Shown here: positions 1 through 64,000 of the stretch, one piece after another | How the letters are laid out: every line of letters starts with the position of its first letter | Numbering within the stretch: position 1 is the first letter of the stretch | Source: Anaerolineae bacterium | GTDB lineage: Bacteria; Chloroflexota; Anaerolineae; Aggregatilineales; Phototrophicaceae | Direction: 5' to 3' | Length of the DNA stretch: 64,000 nt | Assembly (NCBI GenBank): GCA_022822305.1 | Contig: JAJEBY010000016.1 | Coordinates: 434,001 to 498,000, forward strand | Notes under the pieces: model-generated | Database searches by the model: none | What the model saw: the letters and a program-made list of their open reading frames with translations, nothing else | What the model was told of the DNA's origin: nothing | Position numbers and translations under genes: made by a program

Positions 1-2
1 CG

Positions 3-3000
3 TTGAGCGATATGCTCAAGGGCAAGAAGGGGCGCTTCCGCCGCAACCTGTTGGGCAAGCGCGTCGATTATTCGGGCCGCTCGGTGATTGTAATTGGTCC
101 CAAGCTGAAGCTGCATCAATGTGGATTGCCCAAGACGATGGCGCTGGAGCTGTATCGTCCCTTCGTCATCAGCCGTTTGGTCAAATACAACTATGCCAGC
201 AATGTGAAGGGCGCCAAGCGCATCATTGAGCGCGAACGGCCGGAAGTTTGGGAAGTGCTTGAAGAGGTGATTCGCGAGCGGCCGGTCTTGCTCAATCGGG
301 CGCCGACCTTGCATCGACTGGGCATACAGGCGTTTGAGCCGCTGTTGGTCGAAGGCAAAGCGATTCAGATTCACCCATTGGTGTGTTCCGCTTTTAACGC
401 CGACTTCGATGGCGACCAAATGGCGGTGCATGTGCCTTTGAGCGAACAAGCGGTTACGGAAGCGCGTGAATTGATGTTGAGCACGCGCAACTTGCTCAAG
501 CCATCGGATGGCATGCCGATTGTGGGTCCGTCCAAAGATATGGTGTTGGGCAATTATTATCTGACAATGGATCCGACCGTCGAGATCGTGGCGTTGAAAT
601 CGCGCGCCGGAGAGTTCCGCAGCGAACAGAACTTGTATGCGGGCGAATACAAGGTGGGCATCGCCTTTCGCTCGAACGGATACTATTACGCGCAGTTTCG
701 TAAAATCACCAACAGCCAACTGTATCTGGACAAGACAACTCCGGATGCCAACGGACGGCCGCAGGTGATTGAGACGGCAGTGGACCGGACGGTGCAGGCG
801 CTTCTGGATGGCGAGATCGATTGCATGCTGGCCAACGCTTACGAGATGCGCAAGTACCTGCGCGCCAAGGGTTTGGACGATCAGCTTGAGATCACCAATT
901 TGCATGAGCGGCGCGTCGTCGTCGACATGGACGAGGTGGAATACCTCTATCGCCTTGGACTGGTAAACCTGCATACGCCGATTCTGTTGGGCAACGTATA
1001 CGATGATCGTGGTCCACAGGACGAGCCGGAAATCTGCACGATTGGCCGCGCCGTTTTCAATCGCATTTTGCCGGACGAAATGCGCTTCCAGCAGGAGACC
1101 ATGGGCAAGAAGGGTCTGCAGACGCTGGTTGCGCGCTGCTATCAGGTCATTGGCGCCGAGCGCACGACGGAAGTAGTCGATGCGATCAAGAACTACGGAT
1201 TCCATTATGCGACAATTTCGGGCACGACCATCGCCGTCAGTGATTTGACCGTTCCCGATGAACGCGCCGAGATACTGAAGCAGGCTGACGAGGTGGTCAC
1301 GCGCGCCGAGCGCGACTTCCGCCGCGGCTTGATGACCGAAGAAGAGCGATATCAGATCACGATCGAAGAATGGGATCGCGCCAAGGAGCACTTGCAGGAT
1401 CGGATTCGCGATACGCTGGATCCCTATGGTCCGATCGCGATCATGGCGATATCCGGATCGACGAAGGGCGGCTTTGGCCCCATCACCCAATTGGCGGGCA
1501 TGCGCGGATTGATGGCGGATCCGTCAGGTCGCATCATCGACTTGCCGATCCGCAGTCATTTCCGCGAAGGGCTCAATGCCCTGGAATACTTCATTTCCAC
1601 TCACGGCGCGCGCAAGGGTCTGGCCGATACGGCGCTGCGCACGGCCGACGCCGGCTATCTGACGCGGCGTCTGGTCGATGTGGCGCAAGATATGATCGTC
1701 AATCGCTGGGATTGCAATACACATCGCGGGCTTGTTATCCGGCGGGAAGATGATATTGCCGGCCAGAGCGTAGAGGAACGCATTGTCGGCCGATGCGCTG
1801 CGGAAGATGTCTTTGATCCCGAGAGCGGGAACGCAATTGTCGCGCGCAATGAACTTATCGACGAAGATGTCGCGAAGGCCATTCAGAATTCCTCGCTTGA
1901 AACGGTGTTGGTCCGCAGCCCCTTGACCTGCGATTTGATTCACGGCGTCTGCGCCTTGTGTTATGGACGCGATTTGGGCACCGGCGATATGGTCGGGATC
2001 GGCTCGGCAGTCGGCATTATCGCCGCGCAATCGATCGGCGAGCCGGGCACGCAGTTGACGCTGCGCACCTTCCACAGCGGCGGCACGGCGGAATCGCGCG
2101 GTGACATCACCAGCGGTCTGCCGCGCGTGGAGGAGCTGTTCGAGGCGCGGCGCAAACCCAAAGGCGAAGCGGTGACGACGGATATCGGCGGCGTCTTGCG
2201 CCTGACGGAGCGCGGCGATGGCAATGATAAGGTGCTGCTGGCCACGGTCATCGATAGCGAGATGCTCAACGAAACGCATGTCGTGCCGGAAGCATGGGAA
2301 ATCTGCGTCGCGGACAGCCAGGATATTTCAGAAGGCGCTGTGGTAGCCAAGCTGAACGGAGAAGAATTGAAGGCGTCGCTGTCGGGCACCGTGCACCTGG
2401 AAGATCATACGGTCTTCATCCGTCAAGAGCGGAAAGAGGAGCAGGAGTACGAGATTCCGGCCAATGCGCGCTTGCGCAAGAATATCTTCGATGGCATGAC
2501 GGTGAAAGAGGGCGAACAGCTCACCGAGGGTTCCAAGAATCCGCACCGCATCCTGAGGGTGTTGGGCGCCAACGCCACGCAGCTGTATCTGTTGAGCGAG
2601 ATTCAGGAAGTGTATCGCAGCCAGGGTGTGAACATCGCCGACAAGCACTTTGAGACGGTGATACGCAAAATGATGTGCAAGGTTCAGATCACCAAGAGCG
2701 GCGACAGCGACTTGCTGCCGGGCGAGCTGATCGATGCGCTGAAGTTGCTGGAGATCAACGAGCGGCTGATCACGGAAGATATGGAACCGGCAGCCGGTAC
2801 TCCGGTCTTGCTGGGCATAACCAAGGCGGCGCTGAGTACGGAGAGCTATTTGTCGGCGGCGAGTTTCCAGCACACAATCAAGGTATTGGCTGGAGCGGCG
2901 ATTGACGGTCAAGTTGATCCCCTGCACGGTTTGAAAGAGAACGTCATCATTGGCAAGCTGATTCCAGCCGGCACGGGCTTCCACATCTATCAGGATCGTC

Positions 3001-3101
3001 AGGCGGTTGCGCCCGCGGTCACGCTGGAAGCGCAGGGCGCGCTCGACTTTGACGAATTGGGCGATCAGGACGACTTCGAGAATATTCTGAGCGACCTGTA
3101 G
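3..3101 (+). CDS. rpoC: RNA polymerase beta' subunit, C-terminal part (5' end outside window)
   Basis: Catalytic core subunit of RNA polymerase. The frame is already open at the window edge and the first readable codon is internal, so the N-terminal zinc finger and clamp are missing; about 1032 residues are visible. The Mg-binding catalytic motif NADFDGDQM lies near residue 130. The bridge-helix/trigger-loop region includes [17 protein letters not shown] and [14 protein letters not shown]. The second zinc site is intact: one Cys in WDCNTHRG (near nt 1713) and three in [13 protein letters not shown]. The C-terminus ends normally with TAG and an acidic tail. rpoB would be expected just upstream. 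Identity is certain; only the start is unknown. Confidence 0.98.
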
Positions 3102-3154
3102 GGCAGGTAAGAAGTTTGCGCGCAATCGCGCGAAATCTGACGCATCCCCCAGAG

Positions 3155-3184
3155 TGCCTCCTCGAATCGTCGATTGAGGAGGCA
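3155..3184. terminator. Strong hairpin after rpoC, probable (bidirectional) terminator
   Basis: An inverted repeat pairs TGCCTCCTC with GAGGAGGCA. The inner AATCG/CGATT also pair, with one bulged G. It sits 54 nt after the rpoC stop, between two convergent genes. There is no long T run after it in either direction, so it may be a weak or factor-assisted terminator or an mRNA 3'-end stabiliser. Confidence 0.5.
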
Positions 3185-3241
3185 GTTCTAAAATTCAAGC
3201 GGCGAATCCACAGATGACATAGTCTATTGCTATGCTAAGGC

Positions 3242-3262
3242 GGGCGACTCGCAAAGTCGCCC
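3242..3262. repeat. Palindromic intergenic element (8-bp stem, CGCAA loop)
   Basis: GGGCGACT and AGTCGCCC form a perfect 8-bp stem around the loop CGCAA, followed by CCTACG. It lies in the convergent rpoC / glycoside hydrolase intergenic region. I see only one copy of this exact sequence in the window, but its form is that of a dispersed REP-like palindrome. A second element with a CTCGCA loop sits at 24701-24718. Confidence 0.4.
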
Positions 3263-3290
3263 CTACGTTCGGTTTGATTAGGCGGGCAAA

Positions 3291-4778
3291 TCAGGGGCGT
3301 GAAACCAGCGCCTGGTAGAGGGGGCGTTCGCGGCGGTTTATGCTGCCGTCAAAGACTGGGTAGAGCAAACTGTACGCCGCCAGCTCGCTGCGCTGGCTGA
3401 TGGTAAGTTCCTCGGCGAAGCTCAGATTCCACAAGATCATGACGGCGATATCGGGGCGCGATTGACCGATCTGAAAGGCGCGCAAGGTATAGTTCATCTG
3501 ATCGAGCGGCGAGTTGTAGCGCATCCAGGGATCGGGCGGCTCGTTGGGATAGCCATCCCAGGTGGCCCAGCCAAATTCGGTCGCCCACATCTGTACGCGG
3601 TGACCGTTGGCGCGGATGATAGCGCTGTAGTCGCTGATGGTCTGCTGGAAGAAGAACTGCGGTCGATCGTCCCAGCCTTGCCCGTCTACATTGTTGCAGC
3701 AGACGAAATCGGGCGGATTTCCCCAGCTGTAAGGATGGATGCCGATCGCGATATCCGTGTAGCTCGCCAATCCCGCCTGATACATTTGTCGCAGGAAGGT
3801 ACGATCATCCACCGAGACGCTGTCTGAGTTGCCGGTGGGCGCGAGACCGGCGGTAATCACCGTGATGTTGGGCGAATAGGCGCGCACGGCATCGTATCCG
3901 ACGCGAAAGAGCTCCATGTAAGCGGCGCCGTTGAAGGGGTGATTGCCCGACCATTCTCGCTTGAGATTCGGTTCATTCCAGATTTCAATGGCATCAATGT
4001 AGGGCCCGAGTTTGTCCAGAAGCACCGCGATGAATCCGGCCAACTGGCCGAGGTCATCGGGCGGGCCGTCGGCGCTGCGATCGATATTGCGCGCCCAGTC
4101 CGGCGCCTTGGCGATACTGAGCAGGACCTTGTTGCCGCGTTTCTTGGCTTCCTGGATATGCAATTGGAAAAGGCGGAAATTGGCTTCGAATTGGCCGGGA
4201 AAGTCCGGCTGCAGCCATTCCCAGGCGGCTTGCAGCTTGATCCAGCCCATGCGGAGCGGCGCGATCTGTCTCAAGGTGCGGTCCCAGCCGCCGACATCAA
4301 AGTTGTAATGCGCTTGGATGCCCATGCGGCTGCCGTCGAGTTGAATCTGATCGATGGGCAGCGCCGTTGTAACAATGGCGGGCGCGGGCGAGGGCAGCAC
4401 GGTCGCGCCGATTGGCGTTGGAAAACCGGTGGGCCTGGGCGTATTGGTTGGCGGAATCTCGTAATCTTGATCGATGATCGGTCCGATGAAAGCGCGGGTT
4501 TCACTGCTTCGGTCGGTGGGTGCTGCGGCAAGGGTGGCGGCGACAATTGGGGCGCTTTCGGCGTCCAGCGTGGCCAGCGGTCTGGCATCGACGGCCGGGA
4601 TATCCGAGACTGCTTGTATGGCGGTTGGGGAACTGGCCGCGGTGACTTCGGCGGTGATTCTCAATGGGAGAGCAACGGCGATGGTCGGCTCGGGCTCTTC
4701 GCGGGCACAGCCAACAAGCAGAAATGCGAGACTGAGCAGCATCGACGAAAAGACAACCATGTGGGATCGCGATGTCAT
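3291..4778 (-). CDS. Secreted lipoprotein, TIM-barrel glycoside hydrolase-like (GH5/GH39-type clan A)
   Basis: 495-residue exported protein. A signal peptide ends in a lipobox (LLVGC, Cys24), so it should be lipid-anchored outside the membrane. Residues 25-140 are a Pro/Thr/Ala-rich linker. From about residue 145 to the end there is a TIM barrel with the two clan GH-A glutamates: acid/base E269 in IEIWNEPN and candidate nucleophile E401 in MWATEFGWAT. This spacing fits GH5/GH39-like retaining glycosidases; the exact family and substrate cannot be read from sequence. It is transcribed towards rpoC and diverges from gyrA. The start is the ATG at 4776-4778; a second ATG at codon 7 would also keep the signal peptide. 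Confidence 0.85.
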   Translation of the reverse strand: MTSRSHMVVFSSMLLSLAFLLVGCAREEPEPTIAVALPLRITAEVTAASSPTAIQAVSDIPAVDARPLATLDAESAPIVAATLAAAPTDRSSETRAFIGPIIDQDYEIPPTNTPRPTGFPTPIGATVLPSPAPAIVTTALPIDQIQLDGSRMGIQAHYNFDVGGWDRTLRQIAPLRMGWIKLQAAWEWLQPDFPGQFEANFRLFQLHIQEAKKRGNKVLLSIAKAPDWARNIDRSADGPPDDLGQLAGFIAVLLDKLGPYIDAIEIWNEPNLKREWSGNHPFNGAAYMELFRVGYDAVRAYSPNITVITAGLAPTGNSDSVSVDDRTFLRQMYQAGLASYTDIAIGIHPYSWGNPPDFVCCNNVDGQGWDDRPQFFFQQTISDYSAIIRANGHRVQMWATEFGWATWDGYPNEPPDPWMRYNSPLDQMNYTLRAFQIGQSRPDIAVMILWNLSFAEELTISQRSELAAYSLLYPVFDGSINRRERPLYQALVSRP

Positions 4779-4942
4779 GCGCCGCAGTCTACCATAGCAA
4801 AAATCGGCTTCATATCATGAATTGGTCAAGGGCGGCTTGACGCATGCGGGCTCGGGAGTCGGCGACGCCAGGCGGAATCATTTGACACCGTGTTGGATTG
4901 CATTCTACAATGAAGGCTTGAAGCGTGCTCCACCGCCTGTGA

Positions 4943-4972
4943 TTCATTACAAGATAACTCAACCAATATAGT
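4943..4972 (+). promoter_or_regulatory. Candidate sigma-70-type promoter for gyrA
   Basis: TTCATT and TATAGT are separated by 18 nt and lie about 80 nt upstream of the gyrA start. The -10 matches the consensus at five of six positions; the -35 is weak. Proposed from sequence alone. Confidence 0.3.
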
Positions 4973-5049
4973 TTGCGCCGTTATTGTGCTGTGCGCTGAA
5001 TGCGTTTGTTCGACGACTGAACTCATCCAGGGTTAATTGGGGTCTGCGC

Positions 5050-7674
5050 ATGACCGATCATGTCATTCACAAAGTGAACATCGAACGCGAAATGCGGGAT
5101 GCCTATCTCAGCTATGCGATGAGCGTCATCGTATCGCGAGCGCTGCCTGACGCGCGTGATGGTCTAAAGCCGGTTCATCGTCGCATTCTGTATGCCATGC
5201 ACGATATGGGCATGGATCCGGAGAGCGCCTACAAGAAGAGCGCCCGCATCGTTGGCGAGGTCTTGGGCAAGTATCATCCGCACGGCGATGCGGCGGTGTA
5301 TGACACCATGGTGCGCATGGCGCAGGATTTCTCCATGCGGTACATGCTGATCGACGGACAGGGCAACTTCGGCAGCATTGATGGCGATGGCGCGGCAGCC
5401 ATGCGCTACACCGAAGCGCGAATGGCGAACGTCGGCCGCGAGCTGCTGATTGATATCAACAAGGACACGGTTGACTTTGTCGAGAATTTCGATGGCACGC
5501 TACGCGAACCGTCAGTGCTGCCGTCCGTGGTACCGAACCTGCTGGTGAATGGCGCCTCCGGCATCGCGGTGGGCATGTCCACCAATATTCCGCCACATAA
5601 TCTGGGCGAGATTTGCGACGCGCTGGTCCATCTGTTGCGGCAGTGGGAGCGGCTAGATGATATCGATGTCGATGAATTAATGCGCTTCGTCTTGGGTCCG
5701 GATTTCCCGACCGGTGGCGTGATCTACAAAATGCGCGGCGAGGAAGACATGCTGCGGACGGCCTTCGCGACCGGGCGCGGCAAGATCACGCTGCGCGCCA
5801 AGGTGCACGTTGAGGATATGGGCCGAGGCAAATCGCGCATCATCGTCAGCGAGTTGCCGTATCAGACCAACAAAACCAGCTTGATCGAGCGCATTGCATC
5901 ATTGGTCAGTTCCGGCAAATTGGATGGCTTGGCGGATTTACGCGATGAATCGGACCGGCAAAACTCGGTACGCCTGGTGATAGAGCTGCAGCGTGGCGCC
6001 GATCCGACCGAGGTTCTGTCGTCGCTCTTCAAGCTGACGCCGCTGCAATCGACCTACGGCATCATTATGCTGGCGCTGGTGGATGGACAGCCGCGCACCT
6101 TGACACTAAAGCAGGCGCTGCGCGCCTTTCTGGATCATCGGCTGGATGTGGTGCGGCGCCGCAGCCGCTTCGATCTGGCGCGCGCCAAAGAACGGGCGCA
6201 CGTGCTGGAGGGGTTGATCATTGCGCTGGACAGTCTTGATGCGGTGATTCAAACGATACGCAAATCGCGCAGCAGCGAGACGGCGCGCAAGAATCTGATC
6301 AAGAATTTCAAAGTGACGGAAATCCAGGCGAGCGCGATTCTCGATATGGCGCTGCGGCGATTGGCGTCGCTGGAAATGCGGAGGATCCGTGACGAATACA
6401 AGGACAAGATCAAGCTGATCAAGTCGCTGGAGGAGTTGTTGGCGAGCCCGCTAAAGCAGCGCAATCACATCGCGGAGGAATTGGAAAGCGTCAAACGTGA
6501 TTACGGCGATGCGCGCCGCAGCATGTTGGCGGAGGGAGTGGCGACCGGAGTGACCCAAGCCGATTTTCTGGTGCCGGAGGAAAACACCGTCGTGATGCTC
6601 AGTGTGAAGGGGCATCTGGGCCGGACGGCGCTGGATGAGCCGCCGCGGGTGACGAGCGCGACCAAAGCCCCGCCGCGTTCGCTTCAGCACAGCACGACAT
6701 CGCAGGTGTTGTATCTCTTCGCCACAAATGGCTATTGCGCAACCATGCCCGTCCAGCAAATTCCGGCAGTGGCCGAGGCTTCGCTGGGTACGCGCTTTAG
6801 CGATCTGGTTGCTATTGCCAGCCGACAGAAGCTCGCGACCTTCCTCTGTCTGCCGATGGAACTGGAGGATGGATTCATCTTTTTTGTTACCGCCGCCGGC
6901 CGTGTCAAGCGCCTGCATGCCTCCAATTTGCCCGGTGTGATGTCGCGCGAGTTTCGTGTGATGAAGCTGGCGAAGGGCGACAGAATCGTCGATGTGTTAT
7001 ATAGCGCGGGAGAGAACGACCTGCTGTTGACCACCGCGCGCGGGTACGCTATCCGATTTGACGAGGACGATGTGCTGCCGAGAAGCTTGAATTCGGGCGG
7101 CAATCTGGGGATGCGATTGGCGCTAAAGGGCGACCGAGTCGTGGCGGCTTCGCTGGCCGATGACAGTTTGTACGTGTGGAATATCGCCGCTGACGGGATT
7201 GCCAAGATTTCGCGCATGGAGGAGTATCGCAAGCAAGGCCGCGGGGGCGTTGGCGTCATTTCGATGAAGCGTGAAGATGGCGCGCCGGACGTCGTCGCGG
7301 CGACGGTTGGGCGCCTGGACGACAAAATTCTGGTTTTGACCAACAAAGGCAAAGCCCGAACGATTTCGCTGGGGGCGGCAAAGATGATCAAGCGGGCGGG
7401 ACCAGGCGGCAGCATCGCAATCAAACTGCGAGAAGGGGAGCGCGTCGTCGGCATCGCCCGCTACCGAAAACGAATCGAGGCCGCCGTCGCCGCGGCGCAG
7501 GCGCCAATCGCGCCCAGCGTCGAGCCTCAAACTGAGGACGAAGGAATGCCGCGGCAGTTCGAATTGAGTTTGGAGGAGATCGAGTTGCTGCTGGACGAGG
7601 CGGATGGCGTGGACTCGAACAATGATGCCGCTAGCTCAAACGGCGCCGATCAAGGCGTGAGCGATGACGATTAG
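5050..7674 (+). CDS. gyrA: DNA gyrase subunit A
   Basis: Breakage-reunion subunit of type IIA topoisomerase, 874 residues from the ATG at 5050 ([20 protein letters not shown]). An in-frame ATG at 4984 would add 22 residues unlike the family and is rejected. The active-site tyrosine is Y120 in [11 protein letters not shown]. The quinolone-determining stretch reads [11 protein letters not shown], so the position equal to E. coli Ser83 is Ala81. The C-terminal pinwheel carries a degenerate GyrA box, QGRGGVG, against the usual QRRGGKG, which favours gyrase over ParC. The C-terminus is acidic. gyrB is not in the window. The last 44 nt overlap the 3' end of the convergent glycosyltransferase gene. 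Confidence 0.95.
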
Positions 7675-8746
7675 CCAAAGCCTCCAACTCATCATCGTAG
7701 CGCGGCGCCAGGTTTCGCCAGTCGAATTCAGCGATCTTGTCGCGTAGCGCCGTCGTATCCAATTGCGAATCACCCTCCAGATGATAGCCCAATTGAGCCG
7801 TCAGGCGGTCACGCTTGTAAAGACAGGCTGGCTTGAGTTCAGCCGTGAGCAAATGCGGATAGTTGAGGCGGTCGGGCAGGATAGGTATGCAGCCGCAATA
7901 GATGGCCTCGCAGACTGAAACGCCGAAGAACTCTTGCTTGGCTGTGCTCACCACATAATGCGCTTGCCAGAGCAGACGAGCGTAATCCGCGAACGAATCG
8001 ACGAAGCCCAGCTGAATCAAGCGGCTGCCCAGCGCATCGCGGGCGCGCTCGAATGCGGCGGGCAGTTGTCCGAAAGTCTCGCCGGTTATGGCGACGCGGA
8101 AGTCGAATCCGGCATCGGCAAGCTGCAACAGGCTGTCGACAAAAGCGTCGGGGTCTTTGTCGAAGTCCCACCGATGATTCCAGAGGATCAGGGGCGGCTT
8201 GTCGGATTCGGGCGCGGAGCGGAATTGATCGAAGCGCCGCAGATCGATACCGAGCGGCAGTACGCGGGCTTTGCCGCGGATGTCGTCAATGGTCTGCAAT
8301 TCGTTGAAATCGGCGAAGTGCTTGAGCAGGCGCGGGAGCTGTTCCAGGAAATCTTGCAGATGAAACTCGCTGTTGAAGAAGCAGGCGTCGGCGGTCAAGG
8401 CGCTGACATAATTGATGAATCCGTAGCGCCAACCGTGATCTTGCCGGGGGCTCTGCGGGTATGATAGCTGATTCTCGTGAAAGTAGAGCGCAATCGGGAC
8501 ATCGCCGAGCGCTTGATAGGTGAGCGCGCGAAAGGTTGATAGATCGATCATGCTCGAGGCGAGGATGAGATCCGGTTTGAAATCCAGCATGCGCGCGAAG
8601 CTGATTGCCGCGCCTTGCATGCGCCACTTCCAGAATTGCGCCGGCATGGTCAGCAAATCAACATGGTGGCGGGAGAAACGCTGGTAGCCGTCAGCCCAAG
8701 CTTTGTGACTACCGCCGTAATAGGATTCCAACAAACACAGGCGCAT
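7631..8746 (-). CDS. tRNA-queuosine alpha-mannosyltransferase-like glycosyltransferase (DUF3524/GTDC1 family)
   Basis: 371 residues. The N-terminus [20 protein letters not shown], followed by the motif [15 protein letters not shown], matches the DUF3524 domain of animal GTDC1 (QTMAN), which mannosylates queuosine-34 of tRNA-Asp. The C-terminal half is GT-B-like, with [20 protein letters not shown] as the nucleotide-sugar binding region. The role in bacteria is inferred from the family. The tRNA-Asp(GTC) gene at 54126 would be the natural substrate. It starts 14 nt after the rel stop and is probably cotranscribed with it. Its final 44 nt are antisense to the end of gyrA. An ordinary GT4 glycosyltransferase is the alternative, but the N-terminal signature argues against it. 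Confidence 0.85.
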
Positions 8747-8760
8747 AACTTGGAAGCGAT

Positions 8761-10977
8761 CTACGAGGTGTTGCGCCGGCGCGCCTCTACCACGCTCGGA
8801 ATCATTTCAATCTTGGAGAGAATTCGAGTGAGCTGCTGGTTGCTGGCGATTTCCAGCTGCAAATGCAGGGTGGCTATATGCTGGCGCGTGGTGACTTCGA
8901 CTGAGGTGATGTTGACCCGCTGATCCGCGATAATGGTGCTGATTTCGCGCAAGAGGCCCTCGCGATCGTAGGCGACGACTTCGACCGGCACCAGATAGCG
9001 TTGCTCGTCTTCGGCTCTGCCCCAGGAGACATCGATCAGGCGCTCAACCTCGCGCATGGCGACGATATTGGGGCAATCAGCGCGATGCACGGTCACACCG
9101 CGTCCACGCGTGATGTAGCCGACGATGCCGTCACCGGGCATTGGCGAGCAACATCGGCCCAGGTTGACCAGCATGCCTCCCGTGCCCATGATGCTGACGC
9201 CTTTGGTGACGTTTGAACCGGTGGTCTTGCCACGCGGCTTGAGCAGGTCTTCCTCGCTGATGTTCTCGGCTGACTTGCGGCGTTCGTCTTCGAGGACGCG
9301 ATTGGTGATCTGTGATCCGGTGACATCGCCGGCGCCGATGGCGGCCTGGAAATCGTCTAGCTTGTCAAAGGACAGCAGGCGCGCGACCGACTCGAAGGTG
9401 ACTTTGTCAAAGACGCCAAGCCGCTTCAATTCGCGCTCCAGGACCTCGCGCCCCATGGCGATGTGTTTTTCGCGATTCTGTTTGCGCAGCCAGTGGCGAA
9501 TTTTGGTGCGGGCGCGGCTGGTGACGGCGTAATCGAGATCGGGGTTGAGCCAGTCCATGCTGGGTCCGCCGCGCTTGGCGGTGAGGATCTCGACCTGGTC
9601 GCCCATTTGGAGTTTGTAGTTGAGCGGCGCCAGGCGGCCATTGATCTTGGCGCCACGGCAGCGGTTGCCGACATCGGTATGGATGTGGTAGGCGAAGTCG
9701 ATGGGTGTGGCGCCAACAGGCAGGTCGATGATGTCGCCATTGGGTGTGACGCTATAGACGCGATCTTGAAACACCTCGGATTTGACCGTATCGACAAACT
9801 GGGAAGCATCGTTGACTTCCGGCCCGAATTCCATCAGGCGGCGCAAGTACGCCAGACGCTGCTCAAAGGCGTCATCGTGCTGTTGGCTGCCTTCTTTATA
9901 GCGCCAGTGGGCGGCGATGCCGTATTCGGCGTCTTCGTGCATTTCCCAGGTACGGATCTGCACTTCGACCGTTTTGCCCTCGGCATCGTGCACGGCGGTG
10001 TGGAGGCTGCGGTAGAAATTGTCTTTTGGATTGGCGATATAGTCGTCAAATTCGTTGGGAATCGGTCGCCACAGATTATGCACGATTCCCAACGCCAGGT
10101 AACATTCCGCCAGGGTATTGACAAGCACGCGCAGTCCGCGGACATCGTAAATCTGCTCAAGAGGCAGGTCTTTCTTGGTCATCTTGTTGTAGATGCTGTA
10201 GATATGCTTTGGGCGCGCTGTGATGGTGACTTCTTTGATGTTGTGCTTGTTGAGTTCCCGCGTCAGCTTCTCTTTGATGCGGGTGACATAGTTTTCGCGG
10301 CGTCCGCGCTGTTCGTCCAGGCCCGTGGCGATGGAGCGATACGATTCCGGGTTGAGATAGCGGAAGGCGAGATCTTCGAGCTCCCACTTCATCTGCCAAA
10401 TGCCGAGCCGGTTGGCCAGCGGCGCGAAGATATCCATCGTTTCCCGCGCCACTCTCGATTGGCGGTCTTGCGGCAGATAACCGAGCGTGCGCATATTGTG
10501 CAGGCGATCGGCGAGCTTGACGATAACGACGCGGACATCATCGCCCATCGTCAGCAACATCTTTCGGATGTATTCCATCTCGCGATTGACCGCGCTGGAT
10601 CGGCGCGAATTGACTTGAGGCGAGACATTCTTGATGGGCAGATGTTTCAGCTTGGTGACGCCGTCGACAAGCTTGGCGATGGCGGCGCCAAACTCGGAGC
10701 GCAGGTCTTCTACCGTCACATCGCTGTCTTCGACGATATCGTGCAGCAGACCGGCCGCGACGGTCTCGGCGTCCATGTGCATTTCCGCCAGTATGCTGGC
10801 GACGGCGACGCAATGTGTGAAATATGGCTCGCCGGATTTGCGCTTCTGGCCGGCGTGGGCGGCTTCCGCGCGCTGATAAGCGGCCGTGACGAGATTCTGT
10901 TCACTGGGTTTGACGCCAACCAGTGATTCAAGCAGTGATTCCAGGTCCCGCGAATAAATGCTTGCGGTGGTCAGCAT
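8761..10977 (-). CDS. rel: Bifunctional (p)ppGpp synthetase/hydrolase (Rel/SpoT family)
   Basis: 738-residue long RSH protein controlling the stringent response. Order: HD hydrolase (about 30-200), synthetase (about 240-360), TGS (about 405-465), helical and Cys-containing region (RCCSPMPGD, from 608), and ACT (about 660-738). Hydrolase residues look intact: H55, HDIVED at 79-84, and KLADRLHNMR. In the synthetase the Mg-linked motif reads EFDD (309-312), the RelA-type EXDD, rather than the RXKD usual in bifunctional enzymes. The substrate motif reads NFYRSLHT. Intact HD plus EXDD is an unusual pairing. The ATG at 10975-10977 is preceded by AAGG at 8 nt. The glycosyltransferase follows 14 nt downstream. 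Confidence 0.95.
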   Translation of the reverse strand: MLTTASIYSRDLESLLESLVGVKPSEQNLVTAAYQRAEAAHAGQKRKSGEPYFTHCVAVASILAEMHMDAETVAAGLLHDIVEDSDVTVEDLRSEFGAAIAKLVDGVTKLKHLPIKNVSPQVNSRRSSAVNREMEYIRKMLLTMGDDVRVVIVKLADRLHNMRTLGYLPQDRQSRVARETMDIFAPLANRLGIWQMKWELEDLAFRYLNPESYRSIATGLDEQRGRRENYVTRIKEKLTRELNKHNIKEVTITARPKHIYSIYNKMTKKDLPLEQIYDVRGLRVLVNTLAECYLALGIVHNLWRPIPNEFDDYIANPKDNFYRSLHTAVHDAEGKTVEVQIRTWEMHEDAEYGIAAHWRYKEGSQQHDDAFEQRLAYLRRLMEFGPEVNDASQFVDTVKSEVFQDRVYSVTPNGDIIDLPVGATPIDFAYHIHTDVGNRCRGAKINGRLAPLNYKLQMGDQVEILTAKRGGPSMDWLNPDLDYAVTSRARTKIRHWLRKQNREKHIAMGREVLERELKRLGVFDKVTFESVARLLSFDKLDDFQAAIGAGDVTGSQITNRVLEDERRKSAENISEEDLLKPRGKTTGSNVTKGVSIMGTGGMLVNLGRCCSPMPGDGIVGYITRGRGVTVHRADCPNIVAMREVERLIDVSWGRAEDEQRYLVPVEVVAYDREGLLREISTIIADQRVNITSVEVTTRQHIATLHLQLEIASNQQLTRILSKIEMIPSVVEARRRNTS

Positions 10978-11012
10978 GGGGGCGGCCTTCGTGACAAGCG
11001 TTAAATTAGCGT

Positions 11013-11040
11013 AACATATTCTGGTCGAATTGTCTCACAA
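11013..11040 (-). promoter_or_regulatory. Candidate promoter for rel
   Basis: On the minus strand TTGTGA and TATGTT are separated by 16 nt and lie about 40 nt upstream of the rel start. This lies downstream of prfB, so rel may have its own promoter apart from the ftsY-spoU-prfB unit. Confidence 0.3.
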
Positions 11041-11087
11041 TTGAATCGCGAAATCACTTCGTGAAACGCGGCGCCAGTCAAGCATTG

Positions 11088-12173
11088 CTAGCCGCCGATT
11101 TTGTGCCGAAGATAGGCTTCGATGAAATCGCCCAAGCGTCCGTCGAGAACGGCGGCGGTGTTGCCGATTTCTACGCTGGTGCGGTGATCTTTGACCATCT
11201 GATAGGGATGCAGGACATAGGACCGAATCTGGTTGCCCCAGCCGGCGTCGACATTTTCGCCTTTCAGTTGCGCCACTTCGGCCTCTTGACGGGCCCGTTC
11301 CAGCTCGAAGAGGCGCGCCTTTAGGATTTGCATGGCGCGATCGCGGTTCTGGGCTTGGCTGCGCTGATTCTGACATTGCACCACGATGCCGGTCGGCAGG
11401 TGGGTAATGCGCACAGCTGTATCATTTTTCTGGACATGCTGGCCGCCGGCGCCGCTGGCTCGATAGGTATCCAGCCGGATGTCCTTGTCTTCGATTTCGA
11501 TTTCGATATCGCTCTGAATATCGGGCCACAGCTCGACCTTGGCGAAAGATGTGTGGCGACGATTGGCGCTGTCAAAGGGGCTCAGCCGCACGAGACGGTG
11601 GACGCCTTCTTCGCTCTGCAGGTATCCAAAGGCGAAGTCGCCCTTTACGCTGACGGTGACGCTCTTGATGCCGGCTTCTTCGCCGCCGCTGCGATCGAGA
11701 ATTTCCGCCTTGTAGCCATTTTGCTCTATCCAGCGCAGGTACATGCGTTCCAGCATTTCCGCCCAATCCTGGGCATCGACGCCGCCGGCGCCCGCATGAA
11801 TCGCAAAAATGGCGTCTTCGCTGTCGTAGTCTCCGGAAAGCATGGCTTGCAGCGACATCATCTCGACGCGTTCGCTGAGCGCGGCGGTTTCGGATTCCAG
11901 ATCAGCCAGCATGTCGTCATCTGCGATCTCCGCCAGTTCGATGGCATCGCTGATGCTGCTCGCCAAAAGCTGCCACTTGTCAATTTCGGCTTTGAGGCGC
12001 GACAGCCGCTGCATGGTCTTTTGCGCCGCAGAAGGGTCGTCCCAGAATGCGCCTTGGCTGGCCGTGTTCTCGAGTTTGACAACAAGTTTGGATTTACCGT
12101 CGATATCGATTCGCCGCATCAATTCGTCGATCTGCGATTTCAGTTCAAGGAGGCGATTGATGAGTTGATCCAT
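11088..12173 (-). CDS. prfB: Peptide chain release factor 2
   Basis: Class I release factor for UGA and UAA. The start is set at the ATG at 12171-12173 (MDQLINRLLELKSQIDEL), giving 361 residues. The frame stays open further upstream but that part overlaps the preceding gene and is not RF2-like. Domain 2 carries the RF2 recognition tripeptide SPF (LVRLSPFDSANRRHTSF) and domain 3 carries GGQ (SGAGGQHVQKNDTAVR). The N-terminal region runs in one frame to QGAFWDDPSAAQ. The UGA programmed +1 frameshift seen in many bacteria is therefore absent. It lies 43 nt after the SpoU gene, third in the ftsY unit. If the genome uses UGA for Sec, this factor competes with the insertion machinery. Confidence 0.95.
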   Translation of the reverse strand: MDQLINRLLELKSQIDELMRRIDIDGKSKLVVKLENTASQGAFWDDPSAAQKTMQRLSRLKAEIDKWQLLASSISDAIELAEIADDDMLADLESETAALSERVEMMSLQAMLSGDYDSEDAIFAIHAGAGGVDAQDWAEMLERMYLRWIEQNGYKAEILDRSGGEEAGIKSVTVSVKGDFAFGYLQSEEGVHRLVRLSPFDSANRRHTSFAKVELWPDIQSDIEIEIEDKDIRLDTYRASGAGGQHVQKNDTAVRITHLPTGIVVQCQNQRSQAQNRDRAMQILKARLFELERARQEAEVAQLKGENVDAGWGNQIRSYVLHPYQMVKDHRTSVEIGNTAAVLDGRLGDFIEAYLRHKIGG

Positions 12174-12216
12174 GTTGACGTCCGGTGTAATCCTGCAATT
12201 GGTAGTCGATGCCGCT

Positions 12217-13005
12217 TCAGGAAAACTGAAGCTGGCGGCGCATTTCGTACATGATAATGGCGCCGGTGACGGACACATTCAATGAGTCGATCAATTGTCC
12301 GGTCATCGGGACGCTGATCAACTGGTCGCAGCGGCCGCGCCAGAAATCGCTCAATCCGCGATCTTCCGCGCCCAGGATCAGCGCGGCGGGTTGTCGCATT
12401 TCTACATCAAAGACGGTCGCGTCGCCCATGGCGTCCGCGGCCAGCGCTTGAAATCCGCGCCGCTCGAGATAATCGGCCGCTTCCCGGCTGCTGAGATAGT
12501 AAATGTGATCGCCAAAACAAGCGCCGGTGCTGCTGCGGATGATGTTGGGATTATAGAGGTCAAGCGCGCAATCTACCAGTATGACGGCGTCAATGCCGGC
12601 GGCGTCGGCCGTGCGCAGAAGAGCGCCGATGTTGCCGGGAACGCGGAGATCGTCCAGAACGAGGGCCGATTGAGGATCGTGGTGTTCCAGCTCGGGGAGG
12701 CCTTGGGATGCTTTGCCATGCATGACGGCGATGATGCCGGTTGGGTTCTCTCGATAAGTCAAGCGTTTCAGGAGCTGTGGCGTGATGTGGAAAGTCTGCG
12801 TTGCCGACGCCATGGGAGCTGCGTCACTTCCGGCGATCTCGGGACAAATCAGCGCGAAGTCCATTTGGTAGTTCTGCTGGAGGGCGCGTTTCACGTCTCG
12901 CCCGTATTCTATTACGAAGCGCTTTTCTTGCTGGCGCTGTCGTTTGCCGCGCAAGCGCTGCGCGAGCTTGACTTTGGGATTCTGGAGACTGGTGATTGGC
13001 GCCAC
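12217..13005 (-). CDS. SpoU/TrmH-family RNA 2'-O-ribose methyltransferase
   Basis: 262 residues. The N-terminal substrate-binding part (ITSLQNPKVKLAQRLRGKR) is typical of RlmB/TsnR-like enzymes. The C-terminal SPOUT knot has the three SpoU motifs: NIGALLRTADAAGID, ALILGAEDRGLSD and SLNVSVTGAIIMYE. It transfers methyl from SAM to a ribose 2'-OH of rRNA or tRNA; the target nucleotide cannot be read from sequence. It starts 6 nt after the ftsY stop and is followed by prfB, so it sits in a translation/secretion unit. Confidence 0.9.
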   Translation of the reverse strand: MAPITSLQNPKVKLAQRLRGKRQRQQEKRFVIEYGRDVKRALQQNYQMDFALICPEIAGSDAAPMASATQTFHITPQLLKRLTYRENPTGIIAVMHGKASQGLPELEHHDPQSALVLDDLRVPGNIGALLRTADAAGIDAVILVDCALDLYNPNIIRSSTGACFGDHIYYLSSREAADYLERRGFQALAADAMGDATVFDVEMRQPAALILGAEDRGLSDFWRGRCDQLISVPMTGQLIDSLNVSVTGAIIMYEMRRQLQFS

Positions 13006-13011
13006 TGTCAG

Positions 13012-13968
13012 CTATTCCGACGCGTCGCCATTGTCGAAGAGGCTGTCCACAAAGAACTCGGGCGTGAAGAGCACCAGATCGTGGATGCCTTCGCCCAAGC
13101 CCAAATAATGCACGGGAAGTTCGAGATCGTTGAATATGGAAAAGACCATGCCGCCTTTGGCGGTGCTGTCTAGTTTGGTGACGATGACGCCGGTGACGCC
13201 ACAGGCTTCCTGAAAGCGCTTGGCTTGTTCTATGGCGTTTTGGCCGGTCGTGCCGTCGAGCACCAGCAATACTTCGTGAGGCGCATCGGGCACGATTTTG
13301 CCGGATACCTCGCTGATCTTGGTCAATTCGCGCATGAGGTTGAAGTTGTTTTGCAGCCGGCCGGCCGTATCCACAATCAAGATTTCGTAGCCGCGCGCTT
13401 TGGCTGCTGCGGTGGCGTCATATACCACGGCGCCGGGGTCCGATCCCGGACGATTGGCGACGACCGGCACATCGACGCGCTCGCCCCAGGTTTGCAGCTG
13501 CTCGATAGCGGCGGCGCGGAATGTATCGCCGGCGGCAATCATCACTTTGCGATTGGACAGGTTTTTCAAGCGATGCGCCAGTTTGGCGATGGAGGTGGTC
13601 TTGCCGGAGCCGTTGACGCCGACGACCAGGATGATGGATAGATCGCGTCCGGTGATATCGAGGGCGGGCGGAAATTGCAGGAAGCTGCCGAGAACGTCCT
13701 TCAACGCGGACTGCAGCTGGTCGGCCTTGGTGATGCCCTGGGAACGCACCTGGTCCTGCAGGGTGTCCACAACTCGGAGTGTGGTATCGAATCCGGTATC
13801 GGCCTGAATCAGCAGGGTTTCGATATCGTCCCAGGTATCGTCGTCAATCTCGGTGTTGCCCAAAATCTGGGAGATGCGCCCGAAAAATGATTGTCGCGTT
13901 TTAGTCAGTCCGCGGCGAAAAATGCCCAAAGTCGATACTCCTGAGCTCCGATTATCGGCAGCCGCCAA
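13012..13968 (-). CDS. ftsY: Signal recognition particle receptor FtsY
   Basis: SRP GTPase that docks ribosome-SRP complexes at the membrane. At 318 residues it is a minimal NG-domain form with almost no acidic A domain (compare about 500 in E. coli). G-motifs are clear: P-loop VGVNGSGKTTSIAKL, DTAGR, TKLDSTAKGG and the C-terminal GLGEGIHDLVLFTPEFFVD. It heads a minus-strand unit with the SpoU methyltransferase and prfB. It diverges from the FHA regulator across about 120 nt. Confidence 0.96.
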   Translation of the reverse strand: MAAADNRSSGVSTLGIFRRGLTKTRQSFFGRISQILGNTEIDDDTWDDIETLLIQADTGFDTTLRVVDTLQDQVRSQGITKADQLQSALKDVLGSFLQFPPALDITGRDLSIILVVGVNGSGKTTSIAKLAHRLKNLSNRKVMIAAGDTFRAAAIEQLQTWGERVDVPVVANRPGSDPGAVVYDATAAAKARGYEILIVDTAGRLQNNFNLMRELTKISEVSGKIVPDAPHEVLLVLDGTTGQNAIEQAKRFQEACGVTGVIVTKLDSTAKGGMVFSIFNDLELPVHYLGLGEGIHDLVLFTPEFFVDSLFDNGDASE

Positions 13969-14090
13969 TTATAGCCGCAGGCCCAAAAACGAACAATGCA
14001 CGGGATATGCGCTTGTGAGAATAATGTATAATGAGTATTGAGAATTTGCAGGGAAGGCGCTGACGCAGTGGTTGCAGAAAGGTCAGCAAG

Positions 14091-14780
14091 ATGATGCCTC
14101 GGGAGACGGAAGAATCCCCTGTAGTCGTTTGGCTCGATGGCTCGCTTTCCAACCAACATTGGGTACTCGATCAAGAACAGATGACATTGGGACGCGAAGA
14201 TGTCTGCGATATTGTCATTCCGGTGCGGCAGATTTCGCGCCGGCATTTGCGTTTCACGCAGCGGGCAGGCGCCTGCGTCGTCGAGGACTTAAACAGCAGA
14301 AACGGCACCTGGGTGAACGGATACCGGCTCCTGGGCATGCGCGAGTTGGAAGACGGTGACGAGATCAGGGTCGCGAAAGATATTCGTCTGCGATATGTGG
14401 GTTCGGGCGCGACGGCGCCGGCGACCACGCGAACGCTGCCCGAAGTCATCCCATCGGCGGCCATGTCCGGAACACGCATGCGACTGGATCCGGAATCACG
14501 CCAGGTTTACATCCGGGAAGAGGCGCTGGATCCGCCGCTGAGCCTGCCGCAGTATCGGCTGCTGGAAATCTTGTTCGCCAGTCAGGGCGGCGTCTGCACG
14601 CGCAATGACGTGGTGGAAGCGGTCTGGCCGGACGCGATGGGCGCAGGCGTGAGCGAACAAGCGATTGACGCTTTGGTGCGGCGATTACGCGATCGGCTGT
14701 CCGAGCTCGACAAAGATCATCAATATGTGGTCACCGTGCGCGGTCACGGTTTCCGGCTGGATAATCCGCACGACGAATAG
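14091..14780 (+). CDS. FHA domain - OmpR/PhoB-type winged-helix transcriptional regulator
   Basis: 229 residues in two domains. Residues 10-105 are an FHA phosphothreonine-binding domain with GR at 34-35, SRRH at 49-52 and NGT at 71-73. Residues 128-225 are a trans_reg_C winged helix (LSLPQYRLLEILF ... VVTVRGHGFRL). The FHA replaces the usual receiver, so the activating input is probably phosphothreonine from a Ser/Thr kinase; that is inference, and no kinase gene lies in the window. ATG-ATG start with AAAGG upstream. A perfect TATAAT at 14027-14032 lacks a good -35. HNH nuclease and helicase genes follow on the same strand (6 nt and 39 nt gaps). Confidence 0.88.
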   Translation: MMPRETEESPVVVWLDGSLSNQHWVLDQEQMTLGREDVCDIVIPVRQISRRHLRFTQRAGACVVEDLNSRNGTWVNGYRLLGMRELEDGDEIRVAKDIRLRYVGSGATAPATTRTLPEVIPSAAMSGTRMRLDPESRQVYIREEALDPPLSLPQYRLLEILFASQGGVCTRNDVVEAVWPDAMGAGVSEQAIDALVRRLRDRLSELDKDHQYVVTVRGHGFRLDNPHDE

Positions 14781-14786
14781 GCGCAA

Positions 14787-15263
14787 ATGAAGTATCAGGA
14801 CAGGATAGAATTGGCGGCGCTGGCAAAGTACGCGGCCGCGATGAATGCCCGCGCGAAGCGCTTTGGCGCTCCCGGAGAACTGACCGCTGGTTTGTTGCAA
14901 GACCGCATTCTGGAATCAGGCGGGCGATGTGAATGGTGCGGCGCGGCGCTGCTGGATAGCGATTTCGAATTGGATCACGCCTTCAGTCTGCGTCAACGCG
15001 GCAGCAACAACGGGGATAATCTGGTGGTTGCCTGCCCGCCCTGCAACCGGCGCAAGGCGGAAAAGCACCCGGCGCGATTCGCGGCGGAGATGCTCAAGGA
15101 AACCGGCGTGACGACGCCATTGATTTCGAGGCTGCTGCAGCATTACGATATTGAAGGACTGCGGCAATTGAATCTGTTCGACGAGGGCGAGACGCCTGAA
15201 GCGCGGGCGATTTCGGTAGCGGACGATGTGCGGCAAGTCCCCCCGTATAACTGGAACAAATGA
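14787..15263 (+). CDS. HNH endonuclease family protein
   Basis: 158 residues. A zinc-stabilised HNH fold is visible: C48-x-x-C51, then FELDH with H64, N78 in GDNLVVACPPCNRRK, and C83-x-x-C86. The first 45 residues are helical. The C-terminus has no known domain. HNH proteins of this size act in repair, restriction or RNA/DNA processing; nothing here specifies the substrate. It lies 6 nt after the FHA regulator and 39 nt before the SUV3-like helicase, so the three are probably cotranscribed. Confidence 0.82.
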   Translation: MKYQDRIELAALAKYAAAMNARAKRFGAPGELTAGLLQDRILESGGRCEWCGAALLDSDFELDHAFSLRQRGSNNGDNLVVACPPCNRRKAEKHPARFAAEMLKETGVTTPLISRLLQHYDIEGLRQLNLFDEGETPEARAISVADDVRQVPPYNWNK

Positions 15264-15302
15264 TTTTCGCCGGGCTGCAAAATACAATTTGGGAGCGATG
15301 CA

Positions 15303-17423
15303 TTGGCGTCAGACAATGAACTGGCCGCTAACGGTACGCGACAGTCGACCGCGGCTGAACACGAAGCATGGCAAAGCGTATTGGAGCGTTGTGGCGAACA
15401 GACGCATAAATTCGCGGAAAAGAGTCAGTCAACTGATGGGCTTGAAGCGCAAGTCGCCGCGCGCAGCTACACGGTAACGCAAGCGGCGCGCCTGCTCGAT
15501 ATCAAGCCGGCGACCCTGCGACTGGCGGCGAAGGAACTGGCATTGGACAGCTTCCTCGATCCGCGCGGCACACTGAGATTCCCGGTATATTCATTTGCGC
15601 CGACGGCCAAGGATCCAGACCTGCGCGAGATGATCGCGGGCTACGAGCGGCTGCGACCACAAGAATTGCGGTCGTTTCTCGGCATCACCAATGAATGGCT
15701 GGGACAATGGCTGCAGCAAGCCGGAATCCAGACCAAGCACATCATTTGGCGCGATGTGCGCGGGATGTGGGGATTGCCGGAGAGTTTCGCTGAATATCGC
15801 GGGCTGCAGGTCGAACGCGCGACCGACGCTGGCGGCGGCAAGACCAAAAAACGGCGAGGCCGGCGCTCGCGGCGCAAAAGACGCGACGCCGAGAGTCGGC
15901 TTAGAAGCCGCCTGATTGATGCCTTCCCCAAATGGCGACATGATTATCGGGAACAGCAGCAGATTTACCTGCATATCGGCGAACCAAACAGCGGCAAAAC
16001 GCATGATGCGCTGCAGGCGCTCAAAGCAGCGGGAACGGGCTGGTATTTGGCGCCGCTGCGCTTGCTGGCATACGAGATCTTCGACCGCCTGAATGAGGAA
16101 GGCGTCGCTTGTGATCTATTGACGGGCGAAGAATATATCCCGGTGAAAGGCGCGCGCATCACCGCCGCCACCATTGAAATGTTCAATCCGGCGGCGAGCG
16201 GCGAATGCGTGATCATAGACGAGGCGCAGATGCTGGCGGATGCGGACCGCGGCTGGGCTTGGACTCGCGCCATGATGGAATCGGCGGCGCCCGAAATGCA
16301 CATTATCGGCCCGACCACGGCGAAGCGCCTGATCGAAGTTTTGGCCGACGCCGCTGATATCCCTTATGAGTTGATCGAGCATCAGCGGCTGGCGCCCATC
16401 AAGGTTGCGGATCGTCATCATACGCTGGAGGCGCTGCCGCCTTATACCGTGTTGGTGACATTCACGCGGCAGAGCGTGCTCGATCTGAAGATGAAGCTGG
16501 AGCGATTGGGGCGGGCGGTTTCGGTGGTGTACGGCAGTCTGCCGCCGGAAGTGCGGCGGAGGCAGGCGGATCGTTTCGCGGAGGGAGAAACCGAAATCTG
16601 CGTGGCGACCGATGCCGTTGGCATGGGGCTGAATTTACCGGCGGATGTGGTCTGCTTCTACAATACGGAGAAGTTTGACGGCAAAAGTGATCGTCAGCTC
16701 TTGCCCCAAGAGGTGCAGCAGATCGGCGGGCGCGCGGGCCGCTTTGGACTTTCCAAAACCGGCCTGATCAGCGCTACCAACAGCCACCATCTGCGCGTCA
16801 TTCGCGAATTGCACGCGCAGAAGCCGCCGGATCTCGAGTACGCGCGAGTGGCGCCAACGGTGGACGACCTCAGCATGATTCCCGGCAGCTTGGCGGAGCA
16901 GCTCGGGCGCTGGGCCGAGCTGGAATCAATACCCGAGGAATTGCGCGCCGTGATCACGACAGCGGATCTGGTCGAGCGGATTGAATTGGCCAAGATGCTC
17001 AGCGATGACGAGATCAAGCGGCTGGGCCTGGCGCAGGCCTTGCAGCTGGTCAATGCGCCGGCGCGCAAGTCTACGCGGTCGTATTGGCTCGATTGTGCGC
17101 ACATGATCCTGGAAGGTTACCAGATCCCGCTGCCTCCGGATGCGCCGGCCCCAATCGCCGATTCCGCTGACCTGGAAGCGACGGAATTGTCCATCGCCTG
17201 TGCGGACATTTATCTGTGGCTGTCACGGCGCAAGGAATTTGGCGAGTATTGCCAGGCTCAGGTCGAGGTGCGTGAAGAGCGGCGCGAATGGTCCCTTTCA
17301 ATTGACGAGGCGCTGCTTAGGGATATGGATATGGCGCGCCGCTGCAAGCGTTGTGGCGCGATCTTGCAATCGCGGCATCGCTATCGCATCTGCGACAACT
17401 GCTATCGCCGACGCAGAAACTAG
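15303..17423 (+). CDS. SUV3-like superfamily 2 RNA helicase with N-terminal HTH-like and C-terminal zinc-ribbon extensions
   Basis: 706 residues. The core resembles SUV3 (mitochondrial RNA helicase): Walker A GEPNSGKT at 226-233, then APLRLLAYEIFDRL, LLTGEE, DEAQ box at 306-309 followed by GWAWTRA, and motif VI QQIGGRAGR near 472-480. The N-terminal part has a MerR-like HTH (YTVTQAARLLDIKPATLRLA, about 56-75). A very basic stretch (about 180-196) precedes the core. The C-terminus has a CxxC...CxxC ribbon (C681, C684, C697, C700). The start is TTG with GGGAG seven nt upstream. It ends 1 nt from the convergent rnc stop. A role in RNA turnover is inferred from SUV3. Confidence 0.85.
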   Translation: MASDNELAANGTRQSTAAEHEAWQSVLERCGEQTHKFAEKSQSTDGLEAQVAARSYTVTQAARLLDIKPATLRLAAKELALDSFLDPRGTLRFPVYSFAPTAKDPDLREMIAGYERLRPQELRSFLGITNEWLGQWLQQAGIQTKHIIWRDVRGMWGLPESFAEYRGLQVERATDAGGGKTKKRRGRRSRRKRRDAESRLRSRLIDAFPKWRHDYREQQQIYLHIGEPNSGKTHDALQALKAAGTGWYLAPLRLLAYEIFDRLNEEGVACDLLTGEEYIPVKGARITAATIEMFNPAASGECVIIDEAQMLADADRGWAWTRAMMESAAPEMHIIGPTTAKRLIEVLADAADIPYELIEHQRLAPIKVADRHHTLEALPPYTVLVTFTRQSVLDLKMKLERLGRAVSVVYGSLPPEVRRRQADRFAEGETEICVATDAVGMGLNLPADVVCFYNTEKFDGKSDRQLLPQEVQQIGGRAGRFGLSKTGLISATNSHHLRVIRELHAQKPPDLEYARVAPTVDDLSMIPGSLAEQLGRWAELESIPEELRAVITTADLVERIELAKMLSDDEIKRLGLAQALQLVNAPARKSTRSYWLDCAHMILEGYQIPLPPDAPAPIADSADLEATELSIACADIYLWLSRRKEFGEYCQAQVEVREERREWSLSIDEALLRDMDMARRCKRCGAILQSRHRYRICDNCYRRRRN

Positions 17424-17424
17424 A

Positions 17425-18171
17425 TCAGGCAGGCTGATCGGGCAAGTCGATATCCTCGGGCAGCCCCTGGGCTTCAAGCTGCTGCAGGGCGGCGCGGGCG
17501 GCTTGCTGAGCGGCGGCGCGCTTGCTGGATCCGATGCCGGTACCGATGATGCTGTCGCTTATGGTCACCTCGACGCGGAACTCACGCGCGTGATCGGGTC
17601 CGTCGGCGCCGGCCACGCGATAGCGAGGCGTGATGCTCAGGCGCGCCTGAATGCGCTCCTGCAATTCGCTGCGCGCGTCAATATGCAGATTGTGCTCGAT
17701 AATGTGATCGAGCAGGTCGAGCAAACGCGGCGTGATGAATGCCGTCACCGTTTCCATGCCACGATCCAGGTAGATGGCGCCGATGATCGCTTCGAATGCG
17801 CGGCAGAGGATGGTGGCGCGCTGACGGCCGCCGCTGATTTCCTCGCCGTGGCCGATGCGCAGGTATTCGCCAACTTGAAAGGCCCGGCCCAGATTTGCCA
17901 GTGAGTCGGTCTTGACCAGGGCGGCGCGAAGCTGTGTCAGTTCACCTTCGGAGACATCGGGAAACTTGCGGTAGAGCAGGTCGGCAACGAGGATATCGAG
18001 GACGGCGTCGCCCAGGAATTCCAGGCGCTCGTTGTCGCTGACGCTATTTTCACGACCGAATTCGTTGACGTAGGAGCGGTGGGTAAGCGCCTGCGTGAGC
18101 AAGTCCGGATCCCGGAATTCCACGCCCAAAACATCTTCGTAGTTAAGTGCGGTTTCGTTCGTCTTTTCCAT
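17425..18171 (-). CDS. rnc: Ribonuclease III
   Basis: Double-strand-specific endoribonuclease for rRNA and mRNA processing. The catalytic signature NERLEFLGDAVLD and the downstream acidic motif (CRAFEAIIGAIYLDRG) supply the metal-binding residues. A dsRBD follows (SELQERIQARLSITPRY ... SSKRAAAQQAARAAL). The ATG at 18169-18171 (MEKTNE) is preferred, giving 248 residues; an in-frame ATG at 18207 would add 12 residues and cannot be excluded. It is the last gene of the yraN-miaA-moa run and converges on the SUV3-like helicase with 1 nt between stops. Confidence 0.95.
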   Translation of the reverse strand: MEKTNETALNYEDVLGVEFRDPDLLTQALTHRSYVNEFGRENSVSDNERLEFLGDAVLDILVADLLYRKFPDVSEGELTQLRAALVKTDSLANLGRAFQVGEYLRIGHGEEISGGRQRATILCRAFEAIIGAIYLDRGMETVTAFITPRLLDLLDHIIEHNLHIDARSELQERIQARLSITPRYRVAGADGPDHAREFRVEVTISDSIIGTGIGSSKRAAAQQAARAALQQLEAQGLPEDIDLPDQPA

Positions 18172-18218
18172 CGCTCTGCATGTGTCACTTGGTTGGGATG
18201 AAGGCATCCGGTTGAGCT

Positions 18219-18950
18219 TTAGTCATCGCCGCGGTCGCTCGCTTGGGGCTGATATCCGCCTTCAATCCAGGCAGCGCCATCACGGCCGATTTCCTTTTTC
18301 CAAACGGGTACGATCTCCTTGAGCCGGTCGATGCCATAGCGCGCCGCTTCGAAGCAGCCGTCATCACGGTGGGGCGAGGAGCAGGCGATCAGCACGGTAT
18401 TCTCGCCGACTCCCAGCTTGCCGATTCGCTGCACGATGGCGATGCCCTCGACCCGATCCCACCGGTCACGAATTTCCGCCGCCACTTGTTTCATCTTTGC
18501 CAGCGCCATGGGCTGATAGGCCTCATATTCGAGCGATTGTGTCTGTGGCAGGTGGCCGTCGCGCTCGGTTTGTCCGCGAACCATGCCCGTGAAAAGGCAG
18601 ACTGCGCCCGTACGCGCGGTGGTGATAGCGGCGATGATTTCGTCGTGATCGATGGGTTGCGCCGGCAAGCGAAAGATCTCCGGCCGATCGCCGGCATCGC
18701 CCGCGCCACCGCTGACCGGCGGGAAGAAGGCCACTTCGTCGCCGTCGGCGAGCGTGTCATTGTCGAAGGCAAAATCCTCGTTAATGGCGGACAAGGCGAC
18801 GCGCAAGTTGTCTTCGACAGCGGGATAGCGCCGGATAAGCTCCGCGCGCAGTTGCGCTACCGTGTTTGCGCGGGAGTCGAGCTCGAGAATTAGCTGACGG
18901 TCGCCGACCAGGTCGCGCAATGTGGCAAAGAAGAGCACGGTGATTTGCAT
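18219..18950 (-). CDS. moaX: MoaD-MoaE fusion (molybdopterin synthase, MoaX-like)
   Basis: 243 residues with both molybdopterin synthase subunits in one chain. Residues 1-82 are ubiquitin-like MoaD ending FFPPVSGG. From about residue 90 to the end is MoaE (AVCLFTGMVRGQTERDG ... SPHRDDGCFEAARYGIDRLKEIVPVWKKE). MoaD needs a free C-terminal Gly-Gly for adenylation and thiocarboxylation, but here GG at 81-82 is internal. It must be cleaved after GG, as reported for mycobacterial MoaX, or be inactive. It lies 8 nt after moaC and 11-47 nt before rnc, depending on the rnc start. The symbol follows the mycobacterial fusion. Confidence 0.92.
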   Translation of the reverse strand: MQITVLFFATLRDLVGDRQLILELDSRANTVAQLRAELIRRYPAVEDNLRVALSAINEDFAFDNDTLADGDEVAFFPPVSGGAGDAGDRPEIFRLPAQPIDHDEIIAAITTARTGAVCLFTGMVRGQTERDGHLPQTQSLEYEAYQPMALAKMKQVAAEIRDRWDRVEGIAIVQRIGKLGVGENTVLIACSSPHRDDGCFEAARYGIDRLKEIVPVWKKEIGRDGAAWIEGGYQPQASDRGDD

Positions 18951-18958
18951 TGGTCAAC

Positions 18959-19447
18959 CTATGCTTCCGCTAGGTAATCGCCACGGACGCCGCCTCGTTT
19001 TTCGATCAGCCGGATGTCCGTCAAGCGCATGCCGCGGTCGACGGCTTTGGCCATATCGTAGATGGTGAGAGCAGCGACGGAAACCGCGGTCAGGGCTTCC
19101 ATTTCCACGCCGGTCTTGCCCGTTGACGCGACCGTGGCCTCAATTTCTATCGCGCAGCCTTGATCGTCGAAAGCGAATTCCAGGGCGATCCTATCGATGG
19201 GAATCGGATGACAGAGCGGAATAAGCTCGGCGGTACGTTTGGCGGCCATGATGCCGGCGATGCGCGCGGTATTGAGAACATCGCCCTTTTTCAAGTTGCC
19301 GGCGCGGATCAGCTGGAGCGTCTCCGGCGCCATCCAGACGCGCCCGGCGGCCCGGGCGATGCGCTGATTGGCGGGCTTGGCGCCAATATCGACCATGTTG
19401 GCCTGGCCACGCTCGTCCAAATGTGTCAGCCGCTTCGAGTCTTCCAT
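18959..19447 (-). CDS. moaC: Cyclic pyranopterin monophosphate synthase
   Basis: 162 residues, full length. Catalyses the second half of cPMP formation from GTP in molybdenum cofactor synthesis, together with MoaA (not in the window). Recognisable blocks are [20 protein letters not shown], the catalytic [12 protein letters not shown] and [21 protein letters not shown]. It is directly followed by the MoaD-MoaE fusion, giving two consecutive pathway steps. Confidence 0.96.
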
Positions 19448-19508
19448 TCAGGTACCTTTGACTGATTCGCAGATCGGCGCAGGCGTCTTCACAAGCCCCG
19501 CTGCGAGC

Positions 19509-20186
19509 TTATGACGAGGCGGCGGCAATCGCGACCGGGTCTGAGAATACGACGCTTTCCGACAGAAAATCCAGCCCCTGATCGGGATAGATGGCGCGCG
19601 TCGCTTCGTTTTGTGGCTGCTGCGTTCCCGCGACGGACATGCGGTAGTAAGCGCGGGCGGAACCGCCATCGTCGATCATGGCTTGTGAGGCCCTCAGTTC
19701 CAGCGAATGGACGCAGCGCTGTCTGGGACCCAGGAGACGGACATCGCCCTCGTCGTAGGTCTCGGGATTGAGCTCCTCGCGTTCTCGCAAACCGGCGGCG
19801 GGCGCGGGTTCAATGATAATGCCAAAACCGTCGGTTTCGTCGTCGGTCTCGATGACGGCGAAATTGTCGTCCTGGAATATGATAGGCACGGCGCCCAGCG
19901 ACGTATTGATGACGGTCAAGCGCAACTGCAATCCGCCATCGTCGGCGATGGCTGTTGACGACAATTCCAGCCGCAATGGATCCTGTACGACGCGGCCGAT
20001 AACCGACTGATGAGCGGCGAGGTCAAGAGCGGCCGGCAGACGCGCGCAAGGTATGCCCGAGAACAGGTATGGAGACAGGTCCGAGAGGAATTGGGGCAGG
20101 CGATCGGGCAAGACAAAGATGACCAGCACGATCAACAAGACGAGGCCGATAAAGGGATTGGGATTTGCGCCGTCAGCTTGCAGCAT
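19509..20186 (-). CDS. Hypothetical single-pass membrane-anchored protein
   Basis: 225 residues, family not recognised. One hydrophobic segment at about residues 12-30 (PFIGLVLLIVLVIFVLP) follows a short N-terminus. The rest is probably an extracytoplasmic beta-rich domain (LRLELSSTAIADDGGLQLRLT) and ends with an Ala-rich tail. It starts 6 nt after miaA and precedes moaC by 61 nt, so it is almost certainly cotranscribed. Context gives no clear function. Confidence 0.75.
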   Translation of the reverse strand: MLQADGANPNPFIGLVLLIVLVIFVLPDRLPQFLSDLSPYLFSGIPCARLPAALDLAAHQSVIGRVVQDPLRLELSSTAIADDGGLQLRLTVINTSLGAVPIIFQDDNFAVIETDDETDGFGIIIEPAPAAGLREREELNPETYDEGDVRLLGPRQRCVHSLELRASQAMIDDGGSARAYYRMSVAGTQQPQNEATRAIYPDQGLDFLSESVVFSDPVAIAAASS

Positions 20187-20192
20187 TTGCGA

Positions 20193-21128
20193 TCACGCGT
20201 CGAGCCATTCGACCAGGAACTGTACCAATTCAGAGCGGTCCAGCTGCTCCACATTATGCCATAGAATGCCGTTGTCGTGGCCGCGGAACCAGACGTCCTG
20301 GCGGCGGATGAATTCGTGCGTGCTGAACTTTGCCCGCTCGATAGCTTGGTCGAGCGACAATTCGTCGAGCAGGTGCGCGGCGATTTCGAGATAACCCAAT
20401 CCGCTGAGACTGGGCAGGCTGCGGTCGAAGCCCATCCTCAGCAGTTGGCGAACTTCGTCGACGAAGCCAGCCGCGATCATTTTGTCGACGCGTTGATCGA
20501 CGCGCGGATAAAGCTGCGCGCGGTCGAGGCGTAAACCGAGCGTCAAGACGCGGTAGGGCGGCGGACTTTTGCGCTGCAGATCGCTGATGGCTCGGCCGGT
20601 CAAGCGCTGAACTTCCAGGGCGCGGATGACGCGGCGCGTGTTATTGGGGTGGATGCGCTCGGCGGACACCGGATCGACCTGCCGCAGTTCATCGTGCAGC
20701 GCCTCGGCGGAGTTTTGAGCGACGAAGGACTCCAGCTCGGAGCGGAGATCGCGGTTGGGAGGCACGCGCGGAATCGACCAGCCTTCTTCAACGGCCGTGA
20801 TATATTGTCCGCTGCCGCCAACCAGAAAAGGCAGCTTTTCGCGCTGGTGAATGTCGTCGATGGTTTGGTAAGCCAGGTCTTGATATTCGGCGAGGCTGAG
20901 ATTGTAGTCCGGCTCGACGAAGTCAATCAGATGATGGGGTATTTGGGCGCGCTGTTCCGGGGTCGGTTTGGCGGTGCCGATATCCAGGTAGCGGTAGACT
21001 TGACGGCTGTCCGCGCCGATGATCTCGCCATTCAGCCGCCCCGCCAATTGCAGCGCCAGCTCGGTTTTGCCGACGCCCGTGGGGCCGAGGATGATTACGA
21101 GCGGCGTGCGTTTACCAGTCAAAGGCAT
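20193..21128 (-). CDS. miaA: tRNA dimethylallyltransferase
   Basis: 311 residues. Transfers dimethylallyl to N6 of A37 in tRNAs reading codons that begin with U. P-loop GPTGVGKTELALQLA, the DSRQVYRYLDIGTAKPT block, and the conserved GLGYLEIAAHLL and RRQDVWFRGHD regions are all present. Its start overlaps the end of yraN by 17 nt, suggesting translational coupling. Confidence 0.96.
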   Translation of the reverse strand: MPLTGKRTPLVIILGPTGVGKTELALQLAGRLNGEIIGADSRQVYRYLDIGTAKPTPEQRAQIPHHLIDFVEPDYNLSLAEYQDLAYQTIDDIHQREKLPFLVGGSGQYITAVEEGWSIPRVPPNRDLRSELESFVAQNSAEALHDELRQVDPVSAERIHPNNTRRVIRALEVQRLTGRAISDLQRKSPPPYRVLTLGLRLDRAQLYPRVDQRVDKMIAAGFVDEVRQLLRMGFDRSLPSLSGLGYLEIAAHLLDELSLDQAIERAKFSTHEFIRRQDVWFRGHDNGILWHNVEQLDRSELVQFLVEWLDA

Positions 21129-21477
21129 CGGTCACGTGATCGATTATCGGCGGCTTGCTGCGGTCGAGGGCGATGCCGATAGCGTCAATCCGCCAGCGAG
21201 TATCGTCATCCAACTCATGATCATGCAAATACTGATAGACCGCTTTGATGAGCCGTTCGTGCTTGGCCGGCGTGATTGCGGCGAAAGCGGATTCGGTATC
21301 TTGGCTGTGACGCGTCTTGACCTCGACGAAGACCAATTGATCACCGCGCCGGGCGACAATATCAATTTCGCCGAAACGCGTCGACCAATTGGTATCGACG
21401 ATGGAGTATCCGCGCCGCTTCAAAAATGCTTGCGCGATTCTCTCACCGCGCGTTCCAGTTCGTCGGGTTGAAGTCAT
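21112..21477 (-). CDS. YraN/UPF0102 family nuclease-like protein
   Basis: 121 residues, typical length for UPF0102. The restriction-endonuclease-like core is visible: RGERIAQAFLKRRGY, then FGEIDIVARRGDQLVFVEVK with the D/ExK-type acidic residues and lysine. Known members are poorly characterised and are thought to act on DNA or Holliday junctions. It is the first gene of the minus-strand miaA-moa-rnc run. Confidence 0.9.
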   Translation of the reverse strand: MTSTRRTGTRGERIAQAFLKRRGYSIVDTNWSTRFGEIDIVARRGDQLVFVEVKTRHSQDTESAFAAITPAKHERLIKAVYQYLHDHELDDDTRWRIDAIGIALDRSKPPIIDHVTDAFDW

Positions 21478-21814
21478 GGATCCAGGGACCGCATTTTGTG
21501 AATCATCTTAGCGCAGAAGTGTCACTGTAGAAACACTTTTCCGGTGTTGCAAAATGACAGCTTTAGGCTAACATTCGCTGGGTTTGAAATAAGGCTCAAG
21601 TCGCGGCAAGCAAGTCGGGACGACGCCAACATCTTCGAGTGAGACTTGGTCATCCTCGCCAATCATAAGTGAATTGACGCTGCGCCATTGAGTCAATTGG
21701 CTGATTTGGGCAGCGCTCAATTTGCAGTTGAGGTGAGACAGGCTGAATCGGAAATCCGCGCGTTGCGGCGCCGGATGCAGTCGGAAATGATAGTGATAAA
21801 GGGAGTTTGAACAT
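21478..21814. other. Intergenic region between yraN and hppA
   Basis: About 337 nt between divergent genes; promoters for both must lie here. Two overlapping short dyads, AGTGT/ACACT (21519-21538) and AACAC/GTGTT (21532-21548), could form alternative hairpins. A minus-strand ORF of up to 94 codons ends near 21568 and runs back over the hppA start. Its C-terminal half looks protein-like but I recognise nothing and see no ribosome-binding site, so it is not called as a gene. Confidence 0.4.
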
Positions 21815-24013
<2,199 letters not shown>

Positions 24014-24053
24014 GTTGGCCGGCAATTGCGCCTTGTACAGATTTGGATATGTT

Positions 24054-24091
24054 AAACAGCATCGGAGCGAATTCGGTGCTGTTTTTGTTTT
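24054..24091 (+). terminator. Rho-independent terminator of hppA
   Basis: An 11-bp stem pairs AAACAGCATCG with CGGTGCTGTTT (one G-U wobble) around a 9-nt loop, followed by TTGTTTT. It begins 41 nt after the hppA stop. Confidence 0.85.
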
Positions 24092-24145
24092 GCAACAGTG
24101 CTGTGTCAGGTGTTTGCGCCTTGGTGGCGACGGGAGGGCTGGGTC

Positions 24146-24613
24146 GTGAAAATGGATGCGGATGGTCCGCGCGGTCTTTATTTTGAGGAATTTGAAATCG
24201 GCGCGACGATGAGGACGCGGGGGCGCACGATTACGGAAGCGGACTTGGTGCAGTTCGCCGCTTTGACCGGCGACTACAATCCGATGCATACCGATGCCGA
24301 ATACAGCCGAGACGCTTTCATGGGCGCGCGCGTGGCGCACGGCATGCTGACACTGAGCTACGCTGTCGGCCAAGCCTATCAGCTGGGCATCCTGGAGCGA
24401 ACCGTGCTCGGATTTCGCGGGCTGGAGATGAAGTTCAGCAGTCCGGTTTTCATCGGCGATACCATTCACGCCGAAATCAAAGTCAGCGATACCAAGCCGG
24501 CCAGGCGCCTGGGCGGGGGCGTAGTGACGCTGGAGCTGCGCATTGTCAAGCAAGATGGGGCTATCGCGCAAAGAGGCAGCATGACCCTGCTGATGATGTC
24601 GCGACCTGAGTAG
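24146..24613 (+). CDS. MaoC-like (R)-specific hot-dog hydratase/dehydratase
   Basis: About 155 residues. MaoC-type hot-dog fold with the hydratase 2 motif FAALTGDYNPMHTDAEY...FMGARVAHGML, which includes the catalytic Asp and His. Members act on enoyl-CoA or related acyl thioesters; the substrate is not readable. The start is set at GTG 24146 because GGGAGGG ends 7 nt upstream; ATG 24152 is two codons later. The frame extends further upstream, but that part overlaps the hppA terminator and is not family-like. It is likely a single-gene unit. Confidence 0.85.
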   Translation: MKMDADGPRGLYFEEFEIGATMRTRGRTITEADLVQFAALTGDYNPMHTDAEYSRDAFMGARVAHGMLTLSYAVGQAYQLGILERTVLGFRGLEMKFSSPVFIGDTIHAEIKVSDTKPARRLGGGVVTLELRIVKQDGAIAQRGSMTLLMMSRPE

Positions 24614-24700
24614 TGTAGTAGACCTGTGCAATGGCGTCAGCGTCGCCGCCTGAAGCGCGATTCCCCCTGGCGCGCGCCAATCGTCCGGCGATTATTCGTA

Positions 24701-24718
24701 ACAAACCTCGCAGTTTGT
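24701..24718. repeat. Palindrome with CTCGCA loop in a convergent intergenic region
   Basis: ACAAAC and GTTTGT form a 6-bp stem around CTCGCA, followed by CGGCGCG. It lies between the convergent MaoC and SRPBCC genes. The loop resembles that of the palindrome at 3242, although the arms differ. It could act as a weak bidirectional terminator or be a dispersed repeat. Confidence 0.35.
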
Positions 24719-24750
24719 CGGCGCGCGGTGGATGGTGGTTCTTACGCGGG

Positions 24751-25221
24751 TTAATTCAGCTGCGTCTCCCGACGCGTGCGCCAATGCCGATAGGCAAACA
24801 GGATTCGCAGTGGCAACCCGTCAAAAGCCAGGCGCGTCAACAAGCCCGGCAGTCCCGGACGATGCGCCAGCGTGATGCGATCGGTCAATTCGACGCCGCC
24901 GGCCACCGGCTCGAAAATGTGCTCGTGACGCCAATAAGCCATGGGTCCTTCGACCTGCAAATCGGCGAAGGAGTTGCCGGTCGGTCCGGGCTCGTGGCGA
25001 GCGATCCAGGGCACGATAAATGGACCGAACCGCAGAGTGAAGTTAATGTCGCCGTCGGTGATTGACCGGCGATTATCGCGGCGCACAGACATGACGACGG
25101 GCGGAGGCGTTAATTTGGAGAGGGCGCGCGGATCCTCGTGGAACTTCTGGATGCGATCCAGCGTGGTATTGATGAAGCTGGTTTTGGTGAACCTGCGCTT
25201 GCCGTTTGTGAGCGAGATCAT
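24751..25221 (-). CDS. SRPBCC (START-like) ligand-binding domain protein
   Basis: About 156 residues from the ATG at 25219-25221 (MISLTNGKRRF); an upstream in-frame start is possible. It is a single SRPBCC/polyketide-cyclase-like domain: N-terminal strand KRRFTKTSFINTTLDRIQKF, central FADLQVEGPMAYWRHEHIFEP, then GGVELTDRITLAHRPG and a C-terminal helix with RHWRTRRETQL. Family members bind hydrophobic ligands or act as cyclase-like proteins; no catalytic residue is diagnostic. It lies about 115 nt downstream of the pyrF end and may be read independently. Confidence 0.78.
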   Translation of the reverse strand: MISLTNGKRRFTKTSFINTTLDRIQKFHEDPRALSKLTPPPVVMSVRRDNRRSITDGDINFTLRFGPFIVPWIARHEPGPTGNSFADLQVEGPMAYWRHEHIFEPVAGGVELTDRITLAHRPGLPGLLTRLAFDGLPLRILFAYRHWRTRRETQLN

Positions 25222-25335
25222 CGAGTCACACCGTGCGATTGGTTTGACAGTCCACAATCATAATACGATTCGCATCAGAAGCGCAGCTTATGACAAGATT
25301 AGGCCCGTATGAGAGGCGAACGCGCTGGATCTGCG

Positions 25336-26139
25336 CTAGGGCGCGCGATGCTGGTTGATGACGTCGCGCAGGGAGGATGCTGCTTCGGCGGGCTCGCTGG
25401 CGAAAATGATGCTGCGCGAGGCGTTGATGATAAGGCCCTGGCCGCGGCTGTTGAGGCCGGCGCGGACGACTGATGCGACATCGCCGCCTTGAGCGCCGAT
25501 GCCGGGCACGAGCAGCGTCATGTCACCGGCGATCGCGCGAATCTGCCCCATTTCTTCCGGATAGGTTGCCGCCGCCACCAACATACAGTTGTTGTTGCTA
25601 TTCCATTGGTCGGCGACGGCTATGGCGACTTGCTTCCAGAGCGCTTGGCCGGCGATCTCAAGATTCTGGAATTCAGCCGAACCCGGATTGGATGTTCGGC
25701 AGAGAATGATGCAGGCTTTATCGCGGTAATCAAGGAAAGGCTGCAGCGCGTCGCGACCAAGATATGGACTGAGGGTAACGGCGTCGAATCCCAGTTCGTC
25801 GAAGATGGCGCGGGCATAGGCGGCGCTGCTGTTGCCGATATCGCCGCGCTTGGCATCGCTGATGGTCAGGATGTCGGGATGTTCGCCGCGCAGGTATTCC
25901 AGTGAATCCGCGAGCTGGCGCAAGCCGGAGGGTCCGGCCGCTTCGTAAAAGGCCATGTTGAACTTGAAGGCGGCTGCATGAGGCGCGGTGAGATCAATGA
26001 TGCGTCGGTTGAATGTCAGTTGCGGTGAATCGTGCTGCCGTGCCCATTCGGGCAGGCTTGTGGCGTCGCTGTCAAGTCCGACGCAGAGCAGCGAATTGAC
26101 AGCCCCGGCGCGGGCCGCGTATTTCTTTTCCGCGGTCAT
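25336..26139 (-). CDS. pyrF: Orotidine 5'-phosphate decarboxylase
   Basis: 267 residues, the longer type-2 form. Makes UMP from OMP, the last step of de novo pyrimidine synthesis. Catalytic DAKRGDIGNSS is clear, as is the N-terminal LCVGLDSD and the phosphate-loop region LVPGIGAQGGD. Its start overlaps the end of pyrE by 4 nt. It is the last gene of the pyr cluster. Confidence 0.95.
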   Translation of the reverse strand: MTAEKKYAARAGAVNSLLCVGLDSDATSLPEWARQHDSPQLTFNRRIIDLTAPHAAAFKFNMAFYEAAGPSGLRQLADSLEYLRGEHPDILTISDAKRGDIGNSSAAYARAIFDELGFDAVTLSPYLGRDALQPFLDYRDKACIILCRTSNPGSAEFQNLEIAGQALWKQVAIAVADQWNSNNNCMLVAAATYPEEMGQIRAIAGDMTLLVPGIGAQGGDVASVVRAGLNSRGQGLIINASRSIIFASEPAEAASSLRDVINQHRAP

Positions 26140-26780
26140 GTCTGCGCTGGCTCCCAGGCATGCGGATCGCGAAACCAGGCCCTGATGATATCTTCGTCAT
26201 CGGCGCTATAGAGGGCGCGTTCCTCGGCAAGTTCAAGGATGGTCACGAAATCGGTGAGCGTATGCAAGGACACCTTGGCTGCGGCGAATGCACTCGCCGC
26301 TGCTGCGAAACCGTAGCTTACAATGGCGATGACATCCGCGACAATCGCGCCGGCCTCACGCAAGGCGGTCACTGCGGATAGACTGCTGCCGCCGGTGGTG
26401 ACCAAATCCTCGAGCAGGAGAACGCGCCTGCCGGCAACATCGCCGCCTTCAATGCGCTGTCCGGTGCCGTGCCCCTTGCTCTCTTTGCGGATGAAGACCG
26501 CGGGTTTCCGCAAGATATACCCGAGAGCGGAACTATGAGGAACGCCGCCGACAGCCACGCCGGCGACGATATCGAAACCCAAGCTCAGGTCATGGATGGC
26601 GGATGTGAAACCGTCGACGATGATTTGCCACTCTTGCGGGTGATATATCAGCCGCCGGTTGTCGACGTATACGGGGGAAACGATACCCGATTTGAAGGTG
26701 ATCGGCGATCGTGGCGAAAAGCCGACCGCGCCGATATCAAGCAAGGCTTTGGCGATGGACCGCTTCGTATTCGAGCTCAT
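26136..26780 (-). CDS. pyrE: Orotate phosphoribosyltransferase
   Basis: 214 residues. Converts orotate and PRPP to OMP. Shows FKSGIVSPVYVDNRRL near the N-terminus, VAGVAVGGVPHSSALGY, and the PRPP loop VLLLEDLVTTGGSSL. The 5' end overlaps pyrD by 44 nt and the 3' end overlaps pyrF by 4 nt, so the two steps flanking OMP are translationally linked. Confidence 0.95.
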   Translation of the reverse strand: MSSNTKRSIAKALLDIGAVGFSPRSPITFKSGIVSPVYVDNRRLIYHPQEWQIIVDGFTSAIHDLSLGFDIVAGVAVGGVPHSSALGYILRKPAVFIRKESKGHGTGQRIEGGDVAGRRVLLLEDLVTTGGSSLSAVTALREAGAIVADVIAIVSYGFAAAASAFAAAKVSLHTLTDFVTILELAEERALYSADDEDIIRAWFRDPHAWEPAQT

Positions 26781-27918
26781 GCTGCGCTACTTCGCTTTCG
26801 ATTAATGCGGCGGCCAGAGGACCTCTGTAAACCAGCGCCGACCAATATTGCCCGGCTTTGACGCCGAGATCACGATAAGCCTTCCAGCTGGCGCCATCGA
26901 GGATGCCGCCGCAGGCGATCAGATCTCCATCGTAATGCAACTCCAGCGCCGCCGAACGCAAATGCTTGATCGCGTCCAGCGCCGGCGCAAAAAGCTCCCC
27001 GCCGCCGACGCCGGCAATCTGAGCGGGATCAGCCGGGCTCGGTTTGGGCAGCGTGTTGGTGGCGATGACGGCTGCGACGCCAACCGCTTTGAAGACGCGA
27101 ATCAAGGCGTGATACTGTGACTGTGAAAGTCCCGGACTGATTTTGACCCACAGCGGCGCAGCGATCGCGCGCGATCCGAGACAATCGATGAAGGCGCTGC
27201 AATAGCGGCCGGTTTCGTCCTCCAATTGCAGATTGAGCGGGTCGTCTTCGGTGTTGGGGCAACTCAGGTTGAGTGTGAACCAGCTTGGTATGATGCCGGC
27301 GTCAAGGAAGAACTCGAGCGATTCAACCACTTCTCTTGCGCCGGTTTTGGCATCGCTCACGCCCGGCGACGCCGCAATGTTGATGCCGTATTCTGCCGGA
27401 AGCCGGTCTTTGTGCCGCGCGAGAAAGGCGGCGGCGGCGCGCGCGCCCGGATTCTTCAGCCCGATGCGGTTTTGCGTCGAGCGCGATTTCGTGTGTCGCC
27501 ACACCACCGGTTCCTCATTGCCCATTCGGGGATGGCGCGTGAATGAGCCGAATTCCACCGGTCCCGCCAAGGCTGGAATTATGCGCCAGCCGGGGATGAT
27601 GTTGCGTCCCGGATCGACGGCAGCTTGCATCGCCGATGGCTCGTCGGGAAATCCGTCTCCCTTCACCAAACCAGCGGCCAGCATCAACGGGTGGGATAGC
27701 TGTGTTCCGCCGACGGCAACTGGCCCCGGATCAAAGGCGGAAGCATGCAGCCGGCGCGCCAGGCGCAGTGCGGCGGGGGACTTGTCCAGGCGCCGCAAGA
27801 CCGCAATCAGGGCATTGTGAGCGCGCTGCGCGGACAGCCTGAAGGTGAGTGAATGGTTGATGGCGGTCCAGGTCGTCTGGTAGATTGCCAGCAGATTTGA
27901 CGGGCGCTTGTCCTTCAT
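26737..27918 (-). CDS. pyrD: Dihydroorotate dehydrogenase (class 2-like)
   Basis: 393 residues. Oxidises dihydroorotate to orotate using FMN. An N-terminal helical extension (about 1-55) suggests the membrane-associated quinone-linked class 2. The barrel contains LMLAAGLVKGDGFPD, RIGLKNPGARAAA, FTLNLSCPNTEDDPLNLQ and the FMN-phosphate region GGILDG. In the NLSCPN motif Ser is the class 2 catalytic base. It overlaps pyrC by 4 nt and pyrE by 44 nt. Confidence 0.93.
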   Translation of the reverse strand: MKDKRPSNLLAIYQTTWTAINHSLTFRLSAQRAHNALIAVLRRLDKSPAALRLARRLHASAFDPGPVAVGGTQLSHPLMLAAGLVKGDGFPDEPSAMQAAVDPGRNIIPGWRIIPALAGPVEFGSFTRHPRMGNEEPVVWRHTKSRSTQNRIGLKNPGARAAAAFLARHKDRLPAEYGINIAASPGVSDAKTGAREVVESLEFFLDAGIIPSWFTLNLSCPNTEDDPLNLQLEDETGRYCSAFIDCLGSRAIAAPLWVKISPGLSQSQYHALIRVFKAVGVAAVIATNTLPKPSPADPAQIAGVGGGELFAPALDAIKHLRSAALELHYDGDLIACGGILDGASWKAYRDLGVKAGQYWSALVYRGPLAAALIESEVAQHELEYEAVHRQSLA

Positions 27919-28991
27919 GCGACCAAGCCGAAGAGATTTCTGCCGAAGCCGGGCGGACTGAGCACGTTTTCACCATCAAAGACCAAGTGACCGCGAATCC
28001 AGACTTCCAGTATCTTGCCATAGGCGCGCAAGCCCTCAAAGGGCGACCAGCCGCATTTGGCGCGCAGGCTGCCGCGCTCAATGATGTAGCTGTGGTCGGT
28101 ATCGACCAGGGTGTAGGTTTTGGGCAGCGGGCTAATCCGCCAGATGCGCTGGACGTTGAGCGATTGCATGTTGATGGCTTGATCGAGGGGCAGCCGACCA
28201 TCTTGGACCGCGCGCAGCATCAGCGGCAGGGTCGTCTCCAGACCGGGGACACCGTAGGGCGGATTCGCCGATTCTTTTTCGGCAAAGGTGTGCGGCGCGT
28301 GATCGGATTCGATGACATCGACCAGGCCCGATTCGATAGCCTGCCAGAGCGCTTGTTGATCGCGCTTGGTCTTCAATTCCGGCTTCATCAGCCCGTAGGG
28401 TCCCAAACTTGCCAAGTCATCGATCGTGAGAAAAAGGTGATGCGGACAGACGCCGATGGACACGGGCAAACCGTCCGCTTTGGCTTTGGTCAGCAGGTTG
28501 ATTTCGTAAGCGCTGCTGATATGCAAGAAGTGGGTGGGCTGACGGTATTTCCTGACCAGCGAGAGTATCGCGCTGACGGTTTCTTCTTCGGCATGCACGG
28601 CGATGACCTTGTTGGTGGACCAAGCGCCATAATGTCGTTCGCGGTCGGTCTGCCGACTGATGAGCAAGTCACCGGTGGTCGAGTTGTTGTAGATTTTCAA
28701 GCCGCAAACGCGAGAGGCGATGCGTTCGTATTCGGCGCTGTTGTCAATTTGCGACGCGCCAAAATAGACCCCCCAATCGCAGTGGGCGCCGCCGTCGAGC
28801 CGCTTCAGCTTGTCGTCGAGTCGGGCTTCGTCGGTCGTCGAGGGCGCGGTGTTGGGCATGTCGAAAACCGCCCAATAACCGGAGGCGATCGCCGCTTGGG
28901 TCTCGCTAGTGAAGGTGGCTTTGTTTGACCAGTCGAGATCGCGCAGATGGGTATGCGGGTCGATCATACCGTGGATCTTGACAATGGGCAT
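27915..28991 (-). CDS. pyrC: Dihydroorotase
   Basis: 358 residues, amidohydrolase superfamily. Cyclises carbamoyl-aspartate. Metal site residues are visible: DPHTHLRD at the N-terminus, the likely bridging Lys in GLKIYNN, His in FLHISS and PHHLFL, and Asp in ESDHAPH. The N-terminus begins almost directly at HxH, so the usual small N-terminal beta domain is nearly absent. The start ATG shares its first base with the last base of the pyrB stop; the end overlaps pyrD by 4 nt. Confidence 0.92.
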   Translation of the reverse strand: MPIVKIHGMIDPHTHLRDLDWSNKATFTSETQAAIASGYWAVFDMPNTAPSTTDEARLDDKLKRLDGGAHCDWGVYFGASQIDNSAEYERIASRVCGLKIYNNSTTGDLLISRQTDRERHYGAWSTNKVIAVHAEEETVSAILSLVRKYRQPTHFLHISSAYEINLLTKAKADGLPVSIGVCPHHLFLTIDDLASLGPYGLMKPELKTKRDQQALWQAIESGLVDVIESDHAPHTFAEKESANPPYGVPGLETTLPLMLRAVQDGRLPLDQAINMQSLNVQRIWRISPLPKTYTLVDTDHSYIIERGSLRAKCGWSPFEGLRAYGKILEVWIRGHLVFDGENVLSPPGFGRNLFGLVA

Positions 28992-30055
28992 TAGACATAA
29001 ACTCCGCGCAAGACCTTGACCAAAAGGGCCATGCGGACGAACATCCCGTTTTCCATTTGCTCGAAGTAGATCGCGCGGGGATCGCTATCCAGCACATCGT
29101 GGTCAGCGCGTGTGCCCATTTCGTGTTTGCGGGGCAGCGGATGCATAAGGATGGCGTCGGCGGACGCACGGGACAGTACCTGTGGCGTCATGATGAAGTG
29201 ATCTTTTATGCGGGCGTAATCGGCTGCATCGGAGAATCGCTCCTCCTGAATGCGCGTCCAGTAGATGACATCGGATTCCGCCAAGACGTCCGAGAGCTCC
29301 TCGGTCTCGTAAACTGACACGCCTTGCTGGCGCGCGAGCTCGGTGATATCTGTCGGCATCGACAGGTTCTGTGGCGAAACCAGACACATGCTGACATTGT
29401 GGGCATCATAGTAGGCGATAAGTTTGGCCAGCGAATGGACCGTGCGTCCGAATTTGAGATCGCCGACCAAGGTGATGGTCAGATTGTCGAGCGATTTCTT
29501 TTGATCGTAGATGGTGAAGATATCCAGCAGCGCCTGCGTCGGATGTTCGCCGATGCCGTCGCCGCCGCTGATGGCGACGGTCGGGTTGTCGATGCGCTGG
29601 TTGAGCTGGTCGAGATAGTAGCCGGCTTCGTATGAGGAACCAATATCCGGATGCCGCAGCACGATGACGTCGGCGTAGCAGCCGGTCGCGCGGATGGTAT
29701 CGGACAGGTTTTCGCCTTTGTACATGGAGGAGAAGCGAACGCCGTTGCTGACGGCGATCACATCGCCGCCGAGGCGTCGCATGGCCGCCTGGAACGACAT
29801 ATCGGTCCGCGTGCTCGCCTCAAAGAACAGCGACGCCATGACCTTGCCGGCACAGAGTTCGGTCAAGCCGCGATCGTGCGTACGGATGCGTTTGCGGATG
29901 GTAGTCGCTGCGCCAAACAAAATATCGAGGTCGGCGCGCTCGAACTGATCGACTGAGATGATGTGCTTGCCGAGGAAATCGCCGTTAATGGCCGGCGGCT
30001 GATAACCGAATGCGTGGCGACTAACTGATGATTCTGCTTGTGTCCCGGTTGCCAC
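28991..30055 (-). CDS. pyrB: Aspartate carbamoyltransferase catalytic subunit
   Basis: 354 residues from a GTG at 30053-30055 with AGGAG seven nt upstream. First committed step of pyrimidine synthesis. Carbamoyl-phosphate motif FFEASTRTDMSFQ, then GDGIGEHPTQALLD and HPLPRKHEM. The chain is longer than the E. coli subunit (about 311) at both ends. No pyrI regulatory subunit is adjacent. It is the first gene of pyrB-C-D-E-F. The 109 nt upstream, after fhs, shows no obvious PyrR-type attenuator. Confidence 0.95.
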   Translation of the reverse strand: MATGTQAESSVSRHAFGYQPPAINGDFLGKHIISVDQFERADLDILFGAATTIRKRIRTHDRGLTELCAGKVMASLFFEASTRTDMSFQAAMRRLGGDVIAVSNGVRFSSMYKGENLSDTIRATGCYADVIVLRHPDIGSSYEAGYYLDQLNQRIDNPTVAISGGDGIGEHPTQALLDIFTIYDQKKSLDNLTITLVGDLKFGRTVHSLAKLIAYYDAHNVSMCLVSPQNLSMPTDITELARQQGVSVYETEELSDVLAESDVIYWTRIQEERFSDAADYARIKDHFIMTPQVLSRASADAILMHPLPRKHEMGTRADHDVLDSDPRAIYFEQMENGMFVRMALLVKVLRGVYV

Positions 30056-30164
30056 TAACTACTCCTGCTCCCAACGATGTCTGATACGCGCGCGCCCAAT
30101 CGCATAAGGACGCCAGCAGGACTGGGTCGGACGACCAAACAAGCGCATTATCAACGAGCCCAAA

Positions 30165-31868
30165 CTAGAACAGGCCAACCACCTTGCCGTCCTCATCAAT
30201 ATCGACATTCATGGCGGCTGGTGTCCTGCCCAAGCCGGGCATGGTCCGCACATCGCCACAGAGTGGATAGATGAAGCCGGCGCCCGCCGAGGCGCGAATA
30301 TCGGTAATGGTGATGCGAAATCCATCCGGCGCGCCCTTCAGTTTGGGATTGTCGCTGAGGCTGAGGTGCGTTTTGGCCATGCAGATGGGCAAGCTCCGCA
30401 AGCCCTGATCTTCGTATTGACGGATTTTGCGATTGGCGACAGGCGAGTAGTCGACGCCGACGGCGCGATAGATTTCGGTGGCGATCGTCTCGATCTTGTC
30501 TTTGATGGCCATGTCATCGGGATAGAGCAGGCGGAAGTCGTTGGGCATTTCACAGGCGGAGACGATCATTTCCGCCAGTTCCGCCGCTCCAGCGCCGCCT
30601 TCCGCCCAATGACGCGCTTCGGAGACGCCGGTCGCGCCGGCGGCGGTGGCGATTTCGCGCACCGCCTGGATTTCTGCAGCGGTGTCGTCGGCGAAGATAT
30701 TGACGGCGACCACCGGATTGACGCCGAATTTCTTTAGGTTTTCCAAGTGCCGCACCATATTGGCCGCGCCAGTTTCGACATCGGCGACATTCTCTTCTTT
30801 GAGGCCGGGATCGATCGGTTTGCCAGGAATGATAGTGTACTTGCCGGTATGGGCTTTGAGCGCGCGGATGGTGGTGACCAGCACCACAGCGTTAGGACGC
30901 AGTCCGGAGATGCGAGACTTGATGTTGAAGAATTTCTCAGCGCCGATATCCGCGCCGAAGCCGGATTCGGTGATGACATAGTCGCCGGTTTTCATGGCAA
31001 TCATATCGGCGATGATGGAAGAATTGCCGTGGGCGATATTGGCGAAGGGACCGGCATGCACAAGCGCTGGCGTGTTTTCCAGCGATTGCATCAGGTTGGG
31101 TTTGATGGCTTCTTTCATCAAGACGGTGGCGGCGCCGGCGGCCTGGATATCTTCGGCCGTCACCGGGTTCTTGCTTTTATCGTAGGCGATGACCATTTTG
31201 CCGATGCGCTCGCGCATGTCTTGAAGCGATGTCGTCAGCGCCAGGATGGCCATGATTTCGGAGGCGACGGTGATGTCGTAACCGGTCTCCCGAGGAACGC
31301 CGTCAAAGCGTTTGCCCAAGCCGATGATGATATTGCGCAAGGCGCGATCATTGAGGTCAACCACGCGGCGCCAGGGGATATTGTGGATATCGACATTCAG
31401 CTTATTGCCGTGATAGATATGGGCGTCGAGCATAGCGGCGATCAGATTGTGGGCGGCGCTGATGGCATGGATATCGCCGGTGAGATGCAGATTGAAGTTC
31501 TCCATGGGCACAATTTGGCTGTAGCCGCCGCCGGCCGCGCCGCCTTTGATGCCGAATGTCGGTCCCTGCGAGGGTTGACGGACGGTGATGACGGCCTTCT
31601 TGCCGATATGCTTCATGGCTTGGCCGATGCCGACAGTCGTCGTCGACTTGCCCTCGCCGAGCGGCGTCGGCGTGATGGCGGTCACATCGACATACTTGGC
31701 ATCCGGGCGTGACGCCAGACGGTCCAGCGCTTCCAGATTAACTTTGGCGACGTATTTGCCGTAGTGCTCCAGATCGCGGTCGGGATCCAATCCCATCTGC
31801 TCGGCAATCTGATTGATGTGGATGAGCTTGGCATTTTGTGCGATTTCGAGGTCGGTGGGAATGGTCAT
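30165..31868 (-). CDS. fhs: Formate--tetrahydrofolate ligase
   Basis: 567 residues, full length. ATP-dependent formation of 10-formyl-THF for one-carbon metabolism, also used in the Wood-Ljungdahl methyl branch. P-loop-like TPLGEGKST at 68-76, substrate segments VRQPSQGPTFGIKGGAAGGG and MDAHIYH-type region (ALLDAHIYHGNKLN in the family; here AAMLDAHIYHGNKLN), and C-terminal DIRASAGAGFIYPLCGDVRTM. It lies 109 nt upstream of pyrB on the same strand and may or may not share a transcript. It diverges from the MFS gene. Confidence 0.97.
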   Translation of the reverse strand: MTIPTDLEIAQNAKLIHINQIAEQMGLDPDRDLEHYGKYVAKVNLEALDRLASRPDAKYVDVTAITPTPLGEGKSTTTVGIGQAMKHIGKKAVITVRQPSQGPTFGIKGGAAGGGYSQIVPMENFNLHLTGDIHAISAAHNLIAAMLDAHIYHGNKLNVDIHNIPWRRVVDLNDRALRNIIIGLGKRFDGVPRETGYDITVASEIMAILALTTSLQDMRERIGKMVIAYDKSKNPVTAEDIQAAGAATVLMKEAIKPNLMQSLENTPALVHAGPFANIAHGNSSIIADMIAMKTGDYVITESGFGADIGAEKFFNIKSRISGLRPNAVVLVTTIRALKAHTGKYTIIPGKPIDPGLKEENVADVETGAANMVRHLENLKKFGVNPVVAVNIFADDTAAEIQAVREIATAAGATGVSEARHWAEGGAGAAELAEMIVSACEMPNDFRLLYPDDMAIKDKIETIATEIYRAVGVDYSPVANRKIRQYEDQGLRSLPICMAKTHLSLSDNPKLKGAPDGFRITITDIRASAGAGFIYPLCGDVRTMPGLGRTPAAMNVDIDEDGKVVGLF

Positions 31869-31958
31869 GGAGATTCGCCTTGAAATATATGCGCTGACGA
31901 TTGTTTGCAGCTAAGCTATCGTGCCAAGCTTGATTTTATCACGAAGTTGTCGGCTCGG

Positions 31959-31987
31959 CTGTTAATTCTTACTTTGCCTTCTATAAT
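31959..31987 (+). promoter_or_regulatory. Candidate promoter for the MFS transporter gene
   Basis: A perfect TATAAT at 31982-31987 lies about 45 nt before the MFS start. The best -35 at 17 nt spacing, CTGTTA, is weak. The call rests on the -10. Confidence 0.3.
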
Positions 31988-32032
31988 CCCAGCAGTGCGC
32001 CAGCACTTTCTTTTTGGGAACGCGAGGCAACT

Positions 32033-33298
32033 ATGACGGCAAAGGCTCCGGTTGTTCGTTCGATAGTCACTTCTTCTCCAATCTACTATGGCTGGGTCGT
32101 CTGGCTGGTGGCCATTGTGGGCATGATTGCCAGCGCGCCGGGGCAGAGTTTCTCCATATCCCTTTTCATGGATTTCTTCATCGAGGACTTTGGCCTGGAT
32201 CGCACGACTGTGAGCAGTTTGTATGGGGCGGGCACCTTCATCGCTTCGCTGAGTTTAACCTGGGTTGGCCGTCAGCTGGATCACATTGGCAACCGCCGCA
32301 TGGGTATGGCGATTGGCGCGCTCTTCGGCTGTGTGCTGGTTCTGTGCGCATTGATCAGCGGGCCAATCATGCTGCTATTGGTATTCGTCGGTATTCGCGG
32401 ACTGGGACAAGGTTCGCTCACGTTGATCAGCTCGACAGCTATCGCCAACTGGTTCAAGCTGAATCGCGGCCGAATGATGGCCTATGTGATCCTGGCGTTT
32501 GCGCTGTTTCAAGGGCTGTATGTCAATGTCTTGCGCGCCTTGCTGGAAATCATGGACTGGCGCCAGGCCTTCATCGTTTTGGGCGTCACCGTGGCGGCCA
32601 TAGTCGTTCCGATATTCGGTCTATTGATGCGGGACACGCCAGAGCAATACGGCAAGTTGCCCGATGACGCTGATATGGAAGCCGAAGAGGATCCGGCGTC
32701 CCCCGCGGAAGAGAGCTGGCGACTTAAAGAGGCGCTGCGCACACCGATGCTCTGGGTGTTTATGCTGGGGCGAATGCTGCCGTCGGCATGGGGCACGGGT
32801 TTGATTTTGCATCAGTTGTCGATATTCGCCGAGCTGGATCATTCGGCGCGCGTGACGACAGAGACTTTCGCCTTGATGTCCCTATTCTCGGCGGCATCGG
32901 CGCTGCTAGCCGGTTATCTGATCGATCGATTCAAGCCGACTTACATCGCCGGGCTTGCGATGATGGCCTTGTTCTGCACCTGCCTACTGGGCATGGTCAT
33001 GCGCGAGAACTGGCAGTTGGTCGCGTATGCGCTCGTGTCCGGCCTCGGGTTTGGCATTGGAAGCGTCTTTGACGGCGCTGTTTGGGCTAATCTGTTCGGA
33101 CGCAAGTTTCAGGGCGAGATTCGTGGCTTTGTCTACACGGCTACAATCATCGGCAGCGCAATCGGACCGTCGCTCTTCGGCTTGAGCTTTGATTACGCCG
33201 GCGGCTACAATGCCGTGCTGGCGCTGGGCGCGGGTTTGTCGCTGCTGGTGGCTGCGCTTTCGGTAATTGTGCCGATTCCAAAACTACAGCATGTCTAA
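32033..33298 (+). CDS. Major facilitator superfamily transporter (MCT/OFA-like)
   Basis: 421 residues with about 12 membrane segments in two halves joined by an acidic cytoplasmic loop (about residues 208-230). The N-terminus reads SSPIYYGWVVWLVAIVGMIA, the style of monocarboxylate/oxalate-formate (MCT/OFA) carriers. The loop 2-3 motif is VGRQLDHIGNRRMG and its repeat in the second half is AGYLIDRFKPTY. The substrate is unknown; small carboxylates are a family-based guess. It is a single gene facing fhs and convergent with glgB. Confidence 0.85.
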   Translation: MTAKAPVVRSIVTSSPIYYGWVVWLVAIVGMIASAPGQSFSISLFMDFFIEDFGLDRTTVSSLYGAGTFIASLSLTWVGRQLDHIGNRRMGMAIGALFGCVLVLCALISGPIMLLLVFVGIRGLGQGSLTLISSTAIANWFKLNRGRMMAYVILAFALFQGLYVNVLRALLEIMDWRQAFIVLGVTVAAIVVPIFGLLMRDTPEQYGKLPDDADMEAEEDPASPAEESWRLKEALRTPMLWVFMLGRMLPSAWGTGLILHQLSIFAELDHSARVTTETFALMSLFSAASALLAGYLIDRFKPTYIAGLAMMALFCTCLLGMVMRENWQLVAYALVSGLGFGIGSVFDGAVWANLFGRKFQGEIRGFVYTATIIGSAIGPSLFGLSFDYAGGYNAVLALGAGLSLLVAALSVIVPIPKLQHV

Positions 33299-33349
33299 CG
33301 GCGCTGGCGATTGCCGACCACAGCTGGGTGCGCAAATGATCTGACCGGA

Positions 33350-35554
33350 TCAGGATTCGGCGCCGGCTTCCAATTTGAGAATGAGAATCGACAGCGGCGG
33401 CAGCCGCAGCCCCAAGCTATGCGGGAGGCCGTGGCTGGCTTGCGGTTCGCTGGCGAGGCCGCCCTGGTTGCCGACATTGCTGCCGCCATAGATTTCGGCA
33501 TCGCTATTGAGCCGCTCGCAATAGAAGCCGGCTTCAGGAACGCCGATGCGGTAATGATCGCGCGCGACCGGCGTACAGTTGATGACGACGACCAGAAAAT
33601 CCCGGGTGTCCGCGGCGAAGCGCAGGTAACTGTAGACGCTGTAGTCAGCGTCGTTGGCCTCGATCCACCGGAAGCCGTCCGGATCAAAATCACGCTGCCA
33701 AAGCGCCGGCTCCTCCCGATACAGGTGATTGAGGTCTTTAACCCAGCGCTGCAGCCGATAATGTTTGTCGTAGTCGAGCAGGTGCCAATCGAGGCTGCGC
33801 TCTTCACTCCATTCGGCGAACTGGCCAAATTCGTTGCCCATGAAATTCAGCACCTTGCCGACCTGGGTGTATTGATAGCCAAATAGCAGCCGCAAACCGG
33901 CAAATTTCTGCCAATAGTCGCCGGGCAATTTGCCGATGAGCGAGCCTTTCATGTGCACGACTTCGTCATGCGACAGCGGCAAGACGAAGTTCTCGCTGAA
34001 TGCATAAAGCAAGGCGAAGGTAATCTGGTGATGGTGATGACGCCGATGCACGGGATCGTTGGACATGTATTCCAGGGTGTCGTGCATCCAGCCCATATTC
34101 CATTTGAGCGTGAAGCCGAGACCGCCGGTGTAAGTCGGGCGAGAGACCATCGGCCAATCGGTGGATTCTTCGGCGATAGTGACGGCGCCCGGCGCCTCGG
34201 CATGAACGATTTCATTGAATTCGCGCAGGAATTCTAGCGCGCCGATGTTTTCGCTGCCGCCATATTTGTTGGGCAGCCACTGGCCCTCTTCGCGCGAAAA
34301 ACTGAGGTAGATCATCGATGAGACGGCATCGACGCGCAGACCGTCGATATGGTATTCCTTGAGCCAGAATAGCGCATTGGCGATCAGGAAATTCCGGACC
34401 TCGTTGCGCTCGTAATTGAAGATCATCGTGCCCCAATCAGGATGTTCGCCCTGACGCGGATCTTCGTGGCTGTAGAGGTGAGTGCCATCAAAATAATTGA
34501 GGCCGAAGTCGTCTTTGGGAAAGTGCGCCGGCACCCAATCCAGGATGACGGCGATGCCGGATTGATGACAGGTGTCCACCAGGCGCATGAAGTCGGCGGG
34601 TGTGCCGAAGCGGCTGGTTGGCGCATAGTAGCCGGTGACCTGATAGCCCCAGGAGGCGTCCAGCGGGTGTTCGGCGACCGGCAGCAGCTCCAGGTGCGTG
34701 TATCCCATGTCCACGAGATAGGGAACCAGGTCATCCGCCAGGTCGCGATAGGTGAGGTAACTGTTGTCGGCGCCGCGCTTCCAGGATCCCAGGTGAGCCT
34801 CGTAGATGTTCATGGGTCCGGACAGCTGATCCAGCGATGCGCGGGCGCGCATCCAGGCTGCGTCTTGCCACTGATACTGGTCAATGTCGTAGACGACGGA
34901 GGCTGTCTTCGGTCGCACTTCGGAATGGAATGCGTAGGGATCGGCTTTTTCGGCGCGATAGCCGTCATGATGGGAACGAATCTCGTATTTGTAGGCGCAA
35001 CCCGCCTCCAGCGCGGGCACAAAGAGTTCCCAAATACCGGAGTCGCCGTTGCTTTCCATGGGGTGCGCGCGCGGATCCCAGCGATTGAAATCTCCAACGA
35101 CCGCGACCTTGTAACAGTTGGGCGCCCAAACCGCGAAATTGATGCCGCTAGCGCCGTCTATCGTACGCGGATGAGCGCCGAGCAATCGATAGATGTCTCG
35201 ATGCCGGCCATGACCAAAGAGGTAGATATCGTAATCGGTGAGCTGCGGCGGAAAAACGTAGGGATCGCGGTAGACTTCGACCGAACCGTCGTGGGTCTGC
35301 GCCTCAAAGCGGTAGGGCGCGTCGGACCAGGAACTGTCCAGTGCGGCGACGAAGAGTCCCTCGTCATGCAGTTTGCGCATGTGGGCGCGGTCGCCGGTCG
35401 CTTCATTGACTATGTCAACCGCTGCCGCCCAGGGACGAAAGGTACGGATGGATATACCTTCGCCACTGGCATGCCTGCCCAGAATCATACTGGGAGCGCC
35501 GATTTCGCCGGCGACGAGCGCCTGAATCGCGTCAGGATGAATCTCCGTCGGCAT
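33350..35554 (-). CDS. glgB: 1,4-alpha-glucan branching enzyme
   Basis: 734 residues from the ATG at 35552-35554; AAAGGA lies 6 nt upstream, and a GTG one codon earlier is less well spaced. Forms alpha-1,6 branches in glycogen. Order: N1 and CBM48 domains (about 1-235), GH13 barrel, C-terminal beta domain. Catalytic residues are D409 in DGLRVDAV, E462 in TIAEEST and D530 in LSHDEVVH. The family block YFDGTHLYSHEDPRQGEHPDW is replaced nowhere by gaps. No other glg gene is adjacent. It converges on the MFS gene with 51 nt between stops. Confidence 0.96.
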   Translation of the reverse strand: MPTEIHPDAIQALVAGEIGAPSMILGRHASGEGISIRTFRPWAAAVDIVNEATGDRAHMRKLHDEGLFVAALDSSWSDAPYRFEAQTHDGSVEVYRDPYVFPPQLTDYDIYLFGHGRHRDIYRLLGAHPRTIDGASGINFAVWAPNCYKVAVVGDFNRWDPRAHPMESNGDSGIWELFVPALEAGCAYKYEIRSHHDGYRAEKADPYAFHSEVRPKTASVVYDIDQYQWQDAAWMRARASLDQLSGPMNIYEAHLGSWKRGADNSYLTYRDLADDLVPYLVDMGYTHLELLPVAEHPLDASWGYQVTGYYAPTSRFGTPADFMRLVDTCHQSGIAVILDWVPAHFPKDDFGLNYFDGTHLYSHEDPRQGEHPDWGTMIFNYERNEVRNFLIANALFWLKEYHIDGLRVDAVSSMIYLSFSREEGQWLPNKYGGSENIGALEFLREFNEIVHAEAPGAVTIAEESTDWPMVSRPTYTGGLGFTLKWNMGWMHDTLEYMSNDPVHRRHHHHQITFALLYAFSENFVLPLSHDEVVHMKGSLIGKLPGDYWQKFAGLRLLFGYQYTQVGKVLNFMGNEFGQFAEWSEERSLDWHLLDYDKHYRLQRWVKDLNHLYREEPALWQRDFDPDGFRWIEANDADYSVYSYLRFAADTRDFLVVVINCTPVARDHYRIGVPEAGFYCERLNSDAEIYGGSNVGNQGGLASEPQASHGLPHSLGLRLPPLSILILKLEAGAES

Positions 35555-35688
35555 CACCGATCCTTTGATCGCGCGGACAATTGAGTGGCGGTATTATAGA
35601 CGCTTTGGGAATAAATCGTAGGTTGGCGCGCGCCCGGGAGTGGCGGCGGCGTCGAGATAGTTGAAATGTGTGACGGAAACTGGTAGAC

Positions 35689-35704
35689 TAGAAAATATAT
35701 TCTA
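35689..35704. promoter_or_regulatory. AT-rich palindrome upstream of dinB, possible operator
   Basis: TAGAA and TTCTA flank AATATA, 55 nt before the dinB start, in a GC-rich neighbourhood. It could be a repressor site or overlap a promoter. I do not know the LexA box of this lineage well enough to call it an SOS box. Confidence 0.3.
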
Positions 35705-35759
35705 ATTCTGCCGCCTTGATCGTCAGATGCCCGCTTGTCCGATGTGGCGGCCGCTAACC

Positions 35760-36968
35760 ATGACGAAAGTACGCAAGATCTTACACCTCGATTTGGACGC
35801 GTTTTTCTGCGCGGTGGAAGAGCAGCTCAATCCAGAACTGAGAGGCAAGGCGATTGCGGTCGGAGGACAGCCCGGCCAACGCGGCGTCGTGGCCTCCGCC
35901 TCATATCCGGCGCGGAAGTATGGCGTGCGCTCGGCCATGCCGATGTCGCAAGCTGTGCGCCTTTGTCCGCATTTGATCGTGTTATCGCAGCATCGCGGCG
36001 ATTACTCCAAACGCTCGCGCGAGGTGATGGCGGTCTTGCGCGATACGGCGCCGGATGTCGAGCCGCTGTCGATTGACGAAGCGTTTCTCGATGTCACAAT
36101 CTTGCCGGCAAAGATAGAGGAGATCGCGCGGCGTCTGCAGGCGCGCATCAACGACGAGTTGGGATTGCCTTGCTCTCTGGGCGGCGCGACTAATAAGCTG
36201 GTCGCCAAGACAGCCAATACCGTGGGGAAGGCGCGCCAGCCGAAAGACAATCCGCCCAATGCCATCACGTTGGTGGCGCCGGGTCAAGAACGGCAGTTCC
36301 TGGCGCCGCTGCCCATTCGCGAACTATGGGGAGTCGGACCGAAAATGGCTGAAACATTGGCGAACCTGGGATTTACGACGATCGGCGAAATCGCCGCGTG
36401 GTCGGAAGCAGCCTTGACTTCGCGATTGGGCAAACTGGGCGGCGACATCTGGCGGCGCGCCAACGGCATCGATCACCGGCCGGTGCTGGCGCAAGGCGAG
36501 GCGAAATCGATCAGCAAAGAAGTGACATTCGCCCAAGATATCAATGACCCGGCAGCGCTTGAGCTGACCATACGACGCCTGGCGGACGGCGTTGGCAGGC
36601 AGCTGCGCAAAGCTGGCCTGGCCGCATCCACGGTGAAAATCAAATTGCGTTGGTCGGATTTCACGACCCTGTCGCGTCAGATGACGCTGGATATGCCCAC
36701 GGATCTGGATGACGAGATTTGTCGCTGCGCCCGGGAATTGTTCGGCCGGGCCTGGATTAAGGGCAAGCCGGTGCGGTTGCTGGGCGTTGGCGTGAGCGGG
36801 TTCAGCCAATCGACGCGGCAGATGAATTTGTGGGAGGCGCGATCCCAGCGACAGGTTGGCGGGCAGCTTCAAGAGACGCTGGACAGCTTGCGCGATCGTT
36901 ATGGAGACGCCATGATTCGCCGCGCGAGCGATCTTGATTTCCGGCAGAACGAAGACAACAAACGCTAA
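35760..36968 (+). CDS. dinB: DNA polymerase IV (Y-family)
   Basis: 402 residues from the ATG at 35760 (MTKVRKILHLDLDAFF); an upstream in-frame ATG at 35727 adds non-family residues and is rejected. Error-prone translesion polymerase. Catalytic residues are D11 in HLDLDAFF and the SIDEAFLD acid pair; F16 is the probable steric gate. Little-finger domain at about 235-345. A QMNLW segment near residue 350 resembles a beta-clamp binding motif. It stands alone on the plus strand and converges on the ABC exporter genes. Confidence 0.94.
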   Translation: MTKVRKILHLDLDAFFCAVEEQLNPELRGKAIAVGGQPGQRGVVASASYPARKYGVRSAMPMSQAVRLCPHLIVLSQHRGDYSKRSREVMAVLRDTAPDVEPLSIDEAFLDVTILPAKIEEIARRLQARINDELGLPCSLGGATNKLVAKTANTVGKARQPKDNPPNAITLVAPGQERQFLAPLPIRELWGVGPKMAETLANLGFTTIGEIAAWSEAALTSRLGKLGGDIWRRANGIDHRPVLAQGEAKSISKEVTFAQDINDPAALELTIRRLADGVGRQLRKAGLAASTVKIKLRWSDFTTLSRQMTLDMPTDLDDEICRCARELFGRAWIKGKPVRLLGVGVSGFSQSTRQMNLWEARSQRQVGGQLQETLDSLRDRYGDAMIRRASDLDFRQNEDNKR

Positions 36969-36982
36969 GCGAGCGCCTGGCG

Positions 36983-38827
36983 CTAGACCAAGGTGAAGAG
37001 GTGATGGTAAACGCCTTCGCTCGCGAGCAATTCGTGGTGGCTGCCGCTCTCGATGATTTCGCCATGATCCATGACAACAATCATATCAGCGGAAGTGATC
37101 GTGCTTAAGCGGTGCGCGATAACGAAGCTGGTGCGCCCCTCCAGCAGGCGCTCGAGCGCGCTTTGGATTAGCTTTTCGGTCTGCGTATCGATATTGCTGG
37201 TGGCTTCATCCAGGATCAGGACCTGAGGGTCGGCCAGCAAGGCGCGCGCGAATGCCAGCAGTTGTCGCTGGCCAGTCGAAAGAACGGCGCCGCCTTCCAT
37301 GATATCGGTCAAATAGCCGTCCGGCAGCTGCGTGATGAATTGATGAGCGCCGACAGCTTTGGCCGCTTCCACGACTTCGGCATCGGTGGCGTCGAGACGG
37401 CCGTAGCGAATATTCTCCGTCACGGTGCCGGAAAAAAGATGCGTATCCTGGGGCACAACGCCGATCTGTCGCCGCAGGCTGTTCTGGGTCACATCGCGCA
37501 GGTCGTAGCCGTCGACGGTGACTCGTCCGTGAGTCGTGTCATAAAAGCGCATCAGCAGCTTGACCATGGTGGTTTTGCCGGCGCCGGTGTGGCCGACGAA
37601 AGCGACGGTCTGGCCGGGCGCTATTGCCAGGTCGACATGCTTGAGCACCATTTCGCCATCGCGCGCGTATTGGAAAGACACGTCTTCAAAGCGAATGTGG
37701 CCGTCGATATCCGGCAGTTCTTCGGCGTCGACGCGATCGCGGATGCTGACGGGGTGGTCCATCAATTTGAAGATGCGGTAGCCCGAGGCGATGACCGATT
37801 GCAGCAGATTGAAGCGGCGAGCCAGCATGCGGATGGGGAAAAAGAACTGTTGGATGTAGAGGATGAAGGCCAGCAGCACGCCGACCGTGATGCGATCTTC
37901 CAGCACCAGCATGCCGCCGACGAAGATCAGCGCGCCGGTAGCGACGCCGCCAATCAATTCGACGGTGGGATAGAACAAGCTGGCGATCAAAGTGGCCCGA
38001 GCGTTCGCCTTCCTGCTCGCCATGTTGATGCCTTGCGCGAAGCGGTCGTAGTTGTAAGACTGGCGGGCGAAGGCCTGGGTGACGCGCACGCCGTTAAACG
38101 CCTCCGATAGCTCGGCATTGACTTTGGCATTGGAATCGGAGACGCGCAGGTAGGCGGCGCGGGCGTGGATGCGCCAGGCGTTGGCAATCACAGTGAGGGA
38201 AACCAGCACCGCGACGGCCACCAGTGAGAGCTGCAGATTGATCAGCACCATCGAAATGATGATGGCGCCGAGCATGAGCACTTCCCGAATGGTGCCGACT
38301 ACGGCAAAGGTTACCGCCTCTCGAATCACATTGACATCGCTGATGACACGGGCCAGCAGCCGCCCGACTTCGTATTGCGCGAAGAATTCAATGGACAAGT
38401 ACTGGATGTGATCGAAGAGCTGATCGCGCAGCGTCTGGATGATGGTTTGGCCGACTACCGCCATGTTGCCGAGCTGAATGCGAAAGCCGATAAATCCCAG
38501 GATCTGAATGAAGACGAAGCCGGCCACGCCAAATATCACCACCGACATATCGCGTTGTCGCATGCCTTCATCGATGGCCCAGCCGATGAGCGGCGGGCTG
38601 ACAACATTCGCCAAAACGCTGAAGAGCATGGCGAAGGTAGCCACGGATAATCCGCGACGATGCGGACGCAAATACGAGAAGAGACGTGAAGTGACATTCC
38701 GATCGAAGCCGGGTTTATGATCGTCGTCGATCTCGAGGATAGTCGGTTCTTTATCGTTCTTGGCGTTGGCTTTGGCAACGCGTTGAGAAGCGTTTTTTTT
38801 CACTGCGGCAATCCATTCCAGCGTCAA
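36983..38827 (-). CDS. ABC exporter half-transporter, catalytic-type NBD (heterodimer partner)
   Basis: 614 residues: cytosolic N-terminal tail, six-helix ABC exporter domain (about 55-340), NBD (about 375-614). Walker A GHTGAGKTT at 412-420, catalytic Glu E541 in LILDEATSNID, switch His H572 in IAHRLST. The signature is LSTGQ (516-520) instead of LSGGQ. This is the layout of the consensus-site partner in heterodimeric exporters of the TM287/288 or BmrCD type. Its start overlaps the end of the partner gene by 4 nt, favouring equal synthesis. The substrate is unknown; drug or lipid export is usual in the family. Confidence 0.93.
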   Translation of the reverse strand: MTLEWIAAVKKNASQRVAKANAKNDKEPTILEIDDDHKPGFDRNVTSRLFSYLRPHRRGLSVATFAMLFSVLANVVSPPLIGWAIDEGMRQRDMSVVIFGVAGFVFIQILGFIGFRIQLGNMAVVGQTIIQTLRDQLFDHIQYLSIEFFAQYEVGRLLARVISDVNVIREAVTFAVVGTIREVLMLGAIIISMVLINLQLSLVAVAVLVSLTVIANAWRIHARAAYLRVSDSNAKVNAELSEAFNGVRVTQAFARQSYNYDRFAQGINMASRKANARATLIASLFYPTVELIGGVATGALIFVGGMLVLEDRITVGVLLAFILYIQQFFFPIRMLARRFNLLQSVIASGYRIFKLMDHPVSIRDRVDAEELPDIDGHIRFEDVSFQYARDGEMVLKHVDLAIAPGQTVAFVGHTGAGKTTMVKLLMRFYDTTHGRVTVDGYDLRDVTQNSLRRQIGVVPQDTHLFSGTVTENIRYGRLDATDAEVVEAAKAVGAHQFITQLPDGYLTDIMEGGAVLSTGQRQLLAFARALLADPQVLILDEATSNIDTQTEKLIQSALERLLEGRTSFVIAHRLSTITSADMIVVMDHGEIIESGSHHELLASEGVYHHLFTLV

Positions 38828-40737
38828 CGTTTGGTAATGCGTCCGGCGAGACGATCGATCAGTTCACGGAATTGCTGAGTGGACCGTCGATCATCGAGTG
38901 GGATTTTGATCGTGCCAGCGATGATGGCTTCACGGCGCACGCGCTCCTGCTCCTCCAATTGCAGTCGATAGATTTCTTCATACAAGCCGCCATCTTCCAG
39001 CAGGGTCTGGTGTGTGCCATGTTGGATGATTTCACCTTCTCGAAGCACGACGATCTGATCGGCTTTGAGGATGGTGCTCATACGCTGGGCGATGACAAAG
39101 GTTGTGCGCCCCTCCATCACGTGATCCAGCGCTTGCTGGATGAGATGTTCGGTTTGGGTATCGACGCTGCTGGTGGCATCGTCGAGGATGAGAATGCGCG
39201 GATCGATCAGCAGGGCGCGGGCGATGGCGACGCGTTGCTTTTGCCCGCCCGACAAGGTAACGCCGCGCTCGCCCACCATAGTTTGATAACCTTCCGGAAA
39301 TTCGGAAATGAAGTCGTGAGCGTTGGCGGCCTTGGCGGCATTAACGATTTGCGCCAGCGAGGCCTCCGGATTGCCGTAGGCGATGTTTTCTTCAATGGTG
39401 GCGGAGAATAACAGCGACTGCTGCATGACGACGCCGACTTGGCCTCGCAGGCAATCGAGATCAAAATCGCGCACATCAATGCCGTCGATCAAGACGCGAC
39501 CGTCTGTGACGTCATAGAAGCGCGGGATCAAATTGGCGATAGTGGTTTTGCCAGCGCCGGTCAGTCCGATGATGGCGATGATCTCGCCCGGTTTCACTTC
39601 CAGATCGATATCGCGCAAGACGGCATAATTGGAGGTGGTGTATTGCGTTGAGACCCTTTCGAAGCGAACGTGGCCTTTGATTTCGGGCTTGAGCGCGTCG
39701 GACTTGCTGGTCACCAACTCCGGCTCGTCGAGAATCTGAAAGACGCGTTCTCCGCTGGCGACGGCCTGCGTCGCCAACAGTATGATAAAGCCGATGAAGC
39801 GCAGTGGCTGCGCCAAGAGCAAAACGTAGGCGTTGAAGGTGACGATGAGGCCGACGGTGATATTGGCCATGCCGCGGGATTCCAGCCAGCCGCCGAAGAG
39901 CAAGACCAAGGCTGTGGACATGGCGGCGAGAAAGGCGCTGGCCGGCAAGAAGGAAATCCACTGGCGGATGAAATCAAGCTGCTCGACGTACAGGCGGCCG
40001 TTTTCAGCATGGAATCGCTTGATTTCGTGCTGCTCGCGGGCGAAGACGCGCACGACTTCTGCGCCGAGCGCGTTTTCTTGAATGTGGTTGGAGAGCGCCT
40101 GCATGCGGTCCATCACCTGTTTCCAGCGCGGATGCACACGCATCACAAATCGATGCGAAAACATGGCTAGTGGAATCAGCGGGGTGAAAGCAATCAGAGC
40201 CAGCGCCGGGCTGGTCGCGACCATAATGGCAATCACGCCGATCAACAGAATCAGAACATTCAAGCCGTCCATCAAGCCGAAGGCGAAATAGCGCTGGATT
40301 TCGTTGACATCGCTGATGGCGCGCGTGATGATGGTGCCGACCTGGGCGTTGTCGTGGTAGGTGAAGGACTGTTGCTGGACCTTGTCGTATATCTGATTGC
40401 GAATATCGTAAGAGACGTAGTGCGAGAGCCGCTCGCCGTAAAAGCGCCCGAAAAAGGCGGCCAGTCCGTGCGCGAGGCCGAGGCCCGCAACCAACAGCCC
40501 GGCCCGCAGCATAAAGTCGCTGTCTTGCTTGGCGATGCCGATGTCCACAACGTCTCGCAGGATGTACGGCACGACGATGGAGAGGAGATTGCTGCCGATA
40601 ATGCCCAGCGAGGCTATGAGCACCCAAAGCCGGTACTTCAGCAAATAAGCCATGAGCCGCCGCCAGATGGCAAATGCCGATTGTCTGGCGCGCTTTGATT
40701 TTGTTGTTGGCCTGGGCTTGGCCGAGGCGTATGCCAT
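38824..40737 (-). CDS. ABC exporter half-transporter, degenerate NBD (heterodimer partner)
   Basis: 637 residues from the ATG at 40735-40737, with GGAG upstream; a TTG start 24 codons earlier is possible. Six membrane helices, then an NBD with Walker A GLTGAGKTT and a normal LSGGQ. The catalytic Glu is replaced by Asp (LILDDATSSVD, D520) and the switch His by Gln (VIAQRMST, Q551). These are the two classic changes of a degenerate ATP site. Paired with LSTGQ from the other subunit, they make one inactive and one active composite site. The two genes overlap by 4 nt. Confidence 0.93.
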   Translation of the reverse strand: MAYASAKPRPTTKSKRARQSAFAIWRRLMAYLLKYRLWVLIASLGIIGSNLLSIVVPYILRDVVDIGIAKQDSDFMLRAGLLVAGLGLAHGLAAFFGRFYGERLSHYVSYDIRNQIYDKVQQQSFTYHDNAQVGTIITRAISDVNEIQRYFAFGLMDGLNVLILLIGVIAIMVATSPALALIAFTPLIPLAMFSHRFVMRVHPRWKQVMDRMQALSNHIQENALGAEVVRVFAREQHEIKRFHAENGRLYVEQLDFIRQWISFLPASAFLAAMSTALVLLFGGWLESRGMANITVGLIVTFNAYVLLLAQPLRFIGFIILLATQAVASGERVFQILDEPELVTSKSDALKPEIKGHVRFERVSTQYTTSNYAVLRDIDLEVKPGEIIAIIGLTGAGKTTIANLIPRFYDVTDGRVLIDGIDVRDFDLDCLRGQVGVVMQQSLLFSATIEENIAYGNPEASLAQIVNAAKAANAHDFISEFPEGYQTMVGERGVTLSGGQKQRVAIARALLIDPRILILDDATSSVDTQTEHLIQQALDHVMEGRTTFVIAQRMSTILKADQIVVLREGEIIQHGTHQTLLEDGGLYEEIYRLQLEEQERVRREAIIAGTIKIPLDDRRSTQQFRELIDRLAGRITKR

Positions 40738-40957
40738 GCGATTAACTCCGCGGCGGCTGGAATAAGGTGGATGTTTCTCGCCGATTGCGCGCCGATAAAC
40801 GGTCTTCAAAGCTACGCGATGACCGGCGCGTCAGAAACAGACGATAAAATTTAATCGGCATTGGGTAGGGAATACGGGTTTGATTGACTCTGGATTTCCT
40901 GCCCGGATACATGAAAATCATTGTATAAGAATTGTGTAACGTGAAAAGGGAAAGTCG

Positions 40958-41722
40958 ATGTCAAATCCCAAACCGGTGGCCTTGCAGTTGTATTCGGTGC
41001 GTGAGTTTCTCGACCAGGACTTCGAAGGTATCGTGCGTCAGGTAGCGGATATGGGTTACGTTGGCGTCGAACCTTACGGCGGCATGCCCGGGGGATTGAC
41101 AGAGGCGGCCAGCCTGTTCGCGGAACTTGATCTGGAAATCTGCAACTGTCACATAGGTTTTCCGGATGACGCCAACAAGGATGCGGTGCTGGCGGCTGCG
41201 GACGCCTTCGGCTTGAAGCGCGTGGCGGTTGCGTACCTGCCGCCGGACGAATTCGCTAGCCTGGACTCCATCAAGCGGACTTGCGAGCGCCTCAACGGCG
41301 CCGGCCAATTCGCGAGCGCCAATGGTTTGCAGTTGGGCTACCACAATCACTGGTGGGAATTTCAGCATCTGAACGGCCAGTCGACGCTGGAGGTCATGCT
41401 GCAAGAATTGGATGAAGCGATATTCCTGGAAATCGATACCTATTGGGTGCAAGTGGGCGGAGTGGATGTGATCGAAGCGCTGCAGCAAGCGGGATCTCGC
41501 GCGCCCTTGATTCACCTCAAGGACGGGTCGCTGGACAAGGACGATGCGATGACGGCGGTCGGTTCCGGCAAAATGAATGTGCCGGCGATTATCGACGAGA
41601 CCGCCGAGACGGCCGAATGGCATATTGTCGAGCTGGATCGCTGCGATGGCGATATGCTGCAGGCGGTGCAAGACAGCTATACTTATTTGACGACAAACCG
41701 ATTGGCGCGCGGTAAAATCTAG
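40958..41722 (+). CDS. Sugar phosphate isomerase/epimerase family protein (xylose-isomerase-like TIM barrel)
   Basis: 254 residues. N-terminal ALQLYSVREFLDQDFEGIV and the barrel motifs VGVEPYGG, GYHNHWWEF, FLEIDTYWVQVGG and PLIHLKDGS are typical of the AP_endonuc_2/IolE-like superfamily. Conserved Glu, His and Asp residues supply a divalent metal site. The exact substrate is unknown. GGGAAAG precedes the ATG. It is first in a plus-strand trio with the Ldh-like protein (42 nt gap) and the Sec protein (47 nt gap after that). Confidence 0.85.
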   Translation: MSNPKPVALQLYSVREFLDQDFEGIVRQVADMGYVGVEPYGGMPGGLTEAASLFAELDLEICNCHIGFPDDANKDAVLAAADAFGLKRVAVAYLPPDEFASLDSIKRTCERLNGAGQFASANGLQLGYHNHWWEFQHLNGQSTLEVMLQELDEAIFLEIDTYWVQVGGVDVIEALQQAGSRAPLIHLKDGSLDKDDAMTAVGSGKMNVPAIIDETAETAEWHIVELDRCDGDMLQAVQDSYTYLTTNRLARGKI

Positions 41723-41764
41723 ATTCGCGACGGCGAGAACGACGGCAAGAATGGCGGGTGACAG

Positions 41765-42748
41765 ATGAAGGTAAAAGTCGACGAATTGCGCCGGGTGGCG
41801 CAACGGGCGATCCAACAGCAAGGCTTCGGCGTATCCGATGCGGAGGTCATGCTCGAGATCATCATGTACGCGCAGCTGCGCGGCAACAACCAGAATGTCA
41901 TCAAGCTGCTGGGAGCGGGCATGCCCGCCCATCCCGATGCCGGCGAAATCAAGCTAGTCAAAGAGACGAAACTTTCGGCGTTGATTGATGGCGGCTGGAA
42001 CCAGGGCATGGTGGTGATGTCGCGGGCGACTGAGATCGCGATTGACAAAGCCAAGGCACACGGATTCGGCATCGTCGGGACGCGGCGCACCAATTCGCCC
42101 ACGGGCGCGATCGGCTATTACGCTCGCCGGATCGCCTATGAAGGCATGTTGGGTTTTGTCTTCTCCGGGTCGATGGAATTGATGGCGATGCACGGTTCAT
42201 ACGAAGCCTTCCTGGGCACAAATCCGCTGGCGATTGGGATTCCTGCCGACGACAAACCGATCGTCTTCGATATGGCGACGGCCGCGATCGCCTATTACGG
42301 CATTGTATTGGCGGATGCTGAAGGCGAATCGATTCCGCCAGGCGTCGCATACGATAGCGAAGGCCGGTTGACGACCGATCCCGCCAAAGCGCTGTCCGGG
42401 GCCATCAAGGCTTTCGGCGGCTACAAAGGCGCGGCGTTGGCATTCATCGTAGAGATTCTGGCGCGGCCTCTGGTGGGCGCGACGCGCGCGGACGATGGCA
42501 AGAAGCTGGATTGGGGCAACGTCATATTTGCGATTGACCCCGAGCTGCTGGCCGATGATTTGGCGAGTTTTCGCGCTGGCGTCAGCGACCTGATTACGCG
42601 GGTCAAGGCCACCAAGAAATTGCCGGGCGTCGATGAGATTCTGGCGCCGGGTGAACGGGGCGACCGCTTCTATGAGCGAGTCATGGCTGACGGCGAAATC
42701 GAGTTGGACGATGATGTCTGGCGTGAATTGCAGTCAATTGCAAGCTGA
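41765..42748 (+). CDS. Ldh (malate/L-lactate dehydrogenase, YlbC-type) family oxidoreductase, active-site variant
   Basis: 327 residues. The NAD(P)-binding fold of the Ldh_2 family is clear: LGTNPLAIGIPADD, FDMATAAIA, SIPPGVAYDSEGRLTTDP and FGGYKGAALAFIVEILARPLVGA. Two catalytic landmarks are altered. The usual RGHDSHG block reads RGNNQN (39-44). The SNHFG segment holding the catalytic His reads TNSPTG, with Pro112 where His is expected. The enzyme may use another acid/base, another substrate class, or be non-catalytic. It is the middle gene of the selenoprotein trio. Confidence 0.82.
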   Translation: MKVKVDELRRVAQRAIQQQGFGVSDAEVMLEIIMYAQLRGNNQNVIKLLGAGMPAHPDAGEIKLVKETKLSALIDGGWNQGMVVMSRATEIAIDKAKAHGFGIVGTRRTNSPTGAIGYYARRIAYEGMLGFVFSGSMELMAMHGSYEAFLGTNPLAIGIPADDKPIVFDMATAAIAYYGIVLADAEGESIPPGVAYDSEGRLTTDPAKALSGAIKAFGGYKGAALAFIVEILARPLVGATRADDGKKLDWGNVIFAIDPELLADDLASFRAGVSDLITRVKATKKLPGVDEILAPGERGDRFYERVMADGEIELDDDVWRELQSIAS

Positions 42749-42795
42749 CGCCTGGTAAATGAGGGACACGACTGAGTTTTGGATAAGGCCAGCAA

Positions 42796-43545
42796 ATGAG
42801 CGACAAGAGCCTTTTGGAACGTTATAACTACGACGAGTTTGTCCCGGACAAGTTCATGCCCTGGATGCGCTTTGCCGAGAGTCCGGAGCTGGGTGTGGCG
42901 GCGCCGGATTTCCCGCTGTGGCAGTTGGACGATGGCGCCGAGACGTCATTGAAGGCGTGGTGGTCAAAGCATCAGTTTTTGGTGGTGGAGTTCGGCAGCT
43001 TCACCTGACCGTATTGTGGGATGGCGGGCCCATCCATGAATGAAGTGGCGCGCAAATACGCGGAGCACAATGTCGCGTCGATCTTCTTGTATACCAATGA
43101 AGCGCACCCGGCCGAGCGCTTTCCCCATCTGACATCCATGGAACAGAAGTTCGAGCATGCCGCGGCGCTGCGCGACGATCTGGGAGTAACGCGGCCGATA
43201 TTGCTTGATGCGCTGGACGGCGCCTGTCACCGCGCCTATGGCAGCATGCCCAATATGACCTGGATTTTCAATCGCGCCGGACATGCCATATACAAATCCG
43301 ACTGGACCGATGCCAACAGCGTCGATAATGCGCTGGGCTACACCATCGATGTTGCCAAGCGGCGGCGCGCTCGCGAGACGCTGGCGCCGTTCAACGTGCA
43401 GCGGATCGATTATCGCGATGCCGATCGGATGGCGTTTTTCAATGGGCTGAAGCGAAACGGCCGGCAGGCGGTGGATGATTTTATCGCCGCGTTTGGTCCG
43501 CCGCCGGATGGATTCGACTCGGACTCAGACGACGATGCCGATTGA
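42796..43545 (+). CDS. Iodothyronine-deiodinase-like thioredoxin-fold selenoprotein (in-frame TGA = Sec71)
   Basis: 249 residues if the TGA at 43006-43008 is read as selenocysteine. The halves are in the same frame and form one domain. Around the TGA the protein reads VVEFGSFT-U-PYCGMAGP, matching the deiodinase active site FGSCTUP and also a UxxC redox pair (U71, C74). Downstream FLYTNEAHPAERF matches the deiodinase YIEEAHPSD block (E102, H104). A later ILLDALDGACHRAYGSMPN matches the family's thioredoxin-fold C-terminal half. AAGG lies 7 nt before the ATG. A SECIS-like hairpin follows. Its last 21 nt overlap the convergent gene. sel genes are not in the window. Alternatives are a stop mutation or two short ORFs, both unlikely. 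Confidence 0.88.
43019..43035 (+). promoter_or_regulatory. Candidate bacterial SECIS element
   Basis: GGATGG and CCATCC form a 6-bp stem around the loop CGGGC. There are 16 nt between the TGA and the loop, and G is the second loop base. Both agree with published bacterial SECIS rules (UGA-to-loop distance about 16-37 nt, a G in the first two loop positions). The element is also protein-coding. Confidence 0.7.
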
Positions 43546-45102
43546 CGGAATCATCCGCTCGTAGATGACGCCCGCCCGTCCGCGCCGATCGGATGGTCTG
43601 TTCGCCAAGCCGCCGTCCAAGAAGAGGTGAGACGAGCCTTCGCCGCTGAGATTGAGGGCGTCGCGGGCGCCTTGCTCCAATAGAAACTCGGATATTTCAT
43701 CCAAGGTTGCGCCGGCGCTGTCGTCTGGCGTGCTGGCCGCGGGATCGCAGCCGTCGACCGAAACCAGAAGCAGATTGCCATCGGCTCTGATGCCCAACGC
43801 CGTGCGGGCTTTGCGTTGCTCGGACGCGCTCAGACTCATATTGACCGGCGTGATGCCGACGACGTGCTGCCCATCGAGCATTCTGCTGGCCCAGAATTCT
43901 TCACGTTCGGGCGCCTGTTCCAGGAGTGGTTGCCCATCTTGCAGTAGAATGGGACCGGCTTGAATGCCGGAGGCAATTGACCACTCGTCGTCGGCAAACT
44001 CGTATTCGACCCAGGCGTCGTTGACGATTTTGTCTTGCGCGTCCGTTGGAAGAGCGCTTTCGGCGATGGACAGGATGAAGCCATTTTGTGGAATGTGCAA
44101 ACCGCCGCCGCGCTTCCAACTGACGATCTGCCGATTGACAATGGTGTATTCGGTGCAAGCTGGCGACGTGGGCGTGCGGTCAAGCGGGCGATCCCGATCA
44201 GCGAGATGGCCGGCGCGCGTGTAAATGGAGATTGGCTGCGGCAGACGCGGATTGAGGTGAAACCGGTAGTCTCCCGCATCGTCCGGACGCAGGGCAAGTT
44301 CCCCGGGCAGGACGAGACTGATATCCGCCATGCTCATGATGCGCGCATGCCAGCGTTCGCCGTCAAACAGCAGGCAGCCGCGGCGATAAATTGGCGGGCG
44401 CAGAATAGTGCCCTCGGATACCATCAAGCCGATGGCATCGCCATAGCCGGAATGAGAGCTTACCAGGTCATCATGCTCGTGCAGGAAGTGCGAGGTATTG
44501 AAGACGGCGGATCGCTCGTGATTTTGTATGAAGCGCCGGATAAAATCGCAGCGCCCGATGCGGACGAAATTGCGCCGGATATCGAAGTCTTGGAAGATTC
44601 GCGGCGCGTAGGTGCCTCGCTCGATATTGGGATACAGGTCTAGTTGAATCGATTCTTCCAGCCAGCGCGTCATCGTATCCGCGCGGACTTGCCAGGCGTC
44701 GTTGCCCTCCGGAATCTCGCAGCGCCAATCGTAAGTGTCGCTGATGAATTCGTGAAGTTGCAGCCAGCCATTGGTCAAGAGCTGGCGCAGGACGCAGGTG
44801 ATAAAGGAATTGGCGCTGATTATGGTTTCGCCGTCAATAGTGTAATCAAGCCCGGGAAAGGTGCTCGCGGCGCGGCGATCGGTCTGCATGGCGGTCCAGG
44901 TCATGATGTGGGGAGCCTTCTCGCCACGGGCCCGGGCGCGAGCGTAGTGCATGCGCGCAATATCCTGCTGGCGGATATAGCTGCTCATCGGATGCAGGTC
45001 TTCGAATCGTAGTTTTTCCGGCGGAATCTCGACCAGGTGATAGGTCGACCAACTGCCGTCTTGGTGTTCTACGCGCTGATTCTGATATCGCATTTTAGCC
45101 AT
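43525..45102 (-). CDS. Phosphodiester glycosidase (NAGPA-like) family protein with large N-terminal region
   Basis: About 525 residues. The C-terminal ~100 residues match the phosphodiester glycosidase (NAGPA/DUF2233) domain: RTALGIRADGNLLLVSVDG, DEISEFLLEQGARDALNLSGEGSSHLFLDG, and a terminal IPSIGIVV. The N-terminal ~300 residues are not a family I recognise; no signal peptide is visible. Starts are ambiguous: ATG 45102, ATG 45093, or a TTG at 45129. The 3' end overlaps the selenoprotein gene by 21 nt on the opposite strand. The small membrane protein gene is immediately upstream. Confidence 0.72.
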   Translation of the reverse strand: MAKMRYQNQRVEHQDGSWSTYHLVEIPPEKLRFEDLHPMSSYIRQQDIARMHYARARARGEKAPHIMTWTAMQTDRRAASTFPGLDYTIDGETIISANSFITCVLRQLLTNGWLQLHEFISDTYDWRCEIPEGNDAWQVRADTMTRWLEESIQLDLYPNIERGTYAPRIFQDFDIRRNFVRIGRCDFIRRFIQNHERSAVFNTSHFLHEHDDLVSSHSGYGDAIGLMVSEGTILRPPIYRRGCLLFDGERWHARIMSMADISLVLPGELALRPDDAGDYRFHLNPRLPQPISIYTRAGHLADRDRPLDRTPTSPACTEYTIVNRQIVSWKRGGGLHIPQNGFILSIAESALPTDAQDKIVNDAWVEYEFADDEWSIASGIQAGPILLQDGQPLLEQAPEREEFWASRMLDGQHVVGITPVNMSLSASEQRKARTALGIRADGNLLLVSVDGCDPAASTPDDSAGATLDEISEFLLEQGARDALNLSGEGSSHLFLDGGLANRPSDRRGRAGVIYERMIPSIGIVV

Positions 45103-45130
45103 CCGAACCAGAATATGAATGTCGCACAAT

Positions 45131-45412
45131 TCAACTATACCGCTTGACCTTCGGCAGGAAAAGTCGCGCCTGGGCGCAAACGCGCAATTCTTCGGCCATT
45201 CTGTGGCAAAGGAAAATGCCCACCACGGCGACGCTGACGCCGACGACGGCGGGACTGGCGGCCCGGTAAACTTCGGTGAAGATGTCGTTGGGGTGAGTGA
45301 CTTGCCCGATGGCTCGACTGCCGGGTATGGGCAGAACCGCCAGAACCAGTACCGCGCTCAGCATCCCCAGCAGCAGCGGCAGGACGACGAATTGCTGACG
45401 AAATGTCTTCAT
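45131..45412 (-). CDS. Small membrane protein of unknown function
   Basis: 93 residues with two hydrophobic segments, VVLPLLLGMLSAVLVLAVLP (about 9-28) and ASPAVVGVSVAVVGIFLC (about 52-69). The loop between them is probably extracytoplasmic and the basic tail cytoplasmic. A good ribosome-binding site (AGAGGA, 8 nt before ATG) supports it as real. It ends 28 nt before the likely start of the phosphodiester-glycosidase-like gene and may be cotranscribed. Family not recognised. Confidence 0.65.
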   Translation of the reverse strand: MKTFRQQFVVLPLLLGMLSAVLVLAVLPIPGSRAIGQVTHPNDIFTEVYRAASPAVVGVSVAVVGIFLCHRMAEELRVCAQARLFLPKVKRYS

Positions 45413-45542
45413 TGCTCATTCCTCTCCGCATCGAAAGCGTTAGTGGATTCATTCGCATGCATTGTAGGAATGAGTTGTAAAACGTCTTTTGCCGAGTGGA
45501 TAAAAATTATTGTAGGCAGATTAGACTTTGCTGAGCGCGGCG

Positions 45543-46796
45543 TCAACCAATCAGGTAAAGCGATTCCTGGCGGCCATCGAGCCACCGCATAAGTCCGCCT
45601 GTGAGCGCGGCATCTTCTTCCAGCATGATGCGGACATCCTGGTTGTTCCATTCCGGGACGCTCTTGACGACATTCAGCTCGATAGAATAGGCCGTATCGT
45701 CAAAGAGCGGATAATCGCCGACGCCGGGTACGCCGTCTTGCTGATCCCACATACCGATCATAGGCCCGGCGGCGTGGCCATGATAGCCGAGCGGGTGCGA
45801 GTAGATTTGCGCGCGGATGCCTTCGTTGCGCGCGCGATCCAATGCGGATTTAAGGACATCGTTGCCGGTTCGCCCGATGCGCATTTCTTCGAAATGGATA
45901 TCTTGCAGCCGATTGCCTTCCGCCAGCGCGTCACGTATGGACTGGGGCGCGTAGTTTTCATCTGCTTTCAGTACATAGGCATGCTGCTGTTGGTCGGTGG
46001 CCAGCCCCAGGTAGTGAAAGCCCATGTCACAATGCAACAGATCGCCAGGCAGTATCGTCGCGCGAGGGTTATCCGTATCTTGGAATGTCTGATCCGGCGC
46101 CTGAATATCGATGGTGGGCTGGAACCAGGCGCTCAAGCCGGCGTCCTGCATTGTCTGCCGCATCCACCAAACGACATCATCGGTGGTGGTTATGCCGGGA
46201 TGGATGACTGCGGTCGAAAAGGCGCGCGCGATGATCTGGTGGCCGATCTCCACCAGGCGGGGATAGGCGCGCAGTTCTTCGGGTATGCGGCGTTCCAGCC
46301 AACCGACGCTGAGCCGCTCTCCGCTGACCAGGCGTTCGCTGTATTTGCCGCCAAGCGCCTGACTAATGAGATTGTATTCGTTGTGCGAAATGCCGTCGCC
46401 AAAGGCGAAAGTGCCCGAAATATTGATGGCGATCGTGCGCGGATCACGCTCGGCAACCAACGTCGCGAGGCAGCTGTACTGGTCTTCCCGGTCGGGGTCC
46501 CATGCTTTGTCATACAGATCATCATAGCCGTAGCGGGAAAGCGTCAGGCGCTCGACCGTGCAGTCGGGTCGGCGGGCGAAAATCAGCACGGTGCGGCGGC
46601 GCGCGGACATCGACGTCGCGGGGAGCATGGAGAGCAATACGGGGTCTTCGTTATATTCGCGGCAGGCGATGATCCACATATCGATTTCTTCGCGCTCCAA
46701 TAGTTCGGGAATCAGCGAATCGAGACGAATCCGCAGCCAGCGATTGCGAACTTGCGCTTGTTCACGCAGGGACAGAATCTCGTGGGTGATATCCAT
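45543..46796 (-). CDS. M24 family metallopeptidase (Xaa-Pro aminopeptidase-like)
   Basis: 417 residues. N-terminal creatinase-like domain (about 1-190), then a pita-bread domain. The five metal ligands are present: Asp in LLHCDMGF, Asp in GLATDQQQ, His in HPLGYHGH, Glu in YSIELNV and Glu in IMLEEDAA. Members cleave N-terminal Xaa-Pro bonds or act as creatinase-like hydrolases; the specificity is not readable. No signal peptide, so cytoplasmic. It is read towards the small membrane protein gene, 130 nt away. Confidence 0.9.
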   Translation of the reverse strand: MDITHEILSLREQAQVRNRWLRIRLDSLIPELLEREEIDMWIIACREYNEDPVLLSMLPATSMSARRRTVLIFARRPDCTVERLTLSRYGYDDLYDKAWDPDREDQYSCLATLVAERDPRTIAINISGTFAFGDGISHNEYNLISQALGGKYSERLVSGERLSVGWLERRIPEELRAYPRLVEIGHQIIARAFSTAVIHPGITTTDDVVWWMRQTMQDAGLSAWFQPTIDIQAPDQTFQDTDNPRATILPGDLLHCDMGFHYLGLATDQQQHAYVLKADENYAPQSIRDALAEGNRLQDIHFEEMRIGRTGNDVLKSALDRARNEGIRAQIYSHPLGYHGHAAGPMIGMWDQQDGVPGVGDYPLFDDTAYSIELNVVKSVPEWNNQDVRIMLEEDAALTGGLMRWLDGRQESLYLIG

Positions 46797-46887
46797 TTTG
46801 CGCTCCCTTGCTAAATCTCCATGCGTTTGGGATTACGGTGTTGGATTCGTCCTAGCACGTATGCGCCAAAACGCTACCCCATCCCCC

Positions 46888-46921
46888 GGCCCCTTCCCCA
46901 GCCAGCTAGGGAAGGGGAGCC
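46888..46921. repeat. GC-rich palindrome (CCCCTTCCC / GGGAAGGGG)
   Basis: A 9-bp perfect stem with a 10-nt loop, flanked by GGC/GCC, in the 258-nt gap between the M24 peptidase and MATE-like genes. This C-rich form resembles dispersed intergenic palindromes of several phyla. Only one copy is in the window. Confidence 0.45.
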
Positions 46922-47054
46922 AAATGCGCGCGAATTCGGCATCTGATCCACTGAAACCACACGCTGACAAGGCCTTATGTTCGCGATTGGGCGCAGATTT
47001 GGCAATAAACGGCCATGTCCAATCATGCGTTACTCTCCCGACGCGCTGCGCTTC

Positions 47055-48383
47055 TTAATCTCCGACTGACGATGCGGCGAATGTTTGCCAGTGCAGGCTC
47101 AAAGCCGTGTGTTGTCTGCGATAGCTGACATACAAAAACGCCAGCTCGACCAGCTGACCGATGGCAAGACCAAGTGAGGCCGCGAGTATGCCGTGTACGC
47201 CCGCCCCAATCGCAGTGAACAAAAAGCCGGTCGTCACCATGAAGCCGAGGAAAATCGCCTGATAAACTGTCGCGGTTTTGTGGCTGAGAATCAGCAGCGC
47301 CCGCAAGTAGCTTTGCAGGGTGGTGAGCAGGGGAAGCATAATCGCGGCTTGCGCGCCGACCAGTACCAGCTCGCGCAGGTTTTCCGGCACTTGCAGCAAG
47401 GTGTTGATGTAGACGTGGATCAGGGGCGTGAATACGAGTAGAAACATGATCACGCTCAGCGCCAACCCGAGTCGCCAGGTGAATCCGTGCAGAATGCGGT
47501 GATTCTCGTGGCTGGTATTGAGCGAGATGACGACTTCTTGATAGGCCATCCCGCCCGCGATCAGCACCAGGATAATGGAAAAGATGACGGGCCAGGCCGC
47601 CAGACTCTGGGTAGCGTCGGGCATGCTGGCCAAGCCGCGTTCGATCACCGGGCGCATCAAGAGCGTAACCATGCTGGTGGCGGCGAGCGGCAAATGGAAG
47701 CGAGTGGCGGCGCGATAGGTGAGGTCCGGCAGGCTTTTGCTGCGCGGCGTCCGGAGCAATTCATTCACATCCACGCGGGAAACGCCATAGGTATAGACGG
47801 CTTCAGCGGCGACGGCCAGGACCAGCGCCATGGCGCCGATGACTGAACCGGCCAATTGCGTGATCACGCCCAGGCTCAGCGACACTCCGCAAGAGAAGCA
47901 AACGCGGACGATGGTGCCGTAGCCGACGTAGCGGGTCTTGCCGAAGCGAATGATGATGCCTTGGTGAAAGCGGCGATAGGCGATCAGTCCGCTCCACAAG
48001 ATCATGATTTGCATGCCCGGCCGCGTCGCCTCGACGATGTGTTCGGGGATGGAAAGCAGACTGCCCAAATAGATATCCAGCAGCGGCGTAAAAGCCATCA
48101 GGATGGCCATGATGGTGACGAGGAGCGCGATCGCCATCATGAAGCGCCACAAGATGCGGAAGGACTGTTGATCGCGCGAGAGCGCGCTGCTGGTCGCCAA
48201 AAGCATGATGACCGGCGTTTCGATGAGAATGGAGAGCGAGAAGATCAATCCGAAGGCGGCAAGCTGGAGCTCGGAATCGGGCTTGCGGCTAATCACGCCC
48301 TGTATCCAGGCGCTTTCGACAGTCATGAGCAGCCAGGCGAAGAAAAGCGGCAGCCAGAACACTAGCACTCTACGATAGGTCAT
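47055..48383 (-). CDS. MATE-like (MOP superfamily) multi-pass membrane protein
   Basis: 442 residues from the ATG at 48381-48383 (MTYRRVLVFWLPLFFAWLLM); an upstream in-frame ATG would add 34 hydrophilic residues and is less likely. About 12 hydrophobic segments in two similar halves (FWLPLFFAWLLMTVESAWIQ; RFHLPLAATSMVTLLMRPVIE), the pattern of MOP superfamily carriers. It looks closer to ANKH-like or polysaccharide-flippase relatives than to drug-exporting NorM. The substrate is unknown. It follows the nucleoside phosphorylase by 94 nt. Confidence 0.75.
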   Translation of the reverse strand: MTYRRVLVFWLPLFFAWLLMTVESAWIQGVISRKPDSELQLAAFGLIFSLSILIETPVIMLLATSSALSRDQQSFRILWRFMMAIALLVTIMAILMAFTPLLDIYLGSLLSIPEHIVEATRPGMQIMILWSGLIAYRRFHQGIIIRFGKTRYVGYGTIVRVCFSCGVSLSLGVITQLAGSVIGAMALVLAVAAEAVYTYGVSRVDVNELLRTPRSKSLPDLTYRAATRFHLPLAATSMVTLLMRPVIERGLASMPDATQSLAAWPVIFSIILVLIAGGMAYQEVVISLNTSHENHRILHGFTWRLGLALSVIMFLLVFTPLIHVYINTLLQVPENLRELVLVGAQAAIMLPLLTTLQSYLRALLILSHKTATVYQAIFLGFMVTTGFLFTAIGAGVHGILAASLGLAIGQLVELAFLYVSYRRQHTALSLHWQTFAASSVGD

Positions 48384-48477
48384 GGCGGCTTCGCCTGACG
48401 TTGCAGTTCGGGATTCGGGTATTCTATCCGACTTGTTTCCAATTTGGAACGACTTGCGAGCCGCAAACGAATCAGCG

Positions 48478-49236
48478 CTAATCAAGCAACTCGGTCAATT
48501 GCAGCGCTACTTCGTACACATCTTTGTTGCCGCGGTCCAACGCCGCTTGCTCGTCGGCGGTGAGCGGATCCAGGAAGCTCTTGCCGCGCATGAGATCGTC
48601 CCAGACCACCAGCATGGAGATCGCCGGCGCTCCAAAATAGCCGGCAACGGCGAAGGTCGTTGCGGTCTCCATATCAACCGAAAGATAGTCGGCTTTATGC
48701 CAGGACTCAATCAGCTTTTGGTCTTGAGCGAAGATCGACGACCACGTCAGATGCGTGCCTTGATGGACGCGATGTTCGCGCTCGAGCAGAGCAGCCTCAG
48801 CCTTTGCCGACCAGTCCGGGCTGGCCAGCGCGGCTTCCACGGCGCCGTAGAGATGGGCGACGCCGTCGCGGGCGATGGCGACCTGCGGCAGGATGACATC
48901 GCCCGGTCGCAGGCGGGGCTGCAGTCCGCCGCAGGTGCCGATCTGTACGACCAACTTTGCGCCGAGCAGGGCGAACAGATGCGCGACTTCCACCGTACGC
49001 GGCGCGCCATACGCGCAGCAGAAGGCTATGCGTTTGTCGCGCCAACGACCGACGAAGATATCGGGAAAGCGCAGTTCGTCGACATCAGAAAGATAGGACA
49101 AACGCCAATCGGTGCGTTGCTGGCGCCACCACGAGCCTTCAACAATGACCGCGTCGGGCGCTTGATCGGCGCTTAGCCCGAGCGCGGCCAGCCATTCTGC
49201 CGGCGTGATTTCCATGATTGATTTGGCGCTGGCCAT
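48478..49236 (-). CDS. Nucleoside phosphorylase family protein (PNP/UDP type)
   Basis: 252 residues. Phosphorolysis of nucleosides or related substrates. The family core is visible: VVQIGTCGGLQPRLRPGDVIL and the nucleoside-binding SVDMETATTFAVAGYFG (DMExA-type). An N-terminal extension of about 60 residues precedes the core. The substrate (uridine, purine nucleoside or a relative) is not certain. It lies upstream of the MATE-like gene on the same strand. Confidence 0.85.
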   Translation of the reverse strand: MASAKSIMEITPAEWLAALGLSADQAPDAVIVEGSWWRQQRTDWRLSYLSDVDELRFPDIFVGRWRDKRIAFCCAYGAPRTVEVAHLFALLGAKLVVQIGTCGGLQPRLRPGDVILPQVAIARDGVAHLYGAVEAALASPDWSAKAEAALLEREHRVHQGTHLTWSSIFAQDQKLIESWHKADYLSVDMETATTFAVAGYFGAPAISMLVVWDDLMRGKSFLDPLTADEQAALDRGNKDVYEVALQLTELLD

Positions 49237-49344
49237 CTCAAGTTTCCCCAGTAATCAGATGGGCTGGATTATGGTTGAGGCGCCTTAGATTACTATCCCG
49301 AGTTGGCAATGCGATTTGGAGCGCGCGCGCGCAATTGTCGCATT

Positions 49345-49374
49345 AGTTGGTGACATTGGAGTAATTGGTTTACA
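49345..49374 (+). promoter_or_regulatory. Candidate promoter for the ynjB-like gene
   Basis: TTGGTG and TACAAT are spaced 18 nt apart, about 125 nt before the start codon. The -10 matches the consensus at five of six positions. Confidence 0.3.
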
Positions 49375-49501
49375 ATACCCAGTTGGCGCTGCCGAAGCGG
49401 CGCAACGCTGGAAGCGGTCGACTACGATTGAATGGCAGCCGCCTTTAGTCAATGGTCGCCAATCATACTTCAGAATCGTATGCACAATATAGGAGCGTAT
49501 C

Positions 49502-50761
49502 ATGTTGCAAAGAATGAGACTTGTATTGGCTTTGTCGCTCGTGGTCTTCGCAATAGCCGGCGTCGGCTTGGCGCAGGATATGGAAGGACCGCCGGGATTT
49601 GACAGCTGGGACGCAGTATTGGAAGCGGCGCGCGGACAGACGGTAAATTGGCATATGTGGGGCGGTTCCGATGCCTGGAATGGATTCGTCGACAATTTCT
49701 ACGGCACTGAACTGGCGGAGGTGTATGGCGTCACGCTGAATCGCGTGCCGCTGGCGGATACCGTAGATGCGGTGAATCAAGTCTTGAGTGAAGAGGAAGC
49801 GGGCGTGCCGCATGATGAAGGCTCGGTTGATTTGATTTGGATCAACGGTGAAAACTTCAAGACGCTCAAGCAAGCTGGCATGTTATACGGTCCCTGGACT
49901 TTGAACGTGCCCAACAGCCAGTATCTGAATTGGGAATCGGGCGGCTTCTTGCTGGACTTCGGCGAGCCGGTGGAATACTCCGAGCAGCCTTGGGCGGCCG
50001 GCGCGTTCCAGTGGATCTATGACACCGCGCGCATGGATGCCGAAGATCTGCCGCGCAGTTATGCCGAATTGACCGAATGGATCGAGGCGAATCCCGGGCG
50101 CTTCACCTACGTGGCGCCGGGACCGGGCGCATTCCAGGGTACGCGCATCGTCAAGCAGCTGATGTACGAACTGTGCGGCGGACACGAGCCCTTTGTATCC
50201 TTCGATCAGGAGGTCTGGGATGACTGCTCGCCGCAAGCCTGGGAGCTGCTCAATTCCTGGGAGTCCAATTTGTGGCGCGAAGGCACGACTTATCCGGCCA
50301 GCGCCAACGAATTGAACGAGCTGTTTGCCAACAACGAGGTTGATTTCACGCTGACGCTGACGGGCACGGGCGCGGCTGCCGGCATCGCCAACGGCGACTT
50401 GCCGGAGACGGCCAAGGCCTTCCTCTTCGATGACAATATGATCAGCGGATTCAGTTACATCGCGATTCCCGCCAACTCCGCCAACAAAGCGGCGGCGCTG
50501 GTCATGGGCAATTTGCTGGTGCGTCCGGATCTGCAGGCGGCGATGCTGGATACCAATAATGGCGGCATGGGCGCGACCAACGTGCTGGACTTCTCCACCC
50601 TTGATGACGAGCAGGCGCAACGATTCTCGGATATCGCCGCATCGCTGGTCGGCGCGGCCGAGCCGGCCGAGTTCAAGGCGTTGGTACCCAACACGGCGTC
50701 CGAATATCACACCTTGACCGAACAGGATTGGGAGCGCTGCGTCTTGCGCGACGAATGCTAA
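49502..50761 (+). CDS. ABC transporter substrate-binding protein, YnjB family
   Basis: 419 residues with a signal peptide (MLQRMRLVLALSLVVFAIAG, cleavage near GLAQ-D), so periplasmic or surface-tethered; no lipobox. The body follows E. coli YnjB: GQTVNWHMWGGSDAWNGFVD, VDLIWINGENFKTLKQAG, NPGRFTYVAPGPGAFQGTR and NLWREGTTYPAS. YnjB belongs to an uncharacterised transporter related in style to thiamine/iron-type binding proteins; the ligand is unknown. AGGAG lies 6 nt before ATG. A strong terminator separates it from the hydrolase and permeases, which would give excess binding protein. Confidence 0.88.
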   Translation: MLQRMRLVLALSLVVFAIAGVGLAQDMEGPPGFDSWDAVLEAARGQTVNWHMWGGSDAWNGFVDNFYGTELAEVYGVTLNRVPLADTVDAVNQVLSEEEAGVPHDEGSVDLIWINGENFKTLKQAGMLYGPWTLNVPNSQYLNWESGGFLLDFGEPVEYSEQPWAAGAFQWIYDTARMDAEDLPRSYAELTEWIEANPGRFTYVAPGPGAFQGTRIVKQLMYELCGGHEPFVSFDQEVWDDCSPQAWELLNSWESNLWREGTTYPASANELNELFANNEVDFTLTLTGTGAAAGIANGDLPETAKAFLFDDNMISGFSYIAIPANSANKAAALVMGNLLVRPDLQAAMLDTNNGGMGATNVLDFSTLDDEQAQRFSDIAASLVGAAEPAEFKALVPNTASEYHTLTEQDWERCVLRDEC

Positions 50762-50777
50762 TCGTTCATTTTTCCGG

Positions 50778-50810
50778 AAAAGGTGGCATCATCGCGATGT
50801 CACCTTTTTT
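50778..50810 (+). terminator. Rho-independent terminator/attenuator after the binding-protein gene
   Basis: A 13-bp stem pairs AAAAGGTGGCATC with GATGTCACCTTTT (one G-U), loop ATCGC, ending in a six-T run. It starts 16 nt after the stop. Partial read-through into the downstream genes is likely. Confidence 0.85.
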
Positions 50811-50853
50811 GCTGGGTGTCACATAGCGCAGAGTTGCAGATAAGGTTGAAACT

Positions 50854-52278
50854 TTGACTCAAAAGAATGTTATTCTGATCGTATCCGATACTTTTCGACG
50901 CGATCATCTCGGATGTTACGGGAACGACTGGATTCGTACGCCGCATCTGGATCGCTTTGCGCGGAATTCGACCGTTTTCGATTACGCTTTCGCCGCGTCT
51001 TTTCCGACCGTGCCGGCGCGCGCCGACTTGATGACCGGGCGACATACCTTCAGTTATTTGGGATGGCGTCCCTTGCCGCGCGACGAGATCACGCTGGCGC
51101 AACTGATGACTTCTGCCGGTTATCGGACCTTTGGCGTGGCCGATATGCCCTTCGCTGTGCGCGGCGGTTATGGATACGACCTCGGGTTCACCGATTTTCA
51201 TTGGGTGCGCGGGCAATCCTACGGACCGTCGCGGGAGAATGTCACATCGAGCTGGCGCTATGAATCGGATTATTTCGCGCCGTCGACCATGCGCATCGCC
51301 GAGGAATGGCTGGAACGGCATCACCGGGATCCGTTCTTCCTCTACATTGACACCTGGGATCCGCACGAGCCCTGGCAGCCGCCGAAACATTATATCGAAT
51401 TGTACGATGCTCAATTCGCCGACGAGGTCAGTTTGCACCCGACCTATTGGGAATGGCAGGAAGCGGGTTTCAGCGAGCGCGACATCAAACTGGCGCATAC
51501 GCATTATTGTGCTGAAATCACGATGGTAGATCGCGCCGTTGGCCGTTTGCTCGATCGCGTTGAATCGCTGGGTCTGCTGGAAAATACAGTCATCATATTC
51601 CTTTCGGATCACGGCTTTTATTTTGGTGAACATGGTCAGTGGGGCAAAGGCCGTTTCAAATCGGAACTCGGATATTATATGGGTCCGGCCAAGGGCGACC
51701 CCGGCATGGTATTGACCTATCGATTGCCGGACAGCCATGAGATTGTGTCGGACGACCGCGGGGAATGGTATCGCGGTCCGCTATATGACGAGGTGACGCG
51801 GGTTCCACTGCTGATCTATCAGCCGGATGCAGACGCCGGTCGAGTTGACGCGCTGGTATCGCTGCCCGATGTGATGCCGACGATTCTGGATTTGACGGGC
51901 ATTGAGCGACCGGAACGCGTTCAGGCGGATTCGCTGGTTCCGCTGATCACGGGAGAGGTGGATGATCTGCGCGATTTTGTCGTGACCACTTGGCCGATGT
52001 ATCTGGCCGGCCAACGCATTCGCGTGGTCGACGATGAAGAGAGACGCATGCGGGAGAATCAGCCCAGCACGCTGAATACCAAGGCATGGTCGATGCTTTA
52101 CAGCGTCGCCGGCGAGCCAGTGGAATTGTACGATCGCGTCAATGACCCGCAGCTGGCGAATAACATATTCGCGCAGCGTACCGATGTTGCCGGCGACCTG
52201 CACCAGAAACTGTATGGATTCCTGGAAGCGCTGGGAACCGACGAGGTATTCCTGGAAGCGCGAAGAAGCCTGCAATGA
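50854..52278 (+). CDS. Alkaline-phosphatase-superfamily hydrolase, sulfatase-like with Thr at the nucleophile position
   Basis: 474 residues; no signal peptide, so cytoplasmic. Sulfatase fold with metal motifs NVILIVSDTFRRDHLG and FLSDHGFYFGEHGQWGKGR. The formylglycine consensus (C/S-x-P-x-R) reads T52-V-P-A-R56 in FPTVPARADLMTGR. Thr cannot become formylglycine, so it should act as a direct nucleophile as in phosphodiesterase or phosphomutase members; a true sulfatase is unlikely. The TTG start has AAGG 8 nt upstream. It sits between the binding protein and two permease genes, so it may act on the imported compound. Confidence 0.82.
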   Translation: MTQKNVILIVSDTFRRDHLGCYGNDWIRTPHLDRFARNSTVFDYAFAASFPTVPARADLMTGRHTFSYLGWRPLPRDEITLAQLMTSAGYRTFGVADMPFAVRGGYGYDLGFTDFHWVRGQSYGPSRENVTSSWRYESDYFAPSTMRIAEEWLERHHRDPFFLYIDTWDPHEPWQPPKHYIELYDAQFADEVSLHPTYWEWQEAGFSERDIKLAHTHYCAEITMVDRAVGRLLDRVESLGLLENTVIIFLSDHGFYFGEHGQWGKGRFKSELGYYMGPAKGDPGMVLTYRLPDSHEIVSDDRGEWYRGPLYDEVTRVPLLIYQPDADAGRVDALVSLPDVMPTILDLTGIERPERVQADSLVPLITGEVDDLRDFVVTTWPMYLAGQRIRVVDDEERRMRENQPSTLNTKAWSMLYSVAGEPVELYDRVNDPQLANNIFAQRTDVAGDLHQKLYGFLEALGTDEVFLEARRSLQ

Positions 52279-52294
52279 GCGCCGGAGAGCCTTC

Positions 52295-53176
52295 GTGAGA
52301 AGCTTCTGGGATCGCTGGCATATCCCGATCATGTTGACGCCGACGCTGGCGGTGATCATATTTCTGTTCATCGGCGGCTTGGGTTATGGCACATTGGTGA
52401 GCTTGGGTTGGCAGCCGCTGATCGGCCGCACCGAGATCTCTTTGGACGCCTACACGAACATAATGTTCAGCGATCAATATTCCAGCGTCTTCTGGCAGGG
52501 ACTGCTCTTGACGATCTGGGTCAGTTTCGCCAGCACATTCCTGGCCGCGGTCTTCGCGCTGGCGACGGCGTTGCTGCTTCGGCGCACCTTCATTGGCAAG
52601 CGCTTCGCCACATTTCTCTACCAGTTGAATCTGCCGGTGCCGCATGTGGTCGCCGCTATCGGCATATTGTTTCTGTTTTCGCAGAGTGGCTTGATATCTC
52701 GCACGGGCGCGCAAATTGGCATTTTTGGCGGACCGAGCGACTTCCCGATTGTAGTCCGGGATAGATTTGGCATCGGCATCATCTTGTCATTTGTCTGGAA
52801 GGAAGTGCCATTTGTCGGTGTCATCGTGCTGGCGGTGCTGCAGTCGTTGGGCGCGGATTATGAAGACTTGGCGCGCAGCCTGGGCGCGAACCGCTGGCAG
52901 CGCTTCCGTTATGTGATCCTGCCGCTGGTGATGCCCGGTCTGCTGTCCGGCTCGATACTGGTATTTGCCTTCACCTTCGGGTCATACGAAGTGCCGGCGA
53001 TATTGGGCGTTCGATTCCCGCGGACGTTGACGGTGACGGCGGTGCGATTCTTCCGCGATCCCGATCTCAATTCGCGCACAGAGGGCATGGCGATCAGCAT
53101 TATCATTTCGATAATCGTTTTCTTCCTGGTGCTCGGTTATATGTGGCTGAGCCGGCGCGCCATCAGAAAGGACTGA
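52295..53176 (+). CDS. ABC transporter permease (YnjC first-half-like)
   Basis: About 293 residues from a GTG at 52295 with GGAG 7 nt upstream. The frame extends 51 codons upstream over the hydrolase gene and that part is rejected. Six membrane segments; the EAA-type coupling loop is DYEDLARSLGANRWQRFRYVILPL. It lies 16 nt after the hydrolase stop and 8 nt before the second permease. In E. coli YnjC both permease halves are fused; here they are separate genes. Confidence 0.9.
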   Translation: MRSFWDRWHIPIMLTPTLAVIIFLFIGGLGYGTLVSLGWQPLIGRTEISLDAYTNIMFSDQYSSVFWQGLLLTIWVSFASTFLAAVFALATALLLRRTFIGKRFATFLYQLNLPVPHVVAAIGILFLFSQSGLISRTGAQIGIFGGPSDFPIVVRDRFGIGIILSFVWKEVPFVGVIVLAVLQSLGADYEDLARSLGANRWQRFRYVILPLVMPGLLSGSILVFAFTFGSYEVPAILGVRFPRTLTVTAVRFFRDPDLNSRTEGMAISIIISIIVFFLVLGYMWLSRRAIRKD

Positions 53177-53184
53177 GAGGCAAC

Positions 53185-54036
53185 GTGGCAGCTTTGTCAT
53201 CCTCGATTTATCGCCCGACATTCAGCAAACGCCTGGCGCGCATCGCGCACTACTGCGCGGTCGTATTGCTGATCTTCCTCTTGCTGACGCCATTGATCGC
53301 GTTTTTCTTCAACGCTTTTTCGTTCCGCTGGTTCTATCCACAGTTGTTTCCCAACGAGTTGAGCATGCGCGCTTGGCAGAGCATTGTGGCTTCGAATTCA
53401 AAAGTGCCGGAAGCGCTGCTCAACAGCACGATACTGGCCGTGGGGGTGACGCTGTCGTCAGTTATCATCGGATTGCCGGCTTCGCGCGCCCTGGGTTTGT
53501 ATTCATTTCGCGGCAAGCGGGTGGTTGAGTTTTTGATTCTCTCGCCGACGATCGTGCCCGGCATCGCTGTGGCGATGGGCCTGAATATCAACTTCATTCG
53601 CTGGGGACTGTCGGGCAACATCCTGGGCGTCGGTCTGGTGCATCTGGTGCCGGTCATGCCCTACGTTGTGCTGACCATGTCCGGAGTCTTCGCCAACTAC
53701 AATCCGGACTATGAGCAACAGGCGCGTTCCTTGGGCGCGGGCCCACTGGCCACCTTCTGGTATGTGACTTTTCCGGCGATATTCCCGGGGATCGTTGTCG
53801 CGAGCCTCTTCGCCTATTTGATCTCCTGGAGTCAATATATTTTGACCTTTTTGATCGGCGCCGGGCAAGTCATCACCATGCCCGTGCTGCTGTTTTCGAC
53901 GGCCTCGGGCAGCAACAATGCGCTGACCGCGGCGATGTCGCTGGTGTTTGTGGCGCCATCCATTTTCATTCTGATTCTCACCGCGCGCTACTTATCGGGC
54001 AAGTCGAGCGCTGTCGGCGGTTTCGGCCAACTGTAG
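53185..54036 (+). CDS. ABC transporter permease (YnjC second-half-like)
   Basis: About 283 residues from a GTG at 53185 with AGAGG close upstream; an ATG 14 codons earlier lies inside the preceding gene. Six membrane segments; coupling loop DYEQQARSLGAGPLATFWYVTFPAI. It forms the permease heterodimer with the previous gene. No ATPase gene follows: tRNA-Asp begins 90 nt downstream. The partner ATPase must be encoded elsewhere or shared. Confidence 0.9.
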   Translation: MAALSSSIYRPTFSKRLARIAHYCAVVLLIFLLLTPLIAFFFNAFSFRWFYPQLFPNELSMRAWQSIVASNSKVPEALLNSTILAVGVTLSSVIIGLPASRALGLYSFRGKRVVEFLILSPTIVPGIAVAMGLNINFIRWGLSGNILGVGLVHLVPVMPYVVLTMSGVFANYNPDYEQQARSLGAGPLATFWYVTFPAIFPGIVVASLFAYLISWSQYILTFLIGAGQVITMPVLLFSTASGSNNALTAAMSLVFVAPSIFILILTARYLSGKSSAVGGFGQL

Positions 54037-54083
54037 ATTTGCGCGGCCGATGCCCGGCGCGGCGGACGACGGCCAGGTTGTAC

Positions 54084-54112
54084 TTGACAGGCGCGCCATA
54101 GACTGATAGGCT
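54084..54112 (+). promoter_or_regulatory. Promoter of tRNA-Asp
   Basis: A perfect TTGACA, 17-nt spacer, then TAGGCT. The predicted transcription start lies a few nt before the mature tRNA 5' end. The spacer ends CTGA, as in the other tRNA promoter at 55823-55851. Confidence 0.6.
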
Positions 54113-54125
54113 CAAGGCGTTGTGA

Positions 54126-54198
54126 GGGGGCGTGGTGTAGCGGTTAACATGCCGGCCTGTCAAGCCGGAGATCGCGGGTTCAAATCCCGTCGCTCCCG
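54126..54198 (+). tRNA. tRNA-Asp (anticodon GTC)
   Basis: A full cloverleaf: acceptor GGGGGCG/CGCTCCC with one G-U pair, D stem GTGT/ACAT, anticodon stem CCGGC/GCCGG with loop CTGTCAA, T stem GCGGG/CCCGT, discriminator G. CCA is not encoded. Anticodon GTC is a queuosine substrate. Confidence 0.97.
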
Positions 54199-54201
54199 AC
54201 G

Positions 54202-54240
54202 GACGGAGACATCCAGCAGGTGTTTCCGTCTTTTCTTTTT
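54202..54240 (+). terminator. Rho-independent terminator of tRNA-Asp
   Basis: A 10-bp stem pairs GACGGAGACA with TGTTTCCGTC (one G-U), followed by TTTTCTTTTT, 3 nt after the tRNA. Confidence 0.88.
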
Positions 54241-54340
54241 CTTGTCCCAAGCCGCGATTTTTGTTATTTTGGGCCGGCGCGGCGTTTCGCCTTCAGCTAC
54301 CGGCTGCATTTAAGCGGCCATCCCAAGACGCGGACACGTC

Positions 54341-55594
54341 ATGGTGTTTAACGCTTCAATCCACTATCGTGACGGCGCGCTCATGATCGACGATATCAGC
54401 GTCGAATTGATCGCTGACGAAGTCGGCTCGCCCGTCTACATCTACAGCCTGAAGCGGGTGCGGGAAAATCTGCGGCGCCTGCAACGCGCGTTCGCCTCGA
54501 TTGACGCCCATATCCATTACAGCGCCAAAGCCAACAGCAACAGCGCCGTATTGCGTGCGGTGAGCAAAGCGGGCGCGGGCATCGATGCCGTGAGCGGCGG
54601 CGAAATCCAGCGCGCCTTGATGGCGGGAGCGAGGGCGGAAGATATCGTATTCGCGGGCGTCGCGAAAACGCGCGACGAGATCGATTACGCTGTCAAAAGC
54701 GGCGTGGGCTGGATCAATGTCGAAAACGCGCTGGAAATGGAACATATCAATGCGGCGGCGGAGTCGCTGCGCATCGGCGAGGTGAAGGCGGCGCTGCGTT
54801 TCAATCCGCAGGTAGAGGCGAAGACGCATCGTTACATGTCCACTGGTCATGGCGCGGCCAAATTTGGCATGACTGCGGCGTCTATTGGGCGGATCTTGGC
54901 CGATTGCTGCCGTTTACCGCAGGTCAATGTTGCCGGTCTTCACATGCACATTGGCAGCCAACTGGGTGATACGACGGCGACGGCGGAAGCGCTGAGCAAA
55001 CTGCTAGCTTTGGCCAAGAGATATCCGCAGATCGACACGCTCAATCTCGGTGGCGGTTTGCCGGTGGCCTATCGATTTGATGAGACCGCGCCCGCGATGG
55101 AAGAATTCGCTGCCGAGATCGCGGGTCTGTTGCGCGGTTATCGGGTGCTGCTGGAACCGGGTCGAGCAATCGTGGCTGACGCGGGCATGCTTGTCGTCAC
55201 TGTCCTGTATGTCAAGCGACAGGCGGGCAAGCTGTTCATCATCGTCGATGGCAGCATGGCGGAATTGATTCGGCCGGCGCTGTATCAGGCGCATCATGAG
55301 ATCGTGCCGCTGATAGAATCGTGTGGCGATACCTATACGGCGCAGGTGGTTGGTCCCGTTTGCGAGTCGGCCGATGTCCTGGCTTGGGAACGGGAATTGC
55401 CGCGGCTGGAGGTCGGGGATCGACTGGCAGTCATGACGACCGGCGCCTATGGCATGGCGATGGCGAGCAACTACAATTCGCGCTTGCGTCCAGCGGAGGT
55501 AGTTGTGGAGGCATCGGGCGGGAGCTGGAGGGTCAGTCGGCGGCGGGAGACGATTGATGACATCCTGCGGCTGGAACGGCTGACAAGCGAATAA
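54341..55594 (+). CDS. lysA: Diaminopimelate decarboxylase
   Basis: 417 residues, PLP fold III. Makes lysine from meso-DAP. PLP-binding K63 in HYSAKANSN, then GLHMHIGSQ, LNLGGGLP, LLEPGRAIV, GPVCESADVL and GAYGMAMASNYNSR. ATG at 54341; a second in-frame ATG 14 codons later is possible. It stands alone between the tRNA-Asp terminator and the oppositely oriented tRNA-Met pair. Confidence 0.95.
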   Translation: MVFNASIHYRDGALMIDDISVELIADEVGSPVYIYSLKRVRENLRRLQRAFASIDAHIHYSAKANSNSAVLRAVSKAGAGIDAVSGGEIQRALMAGARAEDIVFAGVAKTRDEIDYAVKSGVGWINVENALEMEHINAAAESLRIGEVKAALRFNPQVEAKTHRYMSTGHGAAKFGMTAASIGRILADCCRLPQVNVAGLHMHIGSQLGDTTATAEALSKLLALAKRYPQIDTLNLGGGLPVAYRFDETAPAMEEFAAEIAGLLRGYRVLLEPGRAIVADAGMLVVTVLYVKRQAGKLFIIVDGSMAELIRPALYQAHHEIVPLIESCGDTYTAQVVGPVCESADVLAWERELPRLEVGDRLAVMTTGAYGMAMASNYNSRLRPAEVVVEASGGSWRVSRRRETIDDILRLERLTSE

Positions 55595-55600
55595 CGAGAG

Positions 55601-55627
55601 AAACAAAAAGACCCCGTTAACGGGATC
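55601..55627 (-). terminator. Rho-independent terminator of the tRNA-fMet/tRNA-Met unit
   Basis: On the minus strand a GATCCC/GGGGTC stem with GTTAAC centre is followed by TTTTTG and a further T run. It lies 11 nt after tRNA-Met and 16 nt past the lysA core stop, so it may also slow transcripts from lysA. Confidence 0.8.
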
Positions 55628-55637
55628 CCGACCAAGG

Positions 55638-55711
55638 TGCTGATGGGAAGACTTGAACTTCCGACCTCGCGATTATGAGTCGCGCGCTCTAACCAGCTGA
55701 GCTACATCAGC
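55638..55711 (-). tRNA. tRNA-Met (elongator-type, anticodon CAT)
   Basis: Cloverleaf on the minus strand: acceptor GCTGATG/CATCAGC, D stem GCTC/GAGC, anticodon stem CGCGA/TCGCG with loop CTCATAA, T stem GGAAG/CTTCC, discriminator A. No encoded CCA. A CAT tRNA could be Ile2 (lysidine); the closeness to elongator Met and the pairing with fMet favour Met. Confidence 0.9.
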
Positions 55712-55715
55712 CGAG

Positions 55716-55787
55716 TAGCGGGGGCTGGATTCGAACCAACGACCTTCGGGTTATGAGCCCGATGAGCTACCACTGCTCCACCCCGCA
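55716..55787 (-). tRNA. Initiator tRNA-fMet (anticodon CAT)
   Basis: Initiator hallmarks are present: the anticodon stem has three consecutive G-C pairs (TCGGG/CCCGA around CTCATAA) and the 1:72 position is unpaired (T1, T72; acceptor TGCGGGG/CCCCGCT). D stem GAGC/GCTC, T stem GTTGG/CCAGC, discriminator A, no encoded CCA. It lies 4 nt upstream of tRNA-Met in one unit. Confidence 0.95.
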
Positions 55788-55822
55788 TTGTAAAGTCGCA
55801 ACAGAAACTGTTGCTGGCTACG

Positions 55823-55851
55823 ATGCTATCAGCGGATTTGCCCGTTGTCAA
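55823..55851 (-). promoter_or_regulatory. Promoter of the tRNA-fMet/tRNA-Met unit
   Basis: Minus strand: a perfect TTGACA, 17-nt spacer ending CTGA, then TAGCAT, followed by a GC-rich discriminator. A perfect dyad CAACAG-AAA-CTGTTG (55799-55813) lies in the short leader. Confidence 0.6.
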
Positions 55852-56130
55852 TGACGTCTTTCGACGGAAGTGGCTAAAATCATGGATACAGGACGCAAAG
55901 CGAGCTCGGCGCCGGGAATTAGCCACAGAGCGCACAGAGCTGTGTTTCAATTGTTCTGAAGCTGCTGCATCCACAGCATTTGCCGTACCCTTTCGATTGC
56001 GTGCTGGCGGGTCACAATTGCGGACCCCGTGGTCCGGCCTGGAGCGCAAATGCGGGTTGCTGGACGCGCGACTTGCGGTATATACTAGGCGGATGATCGA
56101 ACGTCTGTTCGCAAGCGCATTGAGGTAGAG
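55852..56130 (+). other. Upstream region of uvrB, with a candidate promoter at 56057-56086
   Basis: About 280 nt without a convincing gene between the tRNA promoter and uvrB. TTGCTG-18 nt-TATACT (56057-56086) could drive uvrB. A 105-codon plus-strand ORF here has no family resemblance or conserved look and is treated as chance. Confidence 0.35.
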
Positions 56131-58149
56131 ATGCCGGAATTCGAACTGGAAGCGCCATTTGCCCCGACCGGGGATCAGCCGACCGCGATTGAGGGCCTGC
56201 TCGATGGCTTGCATCAGGGTTTAAGGCACCAGGTATTGCTGGGCGCGACCGGCACGGGCAAGACCTTCGCCATGGCCAATGTGGTGCAGGAGACTCAGAG
56301 GCCGACCTTGGTGATGGCGCATAACAAGACGCTGGCGGCGCAGCTTTATGCTGAGTTCAAGCGGCTGTTTCCCAACAACGCCATCGAGTACTTCGTCAGT
56401 TACTATGACTACTATCAGCCGGAAGCGTACGTGCCGCGGCATGACCTGTACATTGAGAAGTCAACCGATATCAACGAACAGATTGAACGGCTGCGGCTTT
56501 CGGCGACGGCGTCATTGTTCTCGCGGCGCGATGTGCTGATTGTGGCTTCGGTTTCCTGCATCTATGGTTTGGGCGATCCGACCAATTGGCGCAAGATGTC
56601 GGTCGAGTTAAAGGTGGGAGACGAGATTCGGCGCGAGCGTATCCTGCGCGATCTGGTGCGGATTCAGTATACGCGCAACGATATGGAATTGCGGCGCGGC
56701 ACGTTTCGGGCGCGCGGCGATACCCTTGAGATTGTGCCCGGCTATTCGGAGTCGGCCTATCGGATTTATTTGTGGGGCGATGAGATCGAGCGCATCGTCG
56801 AATTCCATCCGCTGACGATGGAAGTTTTTCACGTGCATGAGCTGGTGACGGTGTTTCCAGCGCGCGAGTACATCACTGATGATGAGCACACTCGCGACGC
56901 CATTCTCGATATCGAGAAGGAATTGGAAGCGCAGATCAAGTATTTTCGCCGCGAGGAAAAACTGATCGAAGCGCAACGGATTGAGCAGCGCACGCGTTAT
57001 GACATCGAAATGCTGCGGGAGGTCGGCTTTACCACCGGCATTGAGAATTATTCGCGTCATTTTGACCGACGTCCGCCGGGCAGCGCGCCCTTCACGTTGA
57101 TTGACTATTTGCCCGAAGATCATTTGATGATCATCGACGAGAGCCATATGACGGTGCCGCAGATTCGCGGCATGTACAACGGCGACCGGCAGCGCAAGCA
57201 AGTGCTGGTCGATTTCGGCTTTCGACTGCCTAGCGCGCTGGACAATCGGCCTTTGCGTTTCGAAGAATTCGAGAAGCGGGTCGGGCAGACGATTTATACC
57301 AGCGCGACGCCGGGGCCATATGAGAAGGAGGCGGCGCAGCAAGTGGTTGAGCAAATCATCAGGCCGACCGGTATCGTCGATCCGCAGATCGATGTACGGC
57401 CGATTGAAGGTCAGATCGATGATTTGCTGCAGGAAATCGCGCTGCGGGTGAAACGAGGCCAGCGTGTGCTGGTGACGACCTTGACGCAGCGCATGTCCGA
57501 GGAATTGGCTGGTTATCTGAATGAGCTGGGCATCAAGGGGCAGTATCTGCATGCCGAGGTCGATACGCTGGAGCGGGTGGAGATTCTGCGCGATTTGCGC
57601 ATGGGGGTCTTCGATGTGGTGGTGGGCATCAACCTGCTGCGCGAGGGATTGGATTTGCCGGAGGTGTCGTTGGTGGCGATTTTGGATGCCGACAAGTCAG
57701 GCTTCTTGCGTTCGGAGCCGGCCTTGATCCAGACGATTGGGCGAGCAGCGCGTCACCTTGAGGGCCGAGTGATCATGTACGCGGATGTGATGACGCCGGC
57801 GATGGAGGGGGCCATCAGCGAGACGGATCGACGCCGCGCCAAACAAGAGGCGTACAACATCGACAATGGCATCGAGCCGCAGCAGATTGTCAAGGATATT
57901 CAGGACATCACCGATCGTCTGCGCTCGATAGACGACGAAGAGAGCAACGAGAAAGCTGTTAATGTCGGCTTGATGGGATTGCCCGCCGACGAATTACAGG
58001 ACATGATTGACGAATTGGAAGATGAGATGAAGAAAGCGGCGCAAGCGCTTGAATTCGAGAAAGCGGCGGCGCTGCGAGACCAGATCTTTGATTTGCGCGG
58101 TACCTTGTTGATGGAGCAGGGCGCTGAGGGCGATCTTTTGATGACTTAG
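56131..58149 (+). CDS. uvrB: Excinuclease ABC subunit B
   Basis: 672 residues, full length. Damage-verification helicase of nucleotide excision repair. Walker A GATGTGKT at 38-45, beta-hairpin [39 protein letters not shown], motif [21 protein letters not shown], and a C-terminal UVR motif ([19 protein letters not shown]) for UvrC binding. GAGG lies 5 nt before the ATG. Its stop overlaps the convergent deacetylase gene by 4 nt. uvrA and uvrC are not in the window. Confidence 0.97.
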
Positions 58150-59186
58150 AGACTGTGAATCTGACGGGCTTTTTCGACCAAGGGCGCTATTGTGGCCCGG
58201 CCGTGCGCAGAAGGCGCGTCTCCGTAGGGATCGCTGAGCGCGTCTTGTCCGAGCAGGGCATGGGCAATGTTGCGCCAGCCATGCGCCAGCGCCGGCAAAT
58301 CGTAGCCGCCTTCCATCACAAAGACGATCTTGCCGCCACAGAGCTGCTCAGCCAGGTCCATACAGCGGCGCGCCAGCCAATCGTACCCTCGCAGGCTAAG
58401 ACGCATGCTGGCCAAGGGATCAACCCAATGCGCGTCAAATCCGGCCGAGATCAGCATCAATTCGGGATTGAATCGCCGCGCGGCGGGTTCCACCACTTGC
58501 TCGAACAATGCTTGATATGAGCCATCCCCGTGACCGGCGGCGATGGGCAAGTTGAGCGTGAAGCCGCGGCCGACGCCGGCGCCGGTTTCATCCAGGTAAC
58601 CGGTACCGGGATAGATGTCGATTTGGTGCAGGGAGACGAACATGACTGCGGCGTCATCATAGAAGACGTCCTGGGTTCCGTTGCCATGATGCACGTCGTA
58701 GTCGATGATGAGAATGCGATTGATGCCGTGTCGATCCAGGGCGTGACGAGCGGCGATGGCGATATTGTTAAGCAGGCAGAAGCCCATTGAACGCTCCGGC
58801 GTGGCGTGATGACCGGGCGGTCGAACGATAGCCATCGCATTGTCGGATGCTCCCGTCAGCACGGCGTCGACGGCCGCAATGACGCCGCCGGCCGCCAGGC
58901 GCGCGATCTCGAGCGAGACGGGCAATCCGTAAGTATCATGGTCGATGCGAACAGTGCGATCTTGCAGGCTGACATCGTTTAGGCGCTGCAGCAGTCGGCT
59001 GGCATGCATAGACAAGATCTGTTCGTCGCTGACAGCAGTTGCCGGCAGCTGCAGCAGTTGCCGAATGATATTTTGCTGTTCCAACTGCTCCCAGACGGCT
59101 TGGATGCGGCCGGCGTGTTCGGCGTGACCGGGAAAATCGTGCTCGATATAACGTGCGTCGCTGACGTAGGCTGTCGTCATGCTCAC
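58146..59186 (-). CDS. Histone deacetylase-family (AcuC/HDAC-like) amidohydrolase
   Basis: 346 residues, arginase/deacetylase fold, class II HDAC-like. Catalytic His pair H126-H127 in RPPGHHAT; zinc ligands D164 and H166 in [11 protein letters not shown] and Asp in [13 protein letters not shown]-terminal [10 protein letters not shown]. Bacterial members deacetylate acetyl-lysine, polyamines or other amides; the substrate is not readable. The start overlaps the upstream small ORF by 4 nt, so it is translationally linked to it. Confidence 0.93.
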
Positions 59187-59437
59187 TTGCCTTTATGGGT
59201 GGCTGGCGCTGGAAGCCATCGTTTGAGGGAAGAAACAGCTTCGACATCGCTATCAGGCAGTTGGCGCTGGCTTGAGCGCGCGGCGTCATTGTGCGCAGAG
59301 CCCTCGCCTTGATCATAGACGAATGGCGCGGAAAACGGCTTGGCGGCGTTGAGCGGGTAGGCTGGCATGAACAAGGAAAGCGCCGGCGCGCCCGGGAACA
59401 TCGGCGGGGCGGACGGGCGCTTTGAGTTGCGAGACAT
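59183..59437 (-). CDS. Small hypothetical protein upstream of the deacetylase gene
   Basis: 84 residues, Pro/Ala/Ser-rich, no membrane segment and no recognised family. Support is positional: it starts 6 nt after the previous small ORF and overlaps the deacetylase start by 4 nt. No clear ribosome-binding site, so translation probably depends on the upstream ORF. Confidence 0.45.
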   Translation of the reverse strand: MSRNSKRPSAPPMFPGAPALSLFMPAYPLNAAKPFSAPFVYDQGEGSAHNDAARSSQRQLPDSDVEAVSSLKRWLPAPATHKGK

Positions 59438-59443
59438 CGGCGC

Positions 59444-59686
59444 TTACGCCGGCACATCGCCCAGCGGAATGAGCGTGAGTCCGACGACCAAAATGATGGT
59501 CAAGATGAAGAGGGCAAACGCTTGCGCGGGACCAATACCGCTTTGACGGCCGATTTGCAGCAGTTCAATTGCCAGAACAGCGACGATCCCGACCCCGCCG
59601 ACAATAGACATGGCTAACCCGAGCTGCCGCTTCGTGATTGGTTCTTCACGCGTGAACATATGCAAAAGTGTAGACAAGATGCGCAA
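59444..59686 (-). CDS. Small two-TM membrane protein
   Basis: 80 residues from a TTG at 59686, or 71 from the ATG at 59659 (MFTREEPITKRQLGLA). Two hydrophobic segments, GLAMSIVGGVGIVAVLAIELL and AFALFILTIILVVGLTLIPL, separated by a short polar loop. Family not recognised. First of three tightly packed genes ending with the deacetylase. Confidence 0.6.
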   Translation of the reverse strand: MRILSTLLHMFTREEPITKRQLGLAMSIVGGVGIVAVLAIELLQIGRQSGIGPAQAFALFILTIILVVGLTLIPLGDVPA

Positions 59687-59870
59687 GGCTGTAAAGTACT
59701 CCGAAGTTTGCGTTAAGCGTCAGAATTAGTATAGGTTTGACTTTGGCTTCGTGCTATGCTTGGCGATTGATTTTTCCCAGTTATTCCGCGGCGCGCGCCA
59801 AGTGAATGGAGGCGCGCGCGGCGCGAATCCTTGTTGAGAAGATCTGACGCGAATCAGGAGCGACATAACA

Positions 59871-61688
59871 ATGATGAAGACTCATACCTGTGGCGAATTG
59901 CGCTTGAGAGACGCCGGCACGCCGGTGAGCCTGGCGGGTTGGGTCAATCGCCGGCGCGATCAAGGCGGATTGATCTTCATCGATTTGCGCGACCGCTGGG
60001 GCATCACGCAGGTTGTGGTTGATTTGGAAGCGGCGCCGACTGCGCATGCGGTGGCTGATAGCGCGCGGAATGAGTACGTCTTGCACGTTACCGGCGCGGT
60101 GCGCGTGCGCCCTGAGGGCACGGCAAACCCTGAGCTGGACACGGGTGACATTGACATTGTCGCCGATGAGATTGTTATCCTCAATCGATCGAAGACGCCT
60201 CCGTTTTACATCAACAAGGATGAGGGCGTGCTGGACGAGGCGCTGCGCATGCGTCATCGCTACCTGGATTTGCGGCGCGAGACGATGCAGCAAAATATCA
60301 TCTTGCGACATCGCACGATCAAGTTCATTCGCGATTTCCTCGATGGCGAGGACTTCCTCGAGGTCGAGACGCCGATTTTGTTCAAGACTACGCCGGAAGG
60401 CGCGCGAGACTTTTTGGTGCCCAGCCGTCTGCAGCCGGGCCTGTTCTATGCCTTGCCGCAATCTCCGCAGCAGTTGAAGCAGCTGTTGATGGTGGGCGGC
60501 TTCGAGCGCTATTTTCAGATCGCGCGCTGTTTCCGCGATGAAGATATGCGCGGCGATCGACAGCCCGAATTCACGCAGCTTGATCTGGAGATGAGTTTTG
60601 TCGAGCGCGAGGATGTCATGGCGCTGATGGAACGCCTCGCCATTGAAATCGTCAAGGGAGTCACGCCGGAAAAACGCCTGCTCGCGGAACCCTTTCCCCG
60701 CATCGGCTATCGGGAGGCGCTGGAGCAATATGGTACCGACAGGCCGGATATCCGCTTTGACCTGCGCGCTATCGATGTCAGCCACATCGCGGGCAGGTGC
60801 GCCTTTCCGGTTTTCGTTGAGAACGTGAAATCGGGCAAGAAAGTGAAGTGCATGCGCGTGCCGGGCGTCGCCGGGCAGCTGAGCGGCACACAGCTGCGCA
60901 AGGTCGCGAGGGACCTGGAGAATATGGCGCGGCGCGCCGGCGCAAAGGGATTGGCGTATATCACGGTGCCGACTGAAAAAGACGGCGAGCTACGGGGACC
61001 AATCGGCAAGTTCTTCAGCGTCGAGCTCAAGCTGGATCTGCTGGAGCAGATGGGCGCGGAAGGCGGAGACTTGCTGTTGTTCATGTCTGATGCGGACGAG
61101 ATTGTTTACGCCGTGACCGATGCCCTGCGCAATCACTTCAAAGCCGAGATGGAGCTTGATGATGATCTGCTGGCGTTCTGTTGGGTGATAGACTTTCCCG
61201 AATTCATATGGGATGAGGAACATCAGCGCTGGGATCCGTCACAGCATATGTTCACGATGCCGCTGCCGGAAGATTTGCATCTCCTGGATAGCGACCCGGG
61301 CGCGGCGCGCGGCTCTCAGTACGATTTGGTTTGCAACGGCTACGAAGTAGGCGGCGGCAGCATTCGAATTCACGATCGCGCGATACAGGAGAAGATCTTC
61401 CCCCTAATTGGCCAAACGATGGAACACGCGATTGAAGAATTTGGTCATATGCTGGAAGCGTTTGAATACGGCGCGCCGCCACACGGTGGCATGGCCTGGG
61501 GCATTGACCGCCTGGTGATGCTGCTTGCCGGCTCGCCCAATATCCGCGAAGTCATCGCCTTCCCCAAAACGCAGGGCGGCACGGATATCATGGCGCACGC
61601 GCCGTCGACGGCCACGGACGAACAGCTGCGCGAACTGCACATCCAACTGGATCTGCCGGAAGAAGCGCTTGTGCTGGAAGCCGACTAA
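59871..61688 (+). CDS. aspS: Aspartyl-tRNA synthetase (bacterial type)
   Basis: 605 residues. N-terminal OB anticodon-binding domain (VSLAGWVNRRRDQGGLIFIDLRD), class II motif 2 FRDEDMRGDRQPEFTQLDLEM, a GAD insertion (about 300-420), and motif 3 GMAWGIDRLVMLLAGSPNIRE. Size and GAD domain mark the bacterial form. AGGAG lies upstream of an ATG-ATG start. Its substrate tRNA-Asp gene is at 54126. It is a single gene diverging from the small-ORF/deacetylase unit. Confidence 0.97.
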   Translation: MMKTHTCGELRLRDAGTPVSLAGWVNRRRDQGGLIFIDLRDRWGITQVVVDLEAAPTAHAVADSARNEYVLHVTGAVRVRPEGTANPELDTGDIDIVADEIVILNRSKTPPFYINKDEGVLDEALRMRHRYLDLRRETMQQNIILRHRTIKFIRDFLDGEDFLEVETPILFKTTPEGARDFLVPSRLQPGLFYALPQSPQQLKQLLMVGGFERYFQIARCFRDEDMRGDRQPEFTQLDLEMSFVEREDVMALMERLAIEIVKGVTPEKRLLAEPFPRIGYREALEQYGTDRPDIRFDLRAIDVSHIAGRCAFPVFVENVKSGKKVKCMRVPGVAGQLSGTQLRKVARDLENMARRAGAKGLAYITVPTEKDGELRGPIGKFFSVELKLDLLEQMGAEGGDLLLFMSDADEIVYAVTDALRNHFKAEMELDDDLLAFCWVIDFPEFIWDEEHQRWDPSQHMFTMPLPEDLHLLDSDPGAARGSQYDLVCNGYEVGGGSIRIHDRAIQEKIFPLIGQTMEHAIEEFGHMLEAFEYGAPPHGGMAWGIDRLVMLLAGSPNIREVIAFPKTQGGTDIMAHAPSTATDEQLRELHIQLDLPEEALVLEAD

Positions 61689-61741
61689 GAGCGGAGACAG
61701 TTGAACGGGGCTAGTCATTTGCCCCGCTCGTACTATTTTGT

Positions 61742-62443
61742 CTATTCGTCTGACGCGTCCGAAACCAGAATATTGCCGTGCAGCAGCCCGCCGACGATGC
61801 CGCCGCCGAAAATTCCGATTAGATACGGGATCAGATACGAGGTATCGCCCGCCGCCAACGCGGGACCCAATGTTCGTGCTGGGTTAAGCGACGCGCCGGT
61901 TGCGGGACCGCCGGCGAAGATGCTTGCCGCCAGCGTCAGGCCGATGGCGACGCCCGCCAGTTTGCCGGCTCGGCCATAGGCGGCGGCTTGAAAGACGGCG
62001 CTGACCAGGAAGAAGGTCAAAATCGCTTCATAGAGCGCCGCGGTCCAGACGGCATTTTCGGTAAGGAAGCCGGTAGTCTGGCCGAAGTTATAGGCGTTTT
62101 CGCCCAGGAAACTCACAAGGCCGGGGTTGTCTTGCGGAAGCGCGGCGACCAATACCAGTGCGGCGACGATGCCGCCGACGAATTGCGCGATCATGAATGT
62201 TATCGATTTGCGCGCGTCTTGCTGCCCGCCAACCCACAGACCAAGCGTCACGGCCGGGTTGAATTGCGCGCCCGATATGTGGCCGTAAGTATAGATCAAA
62301 CCTACCAGAATCAGCCCGTGGGCCAGGGCCGGAACGACGACGCCGAAAACCGGCGCCACAACCACGGCTGCTGACCCCACAAATACCAGTACAAAGGTTC
62401 CGATTAACTCGGCGAGAGATTCGCGATAAAGCTGATCAGTCAT
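61742..62443 (-). CDS. Aquaporin (MIP family) with unusual predicted selectivity filter
   Basis: 233 residues from the ATG at 62441-62443, with GGGGGA upstream; a further upstream in-frame start is rejected. Six membrane segments and two NPA boxes (GAQFNPAVTLG and GASLNPARTLGPA). Aligned with AqpZ, the aromatic/Arg filter is His (ALAHGL, for Phe43), Ile (for His174), Ala (for Thr183) and Arg (NPAR). H-I-A-R resembles plant tonoplast aquaporins more than water-only AqpZ or the glycerol facilitator. Wider permeability (ammonia, urea, peroxide) is inference. It converges on aspS. Confidence 0.9.
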   Translation of the reverse strand: MTDQLYRESLAELIGTFVLVFVGSAAVVVAPVFGVVVPALAHGLILVGLIYTYGHISGAQFNPAVTLGLWVGGQQDARKSITFMIAQFVGGIVAALVLVAALPQDNPGLVSFLGENAYNFGQTTGFLTENAVWTAALYEAILTFFLVSAVFQAAAYGRAGKLAGVAIGLTLAASIFAGGPATGASLNPARTLGPALAAGDTSYLIPYLIGIFGGGIVGGLLHGNILVSDASDE

Positions 62444-62806
62444 TTTTCCCCCAGTTACTGTTAGACCTGAATCGCTGCGAAAGGACCCTAACATTATAAA
62501 CCCGGAGCTTCGGATTGAGTACTTTTTCGAGGCCGATTCTCGGCAGCGCGACTTTACAGAATCGGCAGAGTTTGATATAACTCCGTCGCCTACTGTATGC
62601 GTGATAGAACTATATGTGCCGAGCCAACATTCTCTATAGGGGCGCTTGTCTTTGGTAGCTCATGTAATAGGCCTGAGCCAAAACAGCGGTTGTCAAGCGG
62701 CGCCCGGCCTGTAAATCTGCAGGTTCGAGACACTATGGCTACACGGTACAGTAGGTCTGCGCTAATCGACAGCGTGCGTGAATGACGCGCGCTGTTTTGA
62801 TTTGGG
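62444..62806. other. Intergenic region between the aquaporin and LCP-family genes
   Basis: About 363 nt upstream of the aquaporin gene and downstream of the LCP gene, both on the minus strand. A GGTTCGAGAC stretch near 62720 looks like a tRNA T-loop, but I could not build a cloverleaf. ORFs here are short and unconvincing. It probably holds the aquaporin promoter; nothing else is seen. Confidence 0.4.
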
Positions 62807-63973
62807 TTAGTTCGAATACTCACTGCCGAAAATCTGGTTCATGAGATAGTAGAGTTGCGCTTGTTTGGGGATTAGCGCGAACAGGCCATCTTCGGTGGTG
62901 TAGTCCTCGACGTAATTGTAATCCATCACACCCTTGGTGATATTGCCGCCATCGATTTCCGCCGCAAACAGCACGAGTTGCAGGACGTCTTCGAATCCTA
63001 AGTCCGTATGAATATTGTCGTTGAATGAATTCCACAGCTGCGGCGCCTGCAGGACGAGCTGCGGGATCATGTTGAAGTCGAGGATGCGATCGCGGATCGC
63101 CGTAATCACTTGCTGCTGGCGTTCGGCGCGGCGCATATCGTTGTTGCCGTGTCGCGTGCGAGCGAAGCGCAGGGCATCGTATCCGCCGAGCATGTGCGTG
63201 CCGGGCGTAATGACCAGCGGATCGTAACCGTAATTCATGTCCGGATACTTCTGATCATTGATCATGTAGTCGATGGTTATCTCGACGCCGCCGATGATAT
63301 CGACGATGTCGATCAGCGCCTGGAAGTCCATCAATACGTATTTGTGAACGCGAATGCCGAAATTCCATTGGACGGTGCGCTTCAGCAGGTCCGGTCCGGA
63401 GGCAAAGCGCTGTCCTTCGCCAACGCTGAGGACGGTATTGATTTTGAGACGCTTTTCGAATCCGGGCGCCTGGACCAAGAGGTCACGAGGGATGCTGAGA
63501 ATGCCGATGTGTTTGCCGACGGGATCAATGCTGATCAGCATCAGACTGTCGGTGCGATATGCCCAGCCCACTTCTCCCGGTCGGCGATCGACCCCGCCGA
63601 CGATCATCGTCATGCGCGAAGGACTATCCCAAGCCTGCAATTCAATGAGGGCGCCGTCGGCATCGGGCAGCACGTGGACACCGACAATTCTGCCGTCGTC
63701 GACATATTCGGTACGCGCGTCGACGGGGGTCGGCAATCTGCCGCCGATGTCCGCGGTTGGAATGACTTCTTGAGCGGCATGCGGCAGCCGCACCAGAACC
63801 AGCATCGCGAGGACAATCATGCCGAAAACGGCGATCATGCTGCCGGCTATGAAGACCCAAGCCCAATCGCGCAACCGCCGTCTGCCGCGCGCGCTGCGTT
63901 TCAAGCTGCGCTGGCGAGCCAATGATTGCCGCGGCGGCGGTGGCGGCATCCCAATCGGTTCCTGATCCGGCAA
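62807..63973 (-). CDS. LCP family (LytR-CpsA-Psr) cell-envelope protein, 5' end possibly beyond window
   Basis: At least 380 residues. Cytosolic basic N-terminus, one membrane segment (about 37-62), then an extracytoplasmic LCP domain. LCP landmarks: RTDSLMLISIDP, ILSIPRDLLVQ, KINTVLSVG and DALRFARTRHGNNDMRRAERQQ with the phosphate-binding Arg residues. The family attaches glycopolymers to the cell wall or envelope by phosphotransfer. TTG at 63971-63973 is one start, and an ATG at 63949 another, but the frame stays open to the window edge, so the true start may lie outside. Confidence 0.9.
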   Translation of the reverse strand: MPDQEPIGMPPPPPRQSLARQRSLKRSARGRRRLRDWAWVFIAGSMIAVFGMIVLAMLVLVRLPHAAQEVIPTADIGGRLPTPVDARTEYVDDGRIVGVHVLPDADGALIELQAWDSPSRMTMIVGGVDRRPGEVGWAYRTDSLMLISIDPVGKHIGILSIPRDLLVQAPGFEKRLKINTVLSVGEGQRFASGPDLLKRTVQWNFGIRVHKYVLMDFQALIDIVDIIGGVEITIDYMINDQKYPDMNYGYDPLVITPGTHMLGGYDALRFARTRHGNNDMRRAERQQQVITAIRDRILDFNMIPQLVLQAPQLWNSFNDNIHTDLGFEDVLQLVLFAAEIDGGNITKGVMDYNYVEDYTTEDGLFALIPKQAQLYYLMNQIFGSEYSN

Positions 63974-64000
63974 TGCGTGTGAAAAAGCGGTCGGCGCCGG

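Follow-up and report, generated by a model that had tools for sequence, protein, structure and literature searches.

Selenoproteins related to the animal deiodinases and equipped with a bacterial SECIS element were reported in 2005 as a Sargasso Sea family, for which the authors already suggested a redox role unconnected with the metabolism of thyroid hormone (PMC1088965), and UxxC is tabulated as the motif of the bacterial deiodinase-like family (PMC9312934, PMC13188914). In human DIO1, the residues S123, T125, Y153 and E156 constitute a proposed proton relay, the T125A variant is inactive, and Cys124, two residues before the selenocysteine (U-2), makes a selenenyl sulfide that is reduced by glutathione (PMC9141512). 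Among the papers searched, none reported a measured activity for bacterial deiodinase-like proteins.

The window analysed here, a stretch of 64,000 nucleotides from the genome of an Anaerolineae bacterium (Chloroflexota; 3.67 Mb, 94% complete), encodes a protein of this kind on its forward strand (Table 1). An earlier note on this DNA had described two open reading frames in one frame, parted only by the TGA at 43006-43008 and giving 249 residues when joined, and had stated that the family is known in some bacteria; the coordinates and description are correct, and the latter statement agrees with the 2005 publication. The frame contains this single internal TGA, the terminal stop of the gene is likewise TGA, and a weak AAGG motif (42785-42788) lies upstream of the ATG. 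The readthrough product includes LVVEFGSFT-U71-PYC74 followed by NEAHP (E102, H104), with a spacing of 31 residues from U71 to E102, one more than in DIO3 in the alignment of the two. The S, T, U, Y and E residues and EAHP are invariant, in line with the recognition of FGSFT-U-PYC plus EAHP as a deiodinase-type active site, and the pattern as a whole exceeds by far what coincidence would produce. Routine annotation, taking the TGA as a stop, would be expected to cut the gene into two. A helical C-terminal extension (residues ~198-235, window 43387-43500; PFxVERLDYR...GLxRNGPKAVxEF) is also conserved, and falls outside the region matched by the solved deiodinases.

Table 1. Positions in the window of the deiodinase-like selenoprotein gene, its key elements and its neighbours.
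Feature	Position	Strand	Remarks
Deiodinase-like selenoprotein gene	42796..43545	+	ATG to TGA, 249 aa; TGA at codon 71 predicted to encode Sec
In-frame TGA, predicted selenocysteine 71	43006..43008	+	TGA in 60/60 non-redundant homologues
Cys74 codon, second residue of the UxxC pair	43015..43017	+	Invariant in 46/46
Predicted bacterial SECIS apical hairpin, GGATGG-CGGGC-CCATCC	43019..43035	+	Stem 43019-43024 with 43030-43035, loop 43025-43029; covariation, third-position conservation, tree changes
EAHP block (E102-P105), deiodinase active-site signature	43099..43110	+	Invariant in 46/46; aligns with EAHP of DIO3 and DIO2
Upstream neighbour, Ldh_2 malate/L-lactate dehydrogenase	41765..42748	+	Adjacency confined to close relatives (8 loci)
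Convergent NAGPA (phosphodiester glycosidase) gene	43525-45129	-	Shares 21 bases with the 3' end of the selenoprotein gene

The evidence for decoding of codon 71 is comparative, and on this evidence the TGA is a selenocysteine codon, as the earlier note had proposed. A search across GTDB species recovered 70 loci of the family, and every one of the 60 non-redundant homologues taken into the codon analysis carries TGA at site 71. Five loci (L079, L087, L088, L091 and L096), being fragmentary, frameshifted or changed close to the motif, were left out of this count, although L079 and L087 also have TGA at the Sec site, and no other stops or frameshifts were seen at this site in the intact loci. 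The coding sequence ahead of the TGA and that behind it both evolve under purifying selection, with omega values of about 0.03-0.15 and 0.08-0.15, respectively, in close-relative pairs, in some of which synonymous sites are saturated. A sequencing error, against which the earlier note had advised checking, is excluded because the TGA is conserved across many independently sequenced genomes. The same note had held that close homologues with sense codons other than Cys or Sec at this site would speak against the reading; none occurs in the clade of the window protein, which is uniformly Sec, and Ser, Gly or Asp are restricted to distant paralogues on other branches (L115-L117, L119). The locus could still be viewed as a pseudogene, a sequencing error or two separate ORFs, given that the frame taken alone does hold a stop and that this genome terminates genes with TGA, including this very gene, but the unbroken TGA conservation, the purifying selection after the TGA, the covariation described below and the complete Sec machinery of the genome leave this explanation with a negligible probability.

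A six-pair hairpin starting 11 nt after the TGA was recovered with RNAalifold from 64 distinct downstream sequences. Among these sequences, 96.1% of the alignment cells in the stem are paired, versus 89.4% in shuffles and 32-52% in slid controls, and in 14 cells both pairing partners have changed, versus 2.4 expected, a number reached in none of 500 shuffles. The lowest third-position entropy among 77 comparable codons is found at codons 77, 75, 79 and 80, all of which belong to the stem, and we know of no protein-level reason for low third-position variability at these codons. The pair that joins the first base of codon 76 to that of codon 80 is A-U (Met76/Ser80) in 48 of the 60 homologues and C-G or U-G (Leu76 with a codon 80 starting in G) in 11, with a single exception (CA). 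Six changes are needed on each side for these two codons on a tree built without their columns, in which many branches have weak support. A strict test of independent pairs, restricted to the starred branches, left only one pair and thus had no power. The paired switches are consistent with a SECIS element, rather than a stand-alone proof of one. When folded alone, the hairpin of the window is no more stable than its shuffles (z = +0.88), so that the case for it rests on comparison; codon-shuffle tests on single hairpins were mostly not significant, and the divergent members L021-L023 have no hairpin in that register.

The earlier note had proposed searching for selA, selB, selD and tRNA-Sec, and all four are present in the same genome, with SelA detected at an E-value of 7.8e-134, SelB at 345.9 bits (cut-off 242.25), SelD at 375.5 bits (cut-off 125) and a tRNA-Sec with anticodon tca. 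The selD gene (L104, G000:C16:679652-680587) contains an in-frame TGA of its own, and the SelD of this genome is probably itself a selenoprotein. Full-length homologues of the deiodinase-like gene occur in 12 of the 98 genomes of the same taxonomic family (that of the window included), all 12 with the TGA. A selA gene accompanies the strong homologues in 12/12 of these genomes versus 75/98 overall (p of about 0.03 by a simple draw, the genomes being related), which lends weak support to Sec decoding. Within the genus, the gene occurs in 8 of 34 genomes and selA in all 34, and the selenoprotein gene is hence patchy although the Sec trait is retained. The genomes with homologues are labelled Chloroflexi, Anaerolineae and similar, and the lineage of the window is apparently sponge-associated, to judge from the isolate codes that its closest relatives bear.

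The window protein is a true relative of the deiodinases. It exceeds the Pfam cut-offs of Redoxin (34.7 bits), AhpC-TSA (31.6 bits) and T4_deiodinase (PF00837; 29.5 bits, cut-off 27), and among the 46 family members T4_deiodinase is the most matched model (45/46 at E<=0.001, best E-value 1.8e-13), so that the search of the joined protein against PF00837 advised in the earlier note came out in favour of the assignment. With a profile of the family, DIO3 (6.5e-10) and DIO2 (2.5e-7) were the best matches in the PDB, the next lying at 1e-4. Likewise, an AlphaFold model of the window protein (pLDDT 94.9) matched DIO2 with a Z-score of 18.6 (158 residues, 1.9 A) and DIO3 with one of 17.9 (162 residues, 3.3 A), followed by ResA-like proteins at 15.1 and below. 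Ser68, Thr70, Sec71, Cys74, Tyr99, Glu102, Ala103, His104 and Pro105 are invariant in 46/46 members, and S68, T70, Y99 and E102 correspond to S123, T125, Y153 and E156 of DIO1. Leaving the Sec site aside, the sole invariant Cys is Cys74, at U+3, while position 69 (U-2) is Phe in 42 of the 46 members and never Cys. H111 is present in 41/46, and the proposed outer-relay His (H174 of DIO1) is not clearly conserved. The suggestion that U71 and C74 form a redox pair that is absent from animal deiodinases is supported, but the pair is not new, being the published motif of the family.

When 400 genomes of the phylum were surveyed for the wider superfamily, the family was seen to grade into further Sec branches with UPYC (L108-L113) and USEC (L092-L095) motifs. 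The second side of the tree comprises UPPF (L114), UPIT, UPLA and UPAA (L120-L122, L024), one Cys form (L118) and the Ser, Gly and Asp forms, the last of which retain the E-x-H-P block with no redox residue at the site of Sec or Cys. The proteins of the UPIT/UPLA/UPAA Sec branch have no Cys at U+3 and extend past the thioredoxin-fold part. In the Cys form (FGAYT-C-PIF), a perfect 6-bp hairpin, ATCGCG-TACC-CGCGAT, occurs near the SECIS position (codon-shuffle p 0.044) and is possibly a fossil SECIS, or else a chance occurrence. L114 (positions 1462-2121; G359:C26), from another family of Chloroflexota, has an animal-type FGSVT-U(TGA)-PPFVAR and EAHPNE with no UxxC Cys, as well as a hairpin of its own, TGGCGAGGGTCTCGCCA, downstream of the TGA. 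It retrieved DIO3 at 8.4e-16 in a single-sequence search and groups closest to animal DIO2 and DIO3 (91/92 support, on long branches).

Clustering of the ORFs within 8-9 kb of the family loci revealed no conserved operon partner. The only neighbour clusters to stand out were antisense shadows of the selenoprotein gene itself and synteny among close relatives. The Ldh_2 gene is not taken as part of the selenoprotein system because its adjacency is limited to close relatives, and since no neighbour is kept beyond these, the genome context is silent on the substrate.

The bacterial protein is most likely a thioredoxin-linked selenol reductase. UGA 71 would be decoded as Sec by SelB and tRNA-Sec, aided by the hairpin just downstream, and in the folded enzyme Sec71 would serve as the nucleophile, with Ser68, Thr70, Tyr99 and Glu102 as counterparts of the proposed DIO proton relay and His104 in the same EAHP block. 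Sec71 may then attack the electrophilic atom of a small substrate, this atom being either a (hydro)peroxide-type oxygen or a halogen borne by an organic ring. The resulting oxidised form of the selenium would be resolved by Cys74 to a Sec71-Cys74 selenenyl sulfide, to be reduced in turn by thioredoxin and thioredoxin reductase. The steps are drawn from homology with DIO1 and DIO3. The first of them, attack of Sec on an electrophile, is strongly indicated, and Cys74 is plausibly the resolving Cys. This assignment of resolution to Cys74 and of regeneration to thioredoxin is suggested by the Phe at U-2, the sole invariant Cys at U+3, the thioredoxin reductase found in the genome and the lack, in this 94%-complete genome, of a hit to PF02955, the ATP-grasp model for glutathione synthetase, which stands for a single gene. 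For the sequence of steps as a whole, from Sec decoding to thioredoxin regeneration, a probability of roughly 0.6 is estimated.

Within this scheme, a general electrophile or peroxide reductase is judged more likely than a dedicated dehalogenase. A gene that stands alone and recurs in many of the phylum's lineages is more in keeping with a general reductase than with an enzyme devoted to one pathway. A true reductive dehalogenase, in which Sec71 would take the halogen off a halogenated phenol or aromatic compound, for instance the brominated tyrosine derivatives of sponges, as animal deiodinases do with iodothyronines, would account for the strict invariance of S, T, U, Y, E and H, all of them residues of the deiodinase site, for DIO3 and DIO2 as the closest solved relatives, and for the seemingly sponge-derived isolate codes of the genomes of close relatives. 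Many homologues, however, come from metagenome-assembled genomes with titles that suggest groundwater, mine or other non-sponge sources, so that the conserved role is not sponge-specific, and no dehalogenation gene adjoins the selenoprotein gene. The EAHP block is moreover no proof of halogen chemistry by itself, since the distant paralogues with Ser, Gly or Asp for Sec keep it, and this function is considered rather unlikely. A broader version sees in the Chloroflexota a reservoir, among bacteria, of the deiodinase family, with the UxxC branch as real reductive dehalogenases in which a thioredoxin-served Cys at U+3 replaces the glutathione-served Cys of DIO1 and DIO3, and with the rarer bacterial UPPF branch (L114) nearer to animal deiodinases than any other bacterial branch known; taken together, this is quite improbable.

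A thiol-disulfide oxidoreductase of the ResA/thioredoxin type, with Sec in place of the first Cys of CxxC, is suggested by the UxxC motif itself, by the Redoxin and AhpC-TSA scores slightly above that of PF00837 for the window protein, and by the ResA-like structures that come next in the fold list. Deiodinases nevertheless outrank ResA-like proteins in both profile and structure searches, the EAHP block and the T-U pair are both characteristic of deiodinases, and direct reading of the sequence shows neither an evident signal peptide nor an evident membrane anchor, which makes such an enzyme unlikely. The Chloroflexota clade is compact and has Sec throughout, and it combines an intact set of deiodinase catalytic residues with a defined SECIS and just one candidate for the resolving Cys, so that dehalogenase, peroxidase and disulfide reductase can be told apart in it by direct test.

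Among the known systems, the peroxiredoxin/Redoxin/AhpC-TSA proteins have the fold in common with the window protein, which matches the Redoxin and AhpC-TSA models, but its residues 64-71 (VEFGSFTU) depart from the peroxiredoxin PxxxT/SxxC signature in having Val rather than Pro at U-7, and peroxiredoxins rank below deiodinases in sequence and structure searches with the family. The NCBIfam model of the deiodinase family protein (NF038285, 347 positions) is matched over the catalytic domain by 46/46 members, the window protein scoring 57 bits, below the cut-off of 250. Animal DIO1-3 resemble the window protein in the thioredoxin fold, the S-x-T-U-P site, the relay Tyr and Glu and an EAHP block at nearly the same spacing. 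DIO1 and DIO3, however, have a proximal Cys at U-2, where the window protein has Phe69 and DIO2, also without this Cys, has Ala, and at U+3 the Cys of the window protein is replaced by Phe in the animal enzymes. The N-terminal membrane anchor of the animal deiodinases has no apparent hydrophobic counterpart on reading the N-terminus of the window protein, which differs further from DIO1-3 in its C-terminal helical extension (~198-235) and in the bacterial SECIS predicted inside its gene. Compared by description, the published bacterial family and the window protein are alike in PF00837 kinship, Sec insertion via a bacterial SECIS and UxxC, and while the former includes Cys homologues, the Chloroflexota clade considered here is Sec only. 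The gene thus belongs to the known bacterial deiodinase-like UxxC selenoprotein family rather than to a new kind, and what is added here is the survey of the lineage and the proposed resolving Cys.
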